Origin: Rheinheimera salexigens
Lineage (GTDB): Bacteria; Pseudomonadota; Gammaproteobacteria; Enterobacterales; Alteromonadaceae
DNA: 64,000 bases
NCBI RefSeq assembly: GCF_001752395.1
Contig: NZ_MKEK01000001.1
Coordinates: 2,223,147 to 2,287,146, forward strand
Direction of reading: 5' to 3'
Made by a program: the position numbers and the translations under genes. This document shows, piece by piece, positions 1 through 64,000 of this stretch; the first letter of the stretch is position 1, and each line of letters opens with the position of its first letter. The notes below the pieces were generated by a model. That model was not told the DNA's origin. It was given only the letters and a program-made list of their open reading frames with translations, and searched no databases.

Positions 1-50
1 CTATGTAAGCCACTAAACCAGTCGTTATATTCGTAACTACTTGACACAAA

Positions 51-77
51 AAAGAGCAACTGAAGTTGCTCTTTTTT
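51..77. terminator. Bidirectional intrinsic terminator
   Basis: A GC-containing hairpin (AGAGCAACT / AGTTGCTCT, tight TGAA loop) is flanked by A residues on the left and seven T residues on the right. It lies 60 bp past the stop codon of the minus-strand methyltransferase gene and could also end a plus-strand gene lying left of the window. Bases 1-50 show no recognisable coding content. Confidence 0.75.
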
Positions 78-135
78 TACTTTACGAACATTATTGCAGG
101 CATTACAGGCATTGTAGCTAGCGGGACAGAGCTAA

Positions 136-1035
136 CTACTGTTGCTGTCGATACCACTCACCAATAATTAAACTGGCTGCGACACTAACATTTAACGATT
201 CTACTTTGCCACTGCCGGGTATTTGCAATGCGATATCAGCAGTTTTAGCCACGTTTTTCGAGACGCCAAACATTTCCTCACCAAATACTACCACCACTTT
301 GGCCGGTAATTTGGTTTGATACAACGAAGCACCATTATGACTAGACGTGGTCAATAGGGTATAACCGGCTTGCTTACACAGCTGTAGGCTAAGTGCCAAG
401 CTATCGCTAGATAAGCCCGCTACAAACTCCCCGCCGCCTTCAGCCGTCCGTAGCGCGGCACCAGATTGCAGTAGCTCGGGTTGCTGCATAATCACGCCAC
501 TAACACCAAAATGAGCACAGCTGCGACTAATTGCACCTAAATTATGCGGGTTACCCACACCGTCTAAGGCTAATAAACAGTCAGTTTTGCCTTTTTGTTG
601 TTGCAAATAACTGGCTAAGCTTTGTATCGGCTTACGTTTTACTAACAGCACAACACCACCGTGGTGCGCACTCGCAGCAATTTTTTCTAACTCTTGATCT
701 TCAACAATATGGTAAGCCTTTTTCTGCTGCGCCAGATATTTCATCACATCCGAAAACTTGGCCGCCATATCGGCATTCAAATATAAACGAATAATACTCT
801 CTGGGCGTTGCTGAAATAATACCCGACAGGCATTGTCACCATACACTTTACTTTCATCTGTTTTTGGCTTTGCCGGTCTTGTACCACTCGACGTAGGCCG
901 TTGGCCACCACTCTTTAGCCATGGCTTTTGTAAAGGATTTTTTGCAGGCTTATGTGAAGGCTTTGCTGACGAGTTTTGTGCTGTACTTTTTGCGGGGCTG
1001 CGAGGTTTCCTCGGCTTATTACTATGCTCAGACAT
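136..1035 (-). CDS. SpoU/TrmH-family RNA 2'-O-ribose methyltransferase (YfiF-like)
   Basis: Probable S-adenosylmethionine-dependent methyltransferase acting on a ribose 2'-OH of tRNA or rRNA. The 299-residue protein has a basic Lys/Pro/Ser-rich N-terminal tail (about residues 5-58, likely disordered), a SpoU substrate-binding domain (about 60-140) and a C-terminal SPOUT catalytic domain. All three SpoU motifs are visible: NPHNLGAISRSC (motif 1), VVFGEEMFGVSK (motif 2) and IPGSGKVESLNVSVA (motif 3), which form the trefoil-knot cofactor site. I chose the ATG at 1035 because AGGA lies five bases before it; an in-frame ATG 21 bp upstream would put that AGGA inside the coding region. Domain order and basic tail resemble E. 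coli YfiF, whose substrate is not firmly known, so no target nucleotide is assigned. It is divergent from rlmJ, with 146 bp between them. Confidence 0.87.
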   Translation of the reverse strand: MSEHSNKPRKPRSPAKSTAQNSSAKPSHKPAKNPLQKPWLKSGGQRPTSSGTRPAKPKTDESKVYGDNACRVLFQQRPESIIRLYLNADMAAKFSDVMKYLAQQKKAYHIVEDQELEKIAASAHHGGVVLLVKRKPIQSLASYLQQQKGKTDCLLALDGVGNPHNLGAISRSCAHFGVSGVIMQQPELLQSGAALRTAEGGGEFVAGLSSDSLALSLQLCKQAGYTLLTTSSHNGASLYQTKLPAKVVVVFGEEMFGVSKNVAKTADIALQIPGSGKVESLNVSVAASLIIGEWYRQQQ

Positions 1036-1181
1036 TTCATTCCTACTAACAGCCAATAGGCGACTATTTTATGATACTGCTAATTTTACCAGCTGCGAAG
1101 CAACAATACTTGTATTTTTCCCGCTGCGCAGTAAGCTGTCGGCCTTGATTTTGCTTTCTCTTACTATTGTAGACTTAAATT

Positions 1182-2018
1182 ATGCTTAGTTATCGCCATA
1201 GTTACCATGCAGGTAATCATGCAGATGTGGTTAAACATCTGGTGCAAGTTGCTATTATTGACTATCTATTAAAAAAAGATAAACCGTTTTGTTATCATGA
1301 TAGCCATGCCGGTGCTGGGTTATATAGCTTAGCGTCAGAGCAAGCCCTTAAAACTGCTGAGTATGAAACTGGCATAGGTAAATTGTGGCTGCATCAAGCG
1401 CAAAGCCCAGCATTACAAAGCTACTTAGAGGTTATCAAAAGCTTAAACACAGATGAAGAGTTAAGCTTTTATCCAGGCTCGCCAAAAATTGCTGAACTTA
1501 TGTTGCGGCCAACCGACAGTATTCAGGCCACTGAATTGCATCCTAGCGATTACCCCATATTGGCCAGTCAATTTATTCGCCGCCGTTATAGCCGGATAGA
1601 AAACCAAGATGCTTGGGCGGGTTTTAAAGCTATGCTACCGCCATTACATAAACGCGGCTTAGTCTTAATAGACCCACCGTATGAATTAAAGCATGAATAT
1701 CAAGATGTGGTTGCTGGACTTAAACTAGCCTATCAGCGTTTCCCCCAAGCTACTTATGCGATTTGGTACCCCGTGATTGAACGTGCCGCCATAGAAGCCT
1801 TTATTCGTGAACTGGTGAGTACTGGGATTAAAAACCAATTACGCATTGAATTGTGTCCGCTTAGCGACACTGACAGCTACGGTATGACCGGCAGTGGTAT
1901 GTTGGTGATTAACCCACCTTACACCCTTGCCGACACCATGCGTCAAGCGTTAGCTGAAATTCAACCGCTAGTGGCGCCTAATGGCGACTGGCAAGTACAT
2001 CAACTTGTTTTAGAATAG
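1182..2018 (+). CDS. rlmJ: 23S rRNA (adenine(2030)-N6)-methyltransferase RlmJ
   Basis: Cytoplasmic enzyme that transfers a methyl group from SAM to N6 of A2030 of 23S rRNA in the peptidyl transferase region. The 278-residue length equals the family norm (about 280). The diagnostic N-terminus MLSYRHSYHAGNHADVVKH is present, followed by the SAM-binding region around HDSHAGAG (39-46) and the N6-adenine catalytic tetrad DPPY at 164-167, preceded by LI. The start is the ATG opening the conserved MLSYRHSYHAGN motif. It is transcribed divergently from the SpoU methyltransferase; a nuclease gene follows on the same strand after 69 bp. No frameshift or missing motif is seen. Confidence 0.95.
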   Translation: MLSYRHSYHAGNHADVVKHLVQVAIIDYLLKKDKPFCYHDSHAGAGLYSLASEQALKTAEYETGIGKLWLHQAQSPALQSYLEVIKSLNTDEELSFYPGSPKIAELMLRPTDSIQATELHPSDYPILASQFIRRRYSRIENQDAWAGFKAMLPPLHKRGLVLIDPPYELKHEYQDVVAGLKLAYQRFPQATYAIWYPVIERAAIEAFIRELVSTGIKNQLRIELCPLSDTDSYGMTGSGMLVINPPYTLADTMRQALAEIQPLVAPNGDWQVHQLVLE

Positions 2019-2087
2019 ACTTTGTCAAGTATTTGAATTGTCTTTAGTTAGTGTTTGGATAGTTGTAGATAAAGCTTTGGAGTCATT

Positions 2088-2867
2088 ATGCGTATTATAT
2101 TTTTGTTACTATTAGCAGTAAGCTCACAGCAGGTTTTCGCTTTTGGTCAAACTGGCCATAAAATGATTTGTGATATGGCCTATCAACTAAGTCAGCCACA
2201 AACCCAAGCGCATATTGATAACCTAGTACAAACCTCGGGTTTAGACAGCTTTGCCGAAGGGTGTGTTTGGCCAGATACCATTCGCAATGATGACGGTTTC
2301 AAATGGTCCTCGCCACTGCATTACGTTAATTTTCCACGACATAAAAGCACGATAAGTCATAGTGATTGTGCTCAGCAAGGCTGTGTTTTATCGGCTATTG
2401 ATGATATGCAGCGTCGCTTAAGCCACGATGCTTATGACTGGCAAGCCCTAATGTTTTTAGCGCATTTTATTGCTGACTTACACCAACCGCTGCATGTTAG
2501 CTTTGCTGATGACTTAGGCGGCAATAAAACTGAAGTCAGTTTTTACTTACAGCCAACTAATTTACACTCAGTGTGGGATTCCCGAATATTAGCCAAATTA
2601 GGCTATAACGATAACCGCATTAAACAACAGCAGCTATTACACGCTATTGACAGTAGGCAAGCTTACCAATGGCAACAAACTGATGCGTTAGCATGGGCAA
2701 ATGAATCAGCGGCAATAACGACCCATATTTATGCTCAGTACCAGCCAAATATGCAGCTTGCGGATACTTATGTCCAACAAAACCAAGCCAAAATTGAAAT
2801 GCGTATCCAACAAGCCGCCGTGCGTTTGGCGTTTATATTAGATCAAGCTTTTAACTACCGCCCTTAA
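2088..2867 (+). CDS. Secreted S1/P1-type nuclease
   Basis: Zinc-dependent single-strand nuclease/3'-nucleotidase family, 259 residues, exported by a Sec signal peptide (residues 1 to about 18, hydrophobic core FLLLLAVSS, cleavage after VFA). The zinc ligands expected for the trinuclear cluster are present in order: TGHK, WPDT, PLHYVNF, the string HFIADLHQPLHVSFADDLGGN spread over about 25 residues, and LHSVWD. Predicted mature N-terminus is FGQTGHK, so the N-terminal residue that chelates zinc through its backbone in S1/P1 enzymes is Phe rather than the usual Trp. Likely role is salvage of phosphate and nucleosides from extracellular nucleic acid, which is inference from secretion and family. 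Cys pairs (CDM, CVW, CAQQGC) suggest periplasmic disulfides. Confidence 0.88.
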   Translation: MRIIFLLLLAVSSQQVFAFGQTGHKMICDMAYQLSQPQTQAHIDNLVQTSGLDSFAEGCVWPDTIRNDDGFKWSSPLHYVNFPRHKSTISHSDCAQQGCVLSAIDDMQRRLSHDAYDWQALMFLAHFIADLHQPLHVSFADDLGGNKTEVSFYLQPTNLHSVWDSRILAKLGYNDNRIKQQQLLHAIDSRQAYQWQQTDALAWANESAAITTHIYAQYQPNMQLADTYVQQNQAKIEMRIQQAAVRLAFILDQAFNYRP

Positions 2868-2877
2868 AGTGGTAGTT
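2853..2877. terminator. Weak hairpin at convergent gene ends
   Basis: AACTACC (2853-2859) pairs with GGTAGTT (2871-2877), overlapping the last codons of the nuclease gene and lying just before the convergent isochorismatase gene end. The T-tract is poor on the plus strand and slightly better (TAAAA, then T-rich context) on the minus strand, so terminator function is uncertain. Confidence 0.35.
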
Positions 2878-2892
2878 ATATTTACACTAAGG

Positions 2893-3438
2893 TTAAACTA
2901 TCCAGCCTTTACTAATTTGCCTAAAGCTATCGGTGCCGCTGCAATTTAACCATTCAAATGCTAGCATTTCTTTGCTAATAATCTGCGCACCCTGCTGTTG
3001 CATCCGGTTTAGCGCTAACTGCTTATTTTCGGCCGTACGCGAGCCTACGGCTTCGCTAACTACAAATACTTGATAGTCTGCCGCTAATAAATCCAGCACG
3101 GTTTGTAATACACATACATGGGCTTCGGTGCCTATTACCACAATTTGTTTGCGTTTAGTGGCGGCAATTGCCTTAGCAATATGCGGCTCACGCAGTGCGC
3201 TAAAATGCATTTTTTGCAGCATCTGTTGCTCTGGAATTAACTCTGCAATTGACGGCAAGGTTGGGCCTAAACCTTTTGGATACTGCTCGGTGCCCCAGAC
3301 TGGCACATCAAGCTGTAATGCCACTTGTAACACCCAAGCAGCGGCTTGCTCTACTTCTTTAGTTTGATCAATCGCTGGCGCTAACTTTTGTTGAATATCA
3401 ATTAACAACACTAAGCTGTGTTCTTGTTGCAATAGCAT
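2893..3438 (-). CDS. Isochorismatase-family cysteine hydrolase
   Basis: Alpha/beta hydrolase of the isochorismatase-like superfamily, 181 residues, cytoplasmic, no signal peptide. The catalytic Asp-Lys-Cys triad is recognisable: LLIDIQQKLAP (Asp 14), LQKMHFSAL (Lys) and IGTEAHVCVLQTV (nucleophile Cys), with the family's cis-peptide region just before the Cys. An AGGTGAG ribosome-binding site lies four bases before the ATG. It most resembles the YcaC/'hydrolase' subgroup, in which the true substrate is usually unknown, rather than the EntB or nicotinamidase groups, so no substrate is claimed. It stands alone on the minus strand, convergent with the nuclease gene. Confidence 0.82.
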   Translation of the reverse strand: MLLQQEHSLVLLIDIQQKLAPAIDQTKEVEQAAAWVLQVALQLDVPVWGTEQYPKGLGPTLPSIAELIPEQQMLQKMHFSALREPHIAKAIAATKRKQIVVIGTEAHVCVLQTVLDLLAADYQVFVVSEAVGSRTAENKQLALNRMQQQGAQIISKEMLAFEWLNCSGTDSFRQISKGWIV

Positions 3439-3604
3439 ACACTCACCTATTTTTGACTAATTAAACCCACTCTCTGGGCTAGCACTTACTTTAAATTTAA
3501 GTGTATATACGGCTCGGTTTGCCCACACTCAACACTATCATAACCACTATAAGCAGTTAAGATATGACAAGCCAGCAGATTATTATCGCTAGCGGTTGCC
3601 TGCA

Positions 3605-6109
3605 CTATTGGTCAACTAATTGAATCAAACGGCTATCAACACCCCCTAAATCATCAACTACCCGCAATTGGTAGCGCCCTGCTTGTGCCGTCCAAAAAAA
3701 GGTTTCGCCTGGTTTTACCGTGGCTAAATAACGATTATTGGCAAACCAATGCGCTTGACTAACATCACCGTCAAAACTGGCTTGTAAGGCAATTTTACGC
3801 TGCTCAGCACTTGCACCTAATTGATAGACTAAATCTGCTTGTGGCGAACGGATTGCGGGCATAGTACTCACTACTGGCGACAAACCAGTACAAGCTTGGC
3901 CAAAATCAGGGGGCTGACGTAAAATAATACCGGCATTAATAAAGCTGCGATTAACATCCGAGGGCCAAAATTCATAGACATCTAATTTGGTTTTGCCCGG
4001 CTGATGAAAACAAGCCCGTTTGCCGCTAATAATATCCACCGGTACCGCTCGATGTACCTTGGACAGTTTTATCGGCGATACGCCAGGAATAAACCAGCCT
4101 AGTTCGGTTTGTGGGCAGTACTTATTGGGTAAATCGCCACTGCGCTGGCATAAGGGGACTTGGCGCAGATTTAAGTCGGCCGTAGCCGTGAATAAGGCCT
4201 TATTAGTGGTTGGTGAGATATCGAGCAAATCGAGTATTTGAAAAAACAGCGGCCCTGCAGCTGAGCGGCCCACTAAGTTTGGATTACTATCGCCATTAAA
4301 ATTGCCTAACCATACCGCCAATACATAGTCACCACTTAATCCAACCGCCCAGGCATCGCGAAATGCATATGAGGTCCCTGTCTTCCATGCCACTGGGGTG
4401 CTGGAGGTTAACTTTGTTAATAACGCCGCTTGCGGTTTAGCATGCTGGCGTAACATATCTAACGTCAGAAATGCCGCTTCTTTAGATAATACTGAGTGGG
4501 TTTTGTTATTGGCCACATTATCCATATTTTCAGTTTTTTTAATATTTTCAACACCTTCAATACTTCCAATACTTTCTACATTTTCATCAGAAGCTTCAGC
4601 TTGCCAATTTACCTTGCCCCATTGGCCTTGATTACCCAAGCTGGCATAGAGCTGCACTAATTGCTGCATGGTAATTTCCATTCCGCCTAGGGCTAATGCT
4701 AAACCATAATACTCAGCAGGTTGCGGCAGATTAACACCCGCTTGAAGTAACCATTGATAAAAGTCCGGCTGCTGTAATTGCGATTGCAAATGTACCGCAG
4801 GTAAATTACGACTATTAATTAAGGCCGCGGTAGCATGAATAGGCCCAACAAATTGGCGGTCAAAATTTTCCGGGTTAAAGCCACCATAACGACGGGGTAA
4901 ATCGATTAATAACGATTGGGGATGAATAATACCCTGCTGCATGGCCAAGGCATAAATAAATGGTTTTAACGCAGAACCCGGAGAGCGCAAAGCAGTAACA
5001 CCGTCGACTTGACCATGTATGGCGGCATTATTAAAATCTGCTGAGCCCAACCAAGATACTACCTGTAAGTTACTGCGCTTTATCAACAGCACACTAGCAT
5101 TTTCTAAGCCTTTGCTTTGTTGGCGTAATAAATAAGCTTGAACTAAACGCTCTACTTGCTGCTGCACCCCTAGCTGTAAACTGGTATAAAACCGCCCTTG
5201 CTGGCCGGTGCTAGCCGCTAAATAATTAATAAAGTGTGGTGCAGCATAAGGTAAGTTGCTGCGCTTTTGGTAATGCAACGGCATTTCTAATCGGCTGATT
5301 TGTGCTGTAGATAAGGGTATTGGCTTACTTGGCGTACTTAGGTTAGCAGGGTTTGCTGGTTTAGCTTGTTGCTGCAGCCACAGCTGAGCTAAACGCTGCC
5401 GTGCCAGCTCTAATTGCTGTTGGCCCGTTGTGGTTTCAGGGTTTCGTTGGCTGGGGTTTTGTGGCATTACCGCTAACGCTAATGACTCGGGTAAGGTTAA
5501 GTATTTCGCCTCTTTGCTAAAGTAAACTAAACTTGCGGCGGCGACGCCTTCAATATTTGCGGCATAAGGGGCGTAATTAAAATAGCCTTCTAATATTTCG
5601 GTTTTAGAAAAGTGACGCTCTAAATACAGCGCGTACGCCAGCTGTTGTAACTTGCCGGCCCAAGTATTACTGCGCAGATTAAAGCGTAATCGGGCTAATT
5701 GCATACTAATAGTCGACGCACCTTGCCGCCGGCCATCTTTAATCACACTTTGCCAAAAAGCACGTAATATCGCCGAGCCATCAACGCCATAATGCTGATA
5801 AAAGTTCCGATCTTCATACAACAAAGTGGCTTGCTGTAACGACGGGGCAATATCATTTAACGTAATGCGTAATCGATAACGCTGATCGTTCGCTAAGCGC
5901 AAACTTAGCAACTCACCCTCAGCTGCAAAATAAGCGCTGGCTTGTTGATAATTTCGATAAAGATCGGGTTTAGGTGATAACCACAAACTTATCGCTGCAG
6001 TGAGCGCTAGTAATAGCGCTATTAACCCGAACAACCTTAATAGCGCTATAAGCTTAGTCTTTACTAGCCTAGCTTTGCCCCTAGCGGGTAATAGTTTGCT
6101 GCTAGCCAT
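3605..6109 (-). CDS. pbpC: Penicillin-binding protein 1C (bifunctional glycosyltransferase/transpeptidase)
   Basis: Periplasmic, membrane-anchored peptidoglycan synthase of the PBP1C class, 834 residues. Order: short basic N-terminus, one transmembrane anchor (about 23-44), GT51 glycosyltransferase domain with catalytic Glu 99 (LLYEDRNFYQHYGVDG) and GASTISMQLAR, then a transpeptidase domain with SALK (Ser 379, Lys 382), SRN and KTGTSYAFRDAW, and the PBP1C-specific C-terminal domain (about 740-834). An acidic Asn/Glu/Ile-rich insert lies at about 505-535. The ATG overlaps the stop codon of the upstream alpha-2-macroglobulin gene (TAATG), which indicates translational coupling; pbpC and this macroglobulin are a well-known pair in Gram-negative bacteria, proposed to trap foreign proteases and repair damaged wall. 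Confidence 0.95.
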   Translation of the reverse strand: MASSKLLPARGKARLVKTKLIALLRLFGLIALLLALTAAISLWLSPKPDLYRNYQQASAYFAAEGELLSLRLANDQRYRLRITLNDIAPSLQQATLLYEDRNFYQHYGVDGSAILRAFWQSVIKDGRRQGASTISMQLARLRFNLRSNTWAGKLQQLAYALYLERHFSKTEILEGYFNYAPYAANIEGVAAASLVYFSKEAKYLTLPESLALAVMPQNPSQRNPETTTGQQQLELARQRLAQLWLQQQAKPANPANLSTPSKPIPLSTAQISRLEMPLHYQKRSNLPYAAPHFINYLAASTGQQGRFYTSLQLGVQQQVERLVQAYLLRQQSKGLENASVLLIKRSNLQVVSWLGSADFNNAAIHGQVDGVTALRSPGSALKPFIYALAMQQGIIHPQSLLIDLPRRYGGFNPENFDRQFVGPIHATAALINSRNLPAVHLQSQLQQPDFYQWLLQAGVNLPQPAEYYGLALALGGMEITMQQLVQLYASLGNQGQWGKVNWQAEASDENVESIGSIEGVENIKKTENMDNVANNKTHSVLSKEAAFLTLDMLRQHAKPQAALLTKLTSSTPVAWKTGTSYAFRDAWAVGLSGDYVLAVWLGNFNGDSNPNLVGRSAAGPLFFQILDLLDISPTTNKALFTATADLNLRQVPLCQRSGDLPNKYCPQTELGWFIPGVSPIKLSKVHRAVPVDIISGKRACFHQPGKTKLDVYEFWPSDVNRSFINAGIILRQPPDFGQACTGLSPVVSTMPAIRSPQADLVYQLGASAEQRKIALQASFDGDVSQAHWFANNRYLATVKPGETFFWTAQAGRYQLRVVDDLGGVDSRLIQLVDQ

Positions 6110-9100
6110 TACTGCTCTGCGTTGACCTTAAAGCGAGATGCCACAGAATGGGCATTTACGCTGCGATCGTACATCGATTCGGCATAAACCGCGGGGACCA
6201 CAAAATCACCGGCAGCCGTCACTTTAACTTGATACTTAAGCTCAGTACTTTGCGGGCCAAAGCTGGCGTAATAGACAATTCGGTCTTCGCGCACATCAAT
6301 GTAATCCGCTCGCCAGTGTGTTTGCTCTCTGGGTAACGAGCTACGAATAACGCTAAAACCGGCAGGTAATAAATCTATAACTGCAATATTAGTGTGCCAT
6401 TGTTTAGTGGTGCTACGAATACGCAACCTAACCGTCAATTCATCACCCTGCTGCGCTGTTGCGACTTTGTTGCCTGCAGCATCTAAATAGTCACGCACCA
6501 CTTCTAAATCATTACTGGTTGCGCTGCTAGGCAATGTAGCGGCAAAACCCGCTTCGCTTAAGGCATAGAAAACCGGTTGCGCCGATTCTATTAATACCTT
6601 GTCGGCGTTAACAGCTAGGTTCGCCTGCGGCATTGCACTGCTGTTATCCGCAAGATTTACCGGTTGTTTTGTATCGGCAATAAGCTGATAAAACTGCAGT
6701 GAGTCATTATAAGTACCGCCTTGCATTTGGCCATAAGCTGACAAGGCTAACACGGCATAGGCCGAGCTAATGGTATTATAGTGACCGTCAAACATCGGCT
6801 GCACTAAATTTAACACTGTATCTGCATCTAGCTGCTGGGCTTTATCGGTAAAATGCTCAGCTAATAGATAAATATATTGGGCATCTAAGCTTAGTTGCGA
6901 TTGAAAGGCAGCATTGGCAAAAGGTGATGGCGCTATGCGGTTATCCAATTCAGCCTGCTGCTGAAACGCTGACGGTTTGTTCAGTCGATATTGGCTAATT
7001 AAACTATTCGCCACATCTTGTTTTTGCAGTAGCTGATAACTTGCCGCCATATACACTGCGGTAATGTCTGATTGCCACGCTTGCTTATGTTGTTTCTCTA
7101 ACCGCTCATGTAATGCCACTAAATAATTACTGGTTACCTGACCATTACGGGTTAGTAAATATATAGCATTCGCACGTAGCCGAGCCTGATAGACATTAGC
7201 GCCATTTAACCGCGCTAAACTGGTTAAATATTCCAGTCCTTGTTCAAGCATATAGTTAGGTACCGCTAGCCCTTGCTCTCGTGCTGCTAATAAAAAGTGC
7301 ATGGTATACACACTCGGCGCATCGGCACTGTTTTGCTGTCCTGGCCAAAAGTTAAAGCCACCGTCATGCTGTTGGCGCTCGGCCAATTTAGTTATCAAGC
7401 TAGCAAATTTTTGCTGTAACGCTGGCAATTGATTTTGATAAGCCGGTTGTTGCACTAAGCCAATCCAAGGAAAGACTTGCGACACTATTTGCTCGGTACA
7501 ACCATGCGGGTACTGGGCTAAATAGTCACTAAAGCTTTCAGCCAATACCAGTGGATTACTGGAAGCAGTTACCGACAACTGCGCTAACTCGGGATACCAT
7601 TTAGTACTTGGGCTTAAGCTAACCTGACCTTTTTTAGCAAAGCCGGCCGTAATATGCTGTTGATAATCTGTCGCTGGCCTAATACTGATACTGAGATCCC
7701 GATCCGTTTGCTCTACTATACTGTCTTTTTCATAACGAGCACTAAAGCGCACGCTTGCTTCGCCTAATTGGGCTAAGGCTTTTACTCTAAATCGGGCGCT
7801 GGCTTCACTGCCTTCGGCAATGGTTAATTGCTGCTTAGCCGACCCGACTAATTGCAACGAGTCTGGTAGCGTTAATACTACCTCTACTTTTGCTTGCTGG
7901 CCGGACTGCTTAATACCATTAGCCACGGTCACGCTAACATCAAACTCATCACCTGGTGCTGCGGTGGTTAATACATCTGGCGTTAGCACAAATGGACCTC
8001 GTACTAGTAAATCTTGGCTGTTAGAGCCTAACGTCTTATCTCCTACCGCTACTGCCATTAGCTTGATATTGCCGCTAAAGCTTTGTGGTATAGTAATTTC
8101 TGCCTGTTTAAGCTTAGTATCAGCCGCTAAAATACCTAACCAAAACACACCCGGTTGTTCTTGGCGGCGTGCAAAGGGGTTAAGATTTTTATCCATCATG
8201 GCGCGACCTGCCATCATTTTCATACTTTCACTGTCACCACCAATACCGGCCAGCTGACGACTTAATAAGTTAAACTCTGGCAGCAGTAAATCGAGTATTT
8301 GCATACTGCGCACTTGCAGCGCCCGCTTTTTTAGATAATAAGCCAGCGGATCAGGTAATTGATAATCAGCTACTTGCAATATGCCTTCATCAACACCAAA
8401 AATTAATATATCGGCCGCTGTCGAGGTTTTATAGCTTAAATTAAACGGTTTACCGGGCCGCACTTCTTCGGGTGCTTGCAGGGTAATTTGTAGCTCACGA
8501 CTACTGCGATCAATATTAAACGGCACTACGGCATAACTAAGCGGGCTAATAAATAGCTCTTCAGAATCAAGTGCTCGAACGTAGCTGACATTAATATAGG
8601 CATTACCTTCTAAATGCTTAGGTAATTGTATGCGTTGAATAGAGCTTGTGGTGCTAGCACTAAACCAGCTAAAAGCGTGCACTTTATCCGACTCAATACT
8701 AATTAAACCGGTACCGGTATAAGGTGCGGTAATATTTAACTCTATCCAATCACCTGCTTTGTAATCGCTTTTATCTAGCTTGACCGTTAAGCTAGCATTT
8801 TTTTCCAGCATGGCTTGGCTATTACCCGCGCCAATAACACTAAAGCTTAATTTAGTTAATAATTGCTGCTGGCCATCCACTAATTGCAGCTCATAATCAC
8901 CCGGTGTATCGGTAGCTAAGGCATACTGGCTACCCGTTTTAGCAATTGCAAAGTCGGTTTCGCTAACCTGCTCGCGCTGCTCAATACTCTGATATTGATA
9001 AGTACCATCACGTTGCTGAACTAAACTAGATACCGGACGTTTAGCAATTAATTTTAATTTAAGTCCTGATAATGCTATCTGTTCTAGCTGATTATTGATG

Positions 9101-12036
9101 GCAATAAAATTAATAATGCGTGCTTGCTGCTTTTTCAAATAACTTAAGTCACCGTCGGTTTTAAAACCGACTAATTGTGGCAATGGTGATACCAACGCGG
9201 TTTGCATTAATTGCACACTGCGACCCCCACCGCCATCAAAGCCTTCAGCATGAAACAATAAGCGGTAAGTCCCGCCACTGTATTGCTCTAGTGGCAAAGT
9301 GAAATTGGCTTGACCATTGGCATCTGTTTGCTGATCAGCCAAGTTTTCTTTTATGCGCTCTCTAGCTTTATCTTCCTGATTTAATGCTACAAATTTATAA
9401 TCTTTATACTCAGTAAAATCAAAACTAGTGGGGATTAATTCAAACCGAGCACTGACGCGGCGTTGCTGGGCTGGAGTGCCAAATAAATTATCTAATTGGA
9501 TTTGTGCACTTAAATCAGCGGGTGATAACCAGCCTGACGCGTGTTGATTAAAACGGTTGGTTATTTTTAACCGATCGGGCATAAACTCTTCAATTTGAAA
9601 GCTAGCCGAGCCTAAATATCGCTGTTGTGCGCCTTTTTTATCTAATAAACTTACCGATACATTGTAACGACCAGTATCACTGCTACTGTCACTATCAATG
9701 CTAAAGCTATGTAAGCCGCGACCTGATAATGAAAATTTTTCCTGCCAGAATGTATTGCCGCGTGGTCCTTCAATTTGAATTTTAAGTGGTAGATTACTCG
9801 CTTGGGCAACCGACAGATCAGCTTGACGAATAATTGTCGCCAATTTAACTTGCTCACCCGGTCGATAAATACCACGATCACTAAAGATATAAGCATTTAA
9901 CGCTGTGCTATCCACAGGATCATAGTAATCTCCAGCAGTATTAAACTTTGAATAATCTAACTGGCGGCTATAGCGTTGATAAGGAATAAAGCTACTGTCC
10001 GTAATGCCCTCACGCTGCTGAGTGACTAAATACACCACCGGTTGCCGTTCTCGCATAAAGTGATTGGTTTTAGCAAAACTTACCTGTCCTTGGCTATCGG
10101 TTTGTTGGCTATATAAGGCTACGCCGTTTTTACCCAATAACTGCACTTTGGCATTAGCTACTGGTTTGCCTGTGGCAACAGACATCACAAATACTTGCTG
10201 ACTTGAGTCGGCATTGTGTTTAACCAATAAGCCCAGATCGGTTACTAGCACCATGCGTTTATCAAGCGTTTCTTGATAGTTATTCGGTTGAGTAGCGTCG
10301 TAGGCCATTAACTCGATAATAAACAGCCCCATACCGCTTTTATCTAAATACGGTTTTAAAGGCAGAGCTAAATAATTGGCTTGTTTCAGATCAGCTTTGG
10401 CATCAGGCGTGGTCAAGCTAAACGTTTTTTCATATACCGCGGTTATGTTTTCTTGATCAAAACGATAACTATCAAAATACGGCTGGCTAATATCACCATT
10501 AGTTTGGCTAATATAATGATTTAGTTGCTGCGGTAGCAGCTTATGCAGTTTTACTTTTACTCCGGGTAAGCCACGGCTAAGCAATTGCAGGGTTTGCTGA
10601 CCACTTAACGACAGTACCGCCCCTTCGCCAATAATCTTCGCTTGCTTGGGATACGCTGGCGCTTGTTGCACCGAGCGAAACTCATTGGCTAAGCGAAACT
10701 CAGCAACCGACTCTACTCCCGCAGGCAGTTGAATAAAAATATTCTGCTGCACCGGTAAATCTAACTTAATACTAAACTGCGCGGCATGACTTTCAGGGGT
10801 TGGCATAAGTTGCCACTCTATAGCTTTAGCATCCGCTAACACTTTGCTATTAACTTCGCTCGTCATCCAGTTACCCGAGCGCCGTTTTGGATGCTTTGGT
10901 AAGGCATATAATTTAAGTTTGTTGGTTAGTTCAGCTCTGGCAATGCGATCAGTAAATCCGAGTAGCAACATCTGCTCTGGCTGCTGCTCGGGATTAGTCA
11001 CGATTTCAACTGTCGGTTGCAGCACTTTTAAAAAACTATTTTGATCCGGCACTAATATTTGCTGGCTAATTTCTAAAGCTGTTTCTGTGTTACCTCGTTG
11101 CACCTTCACACCTTTAGCTAATGTTAAGGTTAAATATTGCTCATGCTCGGGTAAGGTTAGCGCAGCAGATTGAATATACACTTCACGGCCAGTTTTATCG
11201 CTGGTCAGAGTGTATTCTAAGGCCTTTGTGCTAGCTGATTTATCGGCGCCATCGGCACGCATCTGTAAACTTAATAATGGGTAAATACTCGATAACTGCA
11301 CCGGATGACTAAAATATAAGATGCCAACAATATGCCGTTGTTTAAGCTGATCTGGATGTTGATAAAAACGTAATTTATCCAACTCAACGCTTAATTCAGG
11401 CGATGAAAAGTGATAACTCGTGGTTTTTAAATTAATGTCAGGGGCGAAAATAGCTTTATCTAAACTCACTTTATATTGTTGACCCGCGGGCCACGCCTGC
11501 TCTGGCGTAAAGCTTAAGGTGTTATCATCTTGCCATAACCATTTACCGGCTATATTTGGGCTAAGCGTTACTCCTTGGCTTAATACCTCACCAATTAAAT
11601 CTAATTTTGCCGCTGAAAGAGTAGATAGCGGTACTATTGGCGGTGAAATTGGCGGTGCTATTCTTGATAGTCGAGATAAGTTATCTACTGATCTTGGCGT
11701 TATTGGCTCGGCCTGTGGTGGTTCTTCCGCATCAGGTACAGGCTGGCTTTCATACTCAAAATGCAAGATTAAGCTACTGGGTTGCTCAACATCATCTTGA
11801 TAGTAACCAATCTCTGGTGCACTAATGTTAGCGATTACTTGAATTGGCTTAGGTAACTGGGCGTAATAATACCCACCAACAATAGCCACAGTAAGCATTA
11901 ACAGTATAAAAACAGTAATAGACCAAAAACGGCCGGGTTGATGTTGAGCTGAATGCTTTAATTGTTGACACCAAGGCGGCGCTGTCCAATTAACGGAACC
12001 AAACAATTTACTGAAAAATGATGATGACCCAGACAT
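6109..12036 (-). CDS. Bacterial alpha-2-macroglobulin (YfhM-like protease trap)
   Basis: Very large (1975 residues) periplasmic macroglobulin thought to snare attacking proteases. The thioester motif GCTEQ is intact with Cys 1513, within a helical thioester domain (QYPHGCTEQIVSQVF). Family landmarks include GIYRPGEQVKL (MG2-type domain), DEGILQVADYQLPDPL and the basic site before it-follows FARRQEQPGVFW, in the region that acts as bait. Unlike E. coli YfhM (about 1650 residues, lipoprotein), this protein has no lipobox; it is anchored by one N-terminal transmembrane helix (about residues 38-58) after a 37-residue cytoplasmic tail, and carries a Pro-rich linker near 100-145. AGGA lies six bases before the start ATG. 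It is first in a two-gene unit with pbpC. The extra length suggests additional MG-type domains near the N-terminus, which is inference. Confidence 0.93.
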   Translation of the reverse strand: MSGSSSFFSKLFGSVNWTAPPWCQQLKHSAQHQPGRFWSITVFILLMLTVAIVGGYYYAQLPKPIQVIANISAPEIGYYQDDVEQPSSLILHFEYESQPVPDAEEPPQAEPITPRSVDNLSRLSRIAPPISPPIVPLSTLSAAKLDLIGEVLSQGVTLSPNIAGKWLWQDDNTLSFTPEQAWPAGQQYKVSLDKAIFAPDINLKTTSYHFSSPELSVELDKLRFYQHPDQLKQRHIVGILYFSHPVQLSSIYPLLSLQMRADGADKSASTKALEYTLTSDKTGREVYIQSAALTLPEHEQYLTLTLAKGVKVQRGNTETALEISQQILVPDQNSFLKVLQPTVEIVTNPEQQPEQMLLLGFTDRIARAELTNKLKLYALPKHPKRRSGNWMTSEVNSKVLADAKAIEWQLMPTPESHAAQFSIKLDLPVQQNIFIQLPAGVESVAEFRLANEFRSVQQAPAYPKQAKIIGEGAVLSLSGQQTLQLLSRGLPGVKVKLHKLLPQQLNHYISQTNGDISQPYFDSYRFDQENITAVYEKTFSLTTPDAKADLKQANYLALPLKPYLDKSGMGLFIIELMAYDATQPNNYQETLDKRMVLVTDLGLLVKHNADSSQQVFVMSVATGKPVANAKVQLLGKNGVALYSQQTDSQGQVSFAKTNHFMRERQPVVYLVTQQREGITDSSFIPYQRYSRQLDYSKFNTAGDYYDPVDSTALNAYIFSDRGIYRPGEQVKLATIIRQADLSVAQASNLPLKIQIEGPRGNTFWQEKFSLSGRGLHSFSIDSDSSSDTGRYNVSVSLLDKKGAQQRYLGSASFQIEEFMPDRLKITNRFNQHASGWLSPADLSAQIQLDNLFGTPAQQRRVSARFELIPTSFDFTEYKDYKFVALNQEDKARERIKENLADQQTDANGQANFTLPLEQYSGGTYRLLFHAEGFDGGGGRSVQLMQTALVSPLPQLVGFKTDGDLSYLKKQQARIINFIAINNQLEQIALSGLKLKLIAKRPVSSLVQQRDGTYQYQSIEQREQVSETDFAIAKTGSQYALATDTPGDYELQLVDGQQQLLTKLSFSVIGAGNSQAMLEKNASLTVKLDKSDYKAGDWIELNITAPYTGTGLISIESDKVHAFSWFSASTTSSIQRIQLPKHLEGNAYINVSYVRALDSEELFISPLSYAVVPFNIDRSSRELQITLQAPEEVRPGKPFNLSYKTSTAADILIFGVDEGILQVADYQLPDPLAYYLKKRALQVRSMQILDLLLPEFNLLSRQLAGIGGDSESMKMMAGRAMMDKNLNPFARRQEQPGVFWLGILAADTKLKQAEITIPQSFSGNIKLMAVAVGDKTLGSNSQDLLVRGPFVLTPDVLTTAAPGDEFDVSVTVANGIKQSGQQAKVEVVLTLPDSLQLVGSAKQQLTIAEGSEASARFRVKALAQLGEASVRFSARYEKDSIVEQTDRDLSISIRPATDYQQHITAGFAKKGQVSLSPSTKWYPELAQLSVTASSNPLVLAESFSDYLAQYPHGCTEQIVSQVFPWIGLVQQPAYQNQLPALQQKFASLITKLAERQQHDGGFNFWPGQQNSADAPSVYTMHFLLAAREQGLAVPNYMLEQGLEYLTSLARLNGANVYQARLRANAIYLLTRNGQVTSNYLVALHERLEKQHKQAWQSDITAVYMAASYQLLQKQDVANSLISQYRLNKPSAFQQQAELDNRIAPSPFANAAFQSQLSLDAQYIYLLAEHFTDKAQQLDADTVLNLVQPMFDGHYNTISSAYAVLALSAYGQMQGGTYNDSLQFYQLIADTKQPVNLADNSSAMPQANLAVNADKVLIESAQPVFYALSEAGFAATLPSSATSNDLEVVRDYLDAAGNKVATAQQGDELTVRLRIRSTTKQWHTNIAVIDLLPAGFSVIRSSLPREQTHWRADYIDVREDRIVYYASFGPQSTELKYQVKVTAAGDFVVPAVYAESMYDRSVNAHSVASRFKVNAEQ

Positions 12037-12128
12037 AACCTATCCTTAGTTTACCGCAAAGCTAAACAATACTAGCGGATGAAAGTTAATACTAAATGAA
12101 TTCTAGCAGCTTGAGTTTACACATTAAA

Positions 12129-12590
12129 TTACAGCCAGCGTCTCACTTTAGCTTGATATTGGATAAATTGTTGGCCAAAAACTTTAGTTAATGCTCGCTC
12201 TTCGGCTTTAATTTGAAACTGATTTAAATACAGTATAAACAGCGCTATCATTAACACCGACCAAGCTGAGGATAAATAAATCGCCCACGCCAATAACGAC
12301 ATAGCAAAGCCAAGGTACATAGGGTTGCGAGTTAAGGTATAAATACCGCTAGTCACTAGCTCTGACGCCGCTTCAGGCACCCGCGGATCAACCGTAGTTT
12401 TAGCTCGCTTAAAAGCAAATACACCGGCTAAAATTATTACTAACGCTAGTAAGAATAATAGCGTTACCATAACTAGCCTAAGCGTAAAACTGATAGTAAA
12501 AAGCGGCAGGGTCAAAGAAATTAACCACATCATTAATGCAACGATAAGTACAACCAATACCGGTGGTAGCTTTTTTTCTAACCTGTTCAT
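12129..12590 (-). CDS. Isoprenylcysteine carboxyl methyltransferase-family membrane protein
   Basis: Small integral membrane protein, 153 residues, with about four transmembrane helices. The ICMT/phospholipid-methyltransferase fold signature is clear in the C-terminal half: GIYTLTRNPMYLGFAMSL, then a hydrophobic hairpin, then EERALTKVFGQQFIQYQAKVRRWL. This Arg-Asn-Pro-x-Tyr plus Glu-Glu...Tyr pattern forms the SAM-binding site in the family. The substrate in bacteria is unknown; isoprenylated proteins are not expected, so a lipid or small molecule is more likely. AGGAAGG lies just upstream of the ATG. It sits 92 bp upstream-side of the alpha-2-macroglobulin start on the same strand and is probably separately transcribed. 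Confidence 0.85.
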   Translation of the reverse strand: MNRLEKKLPPVLVVLIVALMMWLISLTLPLFTISFTLRLVMVTLLFLLALVIILAGVFAFKRAKTTVDPRVPEAASELVTSGIYTLTRNPMYLGFAMSLLAWAIYLSSAWSVLMIALFILYLNQFQIKAEERALTKVFGQQFIQYQAKVRRWL

Positions 12591-12803
12591 TATCCTTCCT
12601 TAGTCGTTAAAGCTGTTATTAGAAAAAATTCGATTTAAAACTTAGACTTAAGCTTAATAGCATGTAATTAACTGAAATCAAACCTGAGCTTAACTCGAAC
12701 CTAGTATTAAAATAATGTCCTGTGGCATCAGCTTTGTCGAGTCAGTTGGTAAAATAGGCAGAACAATTTGCGCTGCAGCATCTTATTGAAGTGGAGACAA
12801 GCA

Positions 12804-13451
12804 ATGACAATGTGGCAAATAACCGGCTGGATTTTATGGCTACTGATAACAGTACGCTACTTTCCGCGTGAGTTTTGGCCCAAGTTAAAAACAGAACCCG
12901 GTTATCAGCATTTTGTGTTTGGGTCAGTATTAGGCTTAAGTGTGTTATGGAGTATTCAAGCCGGTATTATTAATGGTTTAAACCTGCATTTTTTAATGTT
13001 AACCACTTTGGTGCTGTGTCATGGCTGGCGTATCGCTATGTTGTTATGTGCATTTATTAGCCTGATATTAATTACTTTTCAGATCATCCCACTGGCCGAT
13101 GCCGGTTTATACGCGTTAACAACCTTTATTATTCCTGGTTTATTTAGCTACCTAATGTTTTTAGCCAGTTACCGTTACCTTTCTCGGCATTTATTTGTCT
13201 ATATTTTTGTGGCCGGCTTTTTAACCTCAGCCTTCACTATCGCTTTGCATATGCTATTAGTTTCACTGTGGTTTTATACTGAAGGACGTTACGAATGGGA
13301 TATTATCTATGATAATTATCTTAAGATGTCGATATTAACTTGGTTTCCTGAAGCCTTACTCAATGGTGGGGCAATTACCTTAATGGCCATCTATCAACCG
13401 CACTGGTTACGTACCTTTTATGATCGTGAATATCTGTCACCAGACCGATAA
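12804..13451 (+). CDS. Polytopic membrane protein, CbiM-like ECF-transporter permease family (tentative)
   Basis: A 215-residue protein with about six transmembrane segments and almost no soluble part. The stretch NGLNLHFLMLTTLVLCHGWRIA, split over a His-containing helix, resembles the metal-binding region of proteins annotated as CbiM-like 'energy-coupling factor permease' homologues, but no CbiQ/CbiO partner genes are nearby, so cobalt or other metal uptake is not established. I chose the ATG at 12804 because GGAG lies seven bases before it; the longer reading frame from 12768 has no such site. A strong terminator follows immediately, and neighbours are on the opposite strand, so it is monocistronic. 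Confidence 0.65.
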   Translation: MTMWQITGWILWLLITVRYFPREFWPKLKTEPGYQHFVFGSVLGLSVLWSIQAGIINGLNLHFLMLTTLVLCHGWRIAMLLCAFISLILITFQIIPLADAGLYALTTFIIPGLFSYLMFLASYRYLSRHLFVYIFVAGFLTSAFTIALHMLLVSLWFYTEGRYEWDIIYDNYLKMSILTWFPEALLNGGAITLMAIYQPHWLRTFYDREYLSPDR

Positions 13452-13453
13452 AC

Positions 13454-13480
13454 AAAAAGGCGTGCTGAGCACGCCTTTTT
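13454..13480. terminator. Bidirectional intrinsic terminator
   Basis: Perfect 12-bp stem (AAAAAGGCGTGC / GCACGCCTTTTT) with a TGA loop between the convergent membrane-protein gene and the M49-like peptidase gene. The A-run on one side and T-run on the other would serve both strands. Confidence 0.9.
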
Positions 13481-13499
13481 TATTTTACCCCAAACTTGT

Positions 13500-15212
13500 T
13501 TATTCTAAGCCAAGCACTTGCTTACCTTGATTAAAGTCAATATCAACCGGAATATTAGCCGATGACAAACGGGCTAAATCAGCGGCTAATTGCGGCTTAA
13601 TTACGCCTTTGTCAGCCACTAACGATGCCACGCCGTCATAATTGCCATCGCCTTGCAATGTCAAGATAAGCTCGGATAATGACGCCATTGCCAACTGCAT
13701 TTTTTCATAATCCACTTGATAAGTACCATCGTTATTACGAACAAAAGCCTCTTGTTCAGCAAAGTAATTAAAGCGGATCATATTCGCTTTACCATGGGCA
13801 CTTGAGGCACCAAACCTCACTGAGCGGAAAATGCCGGCCATAAAGGTGGTATAGAAATCTTCAATCTCACCCTCTTCCAGCATGCCTTGTTTATGCAGTT
13901 GCGTGATCATATACAAGCCTAAAATATCGGCTTTGCCTTCCTCTAACGCTGAAGCGTGTTCTTTTAATGATTGACGAACAGTGCCATTGCCATTAATAGT
14001 GTTTTTAATGCCTAAACCATGAGCCACTTCATGAAACATAGTATTATTAAAAAAGGCATTAAAGGTGACATGCTGACGTTGCTCAGGTGTGATTAGCAAG
14101 TCAGTAATTGGCAACATAATATGCTCAAACTTAGCTTGCATGGCGTTTTTTAACTGTAACCGCCTAGTGCCGTACTCTAATTGCACTTGCTCATCATTGG
14201 GTAGGTTAATGGCAATCGTTTTTGAACCGGCATTGGCATGACCAGCATAATAAATAACATCATAGGCATTTAAATCTGCATCACTACCGGGCACTTCTGC
14301 TTTGTATTTTTCATCGACTGGTAAACCTCGCTGTAAAGCTGGCAAGGTGGCAGCATATTTAGCCAATTTGTCGCTCCAGCTTTGATCTTTTACTAACACA
14401 TAAGCTTCAAACGCCGTGCGATATCCGTATAACTGATCTTCATAATTTTCGATAGGGCCTATGACGATATCTATCTTATTATTCTTCATCGCCATCCAAG
14501 CTAAATCAGACGCTTGATAACTATCGGTTAATAACGCTTGCGCTCTTAGGGTTAAGTAATGCGCAAACTCGCTATCTTCTGCTAACGCTGCAGCTTGGGT
14601 TAATAGTTTTGCCGCGGTTGCTAGTTGTGTTTGATACATTTTTGAATAAGGAACGCTAACTAACTCACCCTGACTATCGCGCTGCACCATCGAATACAAA
14701 CCGGTTTTATCGGCAAAATCCGCTGCCGTAAATTCTGCTTTAGTCATATCTTGAGGATAAAACTCAGCACCTAATGCTTTTTCAGCAAAGCCGGTTAAAA
14801 AAGGGGCATCACCTTTAAGACGATCCCAAGGACCATAGTTAATATCCGCAAATTGACGCACTTTACCTTGCGGTAACTTGGCTAAAAAATCTTGTTTAGA
14901 TCCGCCAAAGGCTTGCTGCCAAAATAAGTCATCCATCACTTTTGCGGCATCGATTAATAGCGCCAGCATTTTATGTTGGTTAGCACTTAAAGCAGATAGA
15001 TCAGCCGTTAAATCTACTGGATAATAAATATCTAATCGTGATGCAAATTCAGGTATTAGGCTAACGGTCGTTTCAGCTGCAGGCGAAGCGCTTGCTAGTT
15101 CAGAGTTAACACTCGCTTGGCCAGTGTTAGTAGGTGTCGCTTTATCAGAACAAGCAGTAACAGTTAATGCACCGGCCACCAGTAAGGCAGTTAGAATTGG
15201 ATTAATACGCAT
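13500..15212 (-). CDS. Lipoprotein zinc peptidase of the dipeptidyl-peptidase III (M49)-like family
   Basis: A 570-residue lipoprotein: residues 1-20 form a signal with lipobox VTAC, acylated at Cys 21, followed by a Ser/Thr/Ala-rich spacer. The zinc site is HEVAHG at 394-399 (His 394, Glu 395, His 398) with a second motif EEGKAD at 424-429 that would supply the third ligand. M49 enzymes classically use HExxGH-type spacing (HELLGH) and EECRAD; here the first motif is the shorter HExxH, as in a bacterial subgroup annotated as M49 or 'Zn-dependent hydrolase'. Likely role is peptide degradation at the inner or outer membrane. The gene is followed by the terminator shared with the upstream membrane protein and preceded by 168 bp without a gene. 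Confidence 0.8.
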   Translation of the reverse strand: MRINPILTALLVAGALTVTACSDKATPTNTGQASVNSELASASPAAETTVSLIPEFASRLDIYYPVDLTADLSALSANQHKMLALLIDAAKVMDDLFWQQAFGGSKQDFLAKLPQGKVRQFADINYGPWDRLKGDAPFLTGFAEKALGAEFYPQDMTKAEFTAADFADKTGLYSMVQRDSQGELVSVPYSKMYQTQLATAAKLLTQAAALAEDSEFAHYLTLRAQALLTDSYQASDLAWMAMKNNKIDIVIGPIENYEDQLYGYRTAFEAYVLVKDQSWSDKLAKYAATLPALQRGLPVDEKYKAEVPGSDADLNAYDVIYYAGHANAGSKTIAINLPNDEQVQLEYGTRRLQLKNAMQAKFEHIMLPITDLLITPEQRQHVTFNAFFNNTMFHEVAHGLGIKNTINGNGTVRQSLKEHASALEEGKADILGLYMITQLHKQGMLEEGEIEDFYTTFMAGIFRSVRFGASSAHGKANMIRFNYFAEQEAFVRNNDGTYQVDYEKMQLAMASLSELILTLQGDGNYDGVASLVADKGVIKPQLAADLARLSSANIPVDIDFNQGKQVLGLE

Positions 15213-15372
15213 AATAGGAACCTGTTTAAAAAATAGAAGTAAACTCGATTACAGAGTAGGTAAAGCGCAGCGACTGTGCAACTGTTTGCGCTAAAATGTC
15301 GCTCAGCTTGGCTATTTTCCGGTTTAGTAACAGGGTAAAATAGCCAACAAATAAGGCGATAAAACACATTTA

Positions 15373-15393
15373 AGTATGGCTTATAGCCATACT
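15373..15393 (-). terminator. Hairpin spanning the stop codon of the RND operon
   Basis: AGTATGGCT and AGCCATACT form a 9-bp stem with a short loop that lies across the stop codon of the last RND gene; on the minus strand it is followed by TTAAATGTGTTTT. The T-tract is interrupted, so this may be a weak terminator or a 3'-end stabilising hairpin. Confidence 0.45.
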
Positions 15394-18300
15394 TTATTGG
15401 CCCAGCGCCGTGCGGTACTGCGCCAATTTAACCATTTGGTATTAAGTTGAATTAAACCCCAATAGGTTAACGGCACTAACACTAAACTGGTTAAGGTGGA
15501 AAACAATAAGCCACCGACAATCGCCACCGCCATTGGGGCATAGCTTGGGCCATCACCGCCAATTTGGGTACCGCCAAAAGCCAAGGGTAATAAGCCTAAA
15601 ACGGTTGTTGAAACGGTCATTAATATCGGCCGTAACCGTGACTCGCTGGCGGTAATTATCACCTCTAACAATGGCAACTCTGGATAGGTTTCTCGGTCTT
15701 GATTAATGCGATCTACTAATACAATACCGTTATTGACCACTATACCCATTAACACCAGCATACCAATCATGCCCATAATCCCCATGCTGGTACCGGTAAA
15801 TAAAAAGGTCCAAAACACGCCTACTAATGAAAACAGTAACGAGCCAATAACGGCGGTAGGCAATAAAATGGATTCAAATAATGCCGCCATCACCAGATAG
15901 ATCATTGCCACAGCCAATAACATATTCACCATCATCACTTGCTGAGATTCATCTTGGCGTTGAAAGCTGCCTTGAAACGACCAGCTGTAACCCGCTGGTA
16001 AGGCGATGTGATCCATAATTTGGCTAATGTCTTCGCGTACTTTATCCATCGTAGCGTCTTTGCTTAAGTTCATCCGAATAGCAATGCCGGTTTGACGATT
16101 AAAACGGCTAATCTTATCTAACCTTGGTGCAACGGTTAACGTGGCTAATTGACTAAGACTTATCACCACACCGTCTTTGGTTAAAATAGGCAGGGCTGCC
16201 AGTTCTGACATAGAGGTGCTTACCCGCTCGTCATATAACACCCGCATTAACAGCTCGCCTTGTTCGCTACTACGAAAGGTGCGTAAGTTTGTACCGCGTA
16301 ATGCCAATGATACTGCATCGGCTACTTGCTGCGCGGTTAAGCCATGGCGTTGTAATTGTGCTAGTTGCAAACTAATTTGCAGTTCTTGTTGGCCATTACT
16401 TATCGCCGAGCTGACATCCTCTAACCCAGAAACATTAGCTAATATCGGCTCAACGTCTTTAGCTAAACGCATTAATACCTCAGTCGAGCGGCCTAATAAA
16501 TGCACTTGTAAGCCATCATTACTGCCCCAGCCAAAGGTCGGTTTCGCCCGAACTAAGCTTGGCCAATTATCGCGTATGGCTTGTTTTAATTCAGCAATAG
16601 GTTGGCTTAACGGTTGGCGAAAAATAATGGTTGATGAAGCTTCACCAGAGCGGTAATAGCTGTATACCGACTCAATTTCAAATTTATCTTGATTAGCATA
16701 TAAGTAGTTTTCCATTCTAACTACTTCGGCTTCTACTTCAGCCAGCGCATAGTTTCCTTGAATATTATACTTAACAAAAATGCGACTATTATCCTGCTCG
16801 TCGTCGTCACCGCCTGACACCACCCCTATCGGTATGACGATGCTGGCTAAAATTAGCAGTGCGGCAACACTCGACCAGCGCGGATAGGCCATAACCTTAC
16901 TTAAGATCCGCCGATAAACTCGCTCTAACTTAGTTGGAGTATTGCTGGTGTTTAACTGCATATTCAGTTTAGTGGTCAGCAACGGAATTAACGTTAACGC
17001 CATCAGTAAACTTACGGCTAAACATAAACAAATTGCTATAGCTACATGCTCAAGAAATATGGTTAATTGCATTTTTTGGCCAATAATATTGGGCAAAAAT
17101 ACGATGGCCGTTGTCGCAGTACCGGCAACAACCGCTAAACTGACCCGACGCACGCCTCTGGCCGTGGCGGTTTTAATATCGCCACCTAATGAGCGTTCGC
17201 GAAAAATGCTTTCGGTCACCACCACCGCATTATCCACCAGCATCCCTATCGCCAGCATTAATCCCATCATGCTTAAGATATTTAAGCTGTAGTCCAGAAA
17301 GTACATAATGCCTAAGGCGATACAAATTGACACCGGCACTGCCAACACCACCACCATAGTGCTACCTAAATGGCGCAGAAAAATATACAACACAATAAAC
17401 GATAACACCGCACCAATAGCGCCAGCGGTTAATAAGTCGGTTAAGGACGTTGTTACGCCATCGGCCATATCATCCATGATATATAAACTAATACCATTAA
17501 AGGCCGGATCTTTATCCACCGCCGCAACCACCGCTAAAGCAGCCTTAGCCACTTCAACTAAGTTAGCACCCGACTCTTTGTACACGTTCATGCCTACTGC
17601 ATAGGTTTGATCTAAGTGCCGTCCTTCCTCAGCTTTTGGCAACTCTAACGCTACCGTAGCCACTTCACGCAAGGTTAAACCCGGTCGCAACGGTAAAGCG
17701 GCAATTTGGCTAAGCTCTGAATATTCACCGACCGGCTTTACTAAAATACTATGCTCTGGATTACGTAATTCGCCGGCGGTTATCGCAAAGTTATTTTGCT
17801 GCAATACCCTGACAATACTTGCTGCATCAATATTTAATGCACGCATTTTGTCAGGGTTAAGCCGGATTACCACTTGACGTTTTTGTACGCCATATAACTC
17901 GACTTTAGACACGCCATGCACCCGCTCTAACGGCCGTTTAATTTGCCGCTCTAATAAGTCATAGGCCATAGCTAAATCACGTTGGCTTGAAATACGTAAC
18001 TGAAAAATAGGCATATCATTAGTATTAAATTGAAATACCAACACCCGCTCAACATCTTTAGGTAATAAGTGCCTTATGCTATCTAAGCGCTCACGTACCT
18101 CGATGCTTTTACTATTAATATCCTGCTCCCAGTTAAACTCTAGCGAGACCTCAGCACTATTTTCATTGGAACTAGAGCGTAACTGTTTAATACCGGTGAC
18201 GGTTGCCAACGCTTCTTCTAAGGGCCGAGTAATTAAGCGTTCAATCTCAGCGGGGGTAGCATTGGCATAAGGCACATTAATAAATATCTGCGGAATATCA

Positions 18301-18434
18301 ATACCCGGAAACTTCTCCAAAGGCAGCATTCGGCTAGCTAAGATGCCAAACACCAACATGGATATAAACAGCATACAAATAGTCACCGGCCGGGTTAGTG
18401 CCATGCGGGTTAATGCGAGCGGTTGCTGGTTCAT
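15381..18434 (-). CDS. RND-family efflux pump subunit (AcrB/MdtB-type permease)
   Basis: Inner-membrane proton-driven exporter, 1017 residues, with the standard RND layout: TM1 near residues 12-30, a large periplasmic porter loop, TM2-TM6 near 335-480, TM7 near 520, a second periplasmic loop, TM8-TM12 at the C-terminus. In TM4 the motif GMLVDNAVVVTES keeps one of the two proton-relay aspartates (Asp-Asn instead of AcrB Asp-Asp), and TM10 has MGIVVNNGIVLVDR where AcrB has a Lys. This is a common variant in HAE1/MdtC-like pumps. Its start codon overlaps the stop of the upstream RND gene by 4 bp (ATGA), so the two pumps are probably made in balanced amounts and may form mixed trimers as MdtBC do; that last point is inference. 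Substrate unknown. Confidence 0.92.
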   Translation of the reverse strand: MNQQPLALTRMALTRPVTICMLFISMLVFGILASRMLPLEKFPGIDIPQIFINVPYANATPAEIERLITRPLEEALATVTGIKQLRSSSNENSAEVSLEFNWEQDINSKSIEVRERLDSIRHLLPKDVERVLVFQFNTNDMPIFQLRISSQRDLAMAYDLLERQIKRPLERVHGVSKVELYGVQKRQVVIRLNPDKMRALNIDAASIVRVLQQNNFAITAGELRNPEHSILVKPVGEYSELSQIAALPLRPGLTLREVATVALELPKAEEGRHLDQTYAVGMNVYKESGANLVEVAKAALAVVAAVDKDPAFNGISLYIMDDMADGVTTSLTDLLTAGAIGAVLSFIVLYIFLRHLGSTMVVVLAVPVSICIALGIMYFLDYSLNILSMMGLMLAIGMLVDNAVVVTESIFRERSLGGDIKTATARGVRRVSLAVVAGTATTAIVFLPNIIGQKMQLTIFLEHVAIAICLCLAVSLLMALTLIPLLTTKLNMQLNTSNTPTKLERVYRRILSKVMAYPRWSSVAALLILASIVIPIGVVSGGDDDEQDNSRIFVKYNIQGNYALAEVEAEVVRMENYLYANQDKFEIESVYSYYRSGEASSTIIFRQPLSQPIAELKQAIRDNWPSLVRAKPTFGWGSNDGLQVHLLGRSTEVLMRLAKDVEPILANVSGLEDVSSAISNGQQELQISLQLAQLQRHGLTAQQVADAVSLALRGTNLRTFRSSEQGELLMRVLYDERVSTSMSELAALPILTKDGVVISLSQLATLTVAPRLDKISRFNRQTGIAIRMNLSKDATMDKVREDISQIMDHIALPAGYSWSFQGSFQRQDESQQVMMVNMLLAVAMIYLVMAALFESILLPTAVIGSLLFSLVGVFWTFLFTGTSMGIMGMIGMLVLMGIVVNNGIVLVDRINQDRETYPELPLLEVIITASESRLRPILMTVSTTVLGLLPLAFGGTQIGGDGPSYAPMAVAIVGGLLFSTLTSLVLVPLTYWGLIQLNTKWLNWRSTARRWANKVWL

Positions 18435-21400
18435 AGTCCAGACTCCTGTGCATGAGTCTGCTCTACCAAAACAGTGTCTTTACTGACTAAATGATACAGC
18501 ACCGGAATAAATAATAAGGTCAGTAAAGTGGCTAAGGCTAAACCAAAGATCACGGTTATTGCCATAGGCGCCCGTATTTCACTGCCCTCACCGCCTAATG
18601 CCATCGGTAATAAGCCCAAGATAGTAGTTAAAGTGGTCATTAATACCGGACGTAAGCGACTGGTTCCGGCTTCGACAATGGCTTGTTGTAAAGCGACACC
18701 TTCAGCCCGTAACTGATTAATCCTGTCAATTAATACAATGGCATTATTCACCACTATACCGGCCAGCATAATTAAACCGATAAATACAATTACCGATAAT
18801 CGGGTATCAGTTAACCACAAACCTAAAATCGCGCCAGCGCCCGCTAAGGGTACGGTAAATAAAATTAGTAACGGCTGCAGCAAGTTTTCAAATTGCGAGG
18901 CCATCACTAAATAAACTAAAAAGATTGCCAGCAACAACGCCATTACTAGCGACTGATATGCACGCTGCATTTCTTCGCTTTGCCCGGCAACAGTTGCAGT
19001 AACACCATAAGATAACGGCTGCTGCGCTAATATGGCTTGAGCGCGCTGGCTGGCTTGCTCGATATCGCCATAAGCTAAATTAGCCGTAACTAACGCCACC
19101 CGTTGTTGACCAATACGGGTAATTTCACTTGGGCCAATTTCGCGTTTAATCTCGGCTACTGCAGATAAAGGTAATGGCTTGCTACTGTTGGGATTAATGA
19201 TCAACTGGGCTAATTGCTGTTGTGATTGGCGATATTCTTCGGCTAACCGCACCCGAATATCTACTTTACGATCATCAATCGAGTATTGGCCGGCAATTTC
19301 GCCACCGACATAAGCCGCCACTCGCTTGGCAATATCATGCGAATTTAAGCCCAGTTGCGATAGTAGATCATGATTAAAATACAAACTGATCTCTGGCTGA
19401 CCTGGACGCAAACTGGATTTAACATCTGTAAACTGCTCTTCAGCTGCAAACCGAGTCACTAACGCATCGGCGGCCTGCTTTAATTGGCTTAGCTCATAAC
19501 CGGATAATTCAATTTGTAACGGCGTACTAAAGCTCAGTAATTGCGGCTGATCTATTTTCACGCTGACATCAGGCCATAAGGCTAATTCTTGCCGCAGTAG
19601 CGAAATTAACTGTTGCTGCTGCTCGGCTGAGGTATCGGGTTGCAACACAATATTCAGCCGGCCCCAATGACTGCCCCCTATGCTAGGATCTACTGTCATT
19701 TGCGCCCCTGTACCAGCTTGGGCATAGGTTTTTACCACAACAGTTTGTTGTTTGGCTAACAAGGCTAAACGCGTCATCAGCTTGTCGGTTTGTTCTATGG
19801 CACTGCCTACCGGCAACTGCACTTCAACATAAAATTCACCTTGATTCATGTTGGGTATCACATCTGCGCCTAAGCGTGGTAATAGGCTATAACACACTGC
19901 AGCGATAATAAGGGTTAAACCAATACTAAGTGTTTTTGCTGCTAACGCTCGCTGTAATAGCCATTGATAACGCAGTTCAAGCTTAACTAACAGCCAGCTT
20001 ACCGCCGCAATTAACGGTTTAAATAATAAAGCCAAAAAGCGGCTAACAAGACGACTTAACAAGGTGATTACCGTAATAATAGCAATAATGCTGGCTTTAA
20101 ACGCCCTAGCAACCAAGCGTAGCGGCCAGGTGGGCCAGTAGTACCAAGCCTTTTTAGTCGTTGTACTAATCGTTTGATTAGCCGCTTTGCTAGTACTAAG
20201 CTGTGAGCTATCCCCTACACTGTCAGTAGCCTTATCCTGTTTATTGCCTTGGCGTTGTTGTTCACGCGCAGCCATAGTTGGGATCAACGTTAAGGCCACC
20301 ACTAATGAGGCTAATAAGGCAAAAGTGACGGTTAAGGCTTGATCGCGAAATAACTGGCCGGCGATACCTTCAACAAACACTAGCGGAAAAAACACTGCGA
20401 CGGTGGTTAAGGTCGATGCGGTGATGGCCATTGATACTTCTTTTGTGCCCAGCTTGGCCGCTTCAAAGGCGCTTTTACCTAACTTTTTATGCCGGTCGAT
20501 ATTTTCTAACACCACAATAGCGTTATCAACTAATAGGCCAACGGCTAAGGCGATCCCCCCCAGGCTCATCATATTTAATGAGATACCTTGACCGTACATC
20601 AAATTAAAAGTGGCAATGACTGATAACGGAATTGAGATAGAAATGATTAACGTGGCCCATGCATTGCCTAAAAATAAATACAGTACTAGCATCGCCAGTA
20701 AGCCACCAATGATGGCCGACGACTTTACTTCATCTATTGCTTGCTTAATAAACTCAGACTGGTCGTACACCACATCCAATTGATAATCGGTGGGCAACGC
20801 CTGCTGTAACTTGGTTAATTGGCCTAAAATGGTCTCGGCGACTTGTACGGTATTGGCATCACCTTCTTTATATACCGCCACTTCAATTGCTTCTCTGCCA
20901 TTAACATAAGTAATACTTTTTCGATCGGTAAAGCCATCGCGAATTTCTGCCACATCCGATAAACGAATAGGACTATTGGCCACTTCAGCGACATATAAGT
21001 CATTAATTTGGCCCAGATCTGAAAACTGATTAATAGTGCGAACTAAATAATCAAAGCTGGTGGTTTCCAGCCGACCACCCGATTGATTTAAATTTTCTTG
21101 GCGTAAGCGCTGACTTATCTGACTAATATCTAGCTGTAATTGACTCAATTTTTGTGGGTCAACTAAGATTTGAATTTCTTGCTCTAAGCCGCCATCAGGG
21201 CGCACGGCCGCCACACCAGATAACGACTCTAACGCTCGGCGTAAATCTTCATCGGCATAGGTACGCAAGCTAACCAATTGGCTAGAGGTTAACGCTTGAT
21301 CGGTATCTTTGCGGCTTAAGGCTAAACGAACAATAGGATCAAGATTGGGATTAAAGCGCAGCAATAATGGCTTTTCAATTTCTAACGGTAAAAACAACAC

Positions 21401-21739
21401 GTCTAGCTTTTCACGCACCTCAAGCGCGGCAATATCCATATCCGTGCCCCAATCAAACTCCATCACGACATCTGAGCGGCTTGAGCGCGACACCGATTGT
21501 ACTTTGCGTACCCCTTTTACAATACCAATAGCTTCTTCAATCGGTTTACTAACTAATTGCTCTACCTCGGCCGGTGCTGCACCAATAAATTCAGTACGAA
21601 TAGTCAGTGAAGGATACGATAAGTCCGGTAATAAATTTACCGCTAACCGCCCAGCGGCGACTAAGCCAAACAGTAAAATACCCAGCGTAAACATCCAAAT
21701 AGTCACCGGTCTTGTTACTGCAATATCTACCAGTTTCAT
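18431..21739 (-). CDS. RND-family efflux pump subunit with enlarged central loop
   Basis: Second RND permease of the operon, 1102 residues. Same twelve-helix plan; TM4 carries VGLLVDNAIVVLEN (single Asp) and TM10 carries AGIVVNNAIVLIDR. It is about 60-80 residues longer than usual because the cytoplasmic segment joining TM6 and TM7 (about residues 490-585) contains a Gln/Lys/Thr/Ser-rich stretch followed by a hydrophobic, Leu/Ile-rich run that could be an extra re-entrant or amphipathic helix pair. GGAT lies eight bases before the ATG. It follows the adaptor gene by 28 bp and overlaps the next RND gene by 4 bp. No outer-membrane factor is encoded nearby, so a shared TolC-like channel is expected. 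Confidence 0.92.
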   Translation of the reverse strand: MKLVDIAVTRPVTIWMFTLGILLFGLVAAGRLAVNLLPDLSYPSLTIRTEFIGAAPAEVEQLVSKPIEEAIGIVKGVRKVQSVSRSSRSDVVMEFDWGTDMDIAALEVREKLDVLFLPLEIEKPLLLRFNPNLDPIVRLALSRKDTDQALTSSQLVSLRTYADEDLRRALESLSGVAAVRPDGGLEQEIQILVDPQKLSQLQLDISQISQRLRQENLNQSGGRLETTSFDYLVRTINQFSDLGQINDLYVAEVANSPIRLSDVAEIRDGFTDRKSITYVNGREAIEVAVYKEGDANTVQVAETILGQLTKLQQALPTDYQLDVVYDQSEFIKQAIDEVKSSAIIGGLLAMLVLYLFLGNAWATLIISISIPLSVIATFNLMYGQGISLNMMSLGGIALAVGLLVDNAIVVLENIDRHKKLGKSAFEAAKLGTKEVSMAITASTLTTVAVFFPLVFVEGIAGQLFRDQALTVTFALLASLVVALTLIPTMAAREQQRQGNKQDKATDSVGDSSQLSTSKAANQTISTTTKKAWYYWPTWPLRLVARAFKASIIAIITVITLLSRLVSRFLALLFKPLIAAVSWLLVKLELRYQWLLQRALAAKTLSIGLTLIIAAVCYSLLPRLGADVIPNMNQGEFYVEVQLPVGSAIEQTDKLMTRLALLAKQQTVVVKTYAQAGTGAQMTVDPSIGGSHWGRLNIVLQPDTSAEQQQQLISLLRQELALWPDVSVKIDQPQLLSFSTPLQIELSGYELSQLKQAADALVTRFAAEEQFTDVKSSLRPGQPEISLYFNHDLLSQLGLNSHDIAKRVAAYVGGEIAGQYSIDDRKVDIRVRLAEEYRQSQQQLAQLIINPNSSKPLPLSAVAEIKREIGPSEITRIGQQRVALVTANLAYGDIEQASQRAQAILAQQPLSYGVTATVAGQSEEMQRAYQSLVMALLLAIFLVYLVMASQFENLLQPLLILFTVPLAGAGAILGLWLTDTRLSVIVFIGLIMLAGIVVNNAIVLIDRINQLRAEGVALQQAIVEAGTSRLRPVLMTTLTTILGLLPMALGGEGSEIRAPMAITVIFGLALATLLTLLFIPVLYHLVSKDTVLVEQTHAQESGL

Positions 21740-21767
21740 AGCATCAAATCCTTTTTGTTATTATTCT

Positions 21768-22823
21768 TTAAAACTGGCGTACCGCGACCACATTAACTAA
21801 CGCATCAGGTTTTAATGCTGCTTGACCAGCAACAACCACGGCCTGCTCAACAGTTAGCCCTGAAACTATTTCAACCGTTTCATCTGATTGATACCCTAGC
21901 TCGACATTTTGCCGACTAACGGTGTTCTCAGCTGAGACCACAAAAACTGTCGCAACATTATCGGTTATCATTAATGCCCGTTTCGGGATTAACAGTGCTG
22001 CCGGTTTAATATCAAACTGCAACTGTACTTGAGCAAACATACCTGGCTTTAACTGTAACTGACTATTATCTACTTTTAGCACCACGCGAACCGTACCAGA
22101 GGCGGCGTCGACTATCGGTGAAATTCGAACTAATTCCGCGTTCATCGGCGCTGAACCAACAAAACGTAATATTGCGTTCTGGCCAATTTGCGCTTGTTTT
22201 AGGTGTTGTTCAGGTAAATAGACAATGGCCTCTAATTGCTGATTTGCCACAATATGAAACAACGATTCGGTTTGATACTGACTAATTAACTGGCCAATTT
22301 TGGCATAACGCCTCGCCACTACGCCGCTAATAGGCGTGCGAATTTCTGTTTCTGTTAGCGCTAATTGGGCTAAATTTACCGAAGCTAAAGCAGCATCATA
22401 TTGCCATTTTAATTTTTCAAAATTATCAGTACTGATAAGCTGACGTTGATACATTTCGTCCATCCGCTTTAACTCACTGCTTAGCCGGCTTAATTCCGCC
22501 TGCTCTTTTTGTAAACTAAAACGCTGACGCTCATTATCTAAGGTCGCTAATAATTGGCCGGCTTCAACTTGTTGGCCTTCTTCAACTAAAATAGTGGTAA
22601 CAATGCCAGTAGCTTTACTAATTACTTGAGTTTCGGTGCGGGTTTCCAATGTCGCGGTGGTTTGATAACTACTGCTAATTTCACCCTTGCGACTTAAACT
22701 GGTTTCAATTGGAATAGCCATAATATCTTCAGCTTTGGTTGCTGATGCGGCACTTTCTGCGGGATGACAGCCTAGTAAAACACTGCTAACTATGAATGCC
22801 ATAACTAAGGTGGCGATATTCAT
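21768..22823 (-). CDS. RND efflux periplasmic adaptor lipoprotein (HlyD/MFP family)
   Basis: Membrane-fusion protein of the tripartite pump, 351 residues. Signal peptide with lipobox LLGC (Cys 19) anchors it to the inner membrane. The barrel-sandwich lipoyl half-motifs are visible: VEEGQQVEAGQLLATLDN at about 79-96 and TEIRTPISGVVARRYAKIG at about 154-172, separated by a coiled-coil hairpin (about 97-150) rich in Gln/Glu/Leu, followed by the beta-barrel and membrane-proximal domains. AAGGAAG lies seven bases before the ATG. It is the first gene of the operon adaptor, RND, RND; the 294 bp in front of it are shared with the divergent fadL gene. Confidence 0.92.
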   Translation of the reverse strand: MNIATLVMAFIVSSVLLGCHPAESAASATKAEDIMAIPIETSLSRKGEISSSYQTTATLETRTETQVISKATGIVTTILVEEGQQVEAGQLLATLDNERQRFSLQKEQAELSRLSSELKRMDEMYQRQLISTDNFEKLKWQYDAALASVNLAQLALTETEIRTPISGVVARRYAKIGQLISQYQTESLFHIVANQQLEAIVYLPEQHLKQAQIGQNAILRFVGSAPMNAELVRISPIVDAASGTVRVVLKVDNSQLQLKPGMFAQVQLQFDIKPAALLIPKRALMITDNVATVFVVSAENTVSRQNVELGYQSDETVEIVSGLTVEQAVVVAGQAALKPDALVNVVAVRQF

Positions 22824-23066
22824 ACAAACTTCCTTGATTTGAATTTAAATTATTATACTGCTCTGGGTTTCTAATTTAGCTATTGCAGACACTATGCCAG
22901 CATTTTACACTCAAAATAAAAACATTTAAATCAATAACTTAAATAAAAACCCGATAAAGATATTATTTTTATGTATACCTAATTTCGTCAAATAAACTAA
23001 TCTTTAGTCAAATAAGTAAAAAATTACGACCAATGTACACTTAATTACGAATTAGAGTATGTACTC

Positions 23067-23081
23067 TCAGGTCAGACCTGA
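23067..23081. promoter_or_regulatory. FadR operator upstream of fadL
   Basis: A perfect 15-bp palindrome TCAGGTCAGACCTGA contains the FadR core GGTCnGACC exactly. It lies 37 bp before the fadL start and directly abuts a TATACT hexamer (23083-23088) that could be the -10 element, so bound FadR would block transcription. The fadR gene is present in the same window. FadR regulation of fadL is established in E. coli; its operation here is inferred from the site. Confidence 0.8.
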
Positions 23082-23117
23082 ATATACTGAAGTGTTTTAT
23101 TTAACAGGGTCATTATA

Positions 23118-24587
23118 ATGCTTAGAAAAACCACAGTTTCCATTGCTGTATTCGCAGCCATTTCCAGTCTTAATGTGCAAGCAGAAGGCTATAAATTATT
23201 TGAACAATCGGTCAGTAGTATGGGTAACGGCTATGCTGGTCGTGGTGCACAGATCACTGATGCTACTTTAGTTTACTCTAACCCAGCCGCATTAACCGAA
23301 TTAGACGGTGCTCAATTTTCTGGTGGTGTCAGTATAATCAACGCCCAGACTAACTATCGCAACATGCAAGCGCAAAGTGCCAACGGCCAAGCCGTTGCTG
23401 GTCGCGCTGAAGGTCACAATACCTTAACGGAAGCAGTACCTTTCTTATTTTATGCCGACCAATATTCTGAGCAGTTAAGCTGGGGTATCGGATTTTATGT
23501 GCCATTTGGTTTGTCGTCAGATTACGATAATGATTTTGTAGGCCGTTATTTTGCCGATGAAACTGATATTCAAGTACTCAGTTTACAACCTGCTATTGGT
23601 TATAAATTAAATGAGCAATGGTCTATTGGCGGTGCAATTTCTGTTAACCGAGTAGCGGGCACTTTATCTAAATATAAAGATCATGCCGGTTTATGTGAAC
23701 TTGGCGAAGCCACCACCAATGCGATGTTTGGTGCTCCGGTGTATAACGACGCCTATTGTAATAGCCACTACGAAGTATCAGGCGATGATGTTGCCTTTGG
23801 TTATTCTTTAGGTATTCATGGTGAGCCGATTGCAGGCACGCGTATTGCGCTTAGCTATCATTCAGAAGTGCGTTACACCTTAAAAGGTGACTCTACTATT
23901 ACTAATACGCCAATAACCGGTGCTAATGTAGCGGGTAGCCCAAATTTTATTGTGGTTGCCCCGCATTTACCGGCTATTGATAAATCTACCGGTAAATTAG
24001 CCGCAAATAGCCAGCTAACCGAAAAAAGTAAATTAGCCTTAACCACGCCTGCTTCAGCCGCTTTTAGTATTGATCAGCAATTTACCGATGCTTTCTCTTT
24101 GCAGTTTACCGCGGCTTGGACCGAGTGGAGTAAGTTTGAAAGTATTGATATTGTCAGTAATGATGCTAATCCTAGCATCTCTACTAATACCCAATTACCA
24201 CCAAACTTAAATGCACCAGGTTATATTGGTTATATTCCAGAACAATGGCAGAATTCGTGGTCATATGCATTAGGCGCAACCTACGTTATGCAACCTGATC
24301 TGACGTTAAAAGCTGGTATTGCTTCTGATGAAAACCCGATACCACAATCACATAAAACAGCGCGGATCCCAACCAGCGACAGAACCTGGTTAACCGTTGG
24401 TGCTAATTGGGCGGTAACGAAAAAAGTTAGCCTAGATTTTGCTTATGGTTACTTATTTACCGGCGATGTGAGTATTAACGAAGGTGAATATAACGTTCAA
24501 GATGAAAAGTTGTATAACAGCAATGTCACCGGCGACTATAGCAACAAAGCCCAAGTATTTGCGGTGCAAGCCAACTATCACTTTTAA
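23118..24587 (+). CDS. fadL: Long-chain fatty acid outer-membrane transporter FadL
   Basis: Outer-membrane beta-barrel for uptake of long-chain fatty acids and other hydrophobic compounds, 489 residues. Signal peptide 1-22 ends in VQA; the mature N-terminus EGYKLFEQSVSSMGNGYAG followed by NPAALTEL is the FadL/TodX hatch-domain signature (a plug residue stretch in the barrel). Amphipathic strands continue to the C-terminal ...VFAVQANYHF, ending in Phe as outer-membrane proteins do. Two Cys in CELGEA...YCNSH may form a loop disulfide. Upstream 294 bp hold a FadR operator (23067-23081), implying repression in the absence of acyl-CoA. A terminator follows the stop codon. The gene is monocistronic. 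Confidence 0.93.
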   Translation: MLRKTTVSIAVFAAISSLNVQAEGYKLFEQSVSSMGNGYAGRGAQITDATLVYSNPAALTELDGAQFSGGVSIINAQTNYRNMQAQSANGQAVAGRAEGHNTLTEAVPFLFYADQYSEQLSWGIGFYVPFGLSSDYDNDFVGRYFADETDIQVLSLQPAIGYKLNEQWSIGGAISVNRVAGTLSKYKDHAGLCELGEATTNAMFGAPVYNDAYCNSHYEVSGDDVAFGYSLGIHGEPIAGTRIALSYHSEVRYTLKGDSTITNTPITGANVAGSPNFIVVAPHLPAIDKSTGKLAANSQLTEKSKLALTTPASAAFSIDQQFTDAFSLQFTAAWTEWSKFESIDIVSNDANPSISTNTQLPPNLNAPGYIGYIPEQWQNSWSYALGATYVMQPDLTLKAGIASDENPIPQSHKTARIPTSDRTWLTVGANWAVTKKVSLDFAYGYLFTGDVSINEGEYNVQDEKLYNSNVTGDYSNKAQVFAVQANYHF

Positions 24588-24620
24588 CTAAGCATTTTTA
24601 ATTCAATGCTTCAAATAATA

Positions 24621-24645
24621 AAACCGTGCTAAGCACGGTTTTATT
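24621..24645 (+). terminator. fadL terminator
   Basis: Ten-bp stem AAACCGTGCT / AGCACGGTTT with a minimal loop, followed by TATTC on the plus strand, 33 bp after the fadL stop codon. The convergent lipoprotein gene ends downstream at 24700. Confidence 0.8.
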
Positions 24646-24699
24646 CTATCTATAACATTTAATTTTTAGCTGACTAGATTTATCAGCTTAACCTGAATT

Positions 24700-26025
24700 C
24701 TACTTAACTAACGTCAGTTTATAACCTGATGGCGCAGCAGCATCTTGTTCTGCTAATAGCATATAGTGCTTACTTGGCATTAACTGCTGGCTGAATAGTC
24801 TATCTAATAAAATAGCACTACCATTTTCAGCAATATGTACCAAAGCGATATCGTAACTATCTTTAGGTAACACTAAACTTTGTTGTTTTTCAAAAGCTAA
24901 GTTTTTAACTGCATATCGGGCATCGGCAATAGTTTCATCTTGGCGTACAAAGTAGAACTGCAACCGTTCTATATCAGTCACTAAATTCACTACATTTATA
25001 TCATGGCTTTGTAACTGGGGTTTCGTCGCTTCTGCTAGCGCCATAATTTGGGCTTGCTGATTAGCATTGCTATACAGCAATACCGCTTTACTATCACCTG
25101 CCGCTAAACTTAATAACCCACCCGTTAGCAAGGATTGATTATCAGCAGTACTAATATTTAAGCTGTAATCGCCTTTATGAGTCATTTGATAACCACTATT
25201 TTCGCCTGGCTGTAAGCTAAGCACTGGCTGGTTATCAACGGCTAACTGTACCGCCTGTTCTAAGCTGTTATATAAGCGAAATTGAGCATTCGCATCTAGG
25301 TGTTTAAAGCTAGCAACAGTTGAAGAGTTTAAAATAACATCGGCCACTAATTGATTAGCAATAGGCCCGTGTTGGTCTCGTAATATAATGACATAACTAC
25401 TGGTATAAGCCATATTTAAACCTTTGCTTACAAATAGCGGTGTAGTATGGCCAGCAGCCGTTAAGTATAAATTATATTTACCGGTCGCTTTAGACACCAT
25501 ACTACTAATTGCTTTAGCACTGAGCGCTTCTATTAATTCTGCTTCAGCAAAGGTTTCATTTTCAGCAGACATATAAATATCTAATTCTGGCTGTTGCGAT
25601 AAATTAACAAAATACACATTAAACGCTTTATCTAAACTATCATCTCGTTTAAAGCTTAAGCTCAAGTAATCATACTGCTGTTCAGTTTCTGTCATGATAA
25701 ATAAGGTTTTTTCACCGGCAACAAAACGGGCCTGTTCGGTTAATAGTTGTTGCTCACCTAAAGTTTCATCAAAGCTAATAGTATAGCTATCTGCGGCTAC
25801 TGCAGTAAGGCTACTGACATCAGCAAAGGTCGCATTACCGATTAAGGTATCACCTACTTTTAGGCTGGTATTGGCCGCATTGGGGGCGGCATGATAAAAC
25901 TGGACATAACTGTCACTCACTTTGTCACTACTGCTACTGCCACCACAACCGACTAAGGTAAACATTGCCGTCACGGCGATTAAACGTAAATAATTTGCGA
26001 CTTTCATATAAGGTACTATTTTCAT
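24700..26025 (-). CDS. DUF4397-type lipoprotein of unknown function
   Basis: A 441-residue lipoprotein. I place the start at the ATG ending at 26025, since AGGA lies eight bases before it and the signal sequence then reads MKIVPYMKVANYLRLIAVTA followed by a lipobox LVGC and a Gly/Ser linker GGSSSSDK. A longer frame upstream lacks a ribosome-binding site and would bury the lipobox. The segment YVQFYHAAPNAANTSLKVG is characteristic of DUF4397 domains, and similar beta-rich units appear to repeat about every 100-110 residues (ADSYTISFDE, GKYNLYLTAAGH, KGDYSLNIST, KDSYDIALVH), suggesting four Ig-like repeats. Function is unknown; surface or periplasmic binding is possible. No partner gene is evident. 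Confidence 0.75.
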   Translation of the reverse strand: MKIVPYMKVANYLRLIAVTAMFTLVGCGGSSSSDKVSDSYVQFYHAAPNAANTSLKVGDTLIGNATFADVSSLTAVAADSYTISFDETLGEQQLLTEQARFVAGEKTLFIMTETEQQYDYLSLSFKRDDSLDKAFNVYFVNLSQQPELDIYMSAENETFAEAELIEALSAKAISSMVSKATGKYNLYLTAAGHTTPLFVSKGLNMAYTSSYVIILRDQHGPIANQLVADVILNSSTVASFKHLDANAQFRLYNSLEQAVQLAVDNQPVLSLQPGENSGYQMTHKGDYSLNISTADNQSLLTGGLLSLAAGDSKAVLLYSNANQQAQIMALAEATKPQLQSHDINVVNLVTDIERLQFYFVRQDETIADARYAVKNLAFEKQQSLVLPKDSYDIALVHIAENGSAILLDRLFSQQLMPSKHYMLLAEQDAAAPSGYKLTLVK

Positions 26026-26275
26026 ACAACTTATCCTAATTGAAATAAAATCAATACAGGGTATGAATTTAGCTGCAGAAAGAACATAGCCAATTACTAA
26101 TGGAAACAGATAGTTACAACTTATTACAAAGGTGCAGTCTGTTATCGTCATCAAACAAAATAACAATGATGGCACCCTAGCCACCATTTATCGTGTTTGT
26201 CATTTTTCCTTCAGAATTAACAGGTACAATAGGCTCATACCATTAATAGATGACTGCAATTAGGTGTTAGCCACA

Positions 26276-27496
26276 ATGAAAAACCTGCTTCTTTTATGCC
26301 TACTTTTACTGGTTTCACCGCTAAAAGCGGAGCAAAACAGTATTATTCTGATTTCTTTAGATGGTTTTGCCGCTAAATATTTAGATCAGTACCCAGCGCC
26401 AACCTTAAAAGCATTAGCTGAAAGTGGTTTAATCGCCGATAGCATGCAACCGGTATTTCCCAGCAAAACCTTTCCTAATCATTACAGCATTGCTACCGGT
26501 CTTTACCCTGCCAAGCATGGCATTGTCGAAAACTCAGTTTATGATCCTGAGTTTCAAAGCGTATTTAAAATGAATAAGCCAGAAGAGGTAACTAATCCGC
26601 GTTGGTGGTTAGGTGAACCTATTTGGGTGACTGCTGAATTACAAGGTGTTAAAGCCGCCACCTATTTTTATCCTGGTTCAGAAGCCGCAATAAAGCAGAC
26701 TCGGCCAAGTTATTGGCAAGTGTATGATGGTAAAATAGAAAATATTGAACGGGTAGATAGCGTTCTGCAATGGTTAGATTTACCGCTACAACAACGACCT
26801 AATTTTATTACTTTATATTTTAGCAGTGTGGATGATGCTGGCCATAGATACGGTCCCAATTCAGCCGAAGTGGCCAGCGCCATTCTCGATGTTGATAATG
26901 CCATAGCGCATTTAATTAGCGGTTTAAAACAACGTGGTTTATATGATCAAGTTAACTTGATGATCACCTCTGATCACGGTATGGCTGAAGTGCCGGCAGA
27001 AAACTCGATTGTAATCGATAATTTTATTAATTTTGCCGATATAGAACAAGCCTTATTAACTTCAGAAATTGTCTCTATCTTTCCAAAACCGGGCAAAACC
27101 GAAAGCTTATATCAGCAATTAAAACAACAGTTACCTGCACAAGCAACCGTATATAAAAAGTCTGAGCTACCTGCGCGCTGGCAGTATAAAGATAGTCAGC
27201 GTATCGCCCCCTTATTAGTGATCCCAGACTCAGGCTGGCGCTTAATAAAACAACAGCACCAAGCAAGATGGCAAACACGTAAGGGTGAAGTGACCGGTAA
27301 CCACGGTTATGACAATGCTGCAGCTGATATGCAGGCAATCTTTATTGGCCACGGCCCCGCCTTTAAAGCTGGCAGCACCATACCCAGCTTTATCAATATT
27401 CAATTGTATAATTTAATGTGTAAGATTTTAAATATTAACCCTGCTGCAAATGATGGCGATCCGGCTTGGGCAGACAGCGTTTTAGACTTAAACTAA
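26276..27496 (+). CDS. Secreted ectonucleotide pyrophosphatase/phosphodiesterase (NPP, alkaline-phosphatase superfamily)
   Basis: A 406-residue exported phosphodiesterase. Signal peptide: Leu-rich core MKNLLLLCLLLLVSPLKA. The alkaline-phosphatase fold metal sites are visible: LISLDGF (Asp), FPSKTFPNHYSIATG with nucleophile Thr 65, SSVDDAGHRYGP (Asp and His), SDHGM (Asp, His) and GNHGYDN (His). This pattern matches the NPP family, which splits nucleotide pyrophosphates and phosphodiesters using two zinc ions. I use the ATG at 26276; a GTG 12 bp earlier is also possible. Its stop codon overlaps by 3 bp with the convergent acetyltransferase gene, so no terminator separates them. Confidence 0.88.
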   Translation: MKNLLLLCLLLLVSPLKAEQNSIILISLDGFAAKYLDQYPAPTLKALAESGLIADSMQPVFPSKTFPNHYSIATGLYPAKHGIVENSVYDPEFQSVFKMNKPEEVTNPRWWLGEPIWVTAELQGVKAATYFYPGSEAAIKQTRPSYWQVYDGKIENIERVDSVLQWLDLPLQQRPNFITLYFSSVDDAGHRYGPNSAEVASAILDVDNAIAHLISGLKQRGLYDQVNLMITSDHGMAEVPAENSIVIDNFINFADIEQALLTSEIVSIFPKPGKTESLYQQLKQQLPAQATVYKKSELPARWQYKDSQRIAPLLVIPDSGWRLIKQQHQARWQTRKGEVTGNHGYDNAAADMQAIFIGHGPAFKAGSTIPSFINIQLYNLMCKILNINPAANDGDPAWADSVLDLN

Positions 27497-27915
27497 AGTG
27501 TTTTTTGCATAAAGTATTTTGCTCCACCAGCAAACGGATAATCTGCTTGGGTCCAGCAAACCTGATAGCCAAGCCGTTGATAAAATGGCTTGGCTTGAAA
27601 ATTAAGCGTATCCAGTAATACATAGCGACAGCCGCGTTCTCGGGCTATTTGCTCTGCCTTTAATAGCATGGCTTTACCCGTGCCCTGGCCTCGACAATGC
27701 TCAGCTAACCAAAAAGATTCTAGATAAAACCAATTACCAAAAGTACGACCGGTTAACACAGCAGTTAATTCGCCTTCTGGGTTAAGTCGTTTTAAACCTA
27801 TAGGTTGGCGTAATGTTGCATCCCAGTATAAGGCATTAAACTCAGCAATTTTTTGTTTAGCCTGCTGGGCTAAATCTTCACTATTATCGGTTATAAAGTC
27901 TGACATGATACTCAT
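27493..27915 (-). CDS. GNAT-family N-acetyltransferase
   Basis: A 140-residue acetyl-CoA-dependent acetyltransferase. The cofactor-binding motif A is clear: LAEHCRGQGTGKAMLLKAEQ (R/QxxGxG/A), followed by GCRYVLLDTLNFQAKPFYQRLGY, the typical motif B with a 'FYQRLGY' ending. The substrate cannot be told from sequence. A hairpin terminator pointing in the same direction lies about 95 bp upstream of its start, so transcription from further upstream would be interrupted. Convergent stop overlap with the NPP gene. Confidence 0.88.
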   Translation of the reverse strand: MSIMSDFITDNSEDLAQQAKQKIAEFNALYWDATLRQPIGLKRLNPEGELTAVLTGRTFGNWFYLESFWLAEHCRGQGTGKAMLLKAEQIARERGCRYVLLDTLNFQAKPFYQRLGYQVCWTQADYPFAGGAKYFMQKTL

Positions 27916-28008
27916 TATCTCAAGCTGGTTTTTAACGGCAATAAAGCATATTAGGCTAGCATAATGAGGCAGTATAGCTAAGTTGATATGGCCAGCTTGG
28001 TGTTGACA

Positions 28009-28036
28009 GAAAAAAAAACGGGAGCCAAGCTCCCGT
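28009..28036 (-). terminator. Minus-strand intrinsic terminator with no obvious gene upstream
   Basis: On the minus strand an 8-bp stem ACGGGAGC / GCTCCCGT with a 3-base loop is followed by nine T residues, a canonical strong terminator. The only DNA upstream on that strand before the divergent rluF-like gene is the 350-bp non-coding stretch 28037-28388. It may end a small RNA or act in the leader of the acetyltransferase gene. Confidence 0.85.
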
Positions 28037-28388
28037 CACACAAGTTGTGTTGAAGTAAATCCATTTAAATAAAATCAGGAAGAGATGAAACTGGGCTCAG
28101 TATGCCGGATAATGATGAAGTATTTATGACAAAAACGATAACAATGCCGATTAATGAGTTAATCGTTATTAGTTACGATTAATTAGTTTGGACTGTGAAC
28201 TGACTAAGATGAATTATTGAGGAGCGGTTTTACCCTAAACTAACCATCGCAACCCTGGACGGGCGAAAATGAAAACACCCTATAGCTGTTATATACTCAC
28301 TATCTGCTAATAAGCCCATTTACTCATTTTGTAGCGATGTTATCCATAATAATAAGAGAATGCCCAGTTTGTTAAACGAGAATCTATT
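28037..28388. other. Non-coding gap between the GNAT and RluF-like genes
   Basis: About 350 bp with no credible protein gene on either strand. It holds a partial copy of an intergenic repeat (28201-28272), the approach to a minus-strand terminator at its left end, and the TTG start region of the RluF-like gene at its right end, where GAGA lies seven bases before the start. No promoter hexamers were clear enough to call. Confidence 0.6.
28201..28272 (+). repeat. Intergenic repeat, partial copy A
   Basis: About 72 bp that align with 52956-53026 with roughly 15 differences and one single-base gap. Shared invariant blocks are GGTTTTACCCTAAACTA and CCCTGGACGGGCG. The right half seen in copy B (CCAGGG... 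and the closing inverted repeat GGGTAAACC) is absent here, so this is a truncated copy. Confidence 0.85.
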
Positions 28389-29120
28389 TTGAACCAACAC
28401 CCACAACGCTTAGCAAAATGGATTGCCGCTAATGGTTATTGTTCGCGCCGTAACGCAGAGCGCTTAATTACTACCGGTAATGTTAGCGTTAATGGTCTGC
28501 CCGCTAAGCATACCGATTTAGTGACTGCTACTGATCAGATAATGATTAATCAGCAACCGCTGCAAATTACTCCCGCCCGAGTGTATTATAAATATCACAA
28601 ACCGGTTGGCGTTGACTGTAATATCAAAGCCGACGATGCGGCTAGTTTGTATCATATTTTACAGCCTTTGCCGCAACGAGTATTTGCGGTCGGTCGCTTA
28701 GATAAAGATTCCAGCGGCTTATTACTATTAACCAATGATGGCTTATTATGCCAACGCTTAATTCATCCTGACTTTTATCATCAGAAATCTTATCGAGTTA
28801 AAGTAGACAGCACTATTACTACACAATTTATCTGTAACCTACAGCAAGGCGTTAGTTGGCAGCTAGGTAACAATCGTTACACTTCTCGACCGTGCCAACT
28901 GCGACAACTGACGGATGACGAATTTATTATTACCCTCACCCAAGGCTTACATCGACAAATACGCTATATGTGTAAAAGCCAAGGGGTGAACGTTATCGAA
29001 CTGTGCCGTATTAGTTTGCACAATATCGTGCTCGACGATTTAACCCTAGGGGCAACAGAACCTATTGCCGGTTCCTGTTTAGATACTTTATTGCAGCTAA
29101 CTATTTCTAATTCAATTTAG
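28389..29120 (+). CDS. rluF: Pseudouridine synthase, RluF/RsuA family
   Basis: Isomerises a uridine to pseudouridine in 23S rRNA (U2604 for E. coli RluF) or tRNA-Tyr. The 243-residue protein has an S4 RNA-binding domain at the N-terminus (RLAKWIAANGYCSRRNAERLI) and the RsuA/RluB/E/F catalytic motif GRLDKDSSGLLLLTNDG with the nucleophilic Asp, then LTQGLHRQIRYMCKSQG. The start is a TTG preceded by GAGA at seven bases; no ATG exists before the S4 domain, so a non-ATG start is required. It is about 45 residues shorter than E. coli RluF because the C-terminal tail is missing. Choice of RluF over RluB/RluE rests on the S4 domain and motif wording. Confidence 0.82.
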   Translation: MNQHPQRLAKWIAANGYCSRRNAERLITTGNVSVNGLPAKHTDLVTATDQIMINQQPLQITPARVYYKYHKPVGVDCNIKADDAASLYHILQPLPQRVFAVGRLDKDSSGLLLLTNDGLLCQRLIHPDFYHQKSYRVKVDSTITTQFICNLQQGVSWQLGNNRYTSRPCQLRQLTDDEFIITLTQGLHRQIRYMCKSQGVNVIELCRISLHNIVLDDLTLGATEPIAGSCLDTLLQLTISNSI

Positions 29121-29254
29121 CCTATTTATATTAAGCCTAGCTAACTCCTATTAGCTAAATGTGAGTTATCTAATTTGATCCTAGTAAAAACGAGCTAAGC
29201 CAATTATGGTTAATTGCCGCAATAAGCTTTTATTAAATAAGGCTAAAATTATTA

Positions 29255-30610
29255 ATGTTTTCACGTTTTTTTAATTTATCACAACAAAAAAAGATTGGTG
29301 CCATTGCTTTGCCTATGGTGTTGTCTAATTTATGTGTGCCGCTTCTGGGCTTAGTGGATACTGCTGTAGCCGGGCATCTTGATGATGCTAAGTACTTAGG
29401 CGGCATTGCCCTAGGTAGTAGTGTTATTAGCTTATTATTCTTTTTGCTTAGCTTTTTACGCATGAGTACCACCGGCTTAACCGCCCAAGCTTATGGCGCT
29501 AATAATACCGAGGGCCAACTTAACTGCCTTAGCCAAGGCATTACTGTCGCTTTATGCATCGCAGCCGTTTTATTGTTACTGCAATACCCGTTAAGCATGC
29601 TGTTTTACCTTAGCGATGCCAGCCAAGCCATAACAGAACAAGCTGTTAGCTACTTTCAGGTGCGGATTTGGAGTGCGCCAGCATTATTAACCAACTTGGT
29701 ATTAATGGGTTGGTTTTTAGGCCAACAAAATGCCCGTTATCCCATGTGGATGCTGATTTTTAGCAACAGCATAAATATTATTTTAGATATTGTGTTTGTG
29801 GTGTATTTGCATTGGAATGTGCCCGGTATTGCCGCCGCATCAGTTATTGCCGATTATGCTGGCTTAGCGTTAGCGCTAAGCTTTATCTATCGCAGCCCAC
29901 TGCGCGCCAGTATCGTCAGTTATTTTCAGCAGCATTGGCTTAGCTCATTACAATACGCCAAATTTAAACAACTTTTCGCACTAAATAGAGACATCTTTTT
30001 ACGCAGCTTATGCTTACAAGCGGTGTTCATCTTTATTGCCTTTCAAGGTGCCGCTTATGGCGATAATACCGTCGCGGCCAATGCAGTATTACTGAGTTTT
30101 TTAATGTTAGTGTCATATGCCTTAGATGGCCTAGCCTATGCCGCAGAAAGCATTACCGGCCAAGCCATTGGCCAAGCTAAAGCCCAGCGCAATAGCCACC
30201 AATTTACCGATAGTTTAATCGTCTTAAGCTGCTGGTGTTTAATGTTATCGCTATTATTTAGTGTTGGCTATGCGGTAGCGGGTCAGGCTTTTGTAAACTT
30301 ACTAACCTCAATACCCGAAGTGCAAGCCGAAGCCGAAAACTATGTTGGCTGGATGATTTTACTGCCCTTAGTGGCTAGTTGGGCTTACTTGCTAGATGGC
30401 GTGTTTATTGGCGCCACTCAAGGCAAAACCCTGCGTAACACTATGCTAATCGCCTTAATTGGTTTTGCCGCGCTGTTTTTACTATTTCAAGACTGGCAAA
30501 ACCACGCTTTATGGTTAGCCTTATGCGGCTTTATGGCCCTGCGCAGCCTAGGCCTAGCATTAGTGTTGTTTAAGCAATTACGACATAACCAACTGATACC
30601 TAAGCACTAA
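29255..30610 (+). CDS. MATE-family efflux transporter (DinF-like)
   Basis: Twelve-helix multidrug/toxin exporter driven by a sodium or proton gradient, 451 residues, inner membrane. The N-terminal half has ALPMVLSNLCVPLLGLVDTAVAGHL, typical of the DinF branch (P...VDTAVAGHLG), and RMSTTGLTAQAYGAN; the second half repeats the fold (FIAFQGAAYGDNTVAANAVLL, SITGQAIGQA). In E. coli DinF protects against oxidative stress and bile salts; substrate here is unknown. No SOS box was seen upstream, and lexA is not adjacent, unlike E. coli. An inverted repeat with strong pairing (30632-30694) follows the stop codon. Confidence 0.88.
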   Translation: MFSRFFNLSQQKKIGAIALPMVLSNLCVPLLGLVDTAVAGHLDDAKYLGGIALGSSVISLLFFLLSFLRMSTTGLTAQAYGANNTEGQLNCLSQGITVALCIAAVLLLLQYPLSMLFYLSDASQAITEQAVSYFQVRIWSAPALLTNLVLMGWFLGQQNARYPMWMLIFSNSINIILDIVFVVYLHWNVPGIAAASVIADYAGLALALSFIYRSPLRASIVSYFQQHWLSSLQYAKFKQLFALNRDIFLRSLCLQAVFIFIAFQGAAYGDNTVAANAVLLSFLMLVSYALDGLAYAAESITGQAIGQAKAQRNSHQFTDSLIVLSCWCLMLSLLFSVGYAVAGQAFVNLLTSIPEVQAEAENYVGWMILLPLVASWAYLLDGVFIGATQGKTLRNTMLIALIGFAALFLLFQDWQNHALWLALCGFMALRSLGLALVLFKQLRHNQLIPKH

Positions 30611-30631
30611 CCTTGAACTTCCACACCCAGC

Positions 30632-30694
30632 TTTTCAAGGGGTCAGAGTACTTGAAACCTAAAATCGATTTCAACGACTCTGACCCCTTGAAAA
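30632..30694. repeat. Perfect 18-bp inverted repeat with GGGGTCAGAG core
   Basis: Left arm 30632-30649 (TTTTCAAGGGGTCAGAGT) is an exact reverse complement of right arm 30677-30694, with a 27-bp spacer. It lies between two convergent genes and is flanked by T/A runs, so it may double as a bidirectional terminator. GGGGTCAGAG/CTCTGACCCC inverted repeats are widespread in proteobacterial intergenic DNA and are often found beside REP-associated tyrosine transposases; no such transposase is present here. Confidence 0.9.
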
Positions 30695-30696
30695 TT

Positions 30697-32010
30697 TTAG
30701 ACTGAAGCGCTGATATCTAATGGCTCTGAGCCAATTTTAGTTACTAACAGCTGGTCAATTTTATAGCTATCTATATCCACCACTTCAAACTTATAACCTT
30801 CATGGATAACAAAGTCGGTGCGCTTAGGTATTTTGCGCAAGGTATACATCATAAAACCGGCGATAGTTTCGTAGTTTTCTTGATTTGGAAAGCGGTCAAT
30901 CGATAGAACGCGCATAACATCTTCCAGCGGCGTTAAGCCCTCTACTAACCATGAACTGCTATCGCGGGCGACAATTTGATCTTCTTCTGAGTTTACTAAC
31001 TCGCCCATGACAATGCTCATCACATCCTTAAGGGTGATAATACCCACCACTAAGGCGTATTCATTCATAATAACGGCGAAGTCGACACCAGCAGATTTAA
31101 AGTGCTCTAGCACTTCATATAACGACAAGGTATCGGGAATAATAAGCGCTGTGCGGACTATGCCTTCTTTACTTAACGAAATAGGTTGTTGATGTAACAC
31201 TTGCATTAAAATGTCACGGGCATCGACATAACCTACTACATGGTCCAGCACTTGGTCGCAAACTAAAAACTTGGCATGTGGATGTTGGGCAATTTTGTCT
31301 TTAATGTCTTCTAGTGATTCATTTTTCATAAAAAACACTAAACTTTCGCGAGCGGTCATGGCCGAGGTGACAGTGCGCGACTCCATATCAAATACATTTT
31401 CTAACAGCTGATGTTCATGTTGTTGCAGCACACCGGCTTGAGCGCCTGCTTCCATCATGGCGATAATATCATCGGGTGTAATATCATCTTTGCGCATAGT
31501 AGGCACGTTAAACAAGCTGAAAATCACATTGGCTAAACCGTTAAAAAACCACACTAAAGGCTTTAACAGCATAATTAAAAACAGCATCGGTTTAACCACT
31601 CGCACCGCGATATACTCAGGGGCAATCATGGCCAACCGTTTTGGCATTAAATCGGCAAATAAGATAAATAACGAAGTAATAAAAAATACCGACAAAATAA
31701 AAGCCGCGGATGGGATCCAGGTGCCGGTAAAGAATATAGCTAATAAGTGGGTGAAATACGGAGTAAAAGCAGCTTCACCTAAGATACCGCCTAAAATAGC
31801 CACCGCATTTAAACCAATTTGCACGATAGTAAAAAAGTTGCCGGGCTGTTCTTGTAAGGCTAATACTTTTTCGGCATTCACATTGCCGTCACTGGCCATA
31901 AAGCGAAGCCGGATTTTACGCGCGGCTGCTAAAGCAATTTCTGAGATAGAAAAAAATGCACTGCAAGCTACCAGCAATAACATTAATAAAACATATTCAA
32001 AGGTCGTCAT
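30697..32010 (-). CDS. paeA: Polyamine export protein PaeA/YtfL (CNNM-CBS-CorC family)
   Basis: Inner-membrane protein, 437 residues. N-terminal DUF21/CNNM domain with four transmembrane segments (about 5-30, 60-85, 95-120, 135-160), starting SAFFSISEIALAAARKIRLR, a CBS-domain pair (about 205-335) and a C-terminal CorC/HlyC domain ending in YKFEVVDIDSYKIDQLLVT. Wording is very close to E. coli YtfL throughout (GLANVIFSLFNVP, RKDDITPDDI, HPHAKFLVC, YALVVGIITLKDVM, GFMMYTLRKIPKRTD), and YtfL/PaeA exports cadaverine and putrescine in enteric bacteria. Assigning that role here is by orthology. Separate promoter expected; the Nramp gene lies upstream on the same strand with 129 bp between them. 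Confidence 0.88.
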   Translation of the reverse strand: MTTFEYVLLMLLLVACSAFFSISEIALAAARKIRLRFMASDGNVNAEKVLALQEQPGNFFTIVQIGLNAVAILGGILGEAAFTPYFTHLLAIFFTGTWIPSAAFILSVFFITSLFILFADLMPKRLAMIAPEYIAVRVVKPMLFLIMLLKPLVWFFNGLANVIFSLFNVPTMRKDDITPDDIIAMMEAGAQAGVLQQHEHQLLENVFDMESRTVTSAMTARESLVFFMKNESLEDIKDKIAQHPHAKFLVCDQVLDHVVGYVDARDILMQVLHQQPISLSKEGIVRTALIIPDTLSLYEVLEHFKSAGVDFAVIMNEYALVVGIITLKDVMSIVMGELVNSEEDQIVARDSSSWLVEGLTPLEDVMRVLSIDRFPNQENYETIAGFMMYTLRKIPKRTDFVIHEGYKFEVVDIDSYKIDQLLVTKIGSEPLDISASV

Positions 32011-32139
32011 TTATACTCCCACCAGCATAACCAATGTCATGCTACTCTTCGTGGTTATTATAGCGGTAGTTACAGCTAAAACGTGCTAACTATCTGCAAT
32101 TTATTCAATTTTGTTATTATATCCAGCTGGGTTTTAGGC

Positions 32140-33399
32140 TTAAATCAAATTAAACGCTAAACCCAAACTACGAACGCTTAAGATAACACTGATCAGCAAC
32201 ACGATTGAGCCCAATATATTTTGCCAACGATTATTTTTATATTGACCTAAAATAGTGTGATTCATTGCTAGTAATAAACATAAACAAATTAGCGGTAATA
32301 AAATGCCATTGGCGACTTGAGCAAACCAAATAACAGATACTGGTTTAATGCCTAACGACGCAAAAATAACACCACTAATAATAATCAGTAACCAAGTGGC
32401 ACGAAATACTGGCTGCTTTAAATCTAATGGTTTACCTAATATACCTGCCATGGCATAAGCTGCCGCTAATGGTGCTGTGATAGCTGAAGACAACCCAGAC
32501 GCTAATAACCCTAACGATAAGCCCCATGTTGCTGCTTTGCCAAATAATGGCTCTAGGGCCACGGCCAGTTGACTAACATTTTCTAATTGTTGCGTTTGGC
32601 CAAAAAACGCTGCAGCAGCAGTAGACACTATAGCAATAGAAATAAGCCCTCCTAGAGGAATGGCTACTACGATATCGCGACGGGCATCGGTTAAAGACTC
32701 CGCGACATCAACCTGCCCTTTTGGCCATTTTTGGGCTGAACTCGCTGCATGTAAAAACAATGAGTAAGGCACCACGCTAGTACCAATTAAAGCCGCTACG
32801 GTTAAGGTTGCACCAGTAGGTATGCTCGGTATAAATGCGCCTTGTAATAAGCCTAAAATATCCGGTTTAGTTAAAATCATCGTGCTAATAAACGCTAAGC
32901 TCATTAATAACACTAAGACTATCAAGCAACGCTCAATCACCTTATATTTACCAAACCATAGAACCGACGCGGCTATAAAGCCTAATATAAGTGCCCACGG
33001 ATTAAGCGTAGTGAAATTCGACCAGCTTTGCAGCCAAGCACTTTGACCCCAAATTGTTTCTGCCCCCATAGAAGCACCAGTAATATTGCCGCCTTGATAG
33101 GCGCTGTTACCGATAACAATTGCGGCTGTTACTAATAGCAGTAATGGCCAACGTAATAATGGATGCTGTACTAGGCTGCGTAAGTTTTCACCTAAGCCTT
33201 TACCCGTGACAATACCTAACCTAGCGGCCATTTCTTGTAAAATCATAGTGGCACACACTGAAAAGACCAACGCCCATACCAAGGCATAACCAAAATCCGC
33301 ACCGGCTAAAGAAGCCGTAACTACTGTGCCAGGGCCTATAAAAGCGGCTGTAACCAGCACCGCAGGGCCTAAAAAAGTTTTTTTGTTATTATTTGCCAT
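32140..33399 (-). CDS. Nramp-fold transporter lacking the canonical metal-binding residues
   Basis: A 419-residue, eleven-helix inner-membrane protein with the SLC11/Nramp fold (AAFIGPGTVVTASLAGADFGYALVWA over residues 18-43, MILQEMAARLGIVTGKGLGE). In metal-transporting Nramps the first helix carries DPGN and helix 6 carries a Met-Pro-His; here the first motif is GPGT (residues 22-25) and helix 6 reads GTSVVPYSLFLHAASSA, so both the metal-binding Asp/Asn and the helix-6 Met are absent. It belongs to a divergent branch and Mn/Fe transport should not be assumed. It is monocistronic by spacing, between paeA and the divergent tricorn-like protease gene. Confidence 0.8.
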   Translation of the reverse strand: MANNNKKTFLGPAVLVTAAFIGPGTVVTASLAGADFGYALVWALVFSVCATMILQEMAARLGIVTGKGLGENLRSLVQHPLLRWPLLLLVTAAIVIGNSAYQGGNITGASMGAETIWGQSAWLQSWSNFTTLNPWALILGFIAASVLWFGKYKVIERCLIVLVLLMSLAFISTMILTKPDILGLLQGAFIPSIPTGATLTVAALIGTSVVPYSLFLHAASSAQKWPKGQVDVAESLTDARRDIVVAIPLGGLISIAIVSTAAAAFFGQTQQLENVSQLAVALEPLFGKAATWGLSLGLLASGLSSAITAPLAAAYAMAGILGKPLDLKQPVFRATWLLIIISGVIFASLGIKPVSVIWFAQVANGILLPLICLCLLLAMNHTILGQYKNNRWQNILGSIVLLISVILSVRSLGLAFNLI

Positions 33400-33616
33400 A
33401 ATGTTTACCGACGTTTTAATGCCTAAGCTTATACAAAGAAAGTTATTATCGCGCTACTTTAGCACAGGTTTTACGGTTTTAAGCGGCTTGTTTTAGGCTA
33501 AAATCACAATCACTTTTTTACAGTATTAAATGCTATGATTACTACCATTACTAAAACCTCCGCTCAATTTATGCTTTTTTTACCATTAGTAAGTACTATT
33601 AACACAAGGACTTAAC

Positions 33617-36600
33617 ATGTTTTCACCTCGATATTTATGTTTGGTTGCTTTGCTCGCATCCACTGGCATAACGGCCGCTGAAGGCAGCCGCCTATTACGC
33701 CAACCCGATATTTCCGCCGACAAACTGACCTTTGTTTATGGTGGTGATATTTGGCTAGCCGACCGTAATGGTCACAACCCACGCCAATTAACCACTCATC
33801 CTGCTAGCGAGTTTGCGCCGCACTTTTCACCAGACGGCAAATGGATCGCTTTTTCTGCCAGCTATGACAACAATACCGATGTCTATGTTATGCCTACTAG
33901 CGGCGGCGCAGCAACGCGCTTAACTTGGCACCCATCTGCCGATACAGTAAACGGCTGGAGCCCTGATGGTAAAAAAGTATTGTTTGCTTCTAACCGCGAA
34001 ATTGCTAATAGCCGCAGCAATCAATTATTTGAAGTTGCCCTAACGGGCGGCTATGAACAAAAAGTGATGCCTGCCGTAGCCTTTGAAGGTAAATGGTCTA
34101 AAGATGGCAAAAAGCTGGCTTATCGCCCCAACAATATGGCGTATAGCGGCACCAGTGGTTGGCGTTTACATCGTGGCGGTAGTACGCCGCCGGTTTGGAT
34201 TATTGACTTAGAAAAGCAACAGCTGGAAAAAATCCCGCATCCAAATGCCAATGAATTTAATCCATTTTGGCTAGATGACACGGTATATTTTTTATCTGAT
34301 CGGGATAATAAAGCCGTAAACTTATTTAGTTATTCAGCCAAAAATGTTAGCCAACTGACTCAACTTACAGATTGGGATATTGAAGCAGCAGCCGGTTATG
34401 GCAGCGATATTGTCTATGCCGCTGGCGGTTATTTGTATCAGCTAAACCTGAGTAATGGCCAAAGCCAGCAAATCCCTATCACCATAAACAGCCAATCTGT
34501 ACAGCGTCGGCCACAATGGAAAGACGCAAGCCAAACCCTAACTTCTGCCCAATTATCCAGTACCGGGCAGCGGGTTATTGTTAGTGCTCGGGGCGATATT
34601 TTTACCGTACCTGTTGATGCAGGTTCTACTCGCAACCTAACCCAAACTTCTGGTGTGCGTGAATTCTCCGGCATTTGGAGCCCAGATGGCAGCCAAGTTG
34701 CGTATATTTCTGACCAAGACAATAAACACCAATTAGTCATTCGCAGCCAAGATGGTCTGCAAGATGGCAATCGTTATGATTTGAAAAATAGCGGTTATTT
34801 AAACTTAATTAGTTGGTCACCCGATGCCAATCGCATTATTTATCAAGACAATCATTTAAATCTATTTGCTTTTGATTTAAAACTAAAAAAAGTGCAAAAA
34901 CTTGATACCTCAATGCGTAGAGCTAATTTTAAAGTGAGCTTTTCGCCCGATAGCCGTTACTTAGCTTATACCGTCGCCAGCGAAAATTACTTTAGCCAAA
35001 TTAAACTATTCGACTTTAGCAATAATAAAAGTACGCTGATAACAGATGGTATGAGCCATGTTGATGATCCTGTGTTTACTCAAGATTATTTATATTTTAC
35101 CGGTTCAGTTAATACCGGACCATCGCAAGTTGGCTTAGATTTATCTACTCGTGAACGGCCTATTCGGCAAGGTATTTATGTTGCAGTGTTAGCCGCAGAA
35201 GGAAAATCGCCGCTATTACCCAAAGCCGGTGATGAGCCTAAAGTGAGCACTTCTGATACGGATAAAGCTAAAACTGACAAAAGCAAGGTGGTTAAAGCCG
35301 TTATTATAGATATGGACGGCTTAGCCGATCGTATTATTGCTCTACCTATTGCTGAACGTAACTACGACAGCTTAGCGGTTGCCGATGACGGCGCATTATT
35401 TTACTTACAACACAGCCAGCCAGGTAGCAGTAATGAGTTACCGCAAGCCAGAGATAACAATAACGCCAGCTTATATCGCTTTGATTTTAAAGAAAAAGCC
35501 AGTAAAAAAGTTCAAGACAAATTATCGTCATTTAGTTTAAGTGCTGATGGTAAAAAGTTATTACTACTTTCAGGTAGCAATACGCTAAAAATTGCTGATG
35601 CGGTGGAAAAGCTCAAGCCTGAAGCGATTAGCTTGGCCGATGTAAAAAGCTTTATTAACCCTGCTAAAGAATGGCAGCAAATTTTTAATGATGCTTGGCG
35701 CATGCAGCAAGATTATTTTTACGATGCGAACATGCACGGTATTAACTGGCAAGCTATTTACGATAAATATCAACCGATGTTAGCCCATGTGCAACGTCGA
35801 GAAGATTTAAATGATGTGCTTGTGGCGATGATTGCCGAATTACAAGTTGGCCATAACCGGATTGGTGGTGGTGACGTGCATAAAGAAAGCGCTAGCCAAG
35901 TTGGTTTGTTGGGTGCTGACTTTGTAATAAACAATAACCGCTATCAGTTCAGTACTGTCTATCAAGGCGATCGTTGGGCACCGTTTTTACAAGCGCCCTT
36001 AGCCGTACCCGGTGCCGCGGCTAAAGCCGGTGAATACTTATTGGCCATAAACGGCAAAGACTTATTTGCTGAGCAGAATATCTATCAGTTGCTAGAAAAT
36101 ACCGTAGGTAAACAAGTAGTGTTAACCCTTGCCGATAACAGTAAAGGTAAAAACAGTCGCAATATCACGGTTGAGCCAGTAGCCAACGAAAGCCAGTTAC
36201 GACTTTGGCATTGGGTAGAGCAAAATAGACAGCTTGTAGCTAAAAAATCTAACGGACAGTTAGCTTATGTCTACTTGCCTAATACTGCTGATGGTGGTTT
36301 TTATTACTTTAACCGCATGTTTTTTGCCCAAGTTGATAAACCTGCATTAATAATTGATGAGCGCAAAAACGGCGGTGGCCAAGCTGCTAACTATATTACT
36401 GACATTCTAAGTCGACCGTTTTTATCCGGCTGGAAGGATCGGGATGGTTTGGGTTTCACTACTCCAGGTGGTGGTATTTATGGCCCTAAAACCATGCTTA
36501 TCGACCAAGACGCCGGCTCAGGCGGCGACTTTTTACCCTGGGCTTTTAAACGCTTACAGTTAGGAAAAACCATTGGTACCCGTACTTGGGGTGGTTTAAT

Positions 36601-36865
36601 AGGTATTTCAGCTAACCCAAGCATGATTGATGGCGGTTTCCATGTCGTGCCCTTCTTCCGCTTTTATACCCCAGATGGCGAATGGCGCGTAGAAAATGAA
36701 GGTGTCGCACCGGATATTGAAGTCGAACTAGACCCAATAGCGGTGAATAAAGGTATAGATGTGCAGTTAGAGCGAGCCATTGAGCATACTTTGCAACAAT
36801 TAAAAGCTAATCCGCCAGCAGATCATAGCCAAGCACCAGCGATGCCAACGAAACTGGGGTTATAG
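33617..36865 (+). CDS. Secreted tricorn-like S41 protease
   Basis: A 1082-residue periplasmic peptidase. Signal peptide 1-21 (ALLASTGITA-AEG). Residues about 30-310 and 320-640 form beta-propeller repeats (ASEFAPHFSPDGKWIAFSAS, WSPDGSQVAYISDQ), followed by a helical bundle, a PDZ-like domain (about 790-870) and an S41 C-terminal processing-peptidase domain with nucleophile Ser 968 in DAGSGGDFLPWAF, and conserved GGGQAANYI, RTWGGLIGI. This is the tricorn-homologue architecture, which degrades peptides, here in the periplasm. A Lys/Asp-rich linker (KVSTSDTDKAKTDKSK) joins the propeller halves to the rest. A terminator shared with dgkA follows. Confidence 0.9.
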   Translation: MFSPRYLCLVALLASTGITAAEGSRLLRQPDISADKLTFVYGGDIWLADRNGHNPRQLTTHPASEFAPHFSPDGKWIAFSASYDNNTDVYVMPTSGGAATRLTWHPSADTVNGWSPDGKKVLFASNREIANSRSNQLFEVALTGGYEQKVMPAVAFEGKWSKDGKKLAYRPNNMAYSGTSGWRLHRGGSTPPVWIIDLEKQQLEKIPHPNANEFNPFWLDDTVYFLSDRDNKAVNLFSYSAKNVSQLTQLTDWDIEAAAGYGSDIVYAAGGYLYQLNLSNGQSQQIPITINSQSVQRRPQWKDASQTLTSAQLSSTGQRVIVSARGDIFTVPVDAGSTRNLTQTSGVREFSGIWSPDGSQVAYISDQDNKHQLVIRSQDGLQDGNRYDLKNSGYLNLISWSPDANRIIYQDNHLNLFAFDLKLKKVQKLDTSMRRANFKVSFSPDSRYLAYTVASENYFSQIKLFDFSNNKSTLITDGMSHVDDPVFTQDYLYFTGSVNTGPSQVGLDLSTRERPIRQGIYVAVLAAEGKSPLLPKAGDEPKVSTSDTDKAKTDKSKVVKAVIIDMDGLADRIIALPIAERNYDSLAVADDGALFYLQHSQPGSSNELPQARDNNNASLYRFDFKEKASKKVQDKLSSFSLSADGKKLLLLSGSNTLKIADAVEKLKPEAISLADVKSFINPAKEWQQIFNDAWRMQQDYFYDANMHGINWQAIYDKYQPMLAHVQRREDLNDVLVAMIAELQVGHNRIGGGDVHKESASQVGLLGADFVINNNRYQFSTVYQGDRWAPFLQAPLAVPGAAAKAGEYLLAINGKDLFAEQNIYQLLENTVGKQVVLTLADNSKGKNSRNITVEPVANESQLRLWHWVEQNRQLVAKKSNGQLAYVYLPNTADGGFYYFNRMFFAQVDKPALIIDERKNGGGQAANYITDILSRPFLSGWKDRDGLGFTTPGGGIYGPKTMLIDQDAGSGGDFLPWAFKRLQLGKTIGTRTWGGLIGISANPSMIDGGFHVVPFFRFYTPDGEWRVENEGVAPDIEVELDPIAVNKGIDVQLERAIEHTLQQLKANPPADHSQAPAMPTKLGL

Positions 36866-36904
36866 CTGATGTTGCTAATAAATAATTAGCTTAACGCCCA
36901 TTGC

Positions 36905-36942
36905 AAAAGGCTGCCTAATACACATTAGTGCAGCCTTTTTTA
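36905..36942. terminator. Bidirectional terminator between the protease gene and dgkA
   Basis: AAAAGGCTGC (36905-36914) pairs with GCAGCCTTTT (36930-36939), and the stem extends inwards through CTAAT/ATTAG, giving a long hairpin followed by TTTTATT on the plus strand and by four T residues on the minus strand. It ends both convergent units. Confidence 0.9.
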
Positions 36943-36949
36943 TTGATGC

Positions 36950-37327
36950 TTAGACATTCATATACAATATTGCGGCCAGCACACAACCATAAATAAGCGT
37001 GGCGATGAATACCGCGGCAGAGCCAAGATCTTTCGCCAGTCCGGATAGCGGGTTTATTTCGTAGCCAATTCTATCTATCGTCACCTCAATGGCGGTATTA
37101 ACCACTTCGGCAAAAAGTAAAAACAGCACTGCACACAGCAGTAGCAACTTTTCATAAACAGTAATCTGCCAAACGCTAATTAACACTACGTTAAACAGCA
37201 ATAAAATTAATTCTTGTCTAAAAGCCGCTTCATTTTTTATTAGCCAATGAAAAGCCCGTGATGAATTTTTAAACGCTAAGTAAATTCGGCTGACACCAAC
37301 GGGTTTATTACTGGGTTGAAAATGCAT
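36950..37327 (-). CDS. dgkA: Diacylglycerol kinase
   Basis: Small trimeric inner-membrane kinase, 125 residues, that phosphorylates diacylglycerol to phosphatidic acid with ATP. Three transmembrane helices follow an amphipathic N-terminus; the family signature is present: NEAAFRQEL (Glu of the amphipathic helix) and FAEVVNTAIEVTIDRI (Glu and Asn-Thr-Ala-Ile-Glu catalytic region). AGGG lies about six bases before the ATG. It is last in a minus-strand series with eptA and a phosphoglycerol-transferase-like gene, both of which release diacylglycerol as a by-product, so lipid recycling is its probable task in this operon. Confidence 0.93.
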   Translation of the reverse strand: MHFQPSNKPVGVSRIYLAFKNSSRAFHWLIKNEAAFRQELILLLFNVVLISVWQITVYEKLLLLCAVLFLLFAEVVNTAIEVTIDRIGYEINPLSGLAKDLGSAAVFIATLIYGCVLAAILYMNV

Positions 37328-37400
37328 TAAATACCCTTAATTATTATTAATACTATGATGAATACTGTGATCACTTTTATGTTTACTCTAAAGGCTTAGC

Positions 37401-39101
37401 TTAGTTGGATTGCGCTATTACCTGCCCTACTTTTTGCAACTGTTTACAAGGGGTAAATATATCCAACTCAGGCTGATATAACTTAGTGGCAACATGAGTT
37501 ATGCCCAACAAGGTATCAAAAATATTGTCATGTGATAATGGCTTAGCTAATTGTTGATTAACACAATCATTATAATTTTGATTAGCCAGTTGATTACTCC
37601 AATATATCAACGGCACTTGAGTTTGTTCTTTTGGCGCTAGGCTATAAGGAAAGCCATGTAAATATAAGCCATTTTCACCCAAGGATTCACCATGATCAGA
37701 AACATATAACAGGGTTAGGTTCTCTGCGGTTTGCTGTTGTAATACCTTAATCACCCGACTTAAAATATAATCAGTGTAGCTAATGGTATTGTCGTAACTA
37801 TTGGCTAATTCGGCCTCGGTACAGTTTTGGATATCACTGCGGGCACAATCTGGAGTAAAACGGCGTTGGCTTGGCGGATAACGCCGATAATAAGTGGGGC
37901 CATGTGAGCCAATCATATGCAAAACAATTAAACGATTGCTAGCGGGCTTATTTTTCTGCTTATTTTCATGCTGAGTTTGCTGCTGGTCTGGCTGTTGGGC
38001 TAGCCGCTCCACTAATTGCTGGACTAAAATTTCATCATAACAAAACTGACCATCGCATAATGGCTGACTACTGCTGGTGGCAATATTAACATTTTCTACC
38101 CGGGCACAGACGCCTTTACAGCTACTATTATTGTCCAGCCAAAGTACATCAACTCCCGCACGATGAATAATATCTAAGGCGTTCTCTTGGCTTTGCGCCA
38201 AGCGTTGCTTAAATTGCTGCCGGTTTAAGCGCGAAAACATACAAGGCACCGATATCGCCGTTGCTGTGCCACAAGCGCTCACGTCTGAGAAAAACTTAAC
38301 ACCCAATTCAGGGGTATACAGATTGGTTGGTTTAGTATAACTGCCTAGAGAAAAGTTTTTAGCCCGAGCGGTTTCACCGACAATTAATACCGTTAGCGAT
38401 CCTTGTTCCGGTGTTAATAAACTTGGTGCATTATCCAACAGTTGAAACGGTAACGGCGGTAAAAAGTATTTATCGCGTACAAATTTATAGCTGGCCGTAT
38501 AAAAAGCAAATGGCGTGATATAACTGGTAAGTTGACGATTATTGCGGCCGATAGACACATAATCTTCATAAAAAGCGCCCATAATAGCGGCGCTGGCCGT
38601 AATGCAGACTAGGTTAATGACTAAAAAGCTTTTTAATCTAGCGCCAAAGGACTGAGTAAATTTAGTTCGCAGCAATATTAGCGCCGGCAGTAGCCCTAAT
38701 AGCACCACATAAAGTAACAACGAAAGGTTAAGATAACTGAATGCTTCTCCAGTATCGGTTTCAACCATATTACGCAGCATATCTTTATCAAAGATAACTC
38801 CGTAATTGACCACGGCATAAAACACCACAGCTGAAATAAGTACACTGAGAATAGCAAGTGGCTTGATAAAACTAATTAATGAAAACCAAGTTAAAAATAT
38901 ACAGCTAAGCATAAATAATAACAGCGGTACTGATAGTAAAAACAAGCCATCCCAGTGTCCGGTAGACACTGCCGCTACATAGGTTTTATATAAAAAAAGA
39001 CTGTTAAATACTAAGGTGATATAGGCGGCAGTTACCAACACTATGCCAGCGTAGGATTTTGGCGTCAGTTTATCCAGTATTTTAATCATCTGATTAAGCA
39101 A
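37401..39101 (-). CDS. eptA: Phosphoethanolamine transferase, lipid A type
   Basis: Transfers phosphoethanolamine from phosphatidylethanolamine to lipid A, lowering negative charge and giving polymyxin resistance in relatives. About 566 residues: five N-terminal transmembrane helices (to about residue 185), then a periplasmic sulfatase-fold domain with nucleophile Thr in IVGETARAKNFSLGSY, plus HMIGSHGPTYYRRYPP and YVSDHGESLGENGLYLHG zinc and substrate motifs, and conserved disulfide Cys (CGTATAISVPCMFS, CKGVC, CDGQFC, CVNQQ). I prefer a TTG start at 39101 because GGAG lies seven bases before it; an ATG at 39089 without a ribosome-binding site and a TTG at 39131 are alternatives. Next to dgkA and divergent from a two-component system. 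EptA versus EptB/C was chosen from motif wording. Confidence 0.9.
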   Translation of the reverse strand: MLNQMIKILDKLTPKSYAGIVLVTAAYITLVFNSLFLYKTYVAAVSTGHWDGLFLLSVPLLLFMLSCIFLTWFSLISFIKPLAILSVLISAVVFYAVVNYGVIFDKDMLRNMVETDTGEAFSYLNLSLLLYVVLLGLLPALILLRTKFTQSFGARLKSFLVINLVCITASAAIMGAFYEDYVSIGRNNRQLTSYITPFAFYTASYKFVRDKYFLPPLPFQLLDNAPSLLTPEQGSLTVLIVGETARAKNFSLGSYTKPTNLYTPELGVKFFSDVSACGTATAISVPCMFSRLNRQQFKQRLAQSQENALDIIHRAGVDVLWLDNNSSCKGVCARVENVNIATSSSQPLCDGQFCYDEILVQQLVERLAQQPDQQQTQHENKQKNKPASNRLIVLHMIGSHGPTYYRRYPPSQRRFTPDCARSDIQNCTEAELANSYDNTISYTDYILSRVIKVLQQQTAENLTLLYVSDHGESLGENGLYLHGFPYSLAPKEQTQVPLIYWSNQLANQNYNDCVNQQLAKPLSHDNIFDTLLGITHVATKLYQPELDIFTPCKQLQKVGQVIAQSN

Positions 39102-39201
39102 AATAATTCTCCAACTACCTATAGTTTTCAATTCAAAATGTTAGATATTAAATTTACTCGCTGAAACTTTAGGTGTGCTGAAGTCAAACTGACCCTTAGC
39201 T

Positions 39202-41325
39202 TTATTCTTGCACTATCGGTTGCACTGCTCCTTGCACAGTAACTGGCTCTGTTAATAGCGCAACTGATTGTTTAGCTAGTTGCACTGTTGATGATACTGT
39301 TGACGGTTCAGTTGATGGTACTGTTGACTGTATTTTCGGCTCGACTTGCCGTCTATATAACTGTTGTTGATACGCCATAGAACTAAATAAAACATGGGCT
39401 AAGGCTTTATCTTTTAACAAGGACGGCTCGGTACTGGCAGGTAGCGCGGTTTGCGCTTTACTGTTGACATCATATTGGCCATAACTGACTTTGCCACCGG
39501 GCATTAAAATAACCACTTGATCGTTTTCAATATAGGCAAAGTTATCGTAATACTGCATCATGGCGCGCTGTTGTGGGTATTTCTTAGTTAAATCTAGCCC
39601 CGTCATGGGTGTCGCAGCTTGGCTACCAATTAAGGATAATAACGTGACTGGCAAGTCAATTTGACTAGCTAGCCTTGAGTCAAAGGTATGATCAAAGTCT
39701 GAATTAAGAATAACCGCAGGGATATGAAATGATTTAACCGGTACGGGTTCAGAGCCATAAACCCGCACATCATGATCGGCAACAATTAAAAAGATAGTGT
39801 CTTGCCAATAAGGTTGGGTTTTGGCTTTGGCAATAAATTGACCTAATGCATAATCTGCATAGTTAATTGCCCTATCCCGCTTAATATTATCTGATACATG
39901 ATTCTGCGGCAGGCTCGATGTATACAGCGGAATTTCAAAAGGATCATGATTGCTTGAACTGAAAATCAAACTAAAAAACGGTTGTTGTTTTTGTTGTAAT
40001 TGTAGTAGCTCTTGATCGGCCTGATTAAATAAATCCTCATCACTAGCCCCCCAAGATGCAACAAATTTTGGTTGTTTGATATCTTTAAAATCAACAATAT
40101 CGCTAAAACCATTACCGAGAAAAAAGCTTTTCATATTATCAAAGTGACTTTCACCACCATAAATAAATTGGGTTTGATAGCCCTCTGACGCCAGCACATC
40201 AGCTAAGGTAAAAAACTGCTGCTGTGATTTAGCCAACTTAACCACCGAGCGCGAAGGTGATGGTAAAAAGCCAGTAATCACCGCTTCAATACCGCGCACT
40301 GATCGCGTACCTGTAGCATATAAATTAGTAAAGCCCCAGCCTTGTTCATATAACTTATCTAACTCGGGTGTTATCGCCGTACCTTGTAATTTACCGACAA
40401 AACGCGCGCCCAAACTTTCTTCCAGTATGATCACTAAGTTTTTACGTTTTTGTGTATTGTAGGGCGGATTAATTGCCAATGTAGGCAACGCTTCATCGTC
40501 AAACTGGCTGCGATAACTGGCTTGGCGGACTAAATCGATAATCTGCTGCTTGGGCATTTCGCCATACAAACTGACCGCACTCTTTTCATCGGCCATATTT
40601 TTAACCGCGAAGGCAACACTATAGGTCGAATTTAGCACTAATGAATTTACTAAGGTATCTTGCGAGAAATACACTAACGCTGGATTTAATGGCCGATGGC
40701 CAACGGTGCCGCGGGCAGCTAAAAACAATACAAAAATAACAAGCAATAGACTGATATTACTGACGAAAAACAGGCGTGGTGCTTTGTTAACATTATATTT
40801 AGGTTCCGCTTTAATTGCAGTTTTAAATTCGGGTTTAGGAAAAAAGCGCAGCAGCAAAAAAACCGTTATTGCACAGCATAATAACGCTATGACTAAGGTG
40901 GCAATATGACCATTTAACAACATAGAAAACACTTCTTGCGGGTATGCAATATATTCAATAAATAACCGATTAGGTCTAACATCATATTGGTTAATAAAAG
41001 CTGGCGTTGCCGCCTCAACCAACACGATAAGGGTTATAGCAACAATGGCATAGCCTCGATTAAACTTCTGTAAATAAGGCTTAAACGGTAAATATACCCA
41101 GTCAGCGATATAAACCAATAAACTCAGAGGTAAGCTTAAATAGGCTGCTGTGCTTAAATCTACTCTTAAGCCGCCCAGAAATAACAGACTAAGCTGCTCT
41201 GAAGGAATGCGTTCAAATTGCCACATAGCTAAACCAAGACGGCTGACTAAAAAAATAGCTAATAAGGTGAAAAAAAACACTATTACTAGCTTAAACTGGC
41301 TAAAGTAACCGCTTAACGCGCGCAT
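39202..41325 (-). CDS. LTA-synthase-like phosphoglycerol transferase (MdoB/sulfatase family)
   Basis: A 707-residue inner-membrane enzyme with about five N-terminal transmembrane helices and a periplasmic sulfatase-fold domain. Active-site wording fits the LTA synthase/OpgB group: NLVIILEESLGARF, LYATGTRSVRGIEAVITG with the Thr nucleophile, IYGGESHFDNM and FLIVADHDVR. Such enzymes move glycerophosphate from phosphatidylglycerol to an acceptor (osmoregulated glucans in enteric bacteria); Gram-negative cells have no lipoteichoic acid, so the acceptor here is unknown. The start ATG at 41325 has GGAT six to seven bases ahead. The C-terminus (about 660-707) is a low-complexity Ser/Thr/Val/Pro tail made partly by four 12-bp repeats. 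Upstream DNA holds a PmrA-box-like element. Confidence 0.85.
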   Translation of the reverse strand: MRALSGYFSQFKLVIVFFFTLLAIFLVSRLGLAMWQFERIPSEQLSLLFLGGLRVDLSTAAYLSLPLSLLVYIADWVYLPFKPYLQKFNRGYAIVAITLIVLVEAATPAFINQYDVRPNRLFIEYIAYPQEVFSMLLNGHIATLVIALLCCAITVFLLLRFFPKPEFKTAIKAEPKYNVNKAPRLFFVSNISLLLVIFVLFLAARGTVGHRPLNPALVYFSQDTLVNSLVLNSTYSVAFAVKNMADEKSAVSLYGEMPKQQIIDLVRQASYRSQFDDEALPTLAINPPYNTQKRKNLVIILEESLGARFVGKLQGTAITPELDKLYEQGWGFTNLYATGTRSVRGIEAVITGFLPSPSRSVVKLAKSQQQFFTLADVLASEGYQTQFIYGGESHFDNMKSFFLGNGFSDIVDFKDIKQPKFVASWGASDEDLFNQADQELLQLQQKQQPFFSLIFSSSNHDPFEIPLYTSSLPQNHVSDNIKRDRAINYADYALGQFIAKAKTQPYWQDTIFLIVADHDVRVYGSEPVPVKSFHIPAVILNSDFDHTFDSRLASQIDLPVTLLSLIGSQAATPMTGLDLTKKYPQQRAMMQYYDNFAYIENDQVVILMPGGKVSYGQYDVNSKAQTALPASTEPSLLKDKALAHVLFSSMAYQQQLYRRQVEPKIQSTVPSTEPSTVSSTVQLAKQSVALLTEPVTVQGAVQPIVQE
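39282..39329. repeat. Four tandem 12-bp units inside the transferase 3' end
   Basis: Imperfect in-frame repeats read GCACTGTTGATG, ATACTGTTGACG, GTTCAGTTGATG and GTACTGTTGACT on the plus strand, each encoding four residues of a Ser-Thr-Val/Glu-Pro-like tail on the minus strand. They account for the low-complexity C-terminal segment. Confidence 0.85.
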
Positions 41326-41371
41326 AAGTAAATCCAACTGAACAAATATGCTTCTAACGTAAACATGCAAA

Positions 41372-41388
41372 CTTAAGATAGGCTTAGG
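41372..41388. promoter_or_regulatory. PmrA-box-like direct repeat
   Basis: CTTAAG-N5-CTTAGG fits the PmrA consensus (C/T)TTAA(G/T)-N5-(C/T)TTAA(G/T) with one mismatch. It lies 47 bp upstream of the phosphoglycerol-transferase start and 109 bp upstream of the response-regulator gene, in the shared divergent promoter region. A second TTAA-rich palindromic stretch (41442-41456) lies closer to the regulator gene. Binding by the adjacent regulator is inference. Confidence 0.5.
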
Positions 41389-41496
41389 GTTAACTGAATT
41401 CTTGCCCTTATCGTCATAAATTCAGCTATGCTAAAGCTAATCTTAAGCTTATTAATCTAAACTGGCTGCTAACAGGGTAAAACAAGGTATTAATGG

Positions 41497-42174
41497 ATGA
41501 ATTTGCTGCTCATTGAAGACTCAGTTTCATTACGGCGCAGTCTTAAAGTGGGCCTAGAGAATCTAGGTTTTACCGTTGATGAAACCGGTGATGGCTCAGA
41601 AGGGTTAAGCATGGCGCTTATGGGCGAGTATGACTTAATGATATTAGATATTATGCTGCCAAGCTTAGATGGCTTAAGTTTGTTAAAAACTTTACGTCAG
41701 CAGAACAAAGATATTAGGGTGTTATTGCTCTCGGCCAAAGTACAACCAGATGACCGGGTGCTGGGCTTATTATCTGGCGCGGATGATTACTTAACTAAAC
41801 CATTTTCATTTGATGAATTGCATGCCAGGTTGCTGTGTTTAATGCGAAGAGGCACACTAACCGCCAGTGATGACATTATCGCTTTAGATGCCTTAGCGCT
41901 TAATTTACAATTAAAAACCTTAACGGCCGGTGCTATCAGCATTGATTTAACCCCAAATGAATTCAAAATTATTGAATGTTTATTTAGCAATCAAAATAAA
42001 GTGATTACAGCGGAAAAGCTAAGTACTTATCTAAATGGTCAGTATGATGCAGTATCAAAAAACGCCATAGAAGCCCATTTATCTTCAGCGCGTAAAAAAG
42101 TGCGGGCTGCGGGTTATGAATTACCGATCCAGACCAAACGTGGTTTTGGTTACTTTGTTAAATCGGCGCTCTAA
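41497..42174 (+). CDS. OmpR/PhoB-family response regulator
   Basis: Two-component transcription regulator, 225 residues. Receiver domain 1-115 has phosphorylation Asp 51 (LMILDIMLPSLDG), acidic pair Glu 7/Asp 8, Ser in LLLSAK and Lys 101 (DDYLTKPF). The C-terminal winged-helix (about 130-222) shows LTPNEFKIIECL and TKRGFGYFV. It is followed after 5 bp by its histidine kinase and is divergent from the EptA operon; QseB/PmrA-like regulators control EptA in several genera, so it probably regulates that operon. The direct partner assignment is by position. Confidence 0.92.
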   Translation: MNLLLIEDSVSLRRSLKVGLENLGFTVDETGDGSEGLSMALMGEYDLMILDIMLPSLDGLSLLKTLRQQNKDIRVLLLSAKVQPDDRVLGLLSGADDYLTKPFSFDELHARLLCLMRRGTLTASDDIIALDALALNLQLKTLTAGAISIDLTPNEFKIIECLFSNQNKVITAEKLSTYLNGQYDAVSKNAIEAHLSSARKKVRAAGYELPIQTKRGFGYFVKSAL

Positions 42175-42179
42175 ACACT

Positions 42180-43592
42180 ATGATATCTATTCGCCGTAAG
42201 TTAGTGCGTACGTTGTCGTTAACCATAACGGGCGTAGTACTGATTATTTTAATTGCCATTGACCTTGCAGTGGACAGCTGGATAGACAATCAATTTAACC
42301 GAGCACTACATGCCAAAGCTGGCATGTTAATGACCTTAGCAACTGTTGAGGATCAACAAGTTAATTTCAACTTTTCTAGCCAATTTTTGCCCGAGTTTAA
42401 TGGCAATGCAGAGCCTGAATATTTTCAACTTTGGCTAAATGATAATATATTTAAACGCTCAGCTAGTTTAGATCTATTTGCTACGGTAACCCTACCCTTT
42501 ACAGATATCGCCGTTGGCAAATCGACCATAATAGAAGCAACCTTACCTGATGGCAGAGCCGGTCGAATTATTTATACCCGGTTTATCCCTCAGGTTTCTA
42601 TTCAAGAGCAAACCGCAGAAAACAGCTTATACCCGCCGCCGTCTATATTATTAGCTTATGCTACCTCAGCAGAAAGCATTAACTTTGTGTTATGGCTTAT
42701 TGATATTGTATTTATTGTTACCACTATCAGTGTCATTATTTTTATTCGCTTATTTGTACGCAAAGCCGTAGAGCATGGTCTTTCGCCGTTAGAAAAACTA
42801 AATGAGCAAATAAATGCTCTGAGTTTAACCAACGAAAGTCAGCCGATTATGCTTGATGAACCGGTGCAAGAATTAATGGCTATTAAGGCTAGCTTAAATA
42901 GTTTTATTAGTGAAAATAGAAGTTTATATTTACGGGAAAAACGCTTAGCCTCAGATATTGCCCACGAATTAAGAACCCCTATAGCAGAACTAATTAACTT
43001 ATCTGAAGTGGTGCAAAAATTTCCAGATAATGAATTAATGCCTGACTATGTACCTGAAGTACTGAAAATAAGTAAACGGCTGAACGAGATAGTCGCGAAT
43101 ATTTTACTCTTGCATAAGTATCAACACACTAAGCTGGCAAAAAATAATGTATTTGATCTTAACCAGATAATACAAAAAATTATTAGTCAAACGCCTACTA
43201 GTACTATCCAGTTTACACCGCAAGATTCGTTGCCCGCAGTCATCTCAAATTTAGCGGCAGTAGAATCAATTTTAACTAATTTAATCAGTAATGCGCTAAC
43301 CCATAGCCGTGCCAACAGCCCTATAGTATTAACCTTGCAAGTAATCGAGCCCACGACACTACAAGTGCAAATAAGCAATACCTGTGCAAATGCGCTAAAC
43401 CAAGCCGATTTAAGCCAATTATTCGAGCCTTTATGGCAAAAAGATCCCGCCCGCAGTGCCAGCGGTAATTATGGTTTAGGTTTAAGTATTGCCGCTACCT
43501 TTGCTAAAGCTATAGACGCCAAACTAGAAGCTCATTTACAACAGGATAAAATAACGTTTGTACTGAGCATACCTATCAAAGCAAGTGTTTAA
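42180..43592 (+). CDS. Sensor histidine kinase
   Basis: Membrane sensor kinase, 470 residues, partner of the preceding response regulator (5 bp gap). Two transmembrane helices (about 13-30 and 167-190) bracket a periplasmic sensor of about 135 residues with no recognised domain. A HAMP-like linker is short (about 195-245). H-box SDIAHELRTPIAEL carries phosphorylated His 262, followed by N-box LTNLISNALTHS and G-box GNYGLGLSIAATFAKA. The D-box (DPARSASG) is present, so ATP binding looks intact. The ATG directly follows the regulator stop codon with weak ribosome-binding sequence, suggesting coupled translation. Stimulus unknown; regulation of lipid A modification is inferred from neighbours. 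Confidence 0.9.
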   Translation: MISIRRKLVRTLSLTITGVVLIILIAIDLAVDSWIDNQFNRALHAKAGMLMTLATVEDQQVNFNFSSQFLPEFNGNAEPEYFQLWLNDNIFKRSASLDLFATVTLPFTDIAVGKSTIIEATLPDGRAGRIIYTRFIPQVSIQEQTAENSLYPPPSILLAYATSAESINFVLWLIDIVFIVTTISVIIFIRLFVRKAVEHGLSPLEKLNEQINALSLTNESQPIMLDEPVQELMAIKASLNSFISENRSLYLREKRLASDIAHELRTPIAELINLSEVVQKFPDNELMPDYVPEVLKISKRLNEIVANILLLHKYQHTKLAKNNVFDLNQIIQKIISQTPTSTIQFTPQDSLPAVISNLAAVESILTNLISNALTHSRANSPIVLTLQVIEPTTLQVQISNTCANALNQADLSQLFEPLWQKDPARSASGNYGLGLSIAATFAKAIDAKLEAHLQQDKITFVLSIPIKASV

Positions 43593-43699
43593 GTCCTTGC
43601 TGCATATTAGTTATTACTAATAAAGTATTGCTGATTAAATTTGGCTGACTAGCATACCGTTACGCTAATCAGCCTAGACTTAAACCAAGCTAACTTGAG

Positions 43700-44872
43700 C
43701 TAGGTTAACAAGGTTTTAATCGCCTGATTAATACCACTTAAGGTTAAGGGATACATTCTTTGCTGCATAAGATTATGCATAATGCCGATTGAGTGATAAT
43801 GCGGCCAATAAGGCTCTGGTTGCGGGTTAAGCCATACCGCCTTGGGGTAATGACTTAATAACCGCTGCATCCAGACTTTGCCCGGCTCTGCGTTCCAATG
43901 CTCGACACTGCCGCCTGGATATTCAATCTCATAAGGTCCCATGGTGGCATCGCCAACAATAATTAATTTATAGTCACTGCCAAAGGTATGAATAATATCG
44001 TTGATATTCATCTGTTCGCTATGACGACGCTTATTATCATGCCATACCGCTTCATACACGCAGTTATGAAAATAGAAAAACGCTAAATGTTTAAACTCCG
44101 ATTTTACTGCCGAAAATAATTGCTGGCACTGCTGGATATGATCATCCATTGAGCCACCGACATCAAATAATACCAATAACTTAATGGCATTGTGCCGCTC
44201 ACGCATAAAATGAAGATCTAACCACCCGCCTTGAGCCGAAGTTGCTTGAATGGTCGTGGCTAAATCTAACTCATTTTCAGCCCCGGTTCGGGCAAACTTG
44301 CGTAATTGCTTTAAGGCTAATTTTATACTGCGATTATTAAGCTCGGAATCGGTATCTAAATCTTTAAACTCGCGCTTGTCCCATACTTTAACCGCCCGCC
44401 TGGCACCACTACCTTGCTGGCCAATGCGAATGCCTTCTGGGTTATAGCCATAAGCGCCAAAAGCAGAGGTACCGCCTGTGCCTATCCATTTGTTACCGCC
44501 AGTATGCTTTTTTTGCTGCTCGGCTAAGCGTTGCTTAAACTGCTCTAGTAGTTTATCTAAGCCACCTAGCGCTTGGAGCTTAGCTTTATCTTCGTCCGTG
44601 AGCTGTTTAAGGATACTGGGCACTAGCCATTCTGGTGGAATGCTAGCAGCAATATCCACTTGAGCCACACCGGAAAAATATTCAGCAAAAGCGCGGTCAA
44701 ACTTATCGTATTGGGTTTCATCTTTAACTAAGCACAAGCGAGAAAGCTGATAAAAGCCATCAATATCGGCAAATACCACTTGTTGCTTAAGCGCATTGAG
44801 TAAATCGAGCAGCTCGGTAATACTGACCTTTAAGCCTTGCTTTCGTAGGCTGAAAAAAAACGCAATTAGCAT
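43700..44872 (-). CDS. VWA-domain protein, CoxE-like partner of a MoxR ATPase
   Basis: A 390-residue cytoplasmic protein with a helical N-terminal part (1-200, including a Gln/Lys-rich linker near 110-125) and a von Willebrand A domain (about 205-385). The metal-ion site reads LLVLFDVGGSMDDHI, which is the CoxE-type DxGxS form instead of DxSxS, and the later IVGDATMGPYEI supplies further ligands. MoxR-VWA pairs act as chaperones in assembly or activation of metal enzymes or other complexes. Its AAA partner lies 4 bp upstream. No client gene (oxidoreductase, carbon monoxide dehydrogenase) is visible in the window, so the client remains unknown. Confidence 0.88.
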   Translation of the reverse strand: MLIAFFFSLRKQGLKVSITELLDLLNALKQQVVFADIDGFYQLSRLCLVKDETQYDKFDRAFAEYFSGVAQVDIAASIPPEWLVPSILKQLTDEDKAKLQALGGLDKLLEQFKQRLAEQQKKHTGGNKWIGTGGTSAFGAYGYNPEGIRIGQQGSGARRAVKVWDKREFKDLDTDSELNNRSIKLALKQLRKFARTGAENELDLATTIQATSAQGGWLDLHFMRERHNAIKLLVLFDVGGSMDDHIQQCQQLFSAVKSEFKHLAFFYFHNCVYEAVWHDNKRRHSEQMNINDIIHTFGSDYKLIIVGDATMGPYEIEYPGGSVEHWNAEPGKVWMQRLLSHYPKAVWLNPQPEPYWPHYHSIGIMHNLMQQRMYPLTLSGINQAIKTLLT

Positions 44873-44876
44873 CGGC

Positions 44877-45722
44877 CTACCTGCCCGACCTGTTGGCCAT
44901 AAATGCCAACTTCTCCACTAAGGCGACATCTTGCTCATTTTTTAATAAGGCGCCAAACATTGGCATTAATCCGCCTTTATGCTGCTTATCATGTAATGCT
45001 TGTGCCGATATATCTTCTGCTAATAGCAGCTTTAACCAATCGAGCAGTTCAGACGTAGAAGGCTTTTTCTTTAACCCGGGCATTTCACGTAAATCAAAAA
45101 ATGTTTCTAGGGCCACATTTAATAACTGCGGTTGAATATGCGGATAATGAACATCAACAATGGCTCTTAAGGTATCGGCATCAGGAAAGCGTATATAGTG
45201 AAAGAAACAACGGCGCAGAAACGCATCAGGCAATTCTTTATCGTTATTTGAAGTGATAATAACGATAGGCCGTTGAATGGCTTTAATTTGCTCACCGGTT
45301 TCATAAACATGAAACGCCATTTGGTCCAGCTCATGCAGTAAGTCGTTGGGAAACTCGATATCCGCTTTATCGATTTCATCTATTAATAGCACCGGCCGCT
45401 GAGTGGCAGTAAAAGCTTGCCATAATTTGCCGGGTTTAATGTAATTAGCAATATCCTGTACTTTGTCGCTGCCTAATTGGCTGTCGCGCAAGCGGGATAC
45501 GGCATCATATTCATACAAACCATGTTGGGCTTTAGTGGTTGATTTTACATGCCACTGAATAAGCTCAGTGCCTAAGCTTGCGGCTAATTCTTCTGCCAAC
45601 CTGGTTTTACCGGTGCCCGGTTCACCTTTAATCAATAACGGCTTTTCTAATGTCACGGCAGCGTTTACTGCTAATGCTAATTCATCCGATACGATATAGT
45701 GTTCTGTACTTTCAAATGCCAT
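44877..45722 (-). CDS. MoxR-family AAA+ ATPase
   Basis: A 281-residue AAA+ chaperone ATPase of the MoxR clade. Walker A GEPGTGKT (37-44), Walker B LLIDEIDKAD, sensor 1 IITSNNDKELPDAFLRR and arginine finger region are all visible; the C-terminal lid is about 190-275. It is translated with the VWA gene 4 bp downstream, and together the pair forms the minimal MoxR/VWA module seen in many proteobacteria. Start ATG is preceded by AAGAAAGAGGATGCA, with GAGG four bases ahead. Confidence 0.92.
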   Translation of the reverse strand: MAFESTEHYIVSDELALAVNAAVTLEKPLLIKGEPGTGKTRLAEELAASLGTELIQWHVKSTTKAQHGLYEYDAVSRLRDSQLGSDKVQDIANYIKPGKLWQAFTATQRPVLLIDEIDKADIEFPNDLLHELDQMAFHVYETGEQIKAIQRPIVIITSNNDKELPDAFLRRCFFHYIRFPDADTLRAIVDVHYPHIQPQLLNVALETFFDLREMPGLKKKPSTSELLDWLKLLLAEDISAQALHDKQHKGGLMPMFGALLKNEQDVALVEKLAFMANRSGR

Positions 45723-45843
45723 TGCATCCTCTTTCTTGTAGTAAAATGGAATAAGATATAGCCAAATGCTTGGGTAATTTTCTTTATGTAGAGTATTCTG
45801 GTACCAATTTCTTAATTTAATTATTTTATTTTGGAGCTGTTAT

Positions 45844-46830
45844 ATGGCAAACGTTTATGCTGATAATTCATTGTCTATCGGGCACACCCCTTTGGTCAAA
45901 CTAAACCGAACCATTCCTAGCAGTAGCAAAGGCAGCGCTAATGTCTACGCTAAAATTGAAGCCCGTAACCCTAGCTTTAGTGTTAAATGTCGCTTGGGTG
46001 CGGCCTTAATTTGGGATGCCGAGAAAAAAGGTACGCTAACAGCTGAGCATGAAATTGTCGAACCGACCTCTGGTAATACCGGAATTGCCTTAGCTTTTGT
46101 TGCTGCTAGCCGAGGTTATAAACTCACCTTAACTATGCCAGAAAGCATGAGCTTAGAGCGGCGCAAATTATTAAAAGCTTTAGGGGCTAATTTGGTGTTA
46201 ACCGAAGCAGCTAAAGGTATGAATGGCGCTATTGCTAAAGCCAAAGAAATTGCCCAGTCTGATCCTAAAAAGTATATTTTGTTAGGTCAGTTTGATAACC
46301 CTGCCAACCCACAAATTCACTTTGATACCACCGGCCCTGAAATTTATACTGATTTAGATGGCAAGGTAGATGTGTTTATTGCCGGTGTGGGTACTGGCGG
46401 TACTATTACCGGCGTAAGCCGTTACTTAAAACATGAAAAAAAGCTTAATGTATTAACAGTCGCGGTAGAGCCGACCGAATCACCGGTTATTAGCCAAGCT
46501 AAAAACGGTGAAGACTTAACGCCTGGGCCACATAAAATTCAAGGTATTGGTGCTGGTTTTATTCCGGGTAACTTAGATCTTAGTGTCATTGATCAAGTAG
46601 AAAAGGTCAGCAGTGAAGAAGCTTTTGCTGCCACCCATCGTCTAATGCGTGAAGAAGGCATTCTAGCCGGTATTTCTTCAGGTGCCGCTTTAGTCGCCGC
46701 ACAACGCTTAGCCGAAAAGCCAGAATATGCCGGTAAAAACATTGTTATTATCTTACCTAGTGCCGCTGAGCGTTATTTATCTAGCGCGCTATTTGCCGAT
46801 GTATTTACCGAGCAAGAATTAAGCGTTTAA
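45844..46830 (+). CDS. cysK: Cysteine synthase A (O-acetylserine (thiol)-lyase)
   Basis: PLP enzyme that makes cysteine from O-acetylserine and sulfide, 328 residues, cytoplasm. The N-terminal [16 protein letters not shown] and NPSFSVKCR with Schiff-base Lys 48 match CysK, as do [69 protein letters not shown] and the C-terminal [15 protein letters not shown]. The KIQGIGAGF and C-terminal wording are those of the CysK rather than the CysM paralogue. GGAGC lies six to seven bases before the ATG. Monocistronic, with its own terminator. Confidence 0.95.
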
Positions 46831-46866
46831 CTTAACGTTAATACTGGTCTGGATATAACCGCACTT

Positions 46867-46892
46867 AGGGCAGTATTAACTGCCCTTTCTCT
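46867..46892 (+). terminator. cysK terminator
   Basis: Stem AGGGCAGT (46867-46874) / ACTGCCCT (46879-46886), loop ATTA, followed by TTCTCTTT on the plus strand, 36 bp after the cysK stop. Confidence 0.8.
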
Positions 46893-46952
46893 TTACATCT
46901 ACTGCAACAAAAGTCAGACTTAACAGCTAGTGTTTTATAGGTGTTTATATTA

Positions 46953-47411
46953 ATGGTTTTTAGTTGGCAATCTTCTGGTCTCTGGTTTGGGCTTTTATTG
47001 TTTTTGACTGCTTGCAGTGATCCCGCACCTGCCATCACTACCCAATGGGGGACGCCTGAAGCCATAGCGACAGAGTTTTTTGATGCCTTATATAATGCTA
47101 ACGATTTAGATAAAGCCAAAAATTTCAGCACTAACAATTATGCCAATTTACTAGAAAGTTATGGCACAACTCGGCAAGTTAGCCGGATATTAATGAACGT
47201 CTCATTTGATGAAGTGATTATTACCCTTAACCCGAGCAGTAGTAATGTGCGTCAGCAGTATGATGATGAAGCGCATATTTCCGTGGTATTAACAGGCACC
47301 CATCAAGGCAAAAAAATTGCCGATATGCGTTCAGTAGTGTTAGTAAAGCAAAGTGGTCGCTGGTTAGTTAATGCTGTAAAAGCGGATAAATTTAGCCGCG
47401 CTGTACGATGA
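46953..47411 (+). CDS. Small lipoprotein, NTF2-like/DUF4878-type (hypothetical)
   Basis: A 152-residue lipoprotein. Signal peptide MVFSWQSSGLWFGLLLFLTAC ends in lipobox LTAC with acylated Cys near residue 21. The remainder shows the pattern of NTF2-like/DUF4878 domains: TPEAIATEFFDALYNANDLDKAK (an alpha-helical start with a hydrophobic pocket) and VVLVKQSGRWLVNAVK at the end. No catalytic residues are apparent. Start chosen at ATG 46953; an in-frame GTG 12 bp earlier is the alternative. Function unknown; no linked partner. Confidence 0.7.
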   Translation: MVFSWQSSGLWFGLLLFLTACSDPAPAITTQWGTPEAIATEFFDALYNANDLDKAKNFSTNNYANLLESYGTTRQVSRILMNVSFDEVIITLNPSSSNVRQQYDDEAHISVVLTGTHQGKKIADMRSVVLVKQSGRWLVNAVKADKFSRAVR

Positions 47412-47494
47412 CACTGCAATAGTGCTGCATCAGTGCGGCAAAAGCTCTGAGCGCATTCTGTGTTAGCAGCGCGCTAGTTTGGTATTCCCTCGCT

Positions 47495-48235
47495 TTAACT
47501 TTTTGGTCGAAAAAAACCTTTAATTCGTTGCTGACAATCATCACTAACCAGTAGTTGCTGAAAATGCTCTAGCTCGGTTGCTATGGTATCTAAGGTTAAT
47601 TGTTGCTGTTGCTTACGCATTAATTTTTTAGTCGCTAATACCGCAGCAGCAGGCAATTTCGCTAAGGTTTGGGCTTTTTCTGTGGCTAATTGCGTTAATT
47701 TATCAGCGCTAACCACTTGATTAACTAAGCCCATTTGTACAGCTTCATTCGCACCAAAAGCTTCACCTAATAATAAATACTGCGCTGCACGTTGATAACC
47801 CGCTACTTGGGGTAATAGTACGCTTGACCCTGCTTCTGGGCATAAACCTAAAGCCGTAAAGGGCAATTGAAACTTCACTCTGTCCGTAACATAAACCAAA
47901 TCACAATGCAGTAAAGCCGTCGTACCAATTCCAATGGCTAGGCCATCGACAGCAGCAATAATAGGCTTAGTAAAACGGGCGAGTTGATATAGAAATATTA
48001 CCGTAGGATGGCTCGAATTTAATGCCCCCGCGCCCAGAAAGTCTTGCAAGTCGTTACCGGCTGAAAAGCAGTCACTGCTGCTGCCTAATAAAACCACTTT
48101 TATATCATCATCGGCTTCAGCGCGTTGTAACGCTGCAACTAAGTCTAGGTACATTTGCTGACTCAGCGCATTTTTCTTTTCTGGCCGGTGTAAACTAATT
48201 GCTAAAACACCTTGATTAAGCTCAGTTAAAACCAT
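47495..48235 (-). CDS. Crotonase-family protein, isomerase-type active site
   Basis: A 246-residue enoyl-CoA hydratase/isomerase superfamily protein. The oxyanion-hole motifs are intact: CFSAGNDLQDFL (about 56-67) and GLAIGIGTTALLHCDLV (about 98-114). Alignment by eye places Thr 106 and Phe 126 at the two positions where classical hydratases have Glu, so it should not hydrate enoyl-CoA in the usual way. A Glu occurs in LGLCPEAGSS (Glu 134), the position used by delta3,delta2-enoyl-CoA isomerases. It is probably an isomerase for unsaturated fatty acid oxidation. It follows the gamma-glutamyltransferase gene after 32 bp on the same strand. Confidence 0.83.
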   Translation of the reverse strand: MVLTELNQGVLAISLHRPEKKNALSQQMYLDLVAALQRAEADDDIKVVLLGSSSDCFSAGNDLQDFLGAGALNSSHPTVIFLYQLARFTKPIIAAVDGLAIGIGTTALLHCDLVYVTDRVKFQLPFTALGLCPEAGSSVLLPQVAGYQRAAQYLLLGEAFGANEAVQMGLVNQVVSADKLTQLATEKAQTLAKLPAAAVLATKKLMRKQQQQLTLDTIATELEHFQQLLVSDDCQQRIKGFFRPKS

Positions 48236-48267
48236 GTTAATAAACCTATTTTGTTTTAATTGCTAAT

Positions 48268-50022
48268 TTACTTGCCCGCTGCCCGACCTTCACGCCGTGG
48301 ATCAGCTGCACCTTGTAATCCCTGCTCTGTAATCATAATGCCATGCAAACCGCTGTTTAAATCTTGTAACTGCACTTTGTAACCCATTTTTTCTAAGGCG
48401 GCTTGCTGCTGTTGCAACGCGGTATCTTTTTCTAAGGCAAGGTAATCGTTACGATGGGTAAACTTAGGCAGTGCTATTGCTTCTAGCATATTCATCCGCC
48501 AATCTAGTACCGCAATAATCGTTTGCGCCACATAATTAATGATCCGGCTGCCACCCGGCGAGCCAATAACTAACACTAAGTTATTATGTTGATCAAACAC
48601 CATCATCGGTGCCATTGATGAGCGTGGCCTTTTATTGCCTTGAACTTTATTTGCCACCATTTGGCCATTAACCGTTGGCTGTAAACTAAAGTCAGTTAAT
48701 TGGTTATTTAATAAAAAACCGGCAACCATTAATCCAGAGCCAAACACATTTTCAATGCTTGTCGTCATACTCACGGCATTACCCTGGGCATCAACAATAG
48801 ATAAGTGACTGGTATTTGGAAACTCAATGGCCTCACTCGCGGCTACAGCCGGCGCTAATGCCGGGCTACCGGCTTGCGCTTTAACACCCGCTTTATGTGA
48901 TGGAATTAATTTACCGCGCTGAGCTAAATATTGACGATCAATCATGCCATTAACAGGTACTGCCACAAAATCTGGATCGGCCATATAAAGTTCACGATCA
49001 GCAAAAGCTAATTTAGCAGCTTGGCTAATTAAATGGGTCGCTTGAACGCTATCAGGTGCTACTTTAGCTAAATCATATTGCTCTAGCATGCCGAGTATTT
49101 GCATTACGGCTATACCCCCTGAGCTTGGCGGCGCCATACCACAGACTTTATACAAGCGATAAAGCATACACACTGGTTCTCGTTGTACAGTTTGATAGTT
49201 AGCTAAATCACTTAACTGTAGTTGGCCTGGATTTATCTTAGCATTTTGAACGGTGTTGGCAATTTCCTGGGCTATTTCACCACTATAAAAGCCGGCAGCG
49301 CCTTTACTGGCTATAACTTCTAAGGTTTTGGCATAAGCCGGGTTTGTTAAGGTATCACCTTGCTTTACAACCTGGCCATGCGGATAAAAGTACTGTCTTG
49401 ACTGAGCAAATTGCGCAATCCCCTTATTCCAGCCTTTTTCAAGTTGCGATGCGGTACGTGATGACACAGCAAAACCATTTATTGCGGTATTAATGGTATC
49501 GGTAAATAGGTCTGCCCACGCTAACTTGCCAAATTGTTGATGGGCTTTTTCCATCATAGCAACAACACCTGGCACGCCGACCGATTTACCGCCAACATAG
49601 GCTTCACGCCAATCCATTACTTTATCATGATCAAAGAACAGCTTATCTGTTGCTGCAGCGGGCGCTTTTTCTCGACCATCAAAGCTGGTTAATTGTTGGT
49701 TACTTGATTGCCAATACAGCATAAAGGCACCGCCACCTAAGCCTGAGCTTTGTGGTTCAACTAGGCCTAACATTAATTGAGTAGCAATGGCTGCATCTAC
49801 CGCACTGCCACCTTTAGCTAAAATATTTTGCCCTGCCATCACAGCTAAGGGGTGGGCAGCAGACACCATATATTTTTGTGCAGTGACTAAATGTTGTTGA
49901 TAAATACCGGTGCCGGCTTCGGGCTCTCGGGTTTCTTGCTCTGCAATAGCGATAAAGCTGGTTAAGCTGGCCGTAAAACAGAAAGATAAGGCTAAAAAGG
50001 AGTGTTTAAATCTAGACGGCAT
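48268..50022 (-). CDS. ggt: Gamma-glutamyltransferase (glutathione hydrolase)
   Basis: Periplasmic N-terminal nucleophile hydrolase, 584 residues, that cleaves gamma-glutamyl bonds of glutathione. Signal peptide about 1-27 (hydrophobic core LALSFCFTASLTSFIAIA). The precursor is self-cleaved before the catalytic Thr, here Thr 404 in FPNTSHLSIVDAQGN; the large-subunit signature GGGAFMLYW (Arg-region DGREKAPAAA) and PPSSGGIAVMQ, and small-subunit GSGLMVAGFLLNNQLTDFS and GSPGGSRI are all present. It is the likely first gene of a pair with the crotonase-family gene, though the metabolic link is unclear. Confidence 0.93.
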   Translation of the reverse strand: MPSRFKHSFLALSFCFTASLTSFIAIAEQETREPEAGTGIYQQHLVTAQKYMVSAAHPLAVMAGQNILAKGGSAVDAAIATQLMLGLVEPQSSGLGGGAFMLYWQSSNQQLTSFDGREKAPAAATDKLFFDHDKVMDWREAYVGGKSVGVPGVVAMMEKAHQQFGKLAWADLFTDTINTAINGFAVSSRTASQLEKGWNKGIAQFAQSRQYFYPHGQVVKQGDTLTNPAYAKTLEVIASKGAAGFYSGEIAQEIANTVQNAKINPGQLQLSDLANYQTVQREPVCMLYRLYKVCGMAPPSSGGIAVMQILGMLEQYDLAKVAPDSVQATHLISQAAKLAFADRELYMADPDFVAVPVNGMIDRQYLAQRGKLIPSHKAGVKAQAGSPALAPAVAASEAIEFPNTSHLSIVDAQGNAVSMTTSIENVFGSGLMVAGFLLNNQLTDFSLQPTVNGQMVANKVQGNKRPRSSMAPMMVFDQHNNLVLVIGSPGGSRIINYVAQTIIAVLDWRMNMLEAIALPKFTHRNDYLALEKDTALQQQQAALEKMGYKVQLQDLNSGLHGIMITEQGLQGAADPRREGRAAGK

Positions 50023-50217
50023 GTGCTTGAGACTCGCTATGAATGATAGCTTTACCCTACCCAGTTAATTACTGAAGATCAACTAGGTTAAATACCAATA
50101 ATCGCGGTTATAGTTCAAGCTGGCGCGTTATTTATAGTAAGCTAAAGCAACAGGCCGGCATGGTTAATCTATTCATTAACTGTCGAGCTATTTTCAACCC
50201 TTATTTAGGATCACCCT

Positions 50218-50859
50218 TTGTTTAAAAAAACAACATGGCATCAGCCAACTTGGCTAGCACAAAGTTGGCCTGGCTTTGCTTGGTTAAGTATTATTATCGT
50301 TATCGCGGCAATACTGCCACAACAGATACAACAGGCACTGGTCTATCAGCACAGTGCGATTATCGATGCTGAATATTGGCGCTTAGTCACTGGGCATTTA
50401 TTGCACTCTAATACTTGGCATTTAGTGATGAATTTAGCCGGTTTAAGCTTAGTGATGCTATTGCATGGCCGTTATTACAGCTCAAGTACTATTATTTTAT
50501 ATGTTGGTTGTACTGCTTTAGGTATTAGTTATCTGCTGCTGTGGTTGGCACCCGACATTCAAGTTTACGTTGGGCTATCCGGCGTATTACATGCACTACT
50601 GTGTATCGGCGCCATCAAAGATATGCAGCAGCATGAACCAACCGGCAAAATCCTATTTCTGGGTTTAATGGCCAAAGTTGGCTATGAACAATGGCAAGGG
50701 CCTGATGCCGACTTGGCCCAATTAATTAATGCTAATGTGGCTATTGATGCCCATTTATTTGGCATTGTTATTGGGCTGCTGCTGGCATTACTACTTAGCT
50801 TGGTCGCTTATTTTCATCGCGCTTATGGCCGCAAATTTAAAAGGCCGCCGGGGCGGTAA
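50218..50859 (+). CDS. rrtA: Rhombosortase (rhomboid-family protease, RrtA-type)
   Basis: Intramembrane serine protease, 213 residues, with about six transmembrane helices. Catalytic Ser is in GLSG (Ser 121) and catalytic His in DAHLFG (His 179); HLVMN (68-72) is the rhomboid HxxxN motif. The short HSGxx-type wording, GHLLHSNTWHLVMNL and VGLSGVLHALL are typical of rhombosortase, which processes proteins bearing a GlyGly-CTERM tail for surface delivery. The start is a TTG, with AGGA seven bases before it; no ATG exists until well inside the protein. The 3' end overlaps the convergent RluA gene by 23 bp. No GlyGly-CTERM protein is encoded in the window. Confidence 0.82.
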   Translation: MFKKTTWHQPTWLAQSWPGFAWLSIIIVIAAILPQQIQQALVYQHSAIIDAEYWRLVTGHLLHSNTWHLVMNLAGLSLVMLLHGRYYSSSTIILYVGCTALGISYLLLWLAPDIQVYVGLSGVLHALLCIGAIKDMQQHEPTGKILFLGLMAKVGYEQWQGPDADLAQLINANVAIDAHLFGIVIGLLLALLLSLVAYFHRAYGRKFKRPPGR

Positions 50860-51511
50860 TGGTTAATACTTGCGCCGTTAATGGATGTAGAAACTGAATT
50901 TGCTCTGCATGCAGTAATAACCGCGAGCTGGCCGCCGCCACTGCATCTGGTGCGTATAGGGTATCGCCAACAATAGGATGACCAATAGCTTGCATATGCA
51001 CTCGTAACTGATGCGATCGGCCAGTAATGGGGCTTAATTGCAGGCGAGTTTGCTGTTTTGTGCTATCTCGTGACAACACTTTGACGTCAGTGGTTGATGG
51101 TTTTCCTTCCAGCTGACAAACTTTATAGCAAGGCCGATTAGCCATATCCGCCGCTAAGGCTAAATCAATCTGTTGACTGTTGGCTTTAACTAGACCCGCC
51201 ACCAGCGCAATGTAATGCTTTTGTACCGTTCTAGCTTGAAATTGCTTGCTGATATCAGATAAGGCCCGTTTAGTTAACGGGATTATCACGATACCTGAAG
51301 TATCATAATCCAACCGATGCACAATACTGGCGGTTAAAAATTCACGTTGCACACGACTAATAAGACAATCATGATTATCTGGGTGCCGTCCCGGTACCGT
51401 TAATAATTTAGCCGGTTTATTAACCACTAATACTATATCGTCTTGGTATAAAACGTCATAATCTTCACTGCTTGCTTGCAGTTTGGTTAGCGAATCTATT
51501 GCATCAGCCAT
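50837..51511 (-). CDS. rluA: RluA-type pseudouridine synthase
   Basis: Makes pseudouridine at 23S rRNA U746 and tRNA U32 in E. coli. The protein is 224 residues, close to RluA (219), with no S4 domain. The catalytic motif is SIVHRLDYDTSGIVIIPL with nucleophilic Asp; downstream CYKVCQLEGKPSTTDVKVL and SPITGRSHQLRVHMQAIGH match RluA wording. I start at ATG 51511 (MADAIDSL), although the ribosome-binding site is weak; an upstream frame of 16 extra residues looks non-coding. Head-to-head with a second RluA-like gene, 179 bp between starts. Confidence 0.85.
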   Translation of the reverse strand: MADAIDSLTKLQASSEDYDVLYQDDIVLVVNKPAKLLTVPGRHPDNHDCLISRVQREFLTASIVHRLDYDTSGIVIIPLTKRALSDISKQFQARTVQKHYIALVAGLVKANSQQIDLALAADMANRPCYKVCQLEGKPSTTDVKVLSRDSTKQQTRLQLSPITGRSHQLRVHMQAIGHPIVGDTLYAPDAVAAASSRLLLHAEQIQFLHPLTAQVLTITAPAAF

Positions 51512-51690
51512 GCGGGTCTCGATAAAAAATAACACTGGCCTATTATGCCGTAAAAACACCGCTTACAACAGGTTATGACCGAAAAGGACTAGTTGCTGCT
51601 AAGTAATTCCGCTAAGCTGCATTTTTTATTGCCTAACCCTTGTGGGCCACTTAAGCTTGATGAATATCATGCCAGAATACCTTGAATATT

Positions 51691-52389
51691 ATGCCGTCAT
51701 TATTTAATTATCAGCCACCGCAACAGCCTTGGCTGGATATTGTATTTGCAGATAAAGACTTGTTGGTGCTAAATAAACCTAGCGGTTTACTGAGTGTATC
51801 TGGCCGCGGCGCGCATTTAGCCGACAGCTTACTTAGTCGGGCACAACAACAATATGGTTTTGCCCAGATAATTAATCGCTTAGATTTAGCAACATCGGGC
51901 TTAGTAGTAATAGCACTTAGGCGCAAAGCAGAGCGACATTTAAAGCAACAATTTGCCGAGCGTAAGGTACTAAAACGTTATTTAGCGGTAGTGTGGGGAC
52001 AAGTCAGTCATGCCTTGGGTACGGTCGATCTTCCTTTAGCCGCTGCTGGTAATGATCCGCCGCATAATCACGTTTGCTTTACCCACGGTAAGGCAGCCCT
52101 AACCCATTATCGACTACTGCAACAACTTAGCGACCGAGCATTAATAGAGTTAACCCCTATCACCGGACGTTCGCATCAATTACGGGTGCATATGCAAAGT
52201 TTAGGTTGGCCTATAGTGGGTGACCATTTTTATGCTTCCGAGCCAGCTATTGCCGCCGCACCACGACTATTATTACATGCTGCCCACCTGCAACTGCAAC
52301 AGCCTTATAGTGGCGAGCAGCTAACTTTCTCTGCCAATAGCGATTTTGTTAGCGCATCAGGCAAATTAATGGCTGACTTTAACGAGTAA
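51691..52389 (+). CDS. Second RluA-family pseudouridine synthase with NRLD variant
   Basis: A 232-residue RluA-like protein, divergently transcribed from the RluA gene. The active-site motif reads IINRLDLATSGLVVIAL, so the His of the usual HRLD is Asn, but the catalytic Asp is kept. The remaining motifs (HNHVCFTHGKAALTHYRLL, TPITGRSHQLRVHMQSLGWPIVGDHFYA) are intact. It is a clear paralogue of the neighbour, and its RNA target is unknown. I chose the ATG at 51691; an in-frame TTG nine bases earlier is an alternative. Ribosome-binding sequence is weak. Confidence 0.82.
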   Translation: MPSLFNYQPPQQPWLDIVFADKDLLVLNKPSGLLSVSGRGAHLADSLLSRAQQQYGFAQIINRLDLATSGLVVIALRRKAERHLKQQFAERKVLKRYLAVVWGQVSHALGTVDLPLAAAGNDPPHNHVCFTHGKAALTHYRLLQQLSDRALIELTPITGRSHQLRVHMQSLGWPIVGDHFYASEPAIAAAPRLLLHAAHLQLQQPYSGEQLTFSANSDFVSASGKLMADFNE

Positions 52390-52533
52390 CAAAAATTATT
52401 GAATACTAGTCATTTATTGTTAAAAACCCATTTTACTGCTTATATTAAGAAAGCTCACTGGCTTAACTATTATGGTTTTAATAGTTGTAGTTGCGATAAT
52501 AACAGGGGCTTAACGCATATTAAGGGAATAATT

Positions 52534-52932
52534 ATGAGCATGTTACAAGACTTTAAAACCTTTGCCTTACGCGGCAACGTAATAGATATGGCTGTGGGTA
52601 TTATTATCGGTGTAGCTTTTGGTAAAATTGTGTCGTCATTTGTTAATGATGTCATTATGCCGCCGATTGGCGTAATGTTAGGGGGGGTTAACTTTACGAA
52701 TTTAGCCGTTGTGATCCAGCAAGAGACTGCAACCCAAGCGGAAGTATTAATAAGATACGGTGCATTTATTCAAACTATTATAGACTTTTTAATTATAGCT
52801 TTAGCAGTATTTGCCGGCATTACTGCCATGAACTCAATGAAAAAGAAAGAGGAAGCTAAACCAGACACTCCCGCGCCTGTGCCTGAAGAGGTGGTGTTAT
52901 TAAGAGAAATTAGAGACGCGGTTAAGAAGTAA
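52534..52932 (+). CDS. mscL: Large-conductance mechanosensitive channel MscL
   Basis: Homopentameric inner-membrane channel that opens during hypo-osmotic shock, 132 residues. The N-terminal amphipathic helix [17 protein letters not shown]1 ([21 protein letters not shown]) and TM2 ([16 protein letters not shown]) match the family, and the C-terminal bundle ends with [15 protein letters not shown]. The frame extends 45 codons upstream, but AAGGGA six to seven bases before the ATG at 52534 and family length fix the start here. Monocistronic, followed by an intergenic repeat and a terminator. Confidence 0.96.
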
Positions 52933-52955
52933 AGTTTTAAGTGTTTAGTGTGGGC

Positions 52956-53068
52956 TGATTAAGATAAATTATGGAGGATCGGTTTTACCCTAAACTACCA
53001 TTGAAGCCCTGGACGGGCGTAAATGAGCCCCCAGGGATGGGTTTACGGCGTGTTAGTGTGGGTAAACC
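52956..53068 (+). repeat. Intergenic repeat, full copy B
   Basis: Left half (52956-53026) matches copy A at 28201-28272. The full element is bounded by GGTTTTACCC (52981-52990) and its near reverse complement GGGTAAACC (53060-53068), and contains an internal hairpin CCCTGG (53007-53012) / CCAGGG (53031-53036). It lies between mscL and its terminator. Shape suggests a small mobile or structured intergenic element. Confidence 0.85.
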
Positions 53069-53082
53069 TATCCGTATTTACA

Positions 53083-53105
53083 TTTAGTTTTAGTTTTAGT
53101 TTTAA
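53083..53105 (+). repeat. Short tandem repeat (TTTAGT units)
   Basis: Nearly four copies of a 6-bp TTTAGT unit between the intergenic repeat and the S9-gene terminator. Simple sequence; no function evident. Confidence 0.75.
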
Positions 53106-53124
53106 AGAAAAATAACTACATAAT

Positions 53125-53159
53125 AAAAAGCCGCTACAACTTAATGTAGCGGCTTTTTT
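53125..53159. terminator. Bidirectional terminator downstream of mscL and of the S9 peptidase gene
   Basis: Perfect 13-bp stem AAAAAGCCGCTAC / GTAGCGGCTTTTT with an eight-base loop and T-tracts on both strands. Confidence 0.92.
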
Positions 53160-53163
53160 ATAC

Positions 53164-55656
53164 TTATAAGTTTTGTTCAAATAACTTAAAGATCCGGCGA
53201 TATTCGTCTAACCAGCTGCTAGGCTGTCTAAAGCCATGAGCTTCAACGGGATAAAGCGCAATTTCAAAGTTAGGGTTTTCTTGTTCAATTAAGCGCTGTA
53301 CTAAACGCACGCTGTCTTGAAAAAACACATTATCATCCACCATAGGCGCATTAATTAATAATGGCTTGGTTAAACCTTGGCTAAAGTAAATGGGCGAACT
53401 GCGTTCAAACGCAATAGGATCAATACTTGGCGTATTTAAGATATTAGAAGTATACGGCTGATTATAATAAGCCCAGTCTGTTACAGGCCGCAGTGCAGCA
53501 CCCGCTTGGAATAAATCGGGTTGGGTAAATAACGCCATAAATGTCATAAAGCCACCGTATGAACCGCCATAAGTACCAATACGCTGCCGATCAACATTAG
53601 CATTTTGTACTAACCAATCTACGCCATCGGCTAAGTCATCTATTTCTGGCTTACCCATATGCCGATAAATAGCCGCACGCCAGTCGCGACCATAGCCCTT
53701 AGAGGCACGGTAGTCCATATCCATTACCACATAGCCATGTTGCACTAATAAGTTATGGAATAAAAACTCACGGAAATAGCCAGACCAACCTAAATCACTA
53801 TTTTGTAAATAGCCGGCACCATGATTAAAAATAACCGCACGCCGTTTCTCGTTAGTATTTACATTATTTTTCGCCGCGGTATTTTCGGCCGCTTGGTACA
53901 CCTTGCTAAAGATTGGCTGCGCTTGATGGGAGGATTTAACTGCTACTATTGTCGGTGCCACTAACGGCAATGCTTTAAATTGCTCAGACACGGTGTCGGT
54001 TAACCGAGTAACTTGTTTGGCTGGAGTTGCATCTGCAACATACAGTTCTTCTGGCAATAAGTTAGTTGAGTGGCGCAATAATAACTTGGTTTCATCCGGC
54101 GACAAGCTAAAGTCAGTGCTACCAACTAAATGGGTAACTTGCTCAATGGCATTATTAGTTAAGTTAGCCCGATAAACTTCATATTGACCTGGGTGCGCCA
54201 TATTGGCTTTAAAGTAAATATAGTTATCATCTTGGGTTAATGTCGGATCACTAACTTCAAAGGTACCTTTGGTAAGTTTTTTCGCTTTACCGGTTAAGCT
54301 TTTCAGATATAAATGGGCATAACCTGACTCTTCAGATAAATAATACAAGGCTTGGCTATTATTCAGCCAACCAAAGTCATTAAACGCATAATTTACCCAA
54401 GCAGTATCATGTAAGCGATGTTGCGGAATTAAACGCTGTTTTTTCAGATCAACTGTGGCTAACCAACGGTCTTTATTATCAAACGCCTTTAACATCACGG
54501 CGACCTGCTCACCTGACGCATGCCAGCGAATAGCGCCTTGGCTCCAATACCAGTCGTTCATTAAACCAATATCACGAATGACTTTTTCGCTTTTATATTT
54601 TTCGCCTTTAGCTTTTGCGTTTTCTGCTTTAACACTGGCTAAAACATCTTCATTGTAACCCGGTAAAGTAGTATAGCTAAGCTCGGTGCGCTCACCGCTG
54701 CTTAAATCGATTAACCATAAGCGCTGTGGCTCAGGGCTAACATCATTAACCCGGGCTCTAACTTGCTGAGCAGCAACATCACCATTCGCCGTTATATAGT
54801 TAGGCATAATGTCTTTATCGTTGCGCTTGGTTTTTTTACGCGCAGATAACAGAATATAGTCGGCAGCTGGCGATAAACTTGCTTCAACAATTTGTAGATC
54901 TTTACCTAAATAAATGGGCTGCGGGCTAAGCGTACTATTGTGTTGTTGTAGCTGAATGTCGGCTTGATGGCGATCAAGTTTATTTTTATGACTTAACGCG
55001 ACATACGTAATAAGTTTATGCTGTTCTTGCGCTAAGTAGCCTTTAGCTACTTCAGGTGCTTCTGGCGCTTTTTCAGTTTTTAAATTAGCTAATTCACTAC
55101 GTAAACCTGTGGCTAAATTAACGGCGAAAAATTGCCAACCTTGACGATAGGCCAACCGACCATCAAGTAAAAACTGCGGCGAACTTTGTTTGGCGCTGTC
55201 TTGGGTTAATTGCTGTAACGTACCCTTATTCATATCACGGATAAATAAATTATCAGCAAAAATATACGCTTGTAAGCTGCGGTCTTGGTTATAAACCGCA
55301 TTGGCCGCACCCATAGTATGAGCTTGCTGTAATGGTAGTAATTGGCCATTATCTGTGCCCGCCAAAGGTCGCACAAACCAGTCTCGGTTTTCATTACCTT
55401 GCTGTTTACGTTGATAATAAACCGTTTTGCTATCTGCCGACCAAAATGCTCGCTCAGGCTGACGCCCTAACCAATCTGGATCAGCCATTATTTGTTCTAA
55501 AGTTAATTTAATACTAGGGTCCGCTTTAAATACGGTGGCAACACTTACCGGTTCAATATTGTAAGTTTGTGGCTCTGCTTTTTTTGCTTGTGTTGGTGCA
55601 GCCAGCAATAAACTACAGAGCGCAATACTCAGTGTAGATTTAAATACAAGTTTCAT
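53164..55656 (-). CDS. Exported S9-family prolyl oligopeptidase
   Basis: An 830-residue secreted serine peptidase. Signal peptide 1-24 (SIALCSLLLAAPTQA). Residues about 60-560 form a beta-propeller (WYWSQGAIRWHASGEQVAVML, LTQDDNYIYFKA), and about 570-830 the alpha/beta-hydrolase with nucleophile Ser 699 in TYGGSYGGFMTFM, Asp in MVDDNVFFQDSV and His in VEAHGFRQPSSW. It resembles the DPP IV/acylaminoacyl-peptidase branch of S9. It probably degrades peptides in the periplasm or outside the cell. Single gene on the minus strand. Confidence 0.92.
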   Translation of the reverse strand: MKLVFKSTLSIALCSLLLAAPTQAKKAEPQTYNIEPVSVATVFKADPSIKLTLEQIMADPDWLGRQPERAFWSADSKTVYYQRKQQGNENRDWFVRPLAGTDNGQLLPLQQAHTMGAANAVYNQDRSLQAYIFADNLFIRDMNKGTLQQLTQDSAKQSSPQFLLDGRLAYRQGWQFFAVNLATGLRSELANLKTEKAPEAPEVAKGYLAQEQHKLITYVALSHKNKLDRHQADIQLQQHNSTLSPQPIYLGKDLQIVEASLSPAADYILLSARKKTKRNDKDIMPNYITANGDVAAQQVRARVNDVSPEPQRLWLIDLSSGERTELSYTTLPGYNEDVLASVKAENAKAKGEKYKSEKVIRDIGLMNDWYWSQGAIRWHASGEQVAVMLKAFDNKDRWLATVDLKKQRLIPQHRLHDTAWVNYAFNDFGWLNNSQALYYLSEESGYAHLYLKSLTGKAKKLTKGTFEVSDPTLTQDDNYIYFKANMAHPGQYEVYRANLTNNAIEQVTHLVGSTDFSLSPDETKLLLRHSTNLLPEELYVADATPAKQVTRLTDTVSEQFKALPLVAPTIVAVKSSHQAQPIFSKVYQAAENTAAKNNVNTNEKRRAVIFNHGAGYLQNSDLGWSGYFREFLFHNLLVQHGYVVMDMDYRASKGYGRDWRAAIYRHMGKPEIDDLADGVDWLVQNANVDRQRIGTYGGSYGGFMTFMALFTQPDLFQAGAALRPVTDWAYYNQPYTSNILNTPSIDPIAFERSSPIYFSQGLTKPLLINAPMVDDNVFFQDSVRLVQRLIEQENPNFEIALYPVEAHGFRQPSSWLDEYRRIFKLFEQNL

Positions 55657-55814
55657 AATGATGCGCTTATGCTAATAAATGACGCCTTGTTATACAAAGC
55701 TTAGGCAATTAACGCAACCGTAAGCACAGCAGATGCGGCTATTGGTTAGCCAAATACGACAATTTGGTCTGTTTTGTCTGCTGCTACTCAGTACTTTTTA
55801 ATTTGCCAAACCAC

Positions 55815-55844
55815 TAATCCAAAATCAAACCCACAGCGTAAAAA
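55815..55844 (+). promoter_or_regulatory. Candidate ECF-sigma promoter before the sigma gene
   Basis: TAATCC (55815-55820), an 18-bp spacer, then TAAAAA (55839-55844). The RpoE/ChrR-type promoter consensus is TGATCC and TAAGA with comparable spacing, so this is a weak match (one change in each hexamer). Its position 49 bp before the start codon would fit autoregulation. Confidence 0.25.
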
Positions 55845-55892
55845 GCTAAATAAGGCTTAAATTGGTCTTTTTATGCCAAAGGAAGAGAAAAC

Positions 55893-56534
55893 ATGTTGAA
55901 CCTAGCTAGCATGCCAAGGCATGATGAAGCTCACTATTCACAGTGGAGCTCACCCGCCGGAATGACAGAACAGGTTAGTTGGGAACAAACATTAGCGTCA
56001 ATTGGCTTACAGCGAAACAAAGCGGCCTATGCATTATTATTTGCCCATTTTGCCCCAAGATTAAAAGCCTTTGGTATCAAACTGTTTGGTAACGAGCAAC
56101 AAGCGCTAGAAATGGTGCAAGATACCATGCTGAATGTTTGGCAAAAAGCCGCCTTATTTGATGCCTCAAGAGGGGCCGCTTCAACGTGGATATTTACTAT
56201 CGCCCGTAATGTTCGTTTTGATATGTTACGCAAAAAACAACGGCGTAAAGATGATATTAGCGCGGATGATTTATGGTTTGATGGCGAGTATCCTGAGGTA
56301 GAGCTGGAACAAAGTGATTATCATTGGGATATAACCTTATTACTGGATAAGTTAGCCCCACATTTTGCCCAATTGCCCCCCGCGCAAAGTGAGGTAATCA
56401 CTAAAGTGTATTTAGAAGAAAAAACCCATCAAGAAGTATCAGATGAATTATCGATCCCACTTGGTACCGTTAAGTCACGGTTACGGCTTGCATTAGACAG
56501 ACTAAAAGAGGCTTTTGATGGCTCACATAATTAA
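55893..56534 (+). CDS. ECF sigma factor, RpoE/ChrR-partner type (ECF11-like)
   Basis: Extracytoplasmic-function sigma factor, 213 residues. Sigma region 2 spans about 40-105 (AYALLFAHFAPRLKAFGIKLFGNEQQALEMVQDTM, then WIFTIARNVRFDMLRKKQRR) and region 4 about 150-205 (EKTHQEVSDELSIPLGTVKSRLRLAL). The gene overlaps the ChrR-like anti-sigma gene by 17 bp, the classical arrangement for sigma-E/ChrR pairs that respond to singlet oxygen or organic peroxides. GGAAGAG lies seven bases before the ATG. Regulon unknown. Confidence 0.9.
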   Translation: MLNLASMPRHDEAHYSQWSSPAGMTEQVSWEQTLASIGLQRNKAAYALLFAHFAPRLKAFGIKLFGNEQQALEMVQDTMLNVWQKAALFDASRGAASTWIFTIARNVRFDMLRKKQRRKDDISADDLWFDGEYPEVELEQSDYHWDITLLLDKLAPHFAQLPPAQSEVITKVYLEEKTHQEVSDELSIPLGTVKSRLRLALDRLKEAFDGSHN

Positions 56535-57207
56535 ACATCATCCAAGCACTGAGTTGCTGCAACAGTTCACTACTGGCACCTTAGTGGCCGATATTGCTTT
56601 AGCCATCGCTGCCCATGTTGATATGTGCCCACAATGCCAGCAATTAAGTTTAGATATGGCTAACGATATTGGTACTGATATTGAGCAAACTGTTATTGAT
56701 GCCCCCACTGGCAATGAGCAAAATAACTGGTCAGCCATGTTAGAAGCTATTATGCAACAACCTGTTGTTACTCTGAATACGGCTGAGCCAAAACCTATAG
56801 CAGCCGTTACAGTAAAAGTTAATCAACGTGAGTTTATATTGCCAAGGGCCCTACAACGCTTAGCCACAAACCATAATAAATGGTTGCAGCTTGGCGGCAT
56901 TGCCAGTGCTAAAGTACCAGCAGGTCCGGGTCATCATGTGTCACTACTGCATATTGATAAAAATACCGCTGTACCTCAACACACCCATTTAGGCTTAGAG
57001 ATAACATTAATATTGGCTGGTAAAATAGTCGATGAGGATGGCGAATATGGCGTCGGTGATTTATTAGTAAACTCACCCGATGTCACCCATACACCGCGCA
57101 CACTAGCTGATGAAGACTGTTTGTGTTTATCGGTGTTAAGTGCGCCTTTACAATTTAAAAAAGGCTTAACTCGGTTATTAAATCCGTTCCAACAATTTTT
57201 TTATTAA
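56518..57207 (+). CDS. chrR: ChrR-family zinc anti-sigma factor
   Basis: Cytoplasmic anti-sigma factor, 229 residues, that holds the preceding sigma factor until singlet oxygen or peroxide is sensed. The N-terminal zinc domain has His 33, Cys 37 and Cys 40 (HVDMCPQC) and His in the KHH stretch at residues 6-8, as in Rhodobacter ChrR. The C-terminal half (about 130-215) is a ChrR-type cupin with PQHTHLGLEITLILAGKIVDEDGEYGVGDLLVNSPDVTHTPRT split across it, giving His, His, Glu and His metal ligands. The start ATG at 56518 lies inside the sigma gene. Signal-sensing role by family knowledge. Confidence 0.92.
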   Translation: MAHIIKHHPSTELLQQFTTGTLVADIALAIAAHVDMCPQCQQLSLDMANDIGTDIEQTVIDAPTGNEQNNWSAMLEAIMQQPVVTLNTAEPKPIAAVTVKVNQREFILPRALQRLATNHNKWLQLGGIASAKVPAGPGHHVSLLHIDKNTAVPQHTHLGLEITLILAGKIVDEDGEYGVGDLLVNSPDVTHTPRTLADEDCLCLSVLSAPLQFKKGLTRLLNPFQQFFY

Positions 57208-57233
57208 ATAATCCATTTTTAGCGCTAAATAAA

Positions 57234-57267
57234 AACGCCGCGGGTTGATAAATAATCCAGCGGCGTT
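57234..57267 (-). terminator. Terminator for the cysteine desulfurase fusion gene
   Basis: AACGCCGC (57234-57241) pairs with GCGGCGTT (57260-57267); on the minus strand the hairpin is followed by TTTTTA. It lies 54 bp past the stop codon of the fusion gene. Confidence 0.75.
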
Positions 57268-57320
57268 GATAAACTTAATAACTAATCATTTCTCAGTGCT
57301 TACTTAGCACTAGCTAAGTG

Positions 57321-59573
57321 TTAGCTAAGTAAGGCGGTACCGCCTTTTAAGTTATACACTTCGGCAAAACCCATAGTTGATAGAATTTTACATGCCACTA
57401 AGCTTCTATTACCTGAACGGCAGACTAATAATAATGGTTGCTCAGGTTTAAGTTCGGCATTTATTAATGCATCCGCCAATTTAGACAATGGAATTTCATT
57501 CACCAGCACATTACTTGGCAGATATAAGCTTAGTGCGCCCGCACTTTGCTCGTGCGGCTCGCGAACATCGATTACTTTAGCATTGGGCTTACTTTGTAAA
57601 AATGCAGCCATATTTTCTGGCGCAATCACATCGGTGGCATCGGCATAGCTCACTTCAACTAAACCACAAAAATAGGTACTGACTTGTTGTAGCTTAATCG
57701 CTTGGGCGCGTAACTCGGATTGCCATTGCTCTGCCGGTAACTGTTGTAATAGCTGGGCTAATAAAGGTTGTTGGGCACAGGCTTGAGCAAAAGTGGTAAA
57801 GAAGCGCTGGGCATAATCATGGCTAGACAGGATTAAACAGTCTTGGCCCAATTTCTGCGCCAATAAACGTATACTGCTGGCTAATTCAGTCATGCTGCCA
57901 CCGGCTAGATCGGTGCGACCAATGCCTCCGGGTAATAATACATCACCAACAAAAGCGGCTTGCAGCTGATCTTGTTTAAACATTAAAATACTAATTGCTT
58001 CGGGTGTATGACCTGGAGTATTTAGCTTCTCAAGTCGATATTGGCCGGCCACAATGGTGTTTTGCTGTAACGGCCAACCTAAATTATCGACGTTTTGTTT
58101 TTCATCAACTAACCCCGCTAGCATCAGTAACGCGCAGCGCGCAGATTGATGATCCTGATGCAAGTGTGTATCTAATACCGCAACGAGGTCTAAATCTTGC
58201 CCCATAACAATATTGGCTATCCGGCTGGCTAAAGGTAACACCGGATCAATCACTACAGCTTGGCGAGTATCTTGACAAATAATAATGTAACTACATAAAG
58301 CTTCATGTTTTAACTGAATTAAACCATGAGCATGCAATTCTAACGTCGGTGTTGCATCGGTAAGCACTAAACAGTGTTTACACACCACATCGGCGAGCTG
58401 GGCAATGCGTTGACAAGCTTGCTGACATTCTTGTTCTGTCATTGCTGGGCCAAAGGATAGCCGAATAGCACCTTGGCTGCGCCAAGCTTCTAAACCCATG
58501 GCGTCTAACACAAAACTACTGGGCACTTTAGAGCTACAGGCTGAACCCGAACTTACCCGTATGCCAGCGGCATCAAATAAATCCATTATGTCTTTACTAT
58601 AAAAGCCCGGCACCGAGAAATTCAGTGTGGTTGGTACGATAAAAGGCTGATCACTGTTTAAGACTAAAGCTGGAAACACAGTGCGTAAAGCTTTTAATAG
58701 ATTGTCACGATAGCGCCATAAAGTTGCTTCGGTTTGAAAAGCAGAATCAGTTGTTTTGGTTAACTCGGTAAATATAGCTTGTAAGGCTGCGATACCCGGC
58801 AAGTTTTCCGTACCCGAGCGTAAGCCACTTTCTTGACCACCACCGGCGATAAAAGGCTGATAAGGTGAGCCATCACGCACATATAAAAAGCCAATCCCCT
58901 TAGGCGCATATAATTTATGACCGCTAAAGGGCGCATAATCGATACTAGTTTTAGCAATATTCAAGGCCATTTTACCCAATGCTTGCACGCAATCGACCAT
59001 CCAAAATACGTCTGGGTTAGTATCTCGGATCAGTTTTTCTAACTTGGCTAAATCTTGTATTACGCCCGTTTCATTATTGGCAGCCATGGTGCAAACCATA
59101 ACCGCTTTTGGCAAAGCCGTACGTAAAAATTCATAATCAATAATACCGTTTTGATCAACAGGTATGGCTTGTACCGTCGCATTAACTTGCAGCACGTGAT
59201 TCCAATGCTTCAAGCTTTCTGGCACGGCTTTATGCTCGGTTGAGCAATATAACAATAGCGTGTCAGCACCCACCTGCCCCTTTGCTCTAGCAGCGAGTAA
59301 GGCCGATACAATAGAGGTTTGAATGCCTTCAGTAGCACCAGAGGTAAAAACAATATCGCCACTGGTGGCGCCGATTAGTTTACGCGCTAGTGCTCGGGTT
59401 TTTTCTAACTCGGCTTTGGCCTTAATGCCAGTAGTATGGCTACTACTTGGATTACCGAAACTACTTTGCATCGTATGCATGGCCGCTTCTGCTGCAACCG
59501 CTAATACCGGCGTAGTCGCATTATTATCTAAATAAACTTCGCTAAGTGACGACAACGGTTTAATTGATGACAT
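57321..59573 (-). CDS. Cysteine desulfurase-persulfide dioxygenase-rhodanese fusion protein
   Basis: A 750-residue cytoplasmic protein with three enzyme modules. Residues 10-395 are a group-II-like/IscS-type cysteine desulfurase: YLDNNATTP, His 114 (STEHK), PLP Lys 220 (FSGHKLYAPKG) and active Cys 346 (SSGSACSSK). Residues about 405-640 are a metallo-beta-lactamase domain of ETHE1 type: THLHQDH (His 470, His 472, Asp 474, His 475), GHTPE (His 522), FVGD (Asp 544), GIGRTD and SSHDY (His 585). Residues about 645-750 are rhodanese with Cys 718 in CRSGNRS. All key residues are intact. Together it could release sulfur from cysteine, carry it as a persulfide and oxidise it to sulfite. ATG preceded by AGGG at eight bases. 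A fusion of all three is unusual. Confidence 0.92.
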   Translation of the reverse strand: MSSIKPLSSLSEVYLDNNATTPVLAVAAEAAMHTMQSSFGNPSSSHTTGIKAKAELEKTRALARKLIGATSGDIVFTSGATEGIQTSIVSALLAARAKGQVGADTLLLYCSTEHKAVPESLKHWNHVLQVNATVQAIPVDQNGIIDYEFLRTALPKAVMVCTMAANNETGVIQDLAKLEKLIRDTNPDVFWMVDCVQALGKMALNIAKTSIDYAPFSGHKLYAPKGIGFLYVRDGSPYQPFIAGGGQESGLRSGTENLPGIAALQAIFTELTKTTDSAFQTEATLWRYRDNLLKALRTVFPALVLNSDQPFIVPTTLNFSVPGFYSKDIMDLFDAAGIRVSSGSACSSKVPSSFVLDAMGLEAWRSQGAIRLSFGPAMTEQECQQACQRIAQLADVVCKHCLVLTDATPTLELHAHGLIQLKHEALCSYIIICQDTRQAVVIDPVLPLASRIANIVMGQDLDLVAVLDTHLHQDHQSARCALLMLAGLVDEKQNVDNLGWPLQQNTIVAGQYRLEKLNTPGHTPEAISILMFKQDQLQAAFVGDVLLPGGIGRTDLAGGSMTELASSIRLLAQKLGQDCLILSSHDYAQRFFTTFAQACAQQPLLAQLLQQLPAEQWQSELRAQAIKLQQVSTYFCGLVEVSYADATDVIAPENMAAFLQSKPNAKVIDVREPHEQSAGALSLYLPSNVLVNEIPLSKLADALINAELKPEQPLLLVCRSGNRSLVACKILSTMGFAEVYNLKGGTALLS

Positions 59574-59707
59574 GATGGGTACCCTAAGCCTTATAACTAA
59601 TTAGCATAATATATATCGTATTATCATAACTGGCTTAGGCTAACAGCTCAAGGCAGGATACACCTTGTTTAGTGTTTAGTTTTAGATAGTGAAAATACAC
59701 ACTGCCT

Positions 59708-59743
59708 CAAACAACAAACCGCCTTTCGGCGGTTTGTTGTTTG
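59708..59743 (-). terminator. fadR terminator
   Basis: Perfect 16-bp stem (59708-59723 / 59728-59743) with a four-base loop that reads GAAA on the minus strand, a very stable tetraloop. It begins 15 bp past the fadR stop codon; there is no strong U-tract after it, so it may also act as a 3'-end stabiliser. Confidence 0.75.
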
Positions 59744-59757
59744 ATAATTACTAGTAA

Positions 59758-60474
59758 TTATTCTATTAAATCTTTTGGGATTTCTGGTCGCAACTCGGCC
59801 CAGATTAAGCCACTTTCACGTCCATACTTACGCACGGCAAATACCACTTCATCAAATTTACCATTTTCAGCATGAACTTTAATTTGGTGATAGTAGTTAC
59901 GTGCCACTTCGCGCGCTTTTGGATGCGAAAAATAAAAGCGGGCAATTTTATTATATAAGCCACGAAAGCCGTTTAAAATTAGTACATAAATCCGATTAGC
60001 AGAATGTAACGCCAATTCATGATTTAAATTATAATCAAACTCAGCATAAGCTTCAGCGGTGTCTTCTAGCAATTCGGCGCCAGCAAAAACTTCAATCACT
60101 CGTTCGGCATTATTTTTAATCGCACCACGGATATAAATAGCACTGATATTAGTCCGCGCCGAAAGCAGCTCGTCCACTAAATCAGGCATATGCTCTTCAT
60201 CTAAACGGGCTAAGGTTTCTAGAATATTTAAACCTGACGTTTCCCAGAAGTTATTTACTTTAGTTGGTTTACCATGCTTGATAGTAAGCCAACCATCGCG
60301 AGCTAAACGTTGTAACACTTCACGTAAAGTAGTTCTAGTTACGCCAATCAACTCCGACAGTTCGCGCTCTGCGGGTAAAATGGAGCCAGGTGCAAATTTG
60401 CCATTCCAAATAGAATCGACAATGTATTCTTCTGCGAAACCGGCTGGGCTTTGCGCTTTTATCAAGTTGGTCAT
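59758..60474 (-). CDS. fadR: Fatty acid metabolism transcription regulator FadR
   Basis: GntR-family acyl-CoA-responsive regulator that represses fatty acid degradation and activates unsaturated fatty acid synthesis, 238 residues. N-terminal winged helix (about 10-75): [57 protein letters not shown] spread over that stretch, with the Arg/Thr/Arg recognition helix intact. The C-terminal seven-helix acyl-CoA-binding domain follows (FGxR-like [16 protein letters not shown] at the end). E. coli FadR is 239 residues. A FadR-like site lies against its own -10 element, implying autoregulation. DNA in front of fadL carries another site. Confidence 0.95.
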
Positions 60475-60504
60475 GCGGATCTATCCGTCTACTTATTAAG
60501 TTAT

Positions 60505-60510
60505 ATTATA
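60505..60510 (-). promoter_or_regulatory. fadR -10 element
   Basis: TATAAT on the minus strand, 30 bp before the fadR start codon. It directly abuts the FadR-like site at 60511-60523. No consensus -35 at 17 bp is clear. Confidence 0.6.
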
Positions 60511-60523
60511 CTGATTGTACCAG
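60511..60523 (-). promoter_or_regulatory. FadR-like operator at the fadR promoter
   Basis: On the minus strand CTGGTACAATCAG differs at two of thirteen positions from CTGGTACGACCAG, the central part of the known E. coli fadBA operator. It sits immediately upstream of TATAAT, a position where binding would block RNA polymerase. Regulation is inferred. Confidence 0.65.
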
Positions 60524-60645
60524 AGCTCAATCAGTTAACAAGACACTGATTAAAAATAGCCTGTACAGACGCTAATTGTAGAACTAAGCAAAATATCGTA
60601 AATTAGCCTGCATAAATCATATAACAATATAAATAAGGCTATTTA

Positions 60646-61182
60646 ATGTTGCAAAAAATCAAGTCGTTATCAAGTAAACGCTCTGTTTGGCTACTATTAA
60701 TAATTACCATTACTGCTTTTTTAGCAACAGCATTATATTTCCAACATGTGATGAATATTCAACCCTGTATCAAATGTGTTTATATTCGCGCCGCCTTTAG
60801 TGCCATGTTATTTGCCGCTTTAATCGGCTTTATAACGGCGAAAATAACTATTTTACGCAGTCTCGCGCTAATTGGCGTGATTGCAGCCGCAGTATTTGGC
60901 TTAAACCAAGCGAATGAATTATTAGAAATAGAGCGAGTTATTGCCGCAGGTGGTTTTTCGACTTGTGCTTTCTTTGCCGAATACCCAAGCTGGCTGCCGT
61001 TAGAGCAATGGTTACCTGCAGTATTTGAACCCACAGCCAGTTGTGGCGATGATAGCTGGAGCTTACTTGATCGCAGCATGGCGTTTTGGACCAGCATTAT
61101 ATTATACAGCTACATTATTGTGCTAACGCTGTTTTTGCTTTGCCAAGTGGTTAAAGTAAATTCAAATCCCTATAAAGGTTAA
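60646..61182 (+). CDS. dsbB: Disulfide bond formation protein DsbB
   Basis: Inner-membrane quinone reductase that re-oxidises DsbA, 178 residues, four transmembrane helices (about 14-31, 48-66, 70-88, 147-166). Both cysteine pairs are present: Cys 41-Cys 44 in PCIKC, at the same positions as in E. coli, and Cys 107/Cys 133 in the second periplasmic loop (FSTCAFF, TASCGDD). Divergent from fadR with 171 bp between starts. A perfect 24-bp palindrome (61169-61192) covers its stop codon. No dsbA in the window. Confidence 0.93.
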   Translation: MLQKIKSLSSKRSVWLLLIITITAFLATALYFQHVMNIQPCIKCVYIRAAFSAMLFAALIGFITAKITILRSLALIGVIAAAVFGLNQANELLEIERVIAAGGFSTCAFFAEYPSWLPLEQWLPAVFEPTASCGDDSWSLLDRSMAFWTSIILYSYIIVLTLFLLCQVVKVNSNPYKG

Positions 61183-61192
61183 CCTTTATAGG
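61169..61192. repeat. Perfect 24-bp palindrome over the dsbB stop codon
   Basis: Twelve-base arms (CCTATAAAGGTT / AACCTTTATAGG) with no spacer; the dsbB TAA lies in the centre. It could form an RNA hairpin at the 3' end of dsbB or a protein site. A true terminator follows 30 bp later. Confidence 0.85.
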
Positions 61193-61221
61193 TGTCTACA
61201 AAGCACATAACAAACAAATAC

Positions 61222-61264
61222 AAAAACGCCCTGTTTATAGAGTATACAAACAGGGCGTTTTTTT
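61222..61264. terminator. Bidirectional terminator between dsbB and fklB
   Basis: Perfect 15-bp stem AAAAACGCCCTGTTT / AAACAGGGCGTTTTT with an 11-base loop (61237-61247) and T-runs on both strands. Confidence 0.93.
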
Positions 61265-61314
61265 CAGTATTTAGCCAGTGCTTACTGACTAAATACTCAT
61301 ACCTAGAATAGTAA

Positions 61315-61938
61315 CTAGATAATAGCGATTAACTCAACATCAAATACTAAGGTGCTAAATGGAGCAATAGCATTACCCGCGCCACGCTCACCATAAGCTA
61401 ACTCATGTGGAACATATAAGCGTAATTTAGTACCTGGCGTCATTAATTGTAATGCTTCAGTCCAGCCAGCAATAACACCTGAAACTGGGAATTCTGCCGG
61501 TTCGCCACGCTGATAAGAGCTATCAAAAACCGTACCGTCGATTAGGGTACCGTGATAATGAGTACGTACCGTTGATTCAGCTGTTGGTTTTTCGCCATCT
61601 GCTGCGCCAGCTGCTAATACTTCATACTGTAAACCTGACTCAGTTACCGTGACTTCAGCACGTTTAGCGTTTTCAGCTAAAAATTCTTCACCGGCACCCG
61701 CTAATAATTGGGCTTTTTCAGCTTGTTCTGCTTGCATACGCTCGCTAATAACGCCAAATGCAGCGCGAATTTGCTCATCAGTTACTTCTGGTTCTTGCTC
61801 GGTGAAAGCAGCTTTTACACCGGCTGCAACCGCTTCAATATCTAAACCGTCAAATGGATTATCAGCTAATTGCTGACCCATTTGTAAACCAATACCGTAA
61901 CTAGCGTGTTGCTCTAAAGTTGTATATTTATCTGCCAT
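61315..61938 (-). CDS. fklB: FKBP-type peptidyl-prolyl cis-trans isomerase FklB
   Basis: Peptidyl-prolyl isomerase, 207 residues (E. coli FklB 206). An N-terminal dimerisation helix region (about 1-85, YGIGLQMGQQLADNPFDGLDIEAVAAGVKAAF spread out) is followed by the FKBP catalytic domain (about 95-207) with TVRTHYHGTLIDGTVFDSSYQRGEPAEFPV and GWTEALQLMTPGTKLRLYVPHELAYGERGAG. The start at ATG 61938 has GGGA four to five bases ahead; a GTG nine bases further up, without a ribosome-binding site, is the alternative. No signal peptide, so cytoplasmic, as for FklB; unlike FkpA. Single gene by spacing. Confidence 0.93.
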   Translation of the reverse strand: MADKYTTLEQHASYGIGLQMGQQLADNPFDGLDIEAVAAGVKAAFTEQEPEVTDEQIRAAFGVISERMQAEQAEKAQLLAGAGEEFLAENAKRAEVTVTESGLQYEVLAAGAADGEKPTAESTVRTHYHGTLIDGTVFDSSYQRGEPAEFPVSGVIAGWTEALQLMTPGTKLRLYVPHELAYGERGAGNAIAPFSTLVFDVELIAII

Positions 61939-62034
61939 GAATCCCACTTTATTTATTCTGGCTACTTAAAGCCAAGGTTAATATCGCCACGCAGTTTAGC
62001 GCAAACAGCGAGTAATGTCTTGTAATGCACAAAA

Positions 62035-62343
62035 TCAAGCGGCTAATTGCTGCACTTGTTGCCAGATATTTTGTACGGTTGCTTGATCTGTTTCGCTAAG
62101 CTCGCCTTGGCCGATAGCGTGTTGCAAGCTACTGCTTACTTGCTGAATCAACTCGTCCACTTGGAATGGCTCTGCAGCGACTTGTAGAGTACCGACAGCT
62201 AAATCAAAATGGCCGCGCAAATAACCTGACGCAAACAATTCATCATCTGTGGCTACCGGGACTAATTGATCAAAAAAATTAGCTGCGTTATCGATAAAAG
62301 CATCGATATTAATTGTCATCTCGCTGTGTAAATTGCTGTTCAT
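62035..62343 (-). CDS. yfcL: YfcL-family protein
   Basis: Small cytoplasmic protein of 102 residues, family of unknown function found in Gammaproteobacteria. The family core FIDNAANFFDQLVPVATDDELFASGYLRGHFDLAV lies over residues 16-50, and the rest is helical with Gln-rich stretches (LIQQVSSSL, NIWQQVQQL). A start eight codons later (MTINID) is possible. It begins one base after the stop codon of the upstream NAD-kinase-like gene, so the two are co-transcribed and probably translationally coupled. Confidence 0.87.
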   Translation of the reverse strand: MNSNLHSEMTINIDAFIDNAANFFDQLVPVATDDELFASGYLRGHFDLAVGTLQVAAEPFQVDELIQQVSSSLQHAIGQGELSETDQATVQNIWQQVQQLAA

Positions 62344-62344
62344 G

Positions 62345-63475
62345 CTATTCCTCTTCCTCCCAACCTAATCGATACATAACGTAGTCGTTATAACCGGTGA
62401 GTACATTAATTAATCCTGCTAATTCTTGATCCAACTTGGCGTCACCCGTATCAGCAAGTAATGGCCGACCTTGTAGCTGTTCTAATTTATCTTTGCTGGC
62501 AATTACTTGAATATTACTACGACCTAAACTACGGATAATTTTCGGTGCTAACTGCTGATTTCCTCGACCAAACACATGACCTTGACCACCAATTAGGGTG
62601 ATAATAAGCTGACTTGGATAACCATCAATTAAGCTAAACAACTGCTCTGCAGTAACATCCTTAGCGATTAATTGGCCGTTTTCCACTACATCTACGCCGA
62701 GTAAGGTATTCTCTACGCCTAACTCTTGCATCACGGCCGCTACAGTAGAGCCTGAGCCCATTATATAGCGCACATCATCTTGCATTTGTTCAGTGATATA
62801 AGCCGCTAAATCAGCTAACACCAGTTCATCGGACTCTTGCCCACCCGCTTTTACACTTTGCACATAACGCAATTGTGCCGGTATGCGCATTTCACCAAAG
62901 CGCCGTGCTTTGACTACACCTTGACGAAACGCTTGTTCATCAATATCCATTACATCCGCGCTATCTAGCGAGACCAATTCACCGGCTATCAATTTGGCCA
63001 CTAACTTGCCTGCGGCAGTGGGTGATATGGCATAAACACCGGAGTGGATTTTTACCCCAGCAGGAATGCCTAAAACCGTGGTTTCTTCGGCCACCACGTT
63101 ACAAATGTTTCTGGCAGTACCATCACCACCGGCAAATAACAGCAGATCAACTTTGGCGGCCACTAAAGCTTGTGCAGCTTGCTCGGTATCTGTTGCGCTA
63201 GTGACATTCGCGTTTGGCGTATACACCACGTGGTAATTGAGTGCTAATTGCTGGCAACTCTTTTCGCCCATGTCACCTGCCACGGTGTAAACTGTAAATT
63301 GCGATTTTAACGACTCTAATTCGGCCAGGGCGGTTTGAGCTCTGTGCATCGCTTGTGGTTTTGCGCCCAATGCTATGGCTTGCTCTGCTTGACCATCAGA
63401 GCCTTTTAAACCGACACTGCCGCCTAATCCCGCTAACGGATTAATGATTAAACCTAAACGAAACCCTGTTGCCAT
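62345..63475 (-). CDS. ATP-NAD kinase-family protein (AcoX/NAD kinase-like)
   Basis: A 376-residue protein with the NAD kinase/diacylglycerol kinase fold. Opening LGLIINPLAGLGGSVGLKG and the catalytic GGDGTARN motif (LLLFAGGDGTARNICNVV) are clear, followed by GIPAGVKIHSGVYA, and GSGSTVAAVMQELGVENTLLGVD. This is the family often annotated 'ATP-NAD kinase' or AcoX-like; whether it phosphorylates NAD is unknown. I start at ATG 63475 (MATGFRLG), where AGGT lies six bases ahead, instead of 30 bp earlier. Coupled to yfcL. Confidence 0.87.
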   Translation of the reverse strand: MATGFRLGLIINPLAGLGGSVGLKGSDGQAEQAIALGAKPQAMHRAQTALAELESLKSQFTVYTVAGDMGEKSCQQLALNYHVVYTPNANVTSATDTEQAAQALVAAKVDLLLFAGGDGTARNICNVVAEETTVLGIPAGVKIHSGVYAISPTAAGKLVAKLIAGELVSLDSADVMDIDEQAFRQGVVKARRFGEMRIPAQLRYVQSVKAGGQESDELVLADLAAYITEQMQDDVRYIMGSGSTVAAVMQELGVENTLLGVDVVENGQLIAKDVTAEQLFSLIDGYPSQLIITLIGGQGHVFGRGNQQLAPKIIRSLGRSNIQVIASKDKLEQLQGRPLLADTGDAKLDQELAGLINVLTGYNDYVMYRLGWEEEE

Positions 63476-63674
63476 GTCATGACCTCGAGAACCAGCAAAA
63501 AACAAGCCTAAAAATGGCCGTTATTGTATATAAATATTACGCAATTGCCCAGCTAAGCAGAAGTGATTAGCCATTACAGTGTTGCTTGTATAACAGATCC
63601 GACTACTTTAAAGTGCTTAGTTAAAGTACACGTTACAGTAATAGTGTTAAGCATAGGCGCGGGATAATAATATA

Positions 63675-64000
63675 ATGAAACAGCAATTCGACAGTTTAAA
63701 ACAGCAATTTACTCAATCCCCCTACCCCAGCCTCGCGCAGCGCACCCAATGGCTACAAGCGCTGGAAAAAGGCGTACGGCACTATAGTGATAAATTATGC
63801 CAAGCCTTAAGTATCGATTTTGGCCACCGCAGTATTGATGAAACTCGACTCCTAGAAATTATGCCAACCTTAAGTGGCATTGATTATCAGATTAAGCATG
63901 TTAAACGCTGGATGAAAGTCAAAAATCGCCAGGTTCATTATAGTTATTGGCCTGCCAGCAATCAGCTAATGCCGCAGCCTTTAGGCGTAGTGGGCATTAT
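63675..64000 (+). CDS. Coniferyl-aldehyde-type aldehyde dehydrogenase, 5' part (cut by window end)
   Basis: Partial: 108 complete codons run to the window edge with no stop. The frame begins MKQQFDSLKQQFTQSPYPSL, and shows FGHRSIDETRLLEIMPTLSGIDYQIKHVKRWMK and MPQPLGVVGII spread along it, which is the N-terminal part of NAD-dependent aldehyde dehydrogenases of the coniferyl aldehyde/long-chain group (CALDH). The catalytic Cys and Glu lie beyond the window. Upstream 199 bp hold no other gene. The ribosome-binding site is weak (GGGAT about ten bases ahead). Confidence 0.85.
   Translation, partial: MKQQFDSLKQQFTQSPYPSLAQRTQWLQALEKGVRHYSDKLCQALSIDFGHRSIDETRLLEIMPTLSGIDYQIKHVKRWMKVKNRQVHYSYWPASNQLMPQPLGVVGI

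Follow-up and report, generated by a model that had tools for sequence, protein, structure and literature searches.

The window, a 64,000-nucleotide stretch of Rheinheimera salexigens DNA, carries on its minus strand a single unbroken frame (57321-59573) that starts with ATG and runs for 750 codons without a stop; the plus strand over the same interval has stops throughout. The frame joins a cysteine desulfurase (CD), a predicted persulfide dioxygenase (PDO) of the metallo-beta-lactamase (MBL) fold and a rhodanese (Rhd) in one chain (Table 1). In most loci of the genus the gene order is dsbB, fadR and the fusion, followed by chrR and the sigma gene, which converge on it, and by a gene for an S9 peptidase, but fadR lies beside none of the fusions examined outside the genus. 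The initial annotation had seen no pathway clue in the neighbours, and the comparison agrees: among 23 loci, many with flanks of only 4 kb, distant lineages have no adjacent gene in common, and neighbours are shared only between close kin, bar scattered gene clusters at varying distances (c7, c17 and c23 among them). The fusion looks like a stand-alone gene. The promoter-like site upstream is weak, as the region holds 10 such sites against 8.9 in shuffled sequence; terminator-like sites gave no clear result (6 against 3.3 in shuffles, s.d. 2.1), and no RNA family reached its gathering score between 55700 and 61300.

Table 1. The fusion gene, its parts and its neighbours; positions are those of the window.
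Feature	Position	Strand	Basis
Whole gene, CD-PDO-Rhd fusion, 750 aa	57321..59573	-	frame, Pfam, relatives
CD domain, residues 12-395, NifS/IscS-like	58389..59540	-	PF00266 4.2e-60; 1ecx 12-393 8.5e-64; Foldseek 1ecx
PLP lysine K220 codon	58914..58916	-	121/121 aligned members
Desulfurase persulfide cysteine C346 codon	58536..58538	-	121/121 aligned members
Linker 1, residues 396-424	58302..58388	-	AlphaFold2 pLDDT <50 at 404-412
MBL fold/PDO domain, residues 425-610	57744..58301	-	PF00753; 5ve3, 4ysb, 4chl
Predicted iron ligand H470	58164..58166	-	motif alignment to PDOs; 84/91 rows
Predicted iron ligand H522	58008..58010	-	motif alignment to PDOs; 84/91 rows
Predicted iron ligand D544	57942..57944	-	motif alignment to PDOs; 87/91 rows
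Helix, conserved Cys636 and linker 2, residues 611-649 (low confidence at 640-646)	57627..57743	-	C636 in 84/89 rows
Single C-terminal Rhd domain, residues 650-750	57324..57626	-	PF00581 5.1e-9; 1qxn 2.9e-9
Rhodanese catalytic cysteine C718 codon, loop CRSGNRS	57420..57422	-	121/121 aligned members
Promoter-like site in the 184-base fadR-fusion gap	59623..59651	-	9/12 match; weak
fadR, co-directional upstream neighbour	59758..60474	-	kept in most genus loci
ECF sigma factor and ChrR-cupin pair, convergent downstream neighbour	55893..57207	+	neighbour annotation

All three domains exceed their Pfam cut-offs in the 750-residue protein: Aminotran_5 at residues 13-384 (4.2e-60), Lactamase_B at 502-582 (1.3e-5) and Rhodanese at 660-746 (5.1e-9; PF00581 gives 4.6e-10 when the Rhd domain is searched alone). 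In phmmer searches of PDB chains, residues 12-393 align to the NifS-like protein 1ecx (8.5e-64) and residues 425-746 to the PDO-rhodanese BpPRF (5ve3, 2.7e-21). AlphaFold2, run with a 63-row alignment, gave a model of mean pLDDT 86.5 and pTM 0.84, with pLDDT below 50 solely at residues 1-8, 404-412 and 640-646, the latter two between domains. The best solved Foldseek match to this model is 1ecx. The best 50 of 1832 matches all belong to the cysteine desulfurases or selenocysteine lyases, so for the MBL and Rhd folds the evidence is sequence similarity together with secondary structure. Every active-site residue named in the initial annotation was found at its number (K220, C346, H470/H472/D474/H475, H522, D544, G552-R553-T554-D555, H585 and C718), and all 11 PDO residues checked are present. 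Cys636, which aligns with the cysteine of LKCG in BpPRF and is kept in 84/89 rows, is presumably the equivalent of the essential C224 of AcPDO.

The initial annotation had allowed that a frameshift or assembly join at residues 395-410, or absence of the fusion from relatives, might undo its reading. Neither was found. The whole fusion is one open frame in all 74 loci L001-L074, which encode 53 distinct proteins including the window's own, and it is carried by each of the 31 genomes sampled from the genus (own included), at 60-100% identity. In pairs with measurable dS, dN is well below dS in the CD, PDO and Rhd domains. An assembly or frameshift artefact, for which we found no support, is refuted by this one frame shared among the relatives and by purifying selection on all three domains, and we give it practically no credence. 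The fusion protein is confirmed as real and conserved in bacteria.

Outside the genus the distribution is patchy. The sample with the 31 genus genomes had the fusion in 0/5 genomes of other genera of the family and in 3/24 of other families of the order. A larger sample of the order gave matches at E <= 1e-60 in 43 of 394 genomes, 40 of them full-length, with carriers also in other genera of the same family, and an overlapping sample of the phylum gave matches in 10/398. The searches score few candidates per genome, so these counts are lower bounds. Named carriers include Rheinheimera, Alkalimonas, Arsukibacterium, Pseudoalteromonas, Thalassotalea, Parashewanella and Shewanella sp. OPT22. The fusion also lies on three large Pseudoalteromonas replicons; the database record of one labels it 'aminotransferase class V-fold PLP-dependent enzyme', a label that the present description would replace.

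One match outside the order, L110, led to a second order, where four of 300 genomes matched at E <= 1e-60, one with a plain CD. A query of CD and Rhd alone then matched 60/195 genomes of a family in that order, 59 at 51-58% identity and one, a plain CD, at 40%. A control family of the same order gave matches at E <= 1e-52 in 43/117 genomes, with identities of 40% at most. This gap separates the fusion family from ordinary CDs. We would guess that the second clade is Burkholderiales.

The final alignment holds 121 members, 88 from the first set and 33 from the second clade. As the rows were found by similarity to the window protein and many are close kin, the counts below are of rows and not of independent events. 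From the order sample 41 of the 43 matches entered the locus analysis (G144 and G198 were left out). In the second clade 34 of the 59 family-like matches were examined whole (30 loci of that search together with L110, L138, L199 and L200) and 33 distinct rows were used. Rows left out were L166 (a stretch of X), L139 (plain CD), L157 (the same protein as L137), L075-L082 (rhodanese-only), L170-L198 (CDs at or below 40% identity), and L201 and L202 (CD partly missing from the extracted sequence). A minimum length of 550 residues, used in one row selection, cost no row.

The key residues at the two ends of the protein do not change. K220, C346 and C718 are each invariant in the final alignment (121/121), and in a 91-row set ten CD and six Rhd residues are each present in every row. 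The middle domain is very different. The eight-residue PDO core is complete in 63/121 members, 33 of which have all eleven PDO residues checked. In 21/121 the iron triad is kept and the second sphere is broken, in 33/121 the triad itself is broken, and in 4/121 the domain is absent; H470, H522 and D544 are thus all present in 84/121 rows, the window's included. Damage is heaviest in the second clade, where the HxHxDH motif occurs in 0/33 (63/88 in the first set), 29 members lack the triad and four lack the domain. The first set has four members with a broken triad, L071, L074, L111 and L113.

Profile comparison identifies the dead middle domains as MBL remnants. Aligned with hhalign against the 63 intact middles, 28 dead ones gave a probability of 100 (E 6.2e-42), against 0.1 for a column-shuffled control. 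Taken singly, L111 scored 99.6 and L113 only 0.2, that is, nothing, and L113 has no detectable MBL domain. The Pfam Lactamase_B model finds no match in L113, L110, L111, L071 or L085 and matches L062 and L121.

Mutants of AcPDO indicate what the partial losses may mean. In the accessible part of its description (PMC6060420) the iron ligands are H57, H113 and D130; activity was not above detection in D61A, H62A and H171A, and R139A, D141A and H59A retained 0.4%, 1.5% and 6.6%. By the order of motifs, rather than by alignment, H57/H113/D130 correspond to H470/H522/D544, D61/H62 to D474/H475, and H171/R139/D141/H59 to H585/R553/D555/H472. The residues most often changed in the family include D474 and H475. 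By analogy with these mutants, dioxygenase activity is probably low or lost in the 21 members that keep the triad alone, but several of the swaps (D to E, H to Q) are conservative and may spare it. D555 is an asparagine in 30/91 rows, and this change may weaken those members too, making 63 a generous count of complete cores. With so many cores complete, selection nevertheless probably maintains the dioxygenase of those lineages, where it may even be essential.

Losing its catalytic residues did not release the middle domain from constraint everywhere. In the triad-only pairs L045/L047, L021/L022 and L020/L027 the middle dN/dS is 0.02-0.08, like the ends, and in the first-clade pair L071/L074, without a triad, it is 0.05; other damaged first-clade pairs reach about 0.12 or have saturated dS. 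Eight dead pairs of the second clade gave 0.21-0.36 for the middle, 0.06-0.23 for CD and 0.03-0.27 for Rhd. In a separate pairwise set, where dS approaches saturation in several pairs, the median ratio of MBL to CD dN is similar whether the PDO is intact (1.9, 13 pairs) or eroded (2.2, 10 pairs). C427, a cysteine specific to the family, is kept in 87/89 rows, L071 and L111 among them, but falls to 12/31 in the second clade. By its dN/dS the altered middle remains under constraint in the first clade, where it may serve binding or structure, and is more loosely held in the second; constraint, relaxation and excision of the middle may form one path.

The history of loss was examined with three trees, two of them quick ones. 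The quick tree built from the CD domains of 91 rows requires at least six changes between complete and incomplete cores, three of them forced by starred branches; the other quick tree omits L113 because of its long branch. In the careful tree of 38 rows, built on CD and Rhd columns, the four CD-Rhd rows without a PDO (L140, L141, L199 and L200; 513-519 residues) lie inside a 31-row clade (100/97) whose other 27 rows have dead PDOs. Absence of the PDO needs three changes, and one common origin of the CD-Rhd rows is disfavoured (AU p 0.023). L121, whose core is intact, branches between the dead rows L151 and L145 and the 31-row dead clade (92/74), which points either to extra separate losses within the larger clade or to a misplaced L121. 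As regaining the same motifs seems implausible, we read the direction as loss. In the second clade the stretch corresponding to residues 396-640 varies in length between 247 and 152 residues, and it is 17-22 residues in the CD-Rhd rows, where the two catalytic cysteines are 140-143 residues apart, compared with 372 in the window protein.

From the architecture, conservation, decay and nesting described above we infer a chemistry, a direction of flow, substrates and a physiological role. It seems fairly probable, if some way from certain, that the obligatory core is a cysteine-to-rhodanese persulfide relay, with the PDO as an optional, accessory oxidative outlet. The CD domain would convert L-cysteine to alanine and a persulfide on Cys346, and the persulfide would pass across the flexible linkers to Cys718 of the Rhd domain and on to glutathione or protein thiols; a direct hand-over from CD to Rhd is assumed. 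The host has a glutathione synthetase, which was found in 10/10 genomes, and glutathione is thus available. Where its 2-His-1-Asp iron site is intact, the PDO could oxidise glutathione persulfide to sulfite, and the Rhd domain could join this sulfite with further persulfide to give thiosulfate. Judging by its residues, the oxidative outlet of the window protein probably works. Many relatives have lost this outlet in part or altogether: second-sphere residues are gone, or the iron site is, or the PDO itself is missing and CD-Rhd remains.

The initial annotation had suggested a self-contained route from cysteine to sulfite. Such a route is possible for the window protein, which has all 11 PDO residues, but it cannot be the shared function of the family, as the PDO is incomplete, triad-less or absent in 58/121 members and no member lacks the CD or the Rhd cysteine. 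The stronger form of the idea, that the protein is an oxidiser of cysteine to sulfite or thiosulfate, that the dioxygenase is its point and that relatives with broken sites have lapsed, seems unlikely to us. It would explain the full set of PDO residues in the window protein and in 33/121 members. The host shows no cysteine dioxygenase (PF05995, found in 0/10 genomes searched; controls positive in 1/14), so another route for oxidising cysteine sulfur would have a use, and the host, like 7/10 genomes, has a NIR_SIR protein of the sulfite or nitrite reductase type. No link between NIR_SIR and PDO state appeared in the 10 genomes: the triad-less G413 and G422 lack NIR_SIR, but so does G020, whose PDO is complete. 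Besides the 58 impaired members, the same idea is opposed by the lack of a recurring neighbour suggestive of sulfite or thiosulfate handling and by a separate Blh-like dioxygenase frame of 301 residues in the host. Seven of the other 10 genomes searched have an equally strong Blh-like match (E < 1e-100), all 11 fall below the curated cut-off, and the search also gave weak matches in 13/14 controls. With a second dioxygenase in the host, decay of the fused PDO would be tolerable.

The constraint on damaged middles fits less easily with a dispensable outlet, which leaves the retained role of the altered domain unexplained. If the middle served the whole family as a binding or docking module rather than an oxygenase, with glutathione persulfide or a partner domain as its target, and if the intact iron site of some members were residual or regulatory, then the dN/dS of 0.02-0.08 in four damaged first-clade pairs, the similar MBL/CD ratios of intact and eroded pairs and the retention of C427 in L071 and L111 would all be expected. 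The conservation of all eight core residues in 63/121 members would not, nor would the loss of C427 and the higher dN/dS of dead middles in the second clade, or the four members without the domain, and we consider such a module rather improbable. There is very little chance that the protein is a housekeeping CD, serving iron-sulfur clusters or tRNA thiolation, with incidental extra domains. Its CD domain does have the NifS/IscS fold, but the host carries further CD-like frames, at least two in number (409 and 420 residues), the protein stays below every NCBIfam cut-off (NifS, 288.6 of 530.75 bits) and 351/394 genomes of the order lack a match at E <= 1e-60; a housekeeping IscS is rejected on these grounds.

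What is new here is the evolutionary pattern: the ends of the protein are fixed while the middle enzyme repeatedly decays and is sometimes gone. The family forms a natural series from complete enzyme through decayed middle to no middle, in which the contribution of a built-in dioxygenase to a source of cysteine persulfide can be studied, and it hints at the origin of some CD-Rhd proteins. It is also a warning that an intact domain architecture does not necessarily mean three working enzymes. Possibly, although we would not call it probable, the series records a switch of output, in which an ancestral single-chain machine turning cysteine into sulfite or thiosulfate without free sulfide became a persulfide exporter in lineage after lineage as its PDO was first broken and in the end deleted. 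The Pseudorhodoferax CD-Rhd, an enzyme of unusual speed that now serves in a cysteine biosensor, would then be the end state, and the intermediates would keep a broken PDO under selection as a pseudoenzyme.

Each part of the window protein has known counterparts. Its CD domain shares the fold type I of PLP enzymes, the catalytic lysine and the cysteine loop with the group I desulfurases NifS and IscS. It reaches none of the NCBIfam cut-offs for NifS, IscS, DndA or SufS, the best being TIGR03402 at 288.6 of 530.75 bits, and the family's CDs form a subfamily apart: identity to the CD of the window protein is 60-90% for 13 rows of the first clade and 51-58% in the second clade, and other CDs met reach at most 40%.

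The PDO domain fits an ETHE1-type persulfide dioxygenase by its residues. It shares the motifs HxHxDH, GH, GD, GRTD and HDY with ETHE1, MxPDO and AcPDO (4chl, 4ysb; AcPDO from the accessible part of PMC6060420) and has the second-sphere and glutathione residues H472, D474, H475, R553, D555, H585 and Y587. As far as these sources describe them, those enzymes have no CD, and the present family tolerates loss of residues essential in AcPDO. Assignment to glyoxalase II was rejected (NCBIfam GloB, 67 of 200.8 bits; the 21 eroded members retain the iron triad). CstB and, by the name of its model, Blh resemble the window protein in coupling a PDO to sulfur transfer in one chain. CstB has more than one rhodanese-type domain. 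Membership in Blh (NF040641) was rejected at 33.6 bits against a curated cut-off of 625.

The comparison with dioxygenase-rhodanese fusions made in the initial annotation was sound. BpPRF (5ve3-5ve5) has, like residues 425-746, a PDO followed by a single C-terminal rhodanese with its catalytic cysteine, and differs in having two domains and no desulfurase, whereas the window protein has a CD at 12-395. PDO-Rhd proteins oxidise glutathione persulfide.

The same annotation knew of no characterised fusion that includes the sulfur-producing enzyme. For the union of all three domains this holds in open-access full text, a body without preprints and most subscription journals; for the desulfurase joined to a rhodanese it does not, as CD-Rhd is already characterised (available portions of PMC8931425), which leaves, within those papers, only the added dioxygenase uncharacterised. 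The CD-Rhd of Pseudorhodoferax sp. Leaf274 (WP_056898193.1) has, like the window protein, a CD and then a C-terminal TST-type rhodanese in one chain. The available portions of its descriptions (PMC8931425, PMC12319549) present a bifunctional homodimer in which the Rhd residue C466 both stimulates the CD and hands persulfide on to acceptors, and which its authors call the most efficient CD characterised so far. No PDO appears in those portions. Its 54 kDa is the size expected for the CD-Rhd rows of 513-519 residues, and its C334-C466 spacing of 132 compares with 140-143 in those four rows and 372 in the window protein, where both cysteines are kept but the Rhd does not directly follow the CD. 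By architecture, size and spacing, rather than by sequence, it appears to resemble our CD-Rhd rows. The window protein unites CD-Rhd with PDO-Rhd, and it is this union that leads us to propose a persulfide relay with a built-in oxidative outlet.

The fusion of cysteine desulfurase (CD), persulfide dioxygenase (PDO, a metallo-β-lactamase (MBL) fold) and rhodanese domains varies most in its middle. In the L113 member, with its CD and rhodanese present, no MBL similarity was detectable in the middle (hhalign 0.2), and this stretch is either a replacement domain or a remnant beyond recognition. Two further members, L020 and L027, carry short imperfect QHELQHELQ-like repeats, inserted exactly where the metal motif formerly lay. 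Three cysteines of the window protein outside the CD and rhodanese active sites, C427, C401 and C636, are conserved in 87, 82 and 84 of the 89 aligned members respectively, and are possibly relay or structural residues.

Downstream, the ECF sigma/ChrR-cupin pair, convergent with the fusion gene in the window, adjoins the fusion in genus loci of sufficient length, except in L002, where an S9 peptidase gene follows directly without the intervening pair. Two Alkalimonas loci (L042 and L044) retain this sigma/ChrR and S9 peptidase side, but in the roughly 8 kb that precede the fusion gene they have no match to fadR or dsbB. The neighbour-gene cluster c17 directly adjoins the fusion in L112 and lies several genes away in L066; clusters c7 and c23 show similarly scattered recurrences.

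Three Pseudoalteromonas replicons (H1-H3), recorded as plasmids and 0.8-1.3 Mb in size, carry the fusion, and in two of the three the match has no listed gene beneath it. The host genome of the window also encodes, apart from the fusion, a Blh-like sulfur dioxygenase frame (L132), which matches only positions 138-421 of the 423 in the Blh model.

Coordinates of the fusion, its variants and associated features
Feature	Location	Strand	Length
Fusion	window 57321-59573	-	750 aa
ECF sigma factor and ChrR-cupin protein	window 55893-57207	+	
L113 member	L113:3356-5179	-	608 aa
L020 member	L020:1498-3801	-	
L027 member	L027:1498-3789	-	
c17 in L112	5688	+	
c17 in L066	16711	-	
Blh-like frame	G000:C1:3005135-3005995		301 aa
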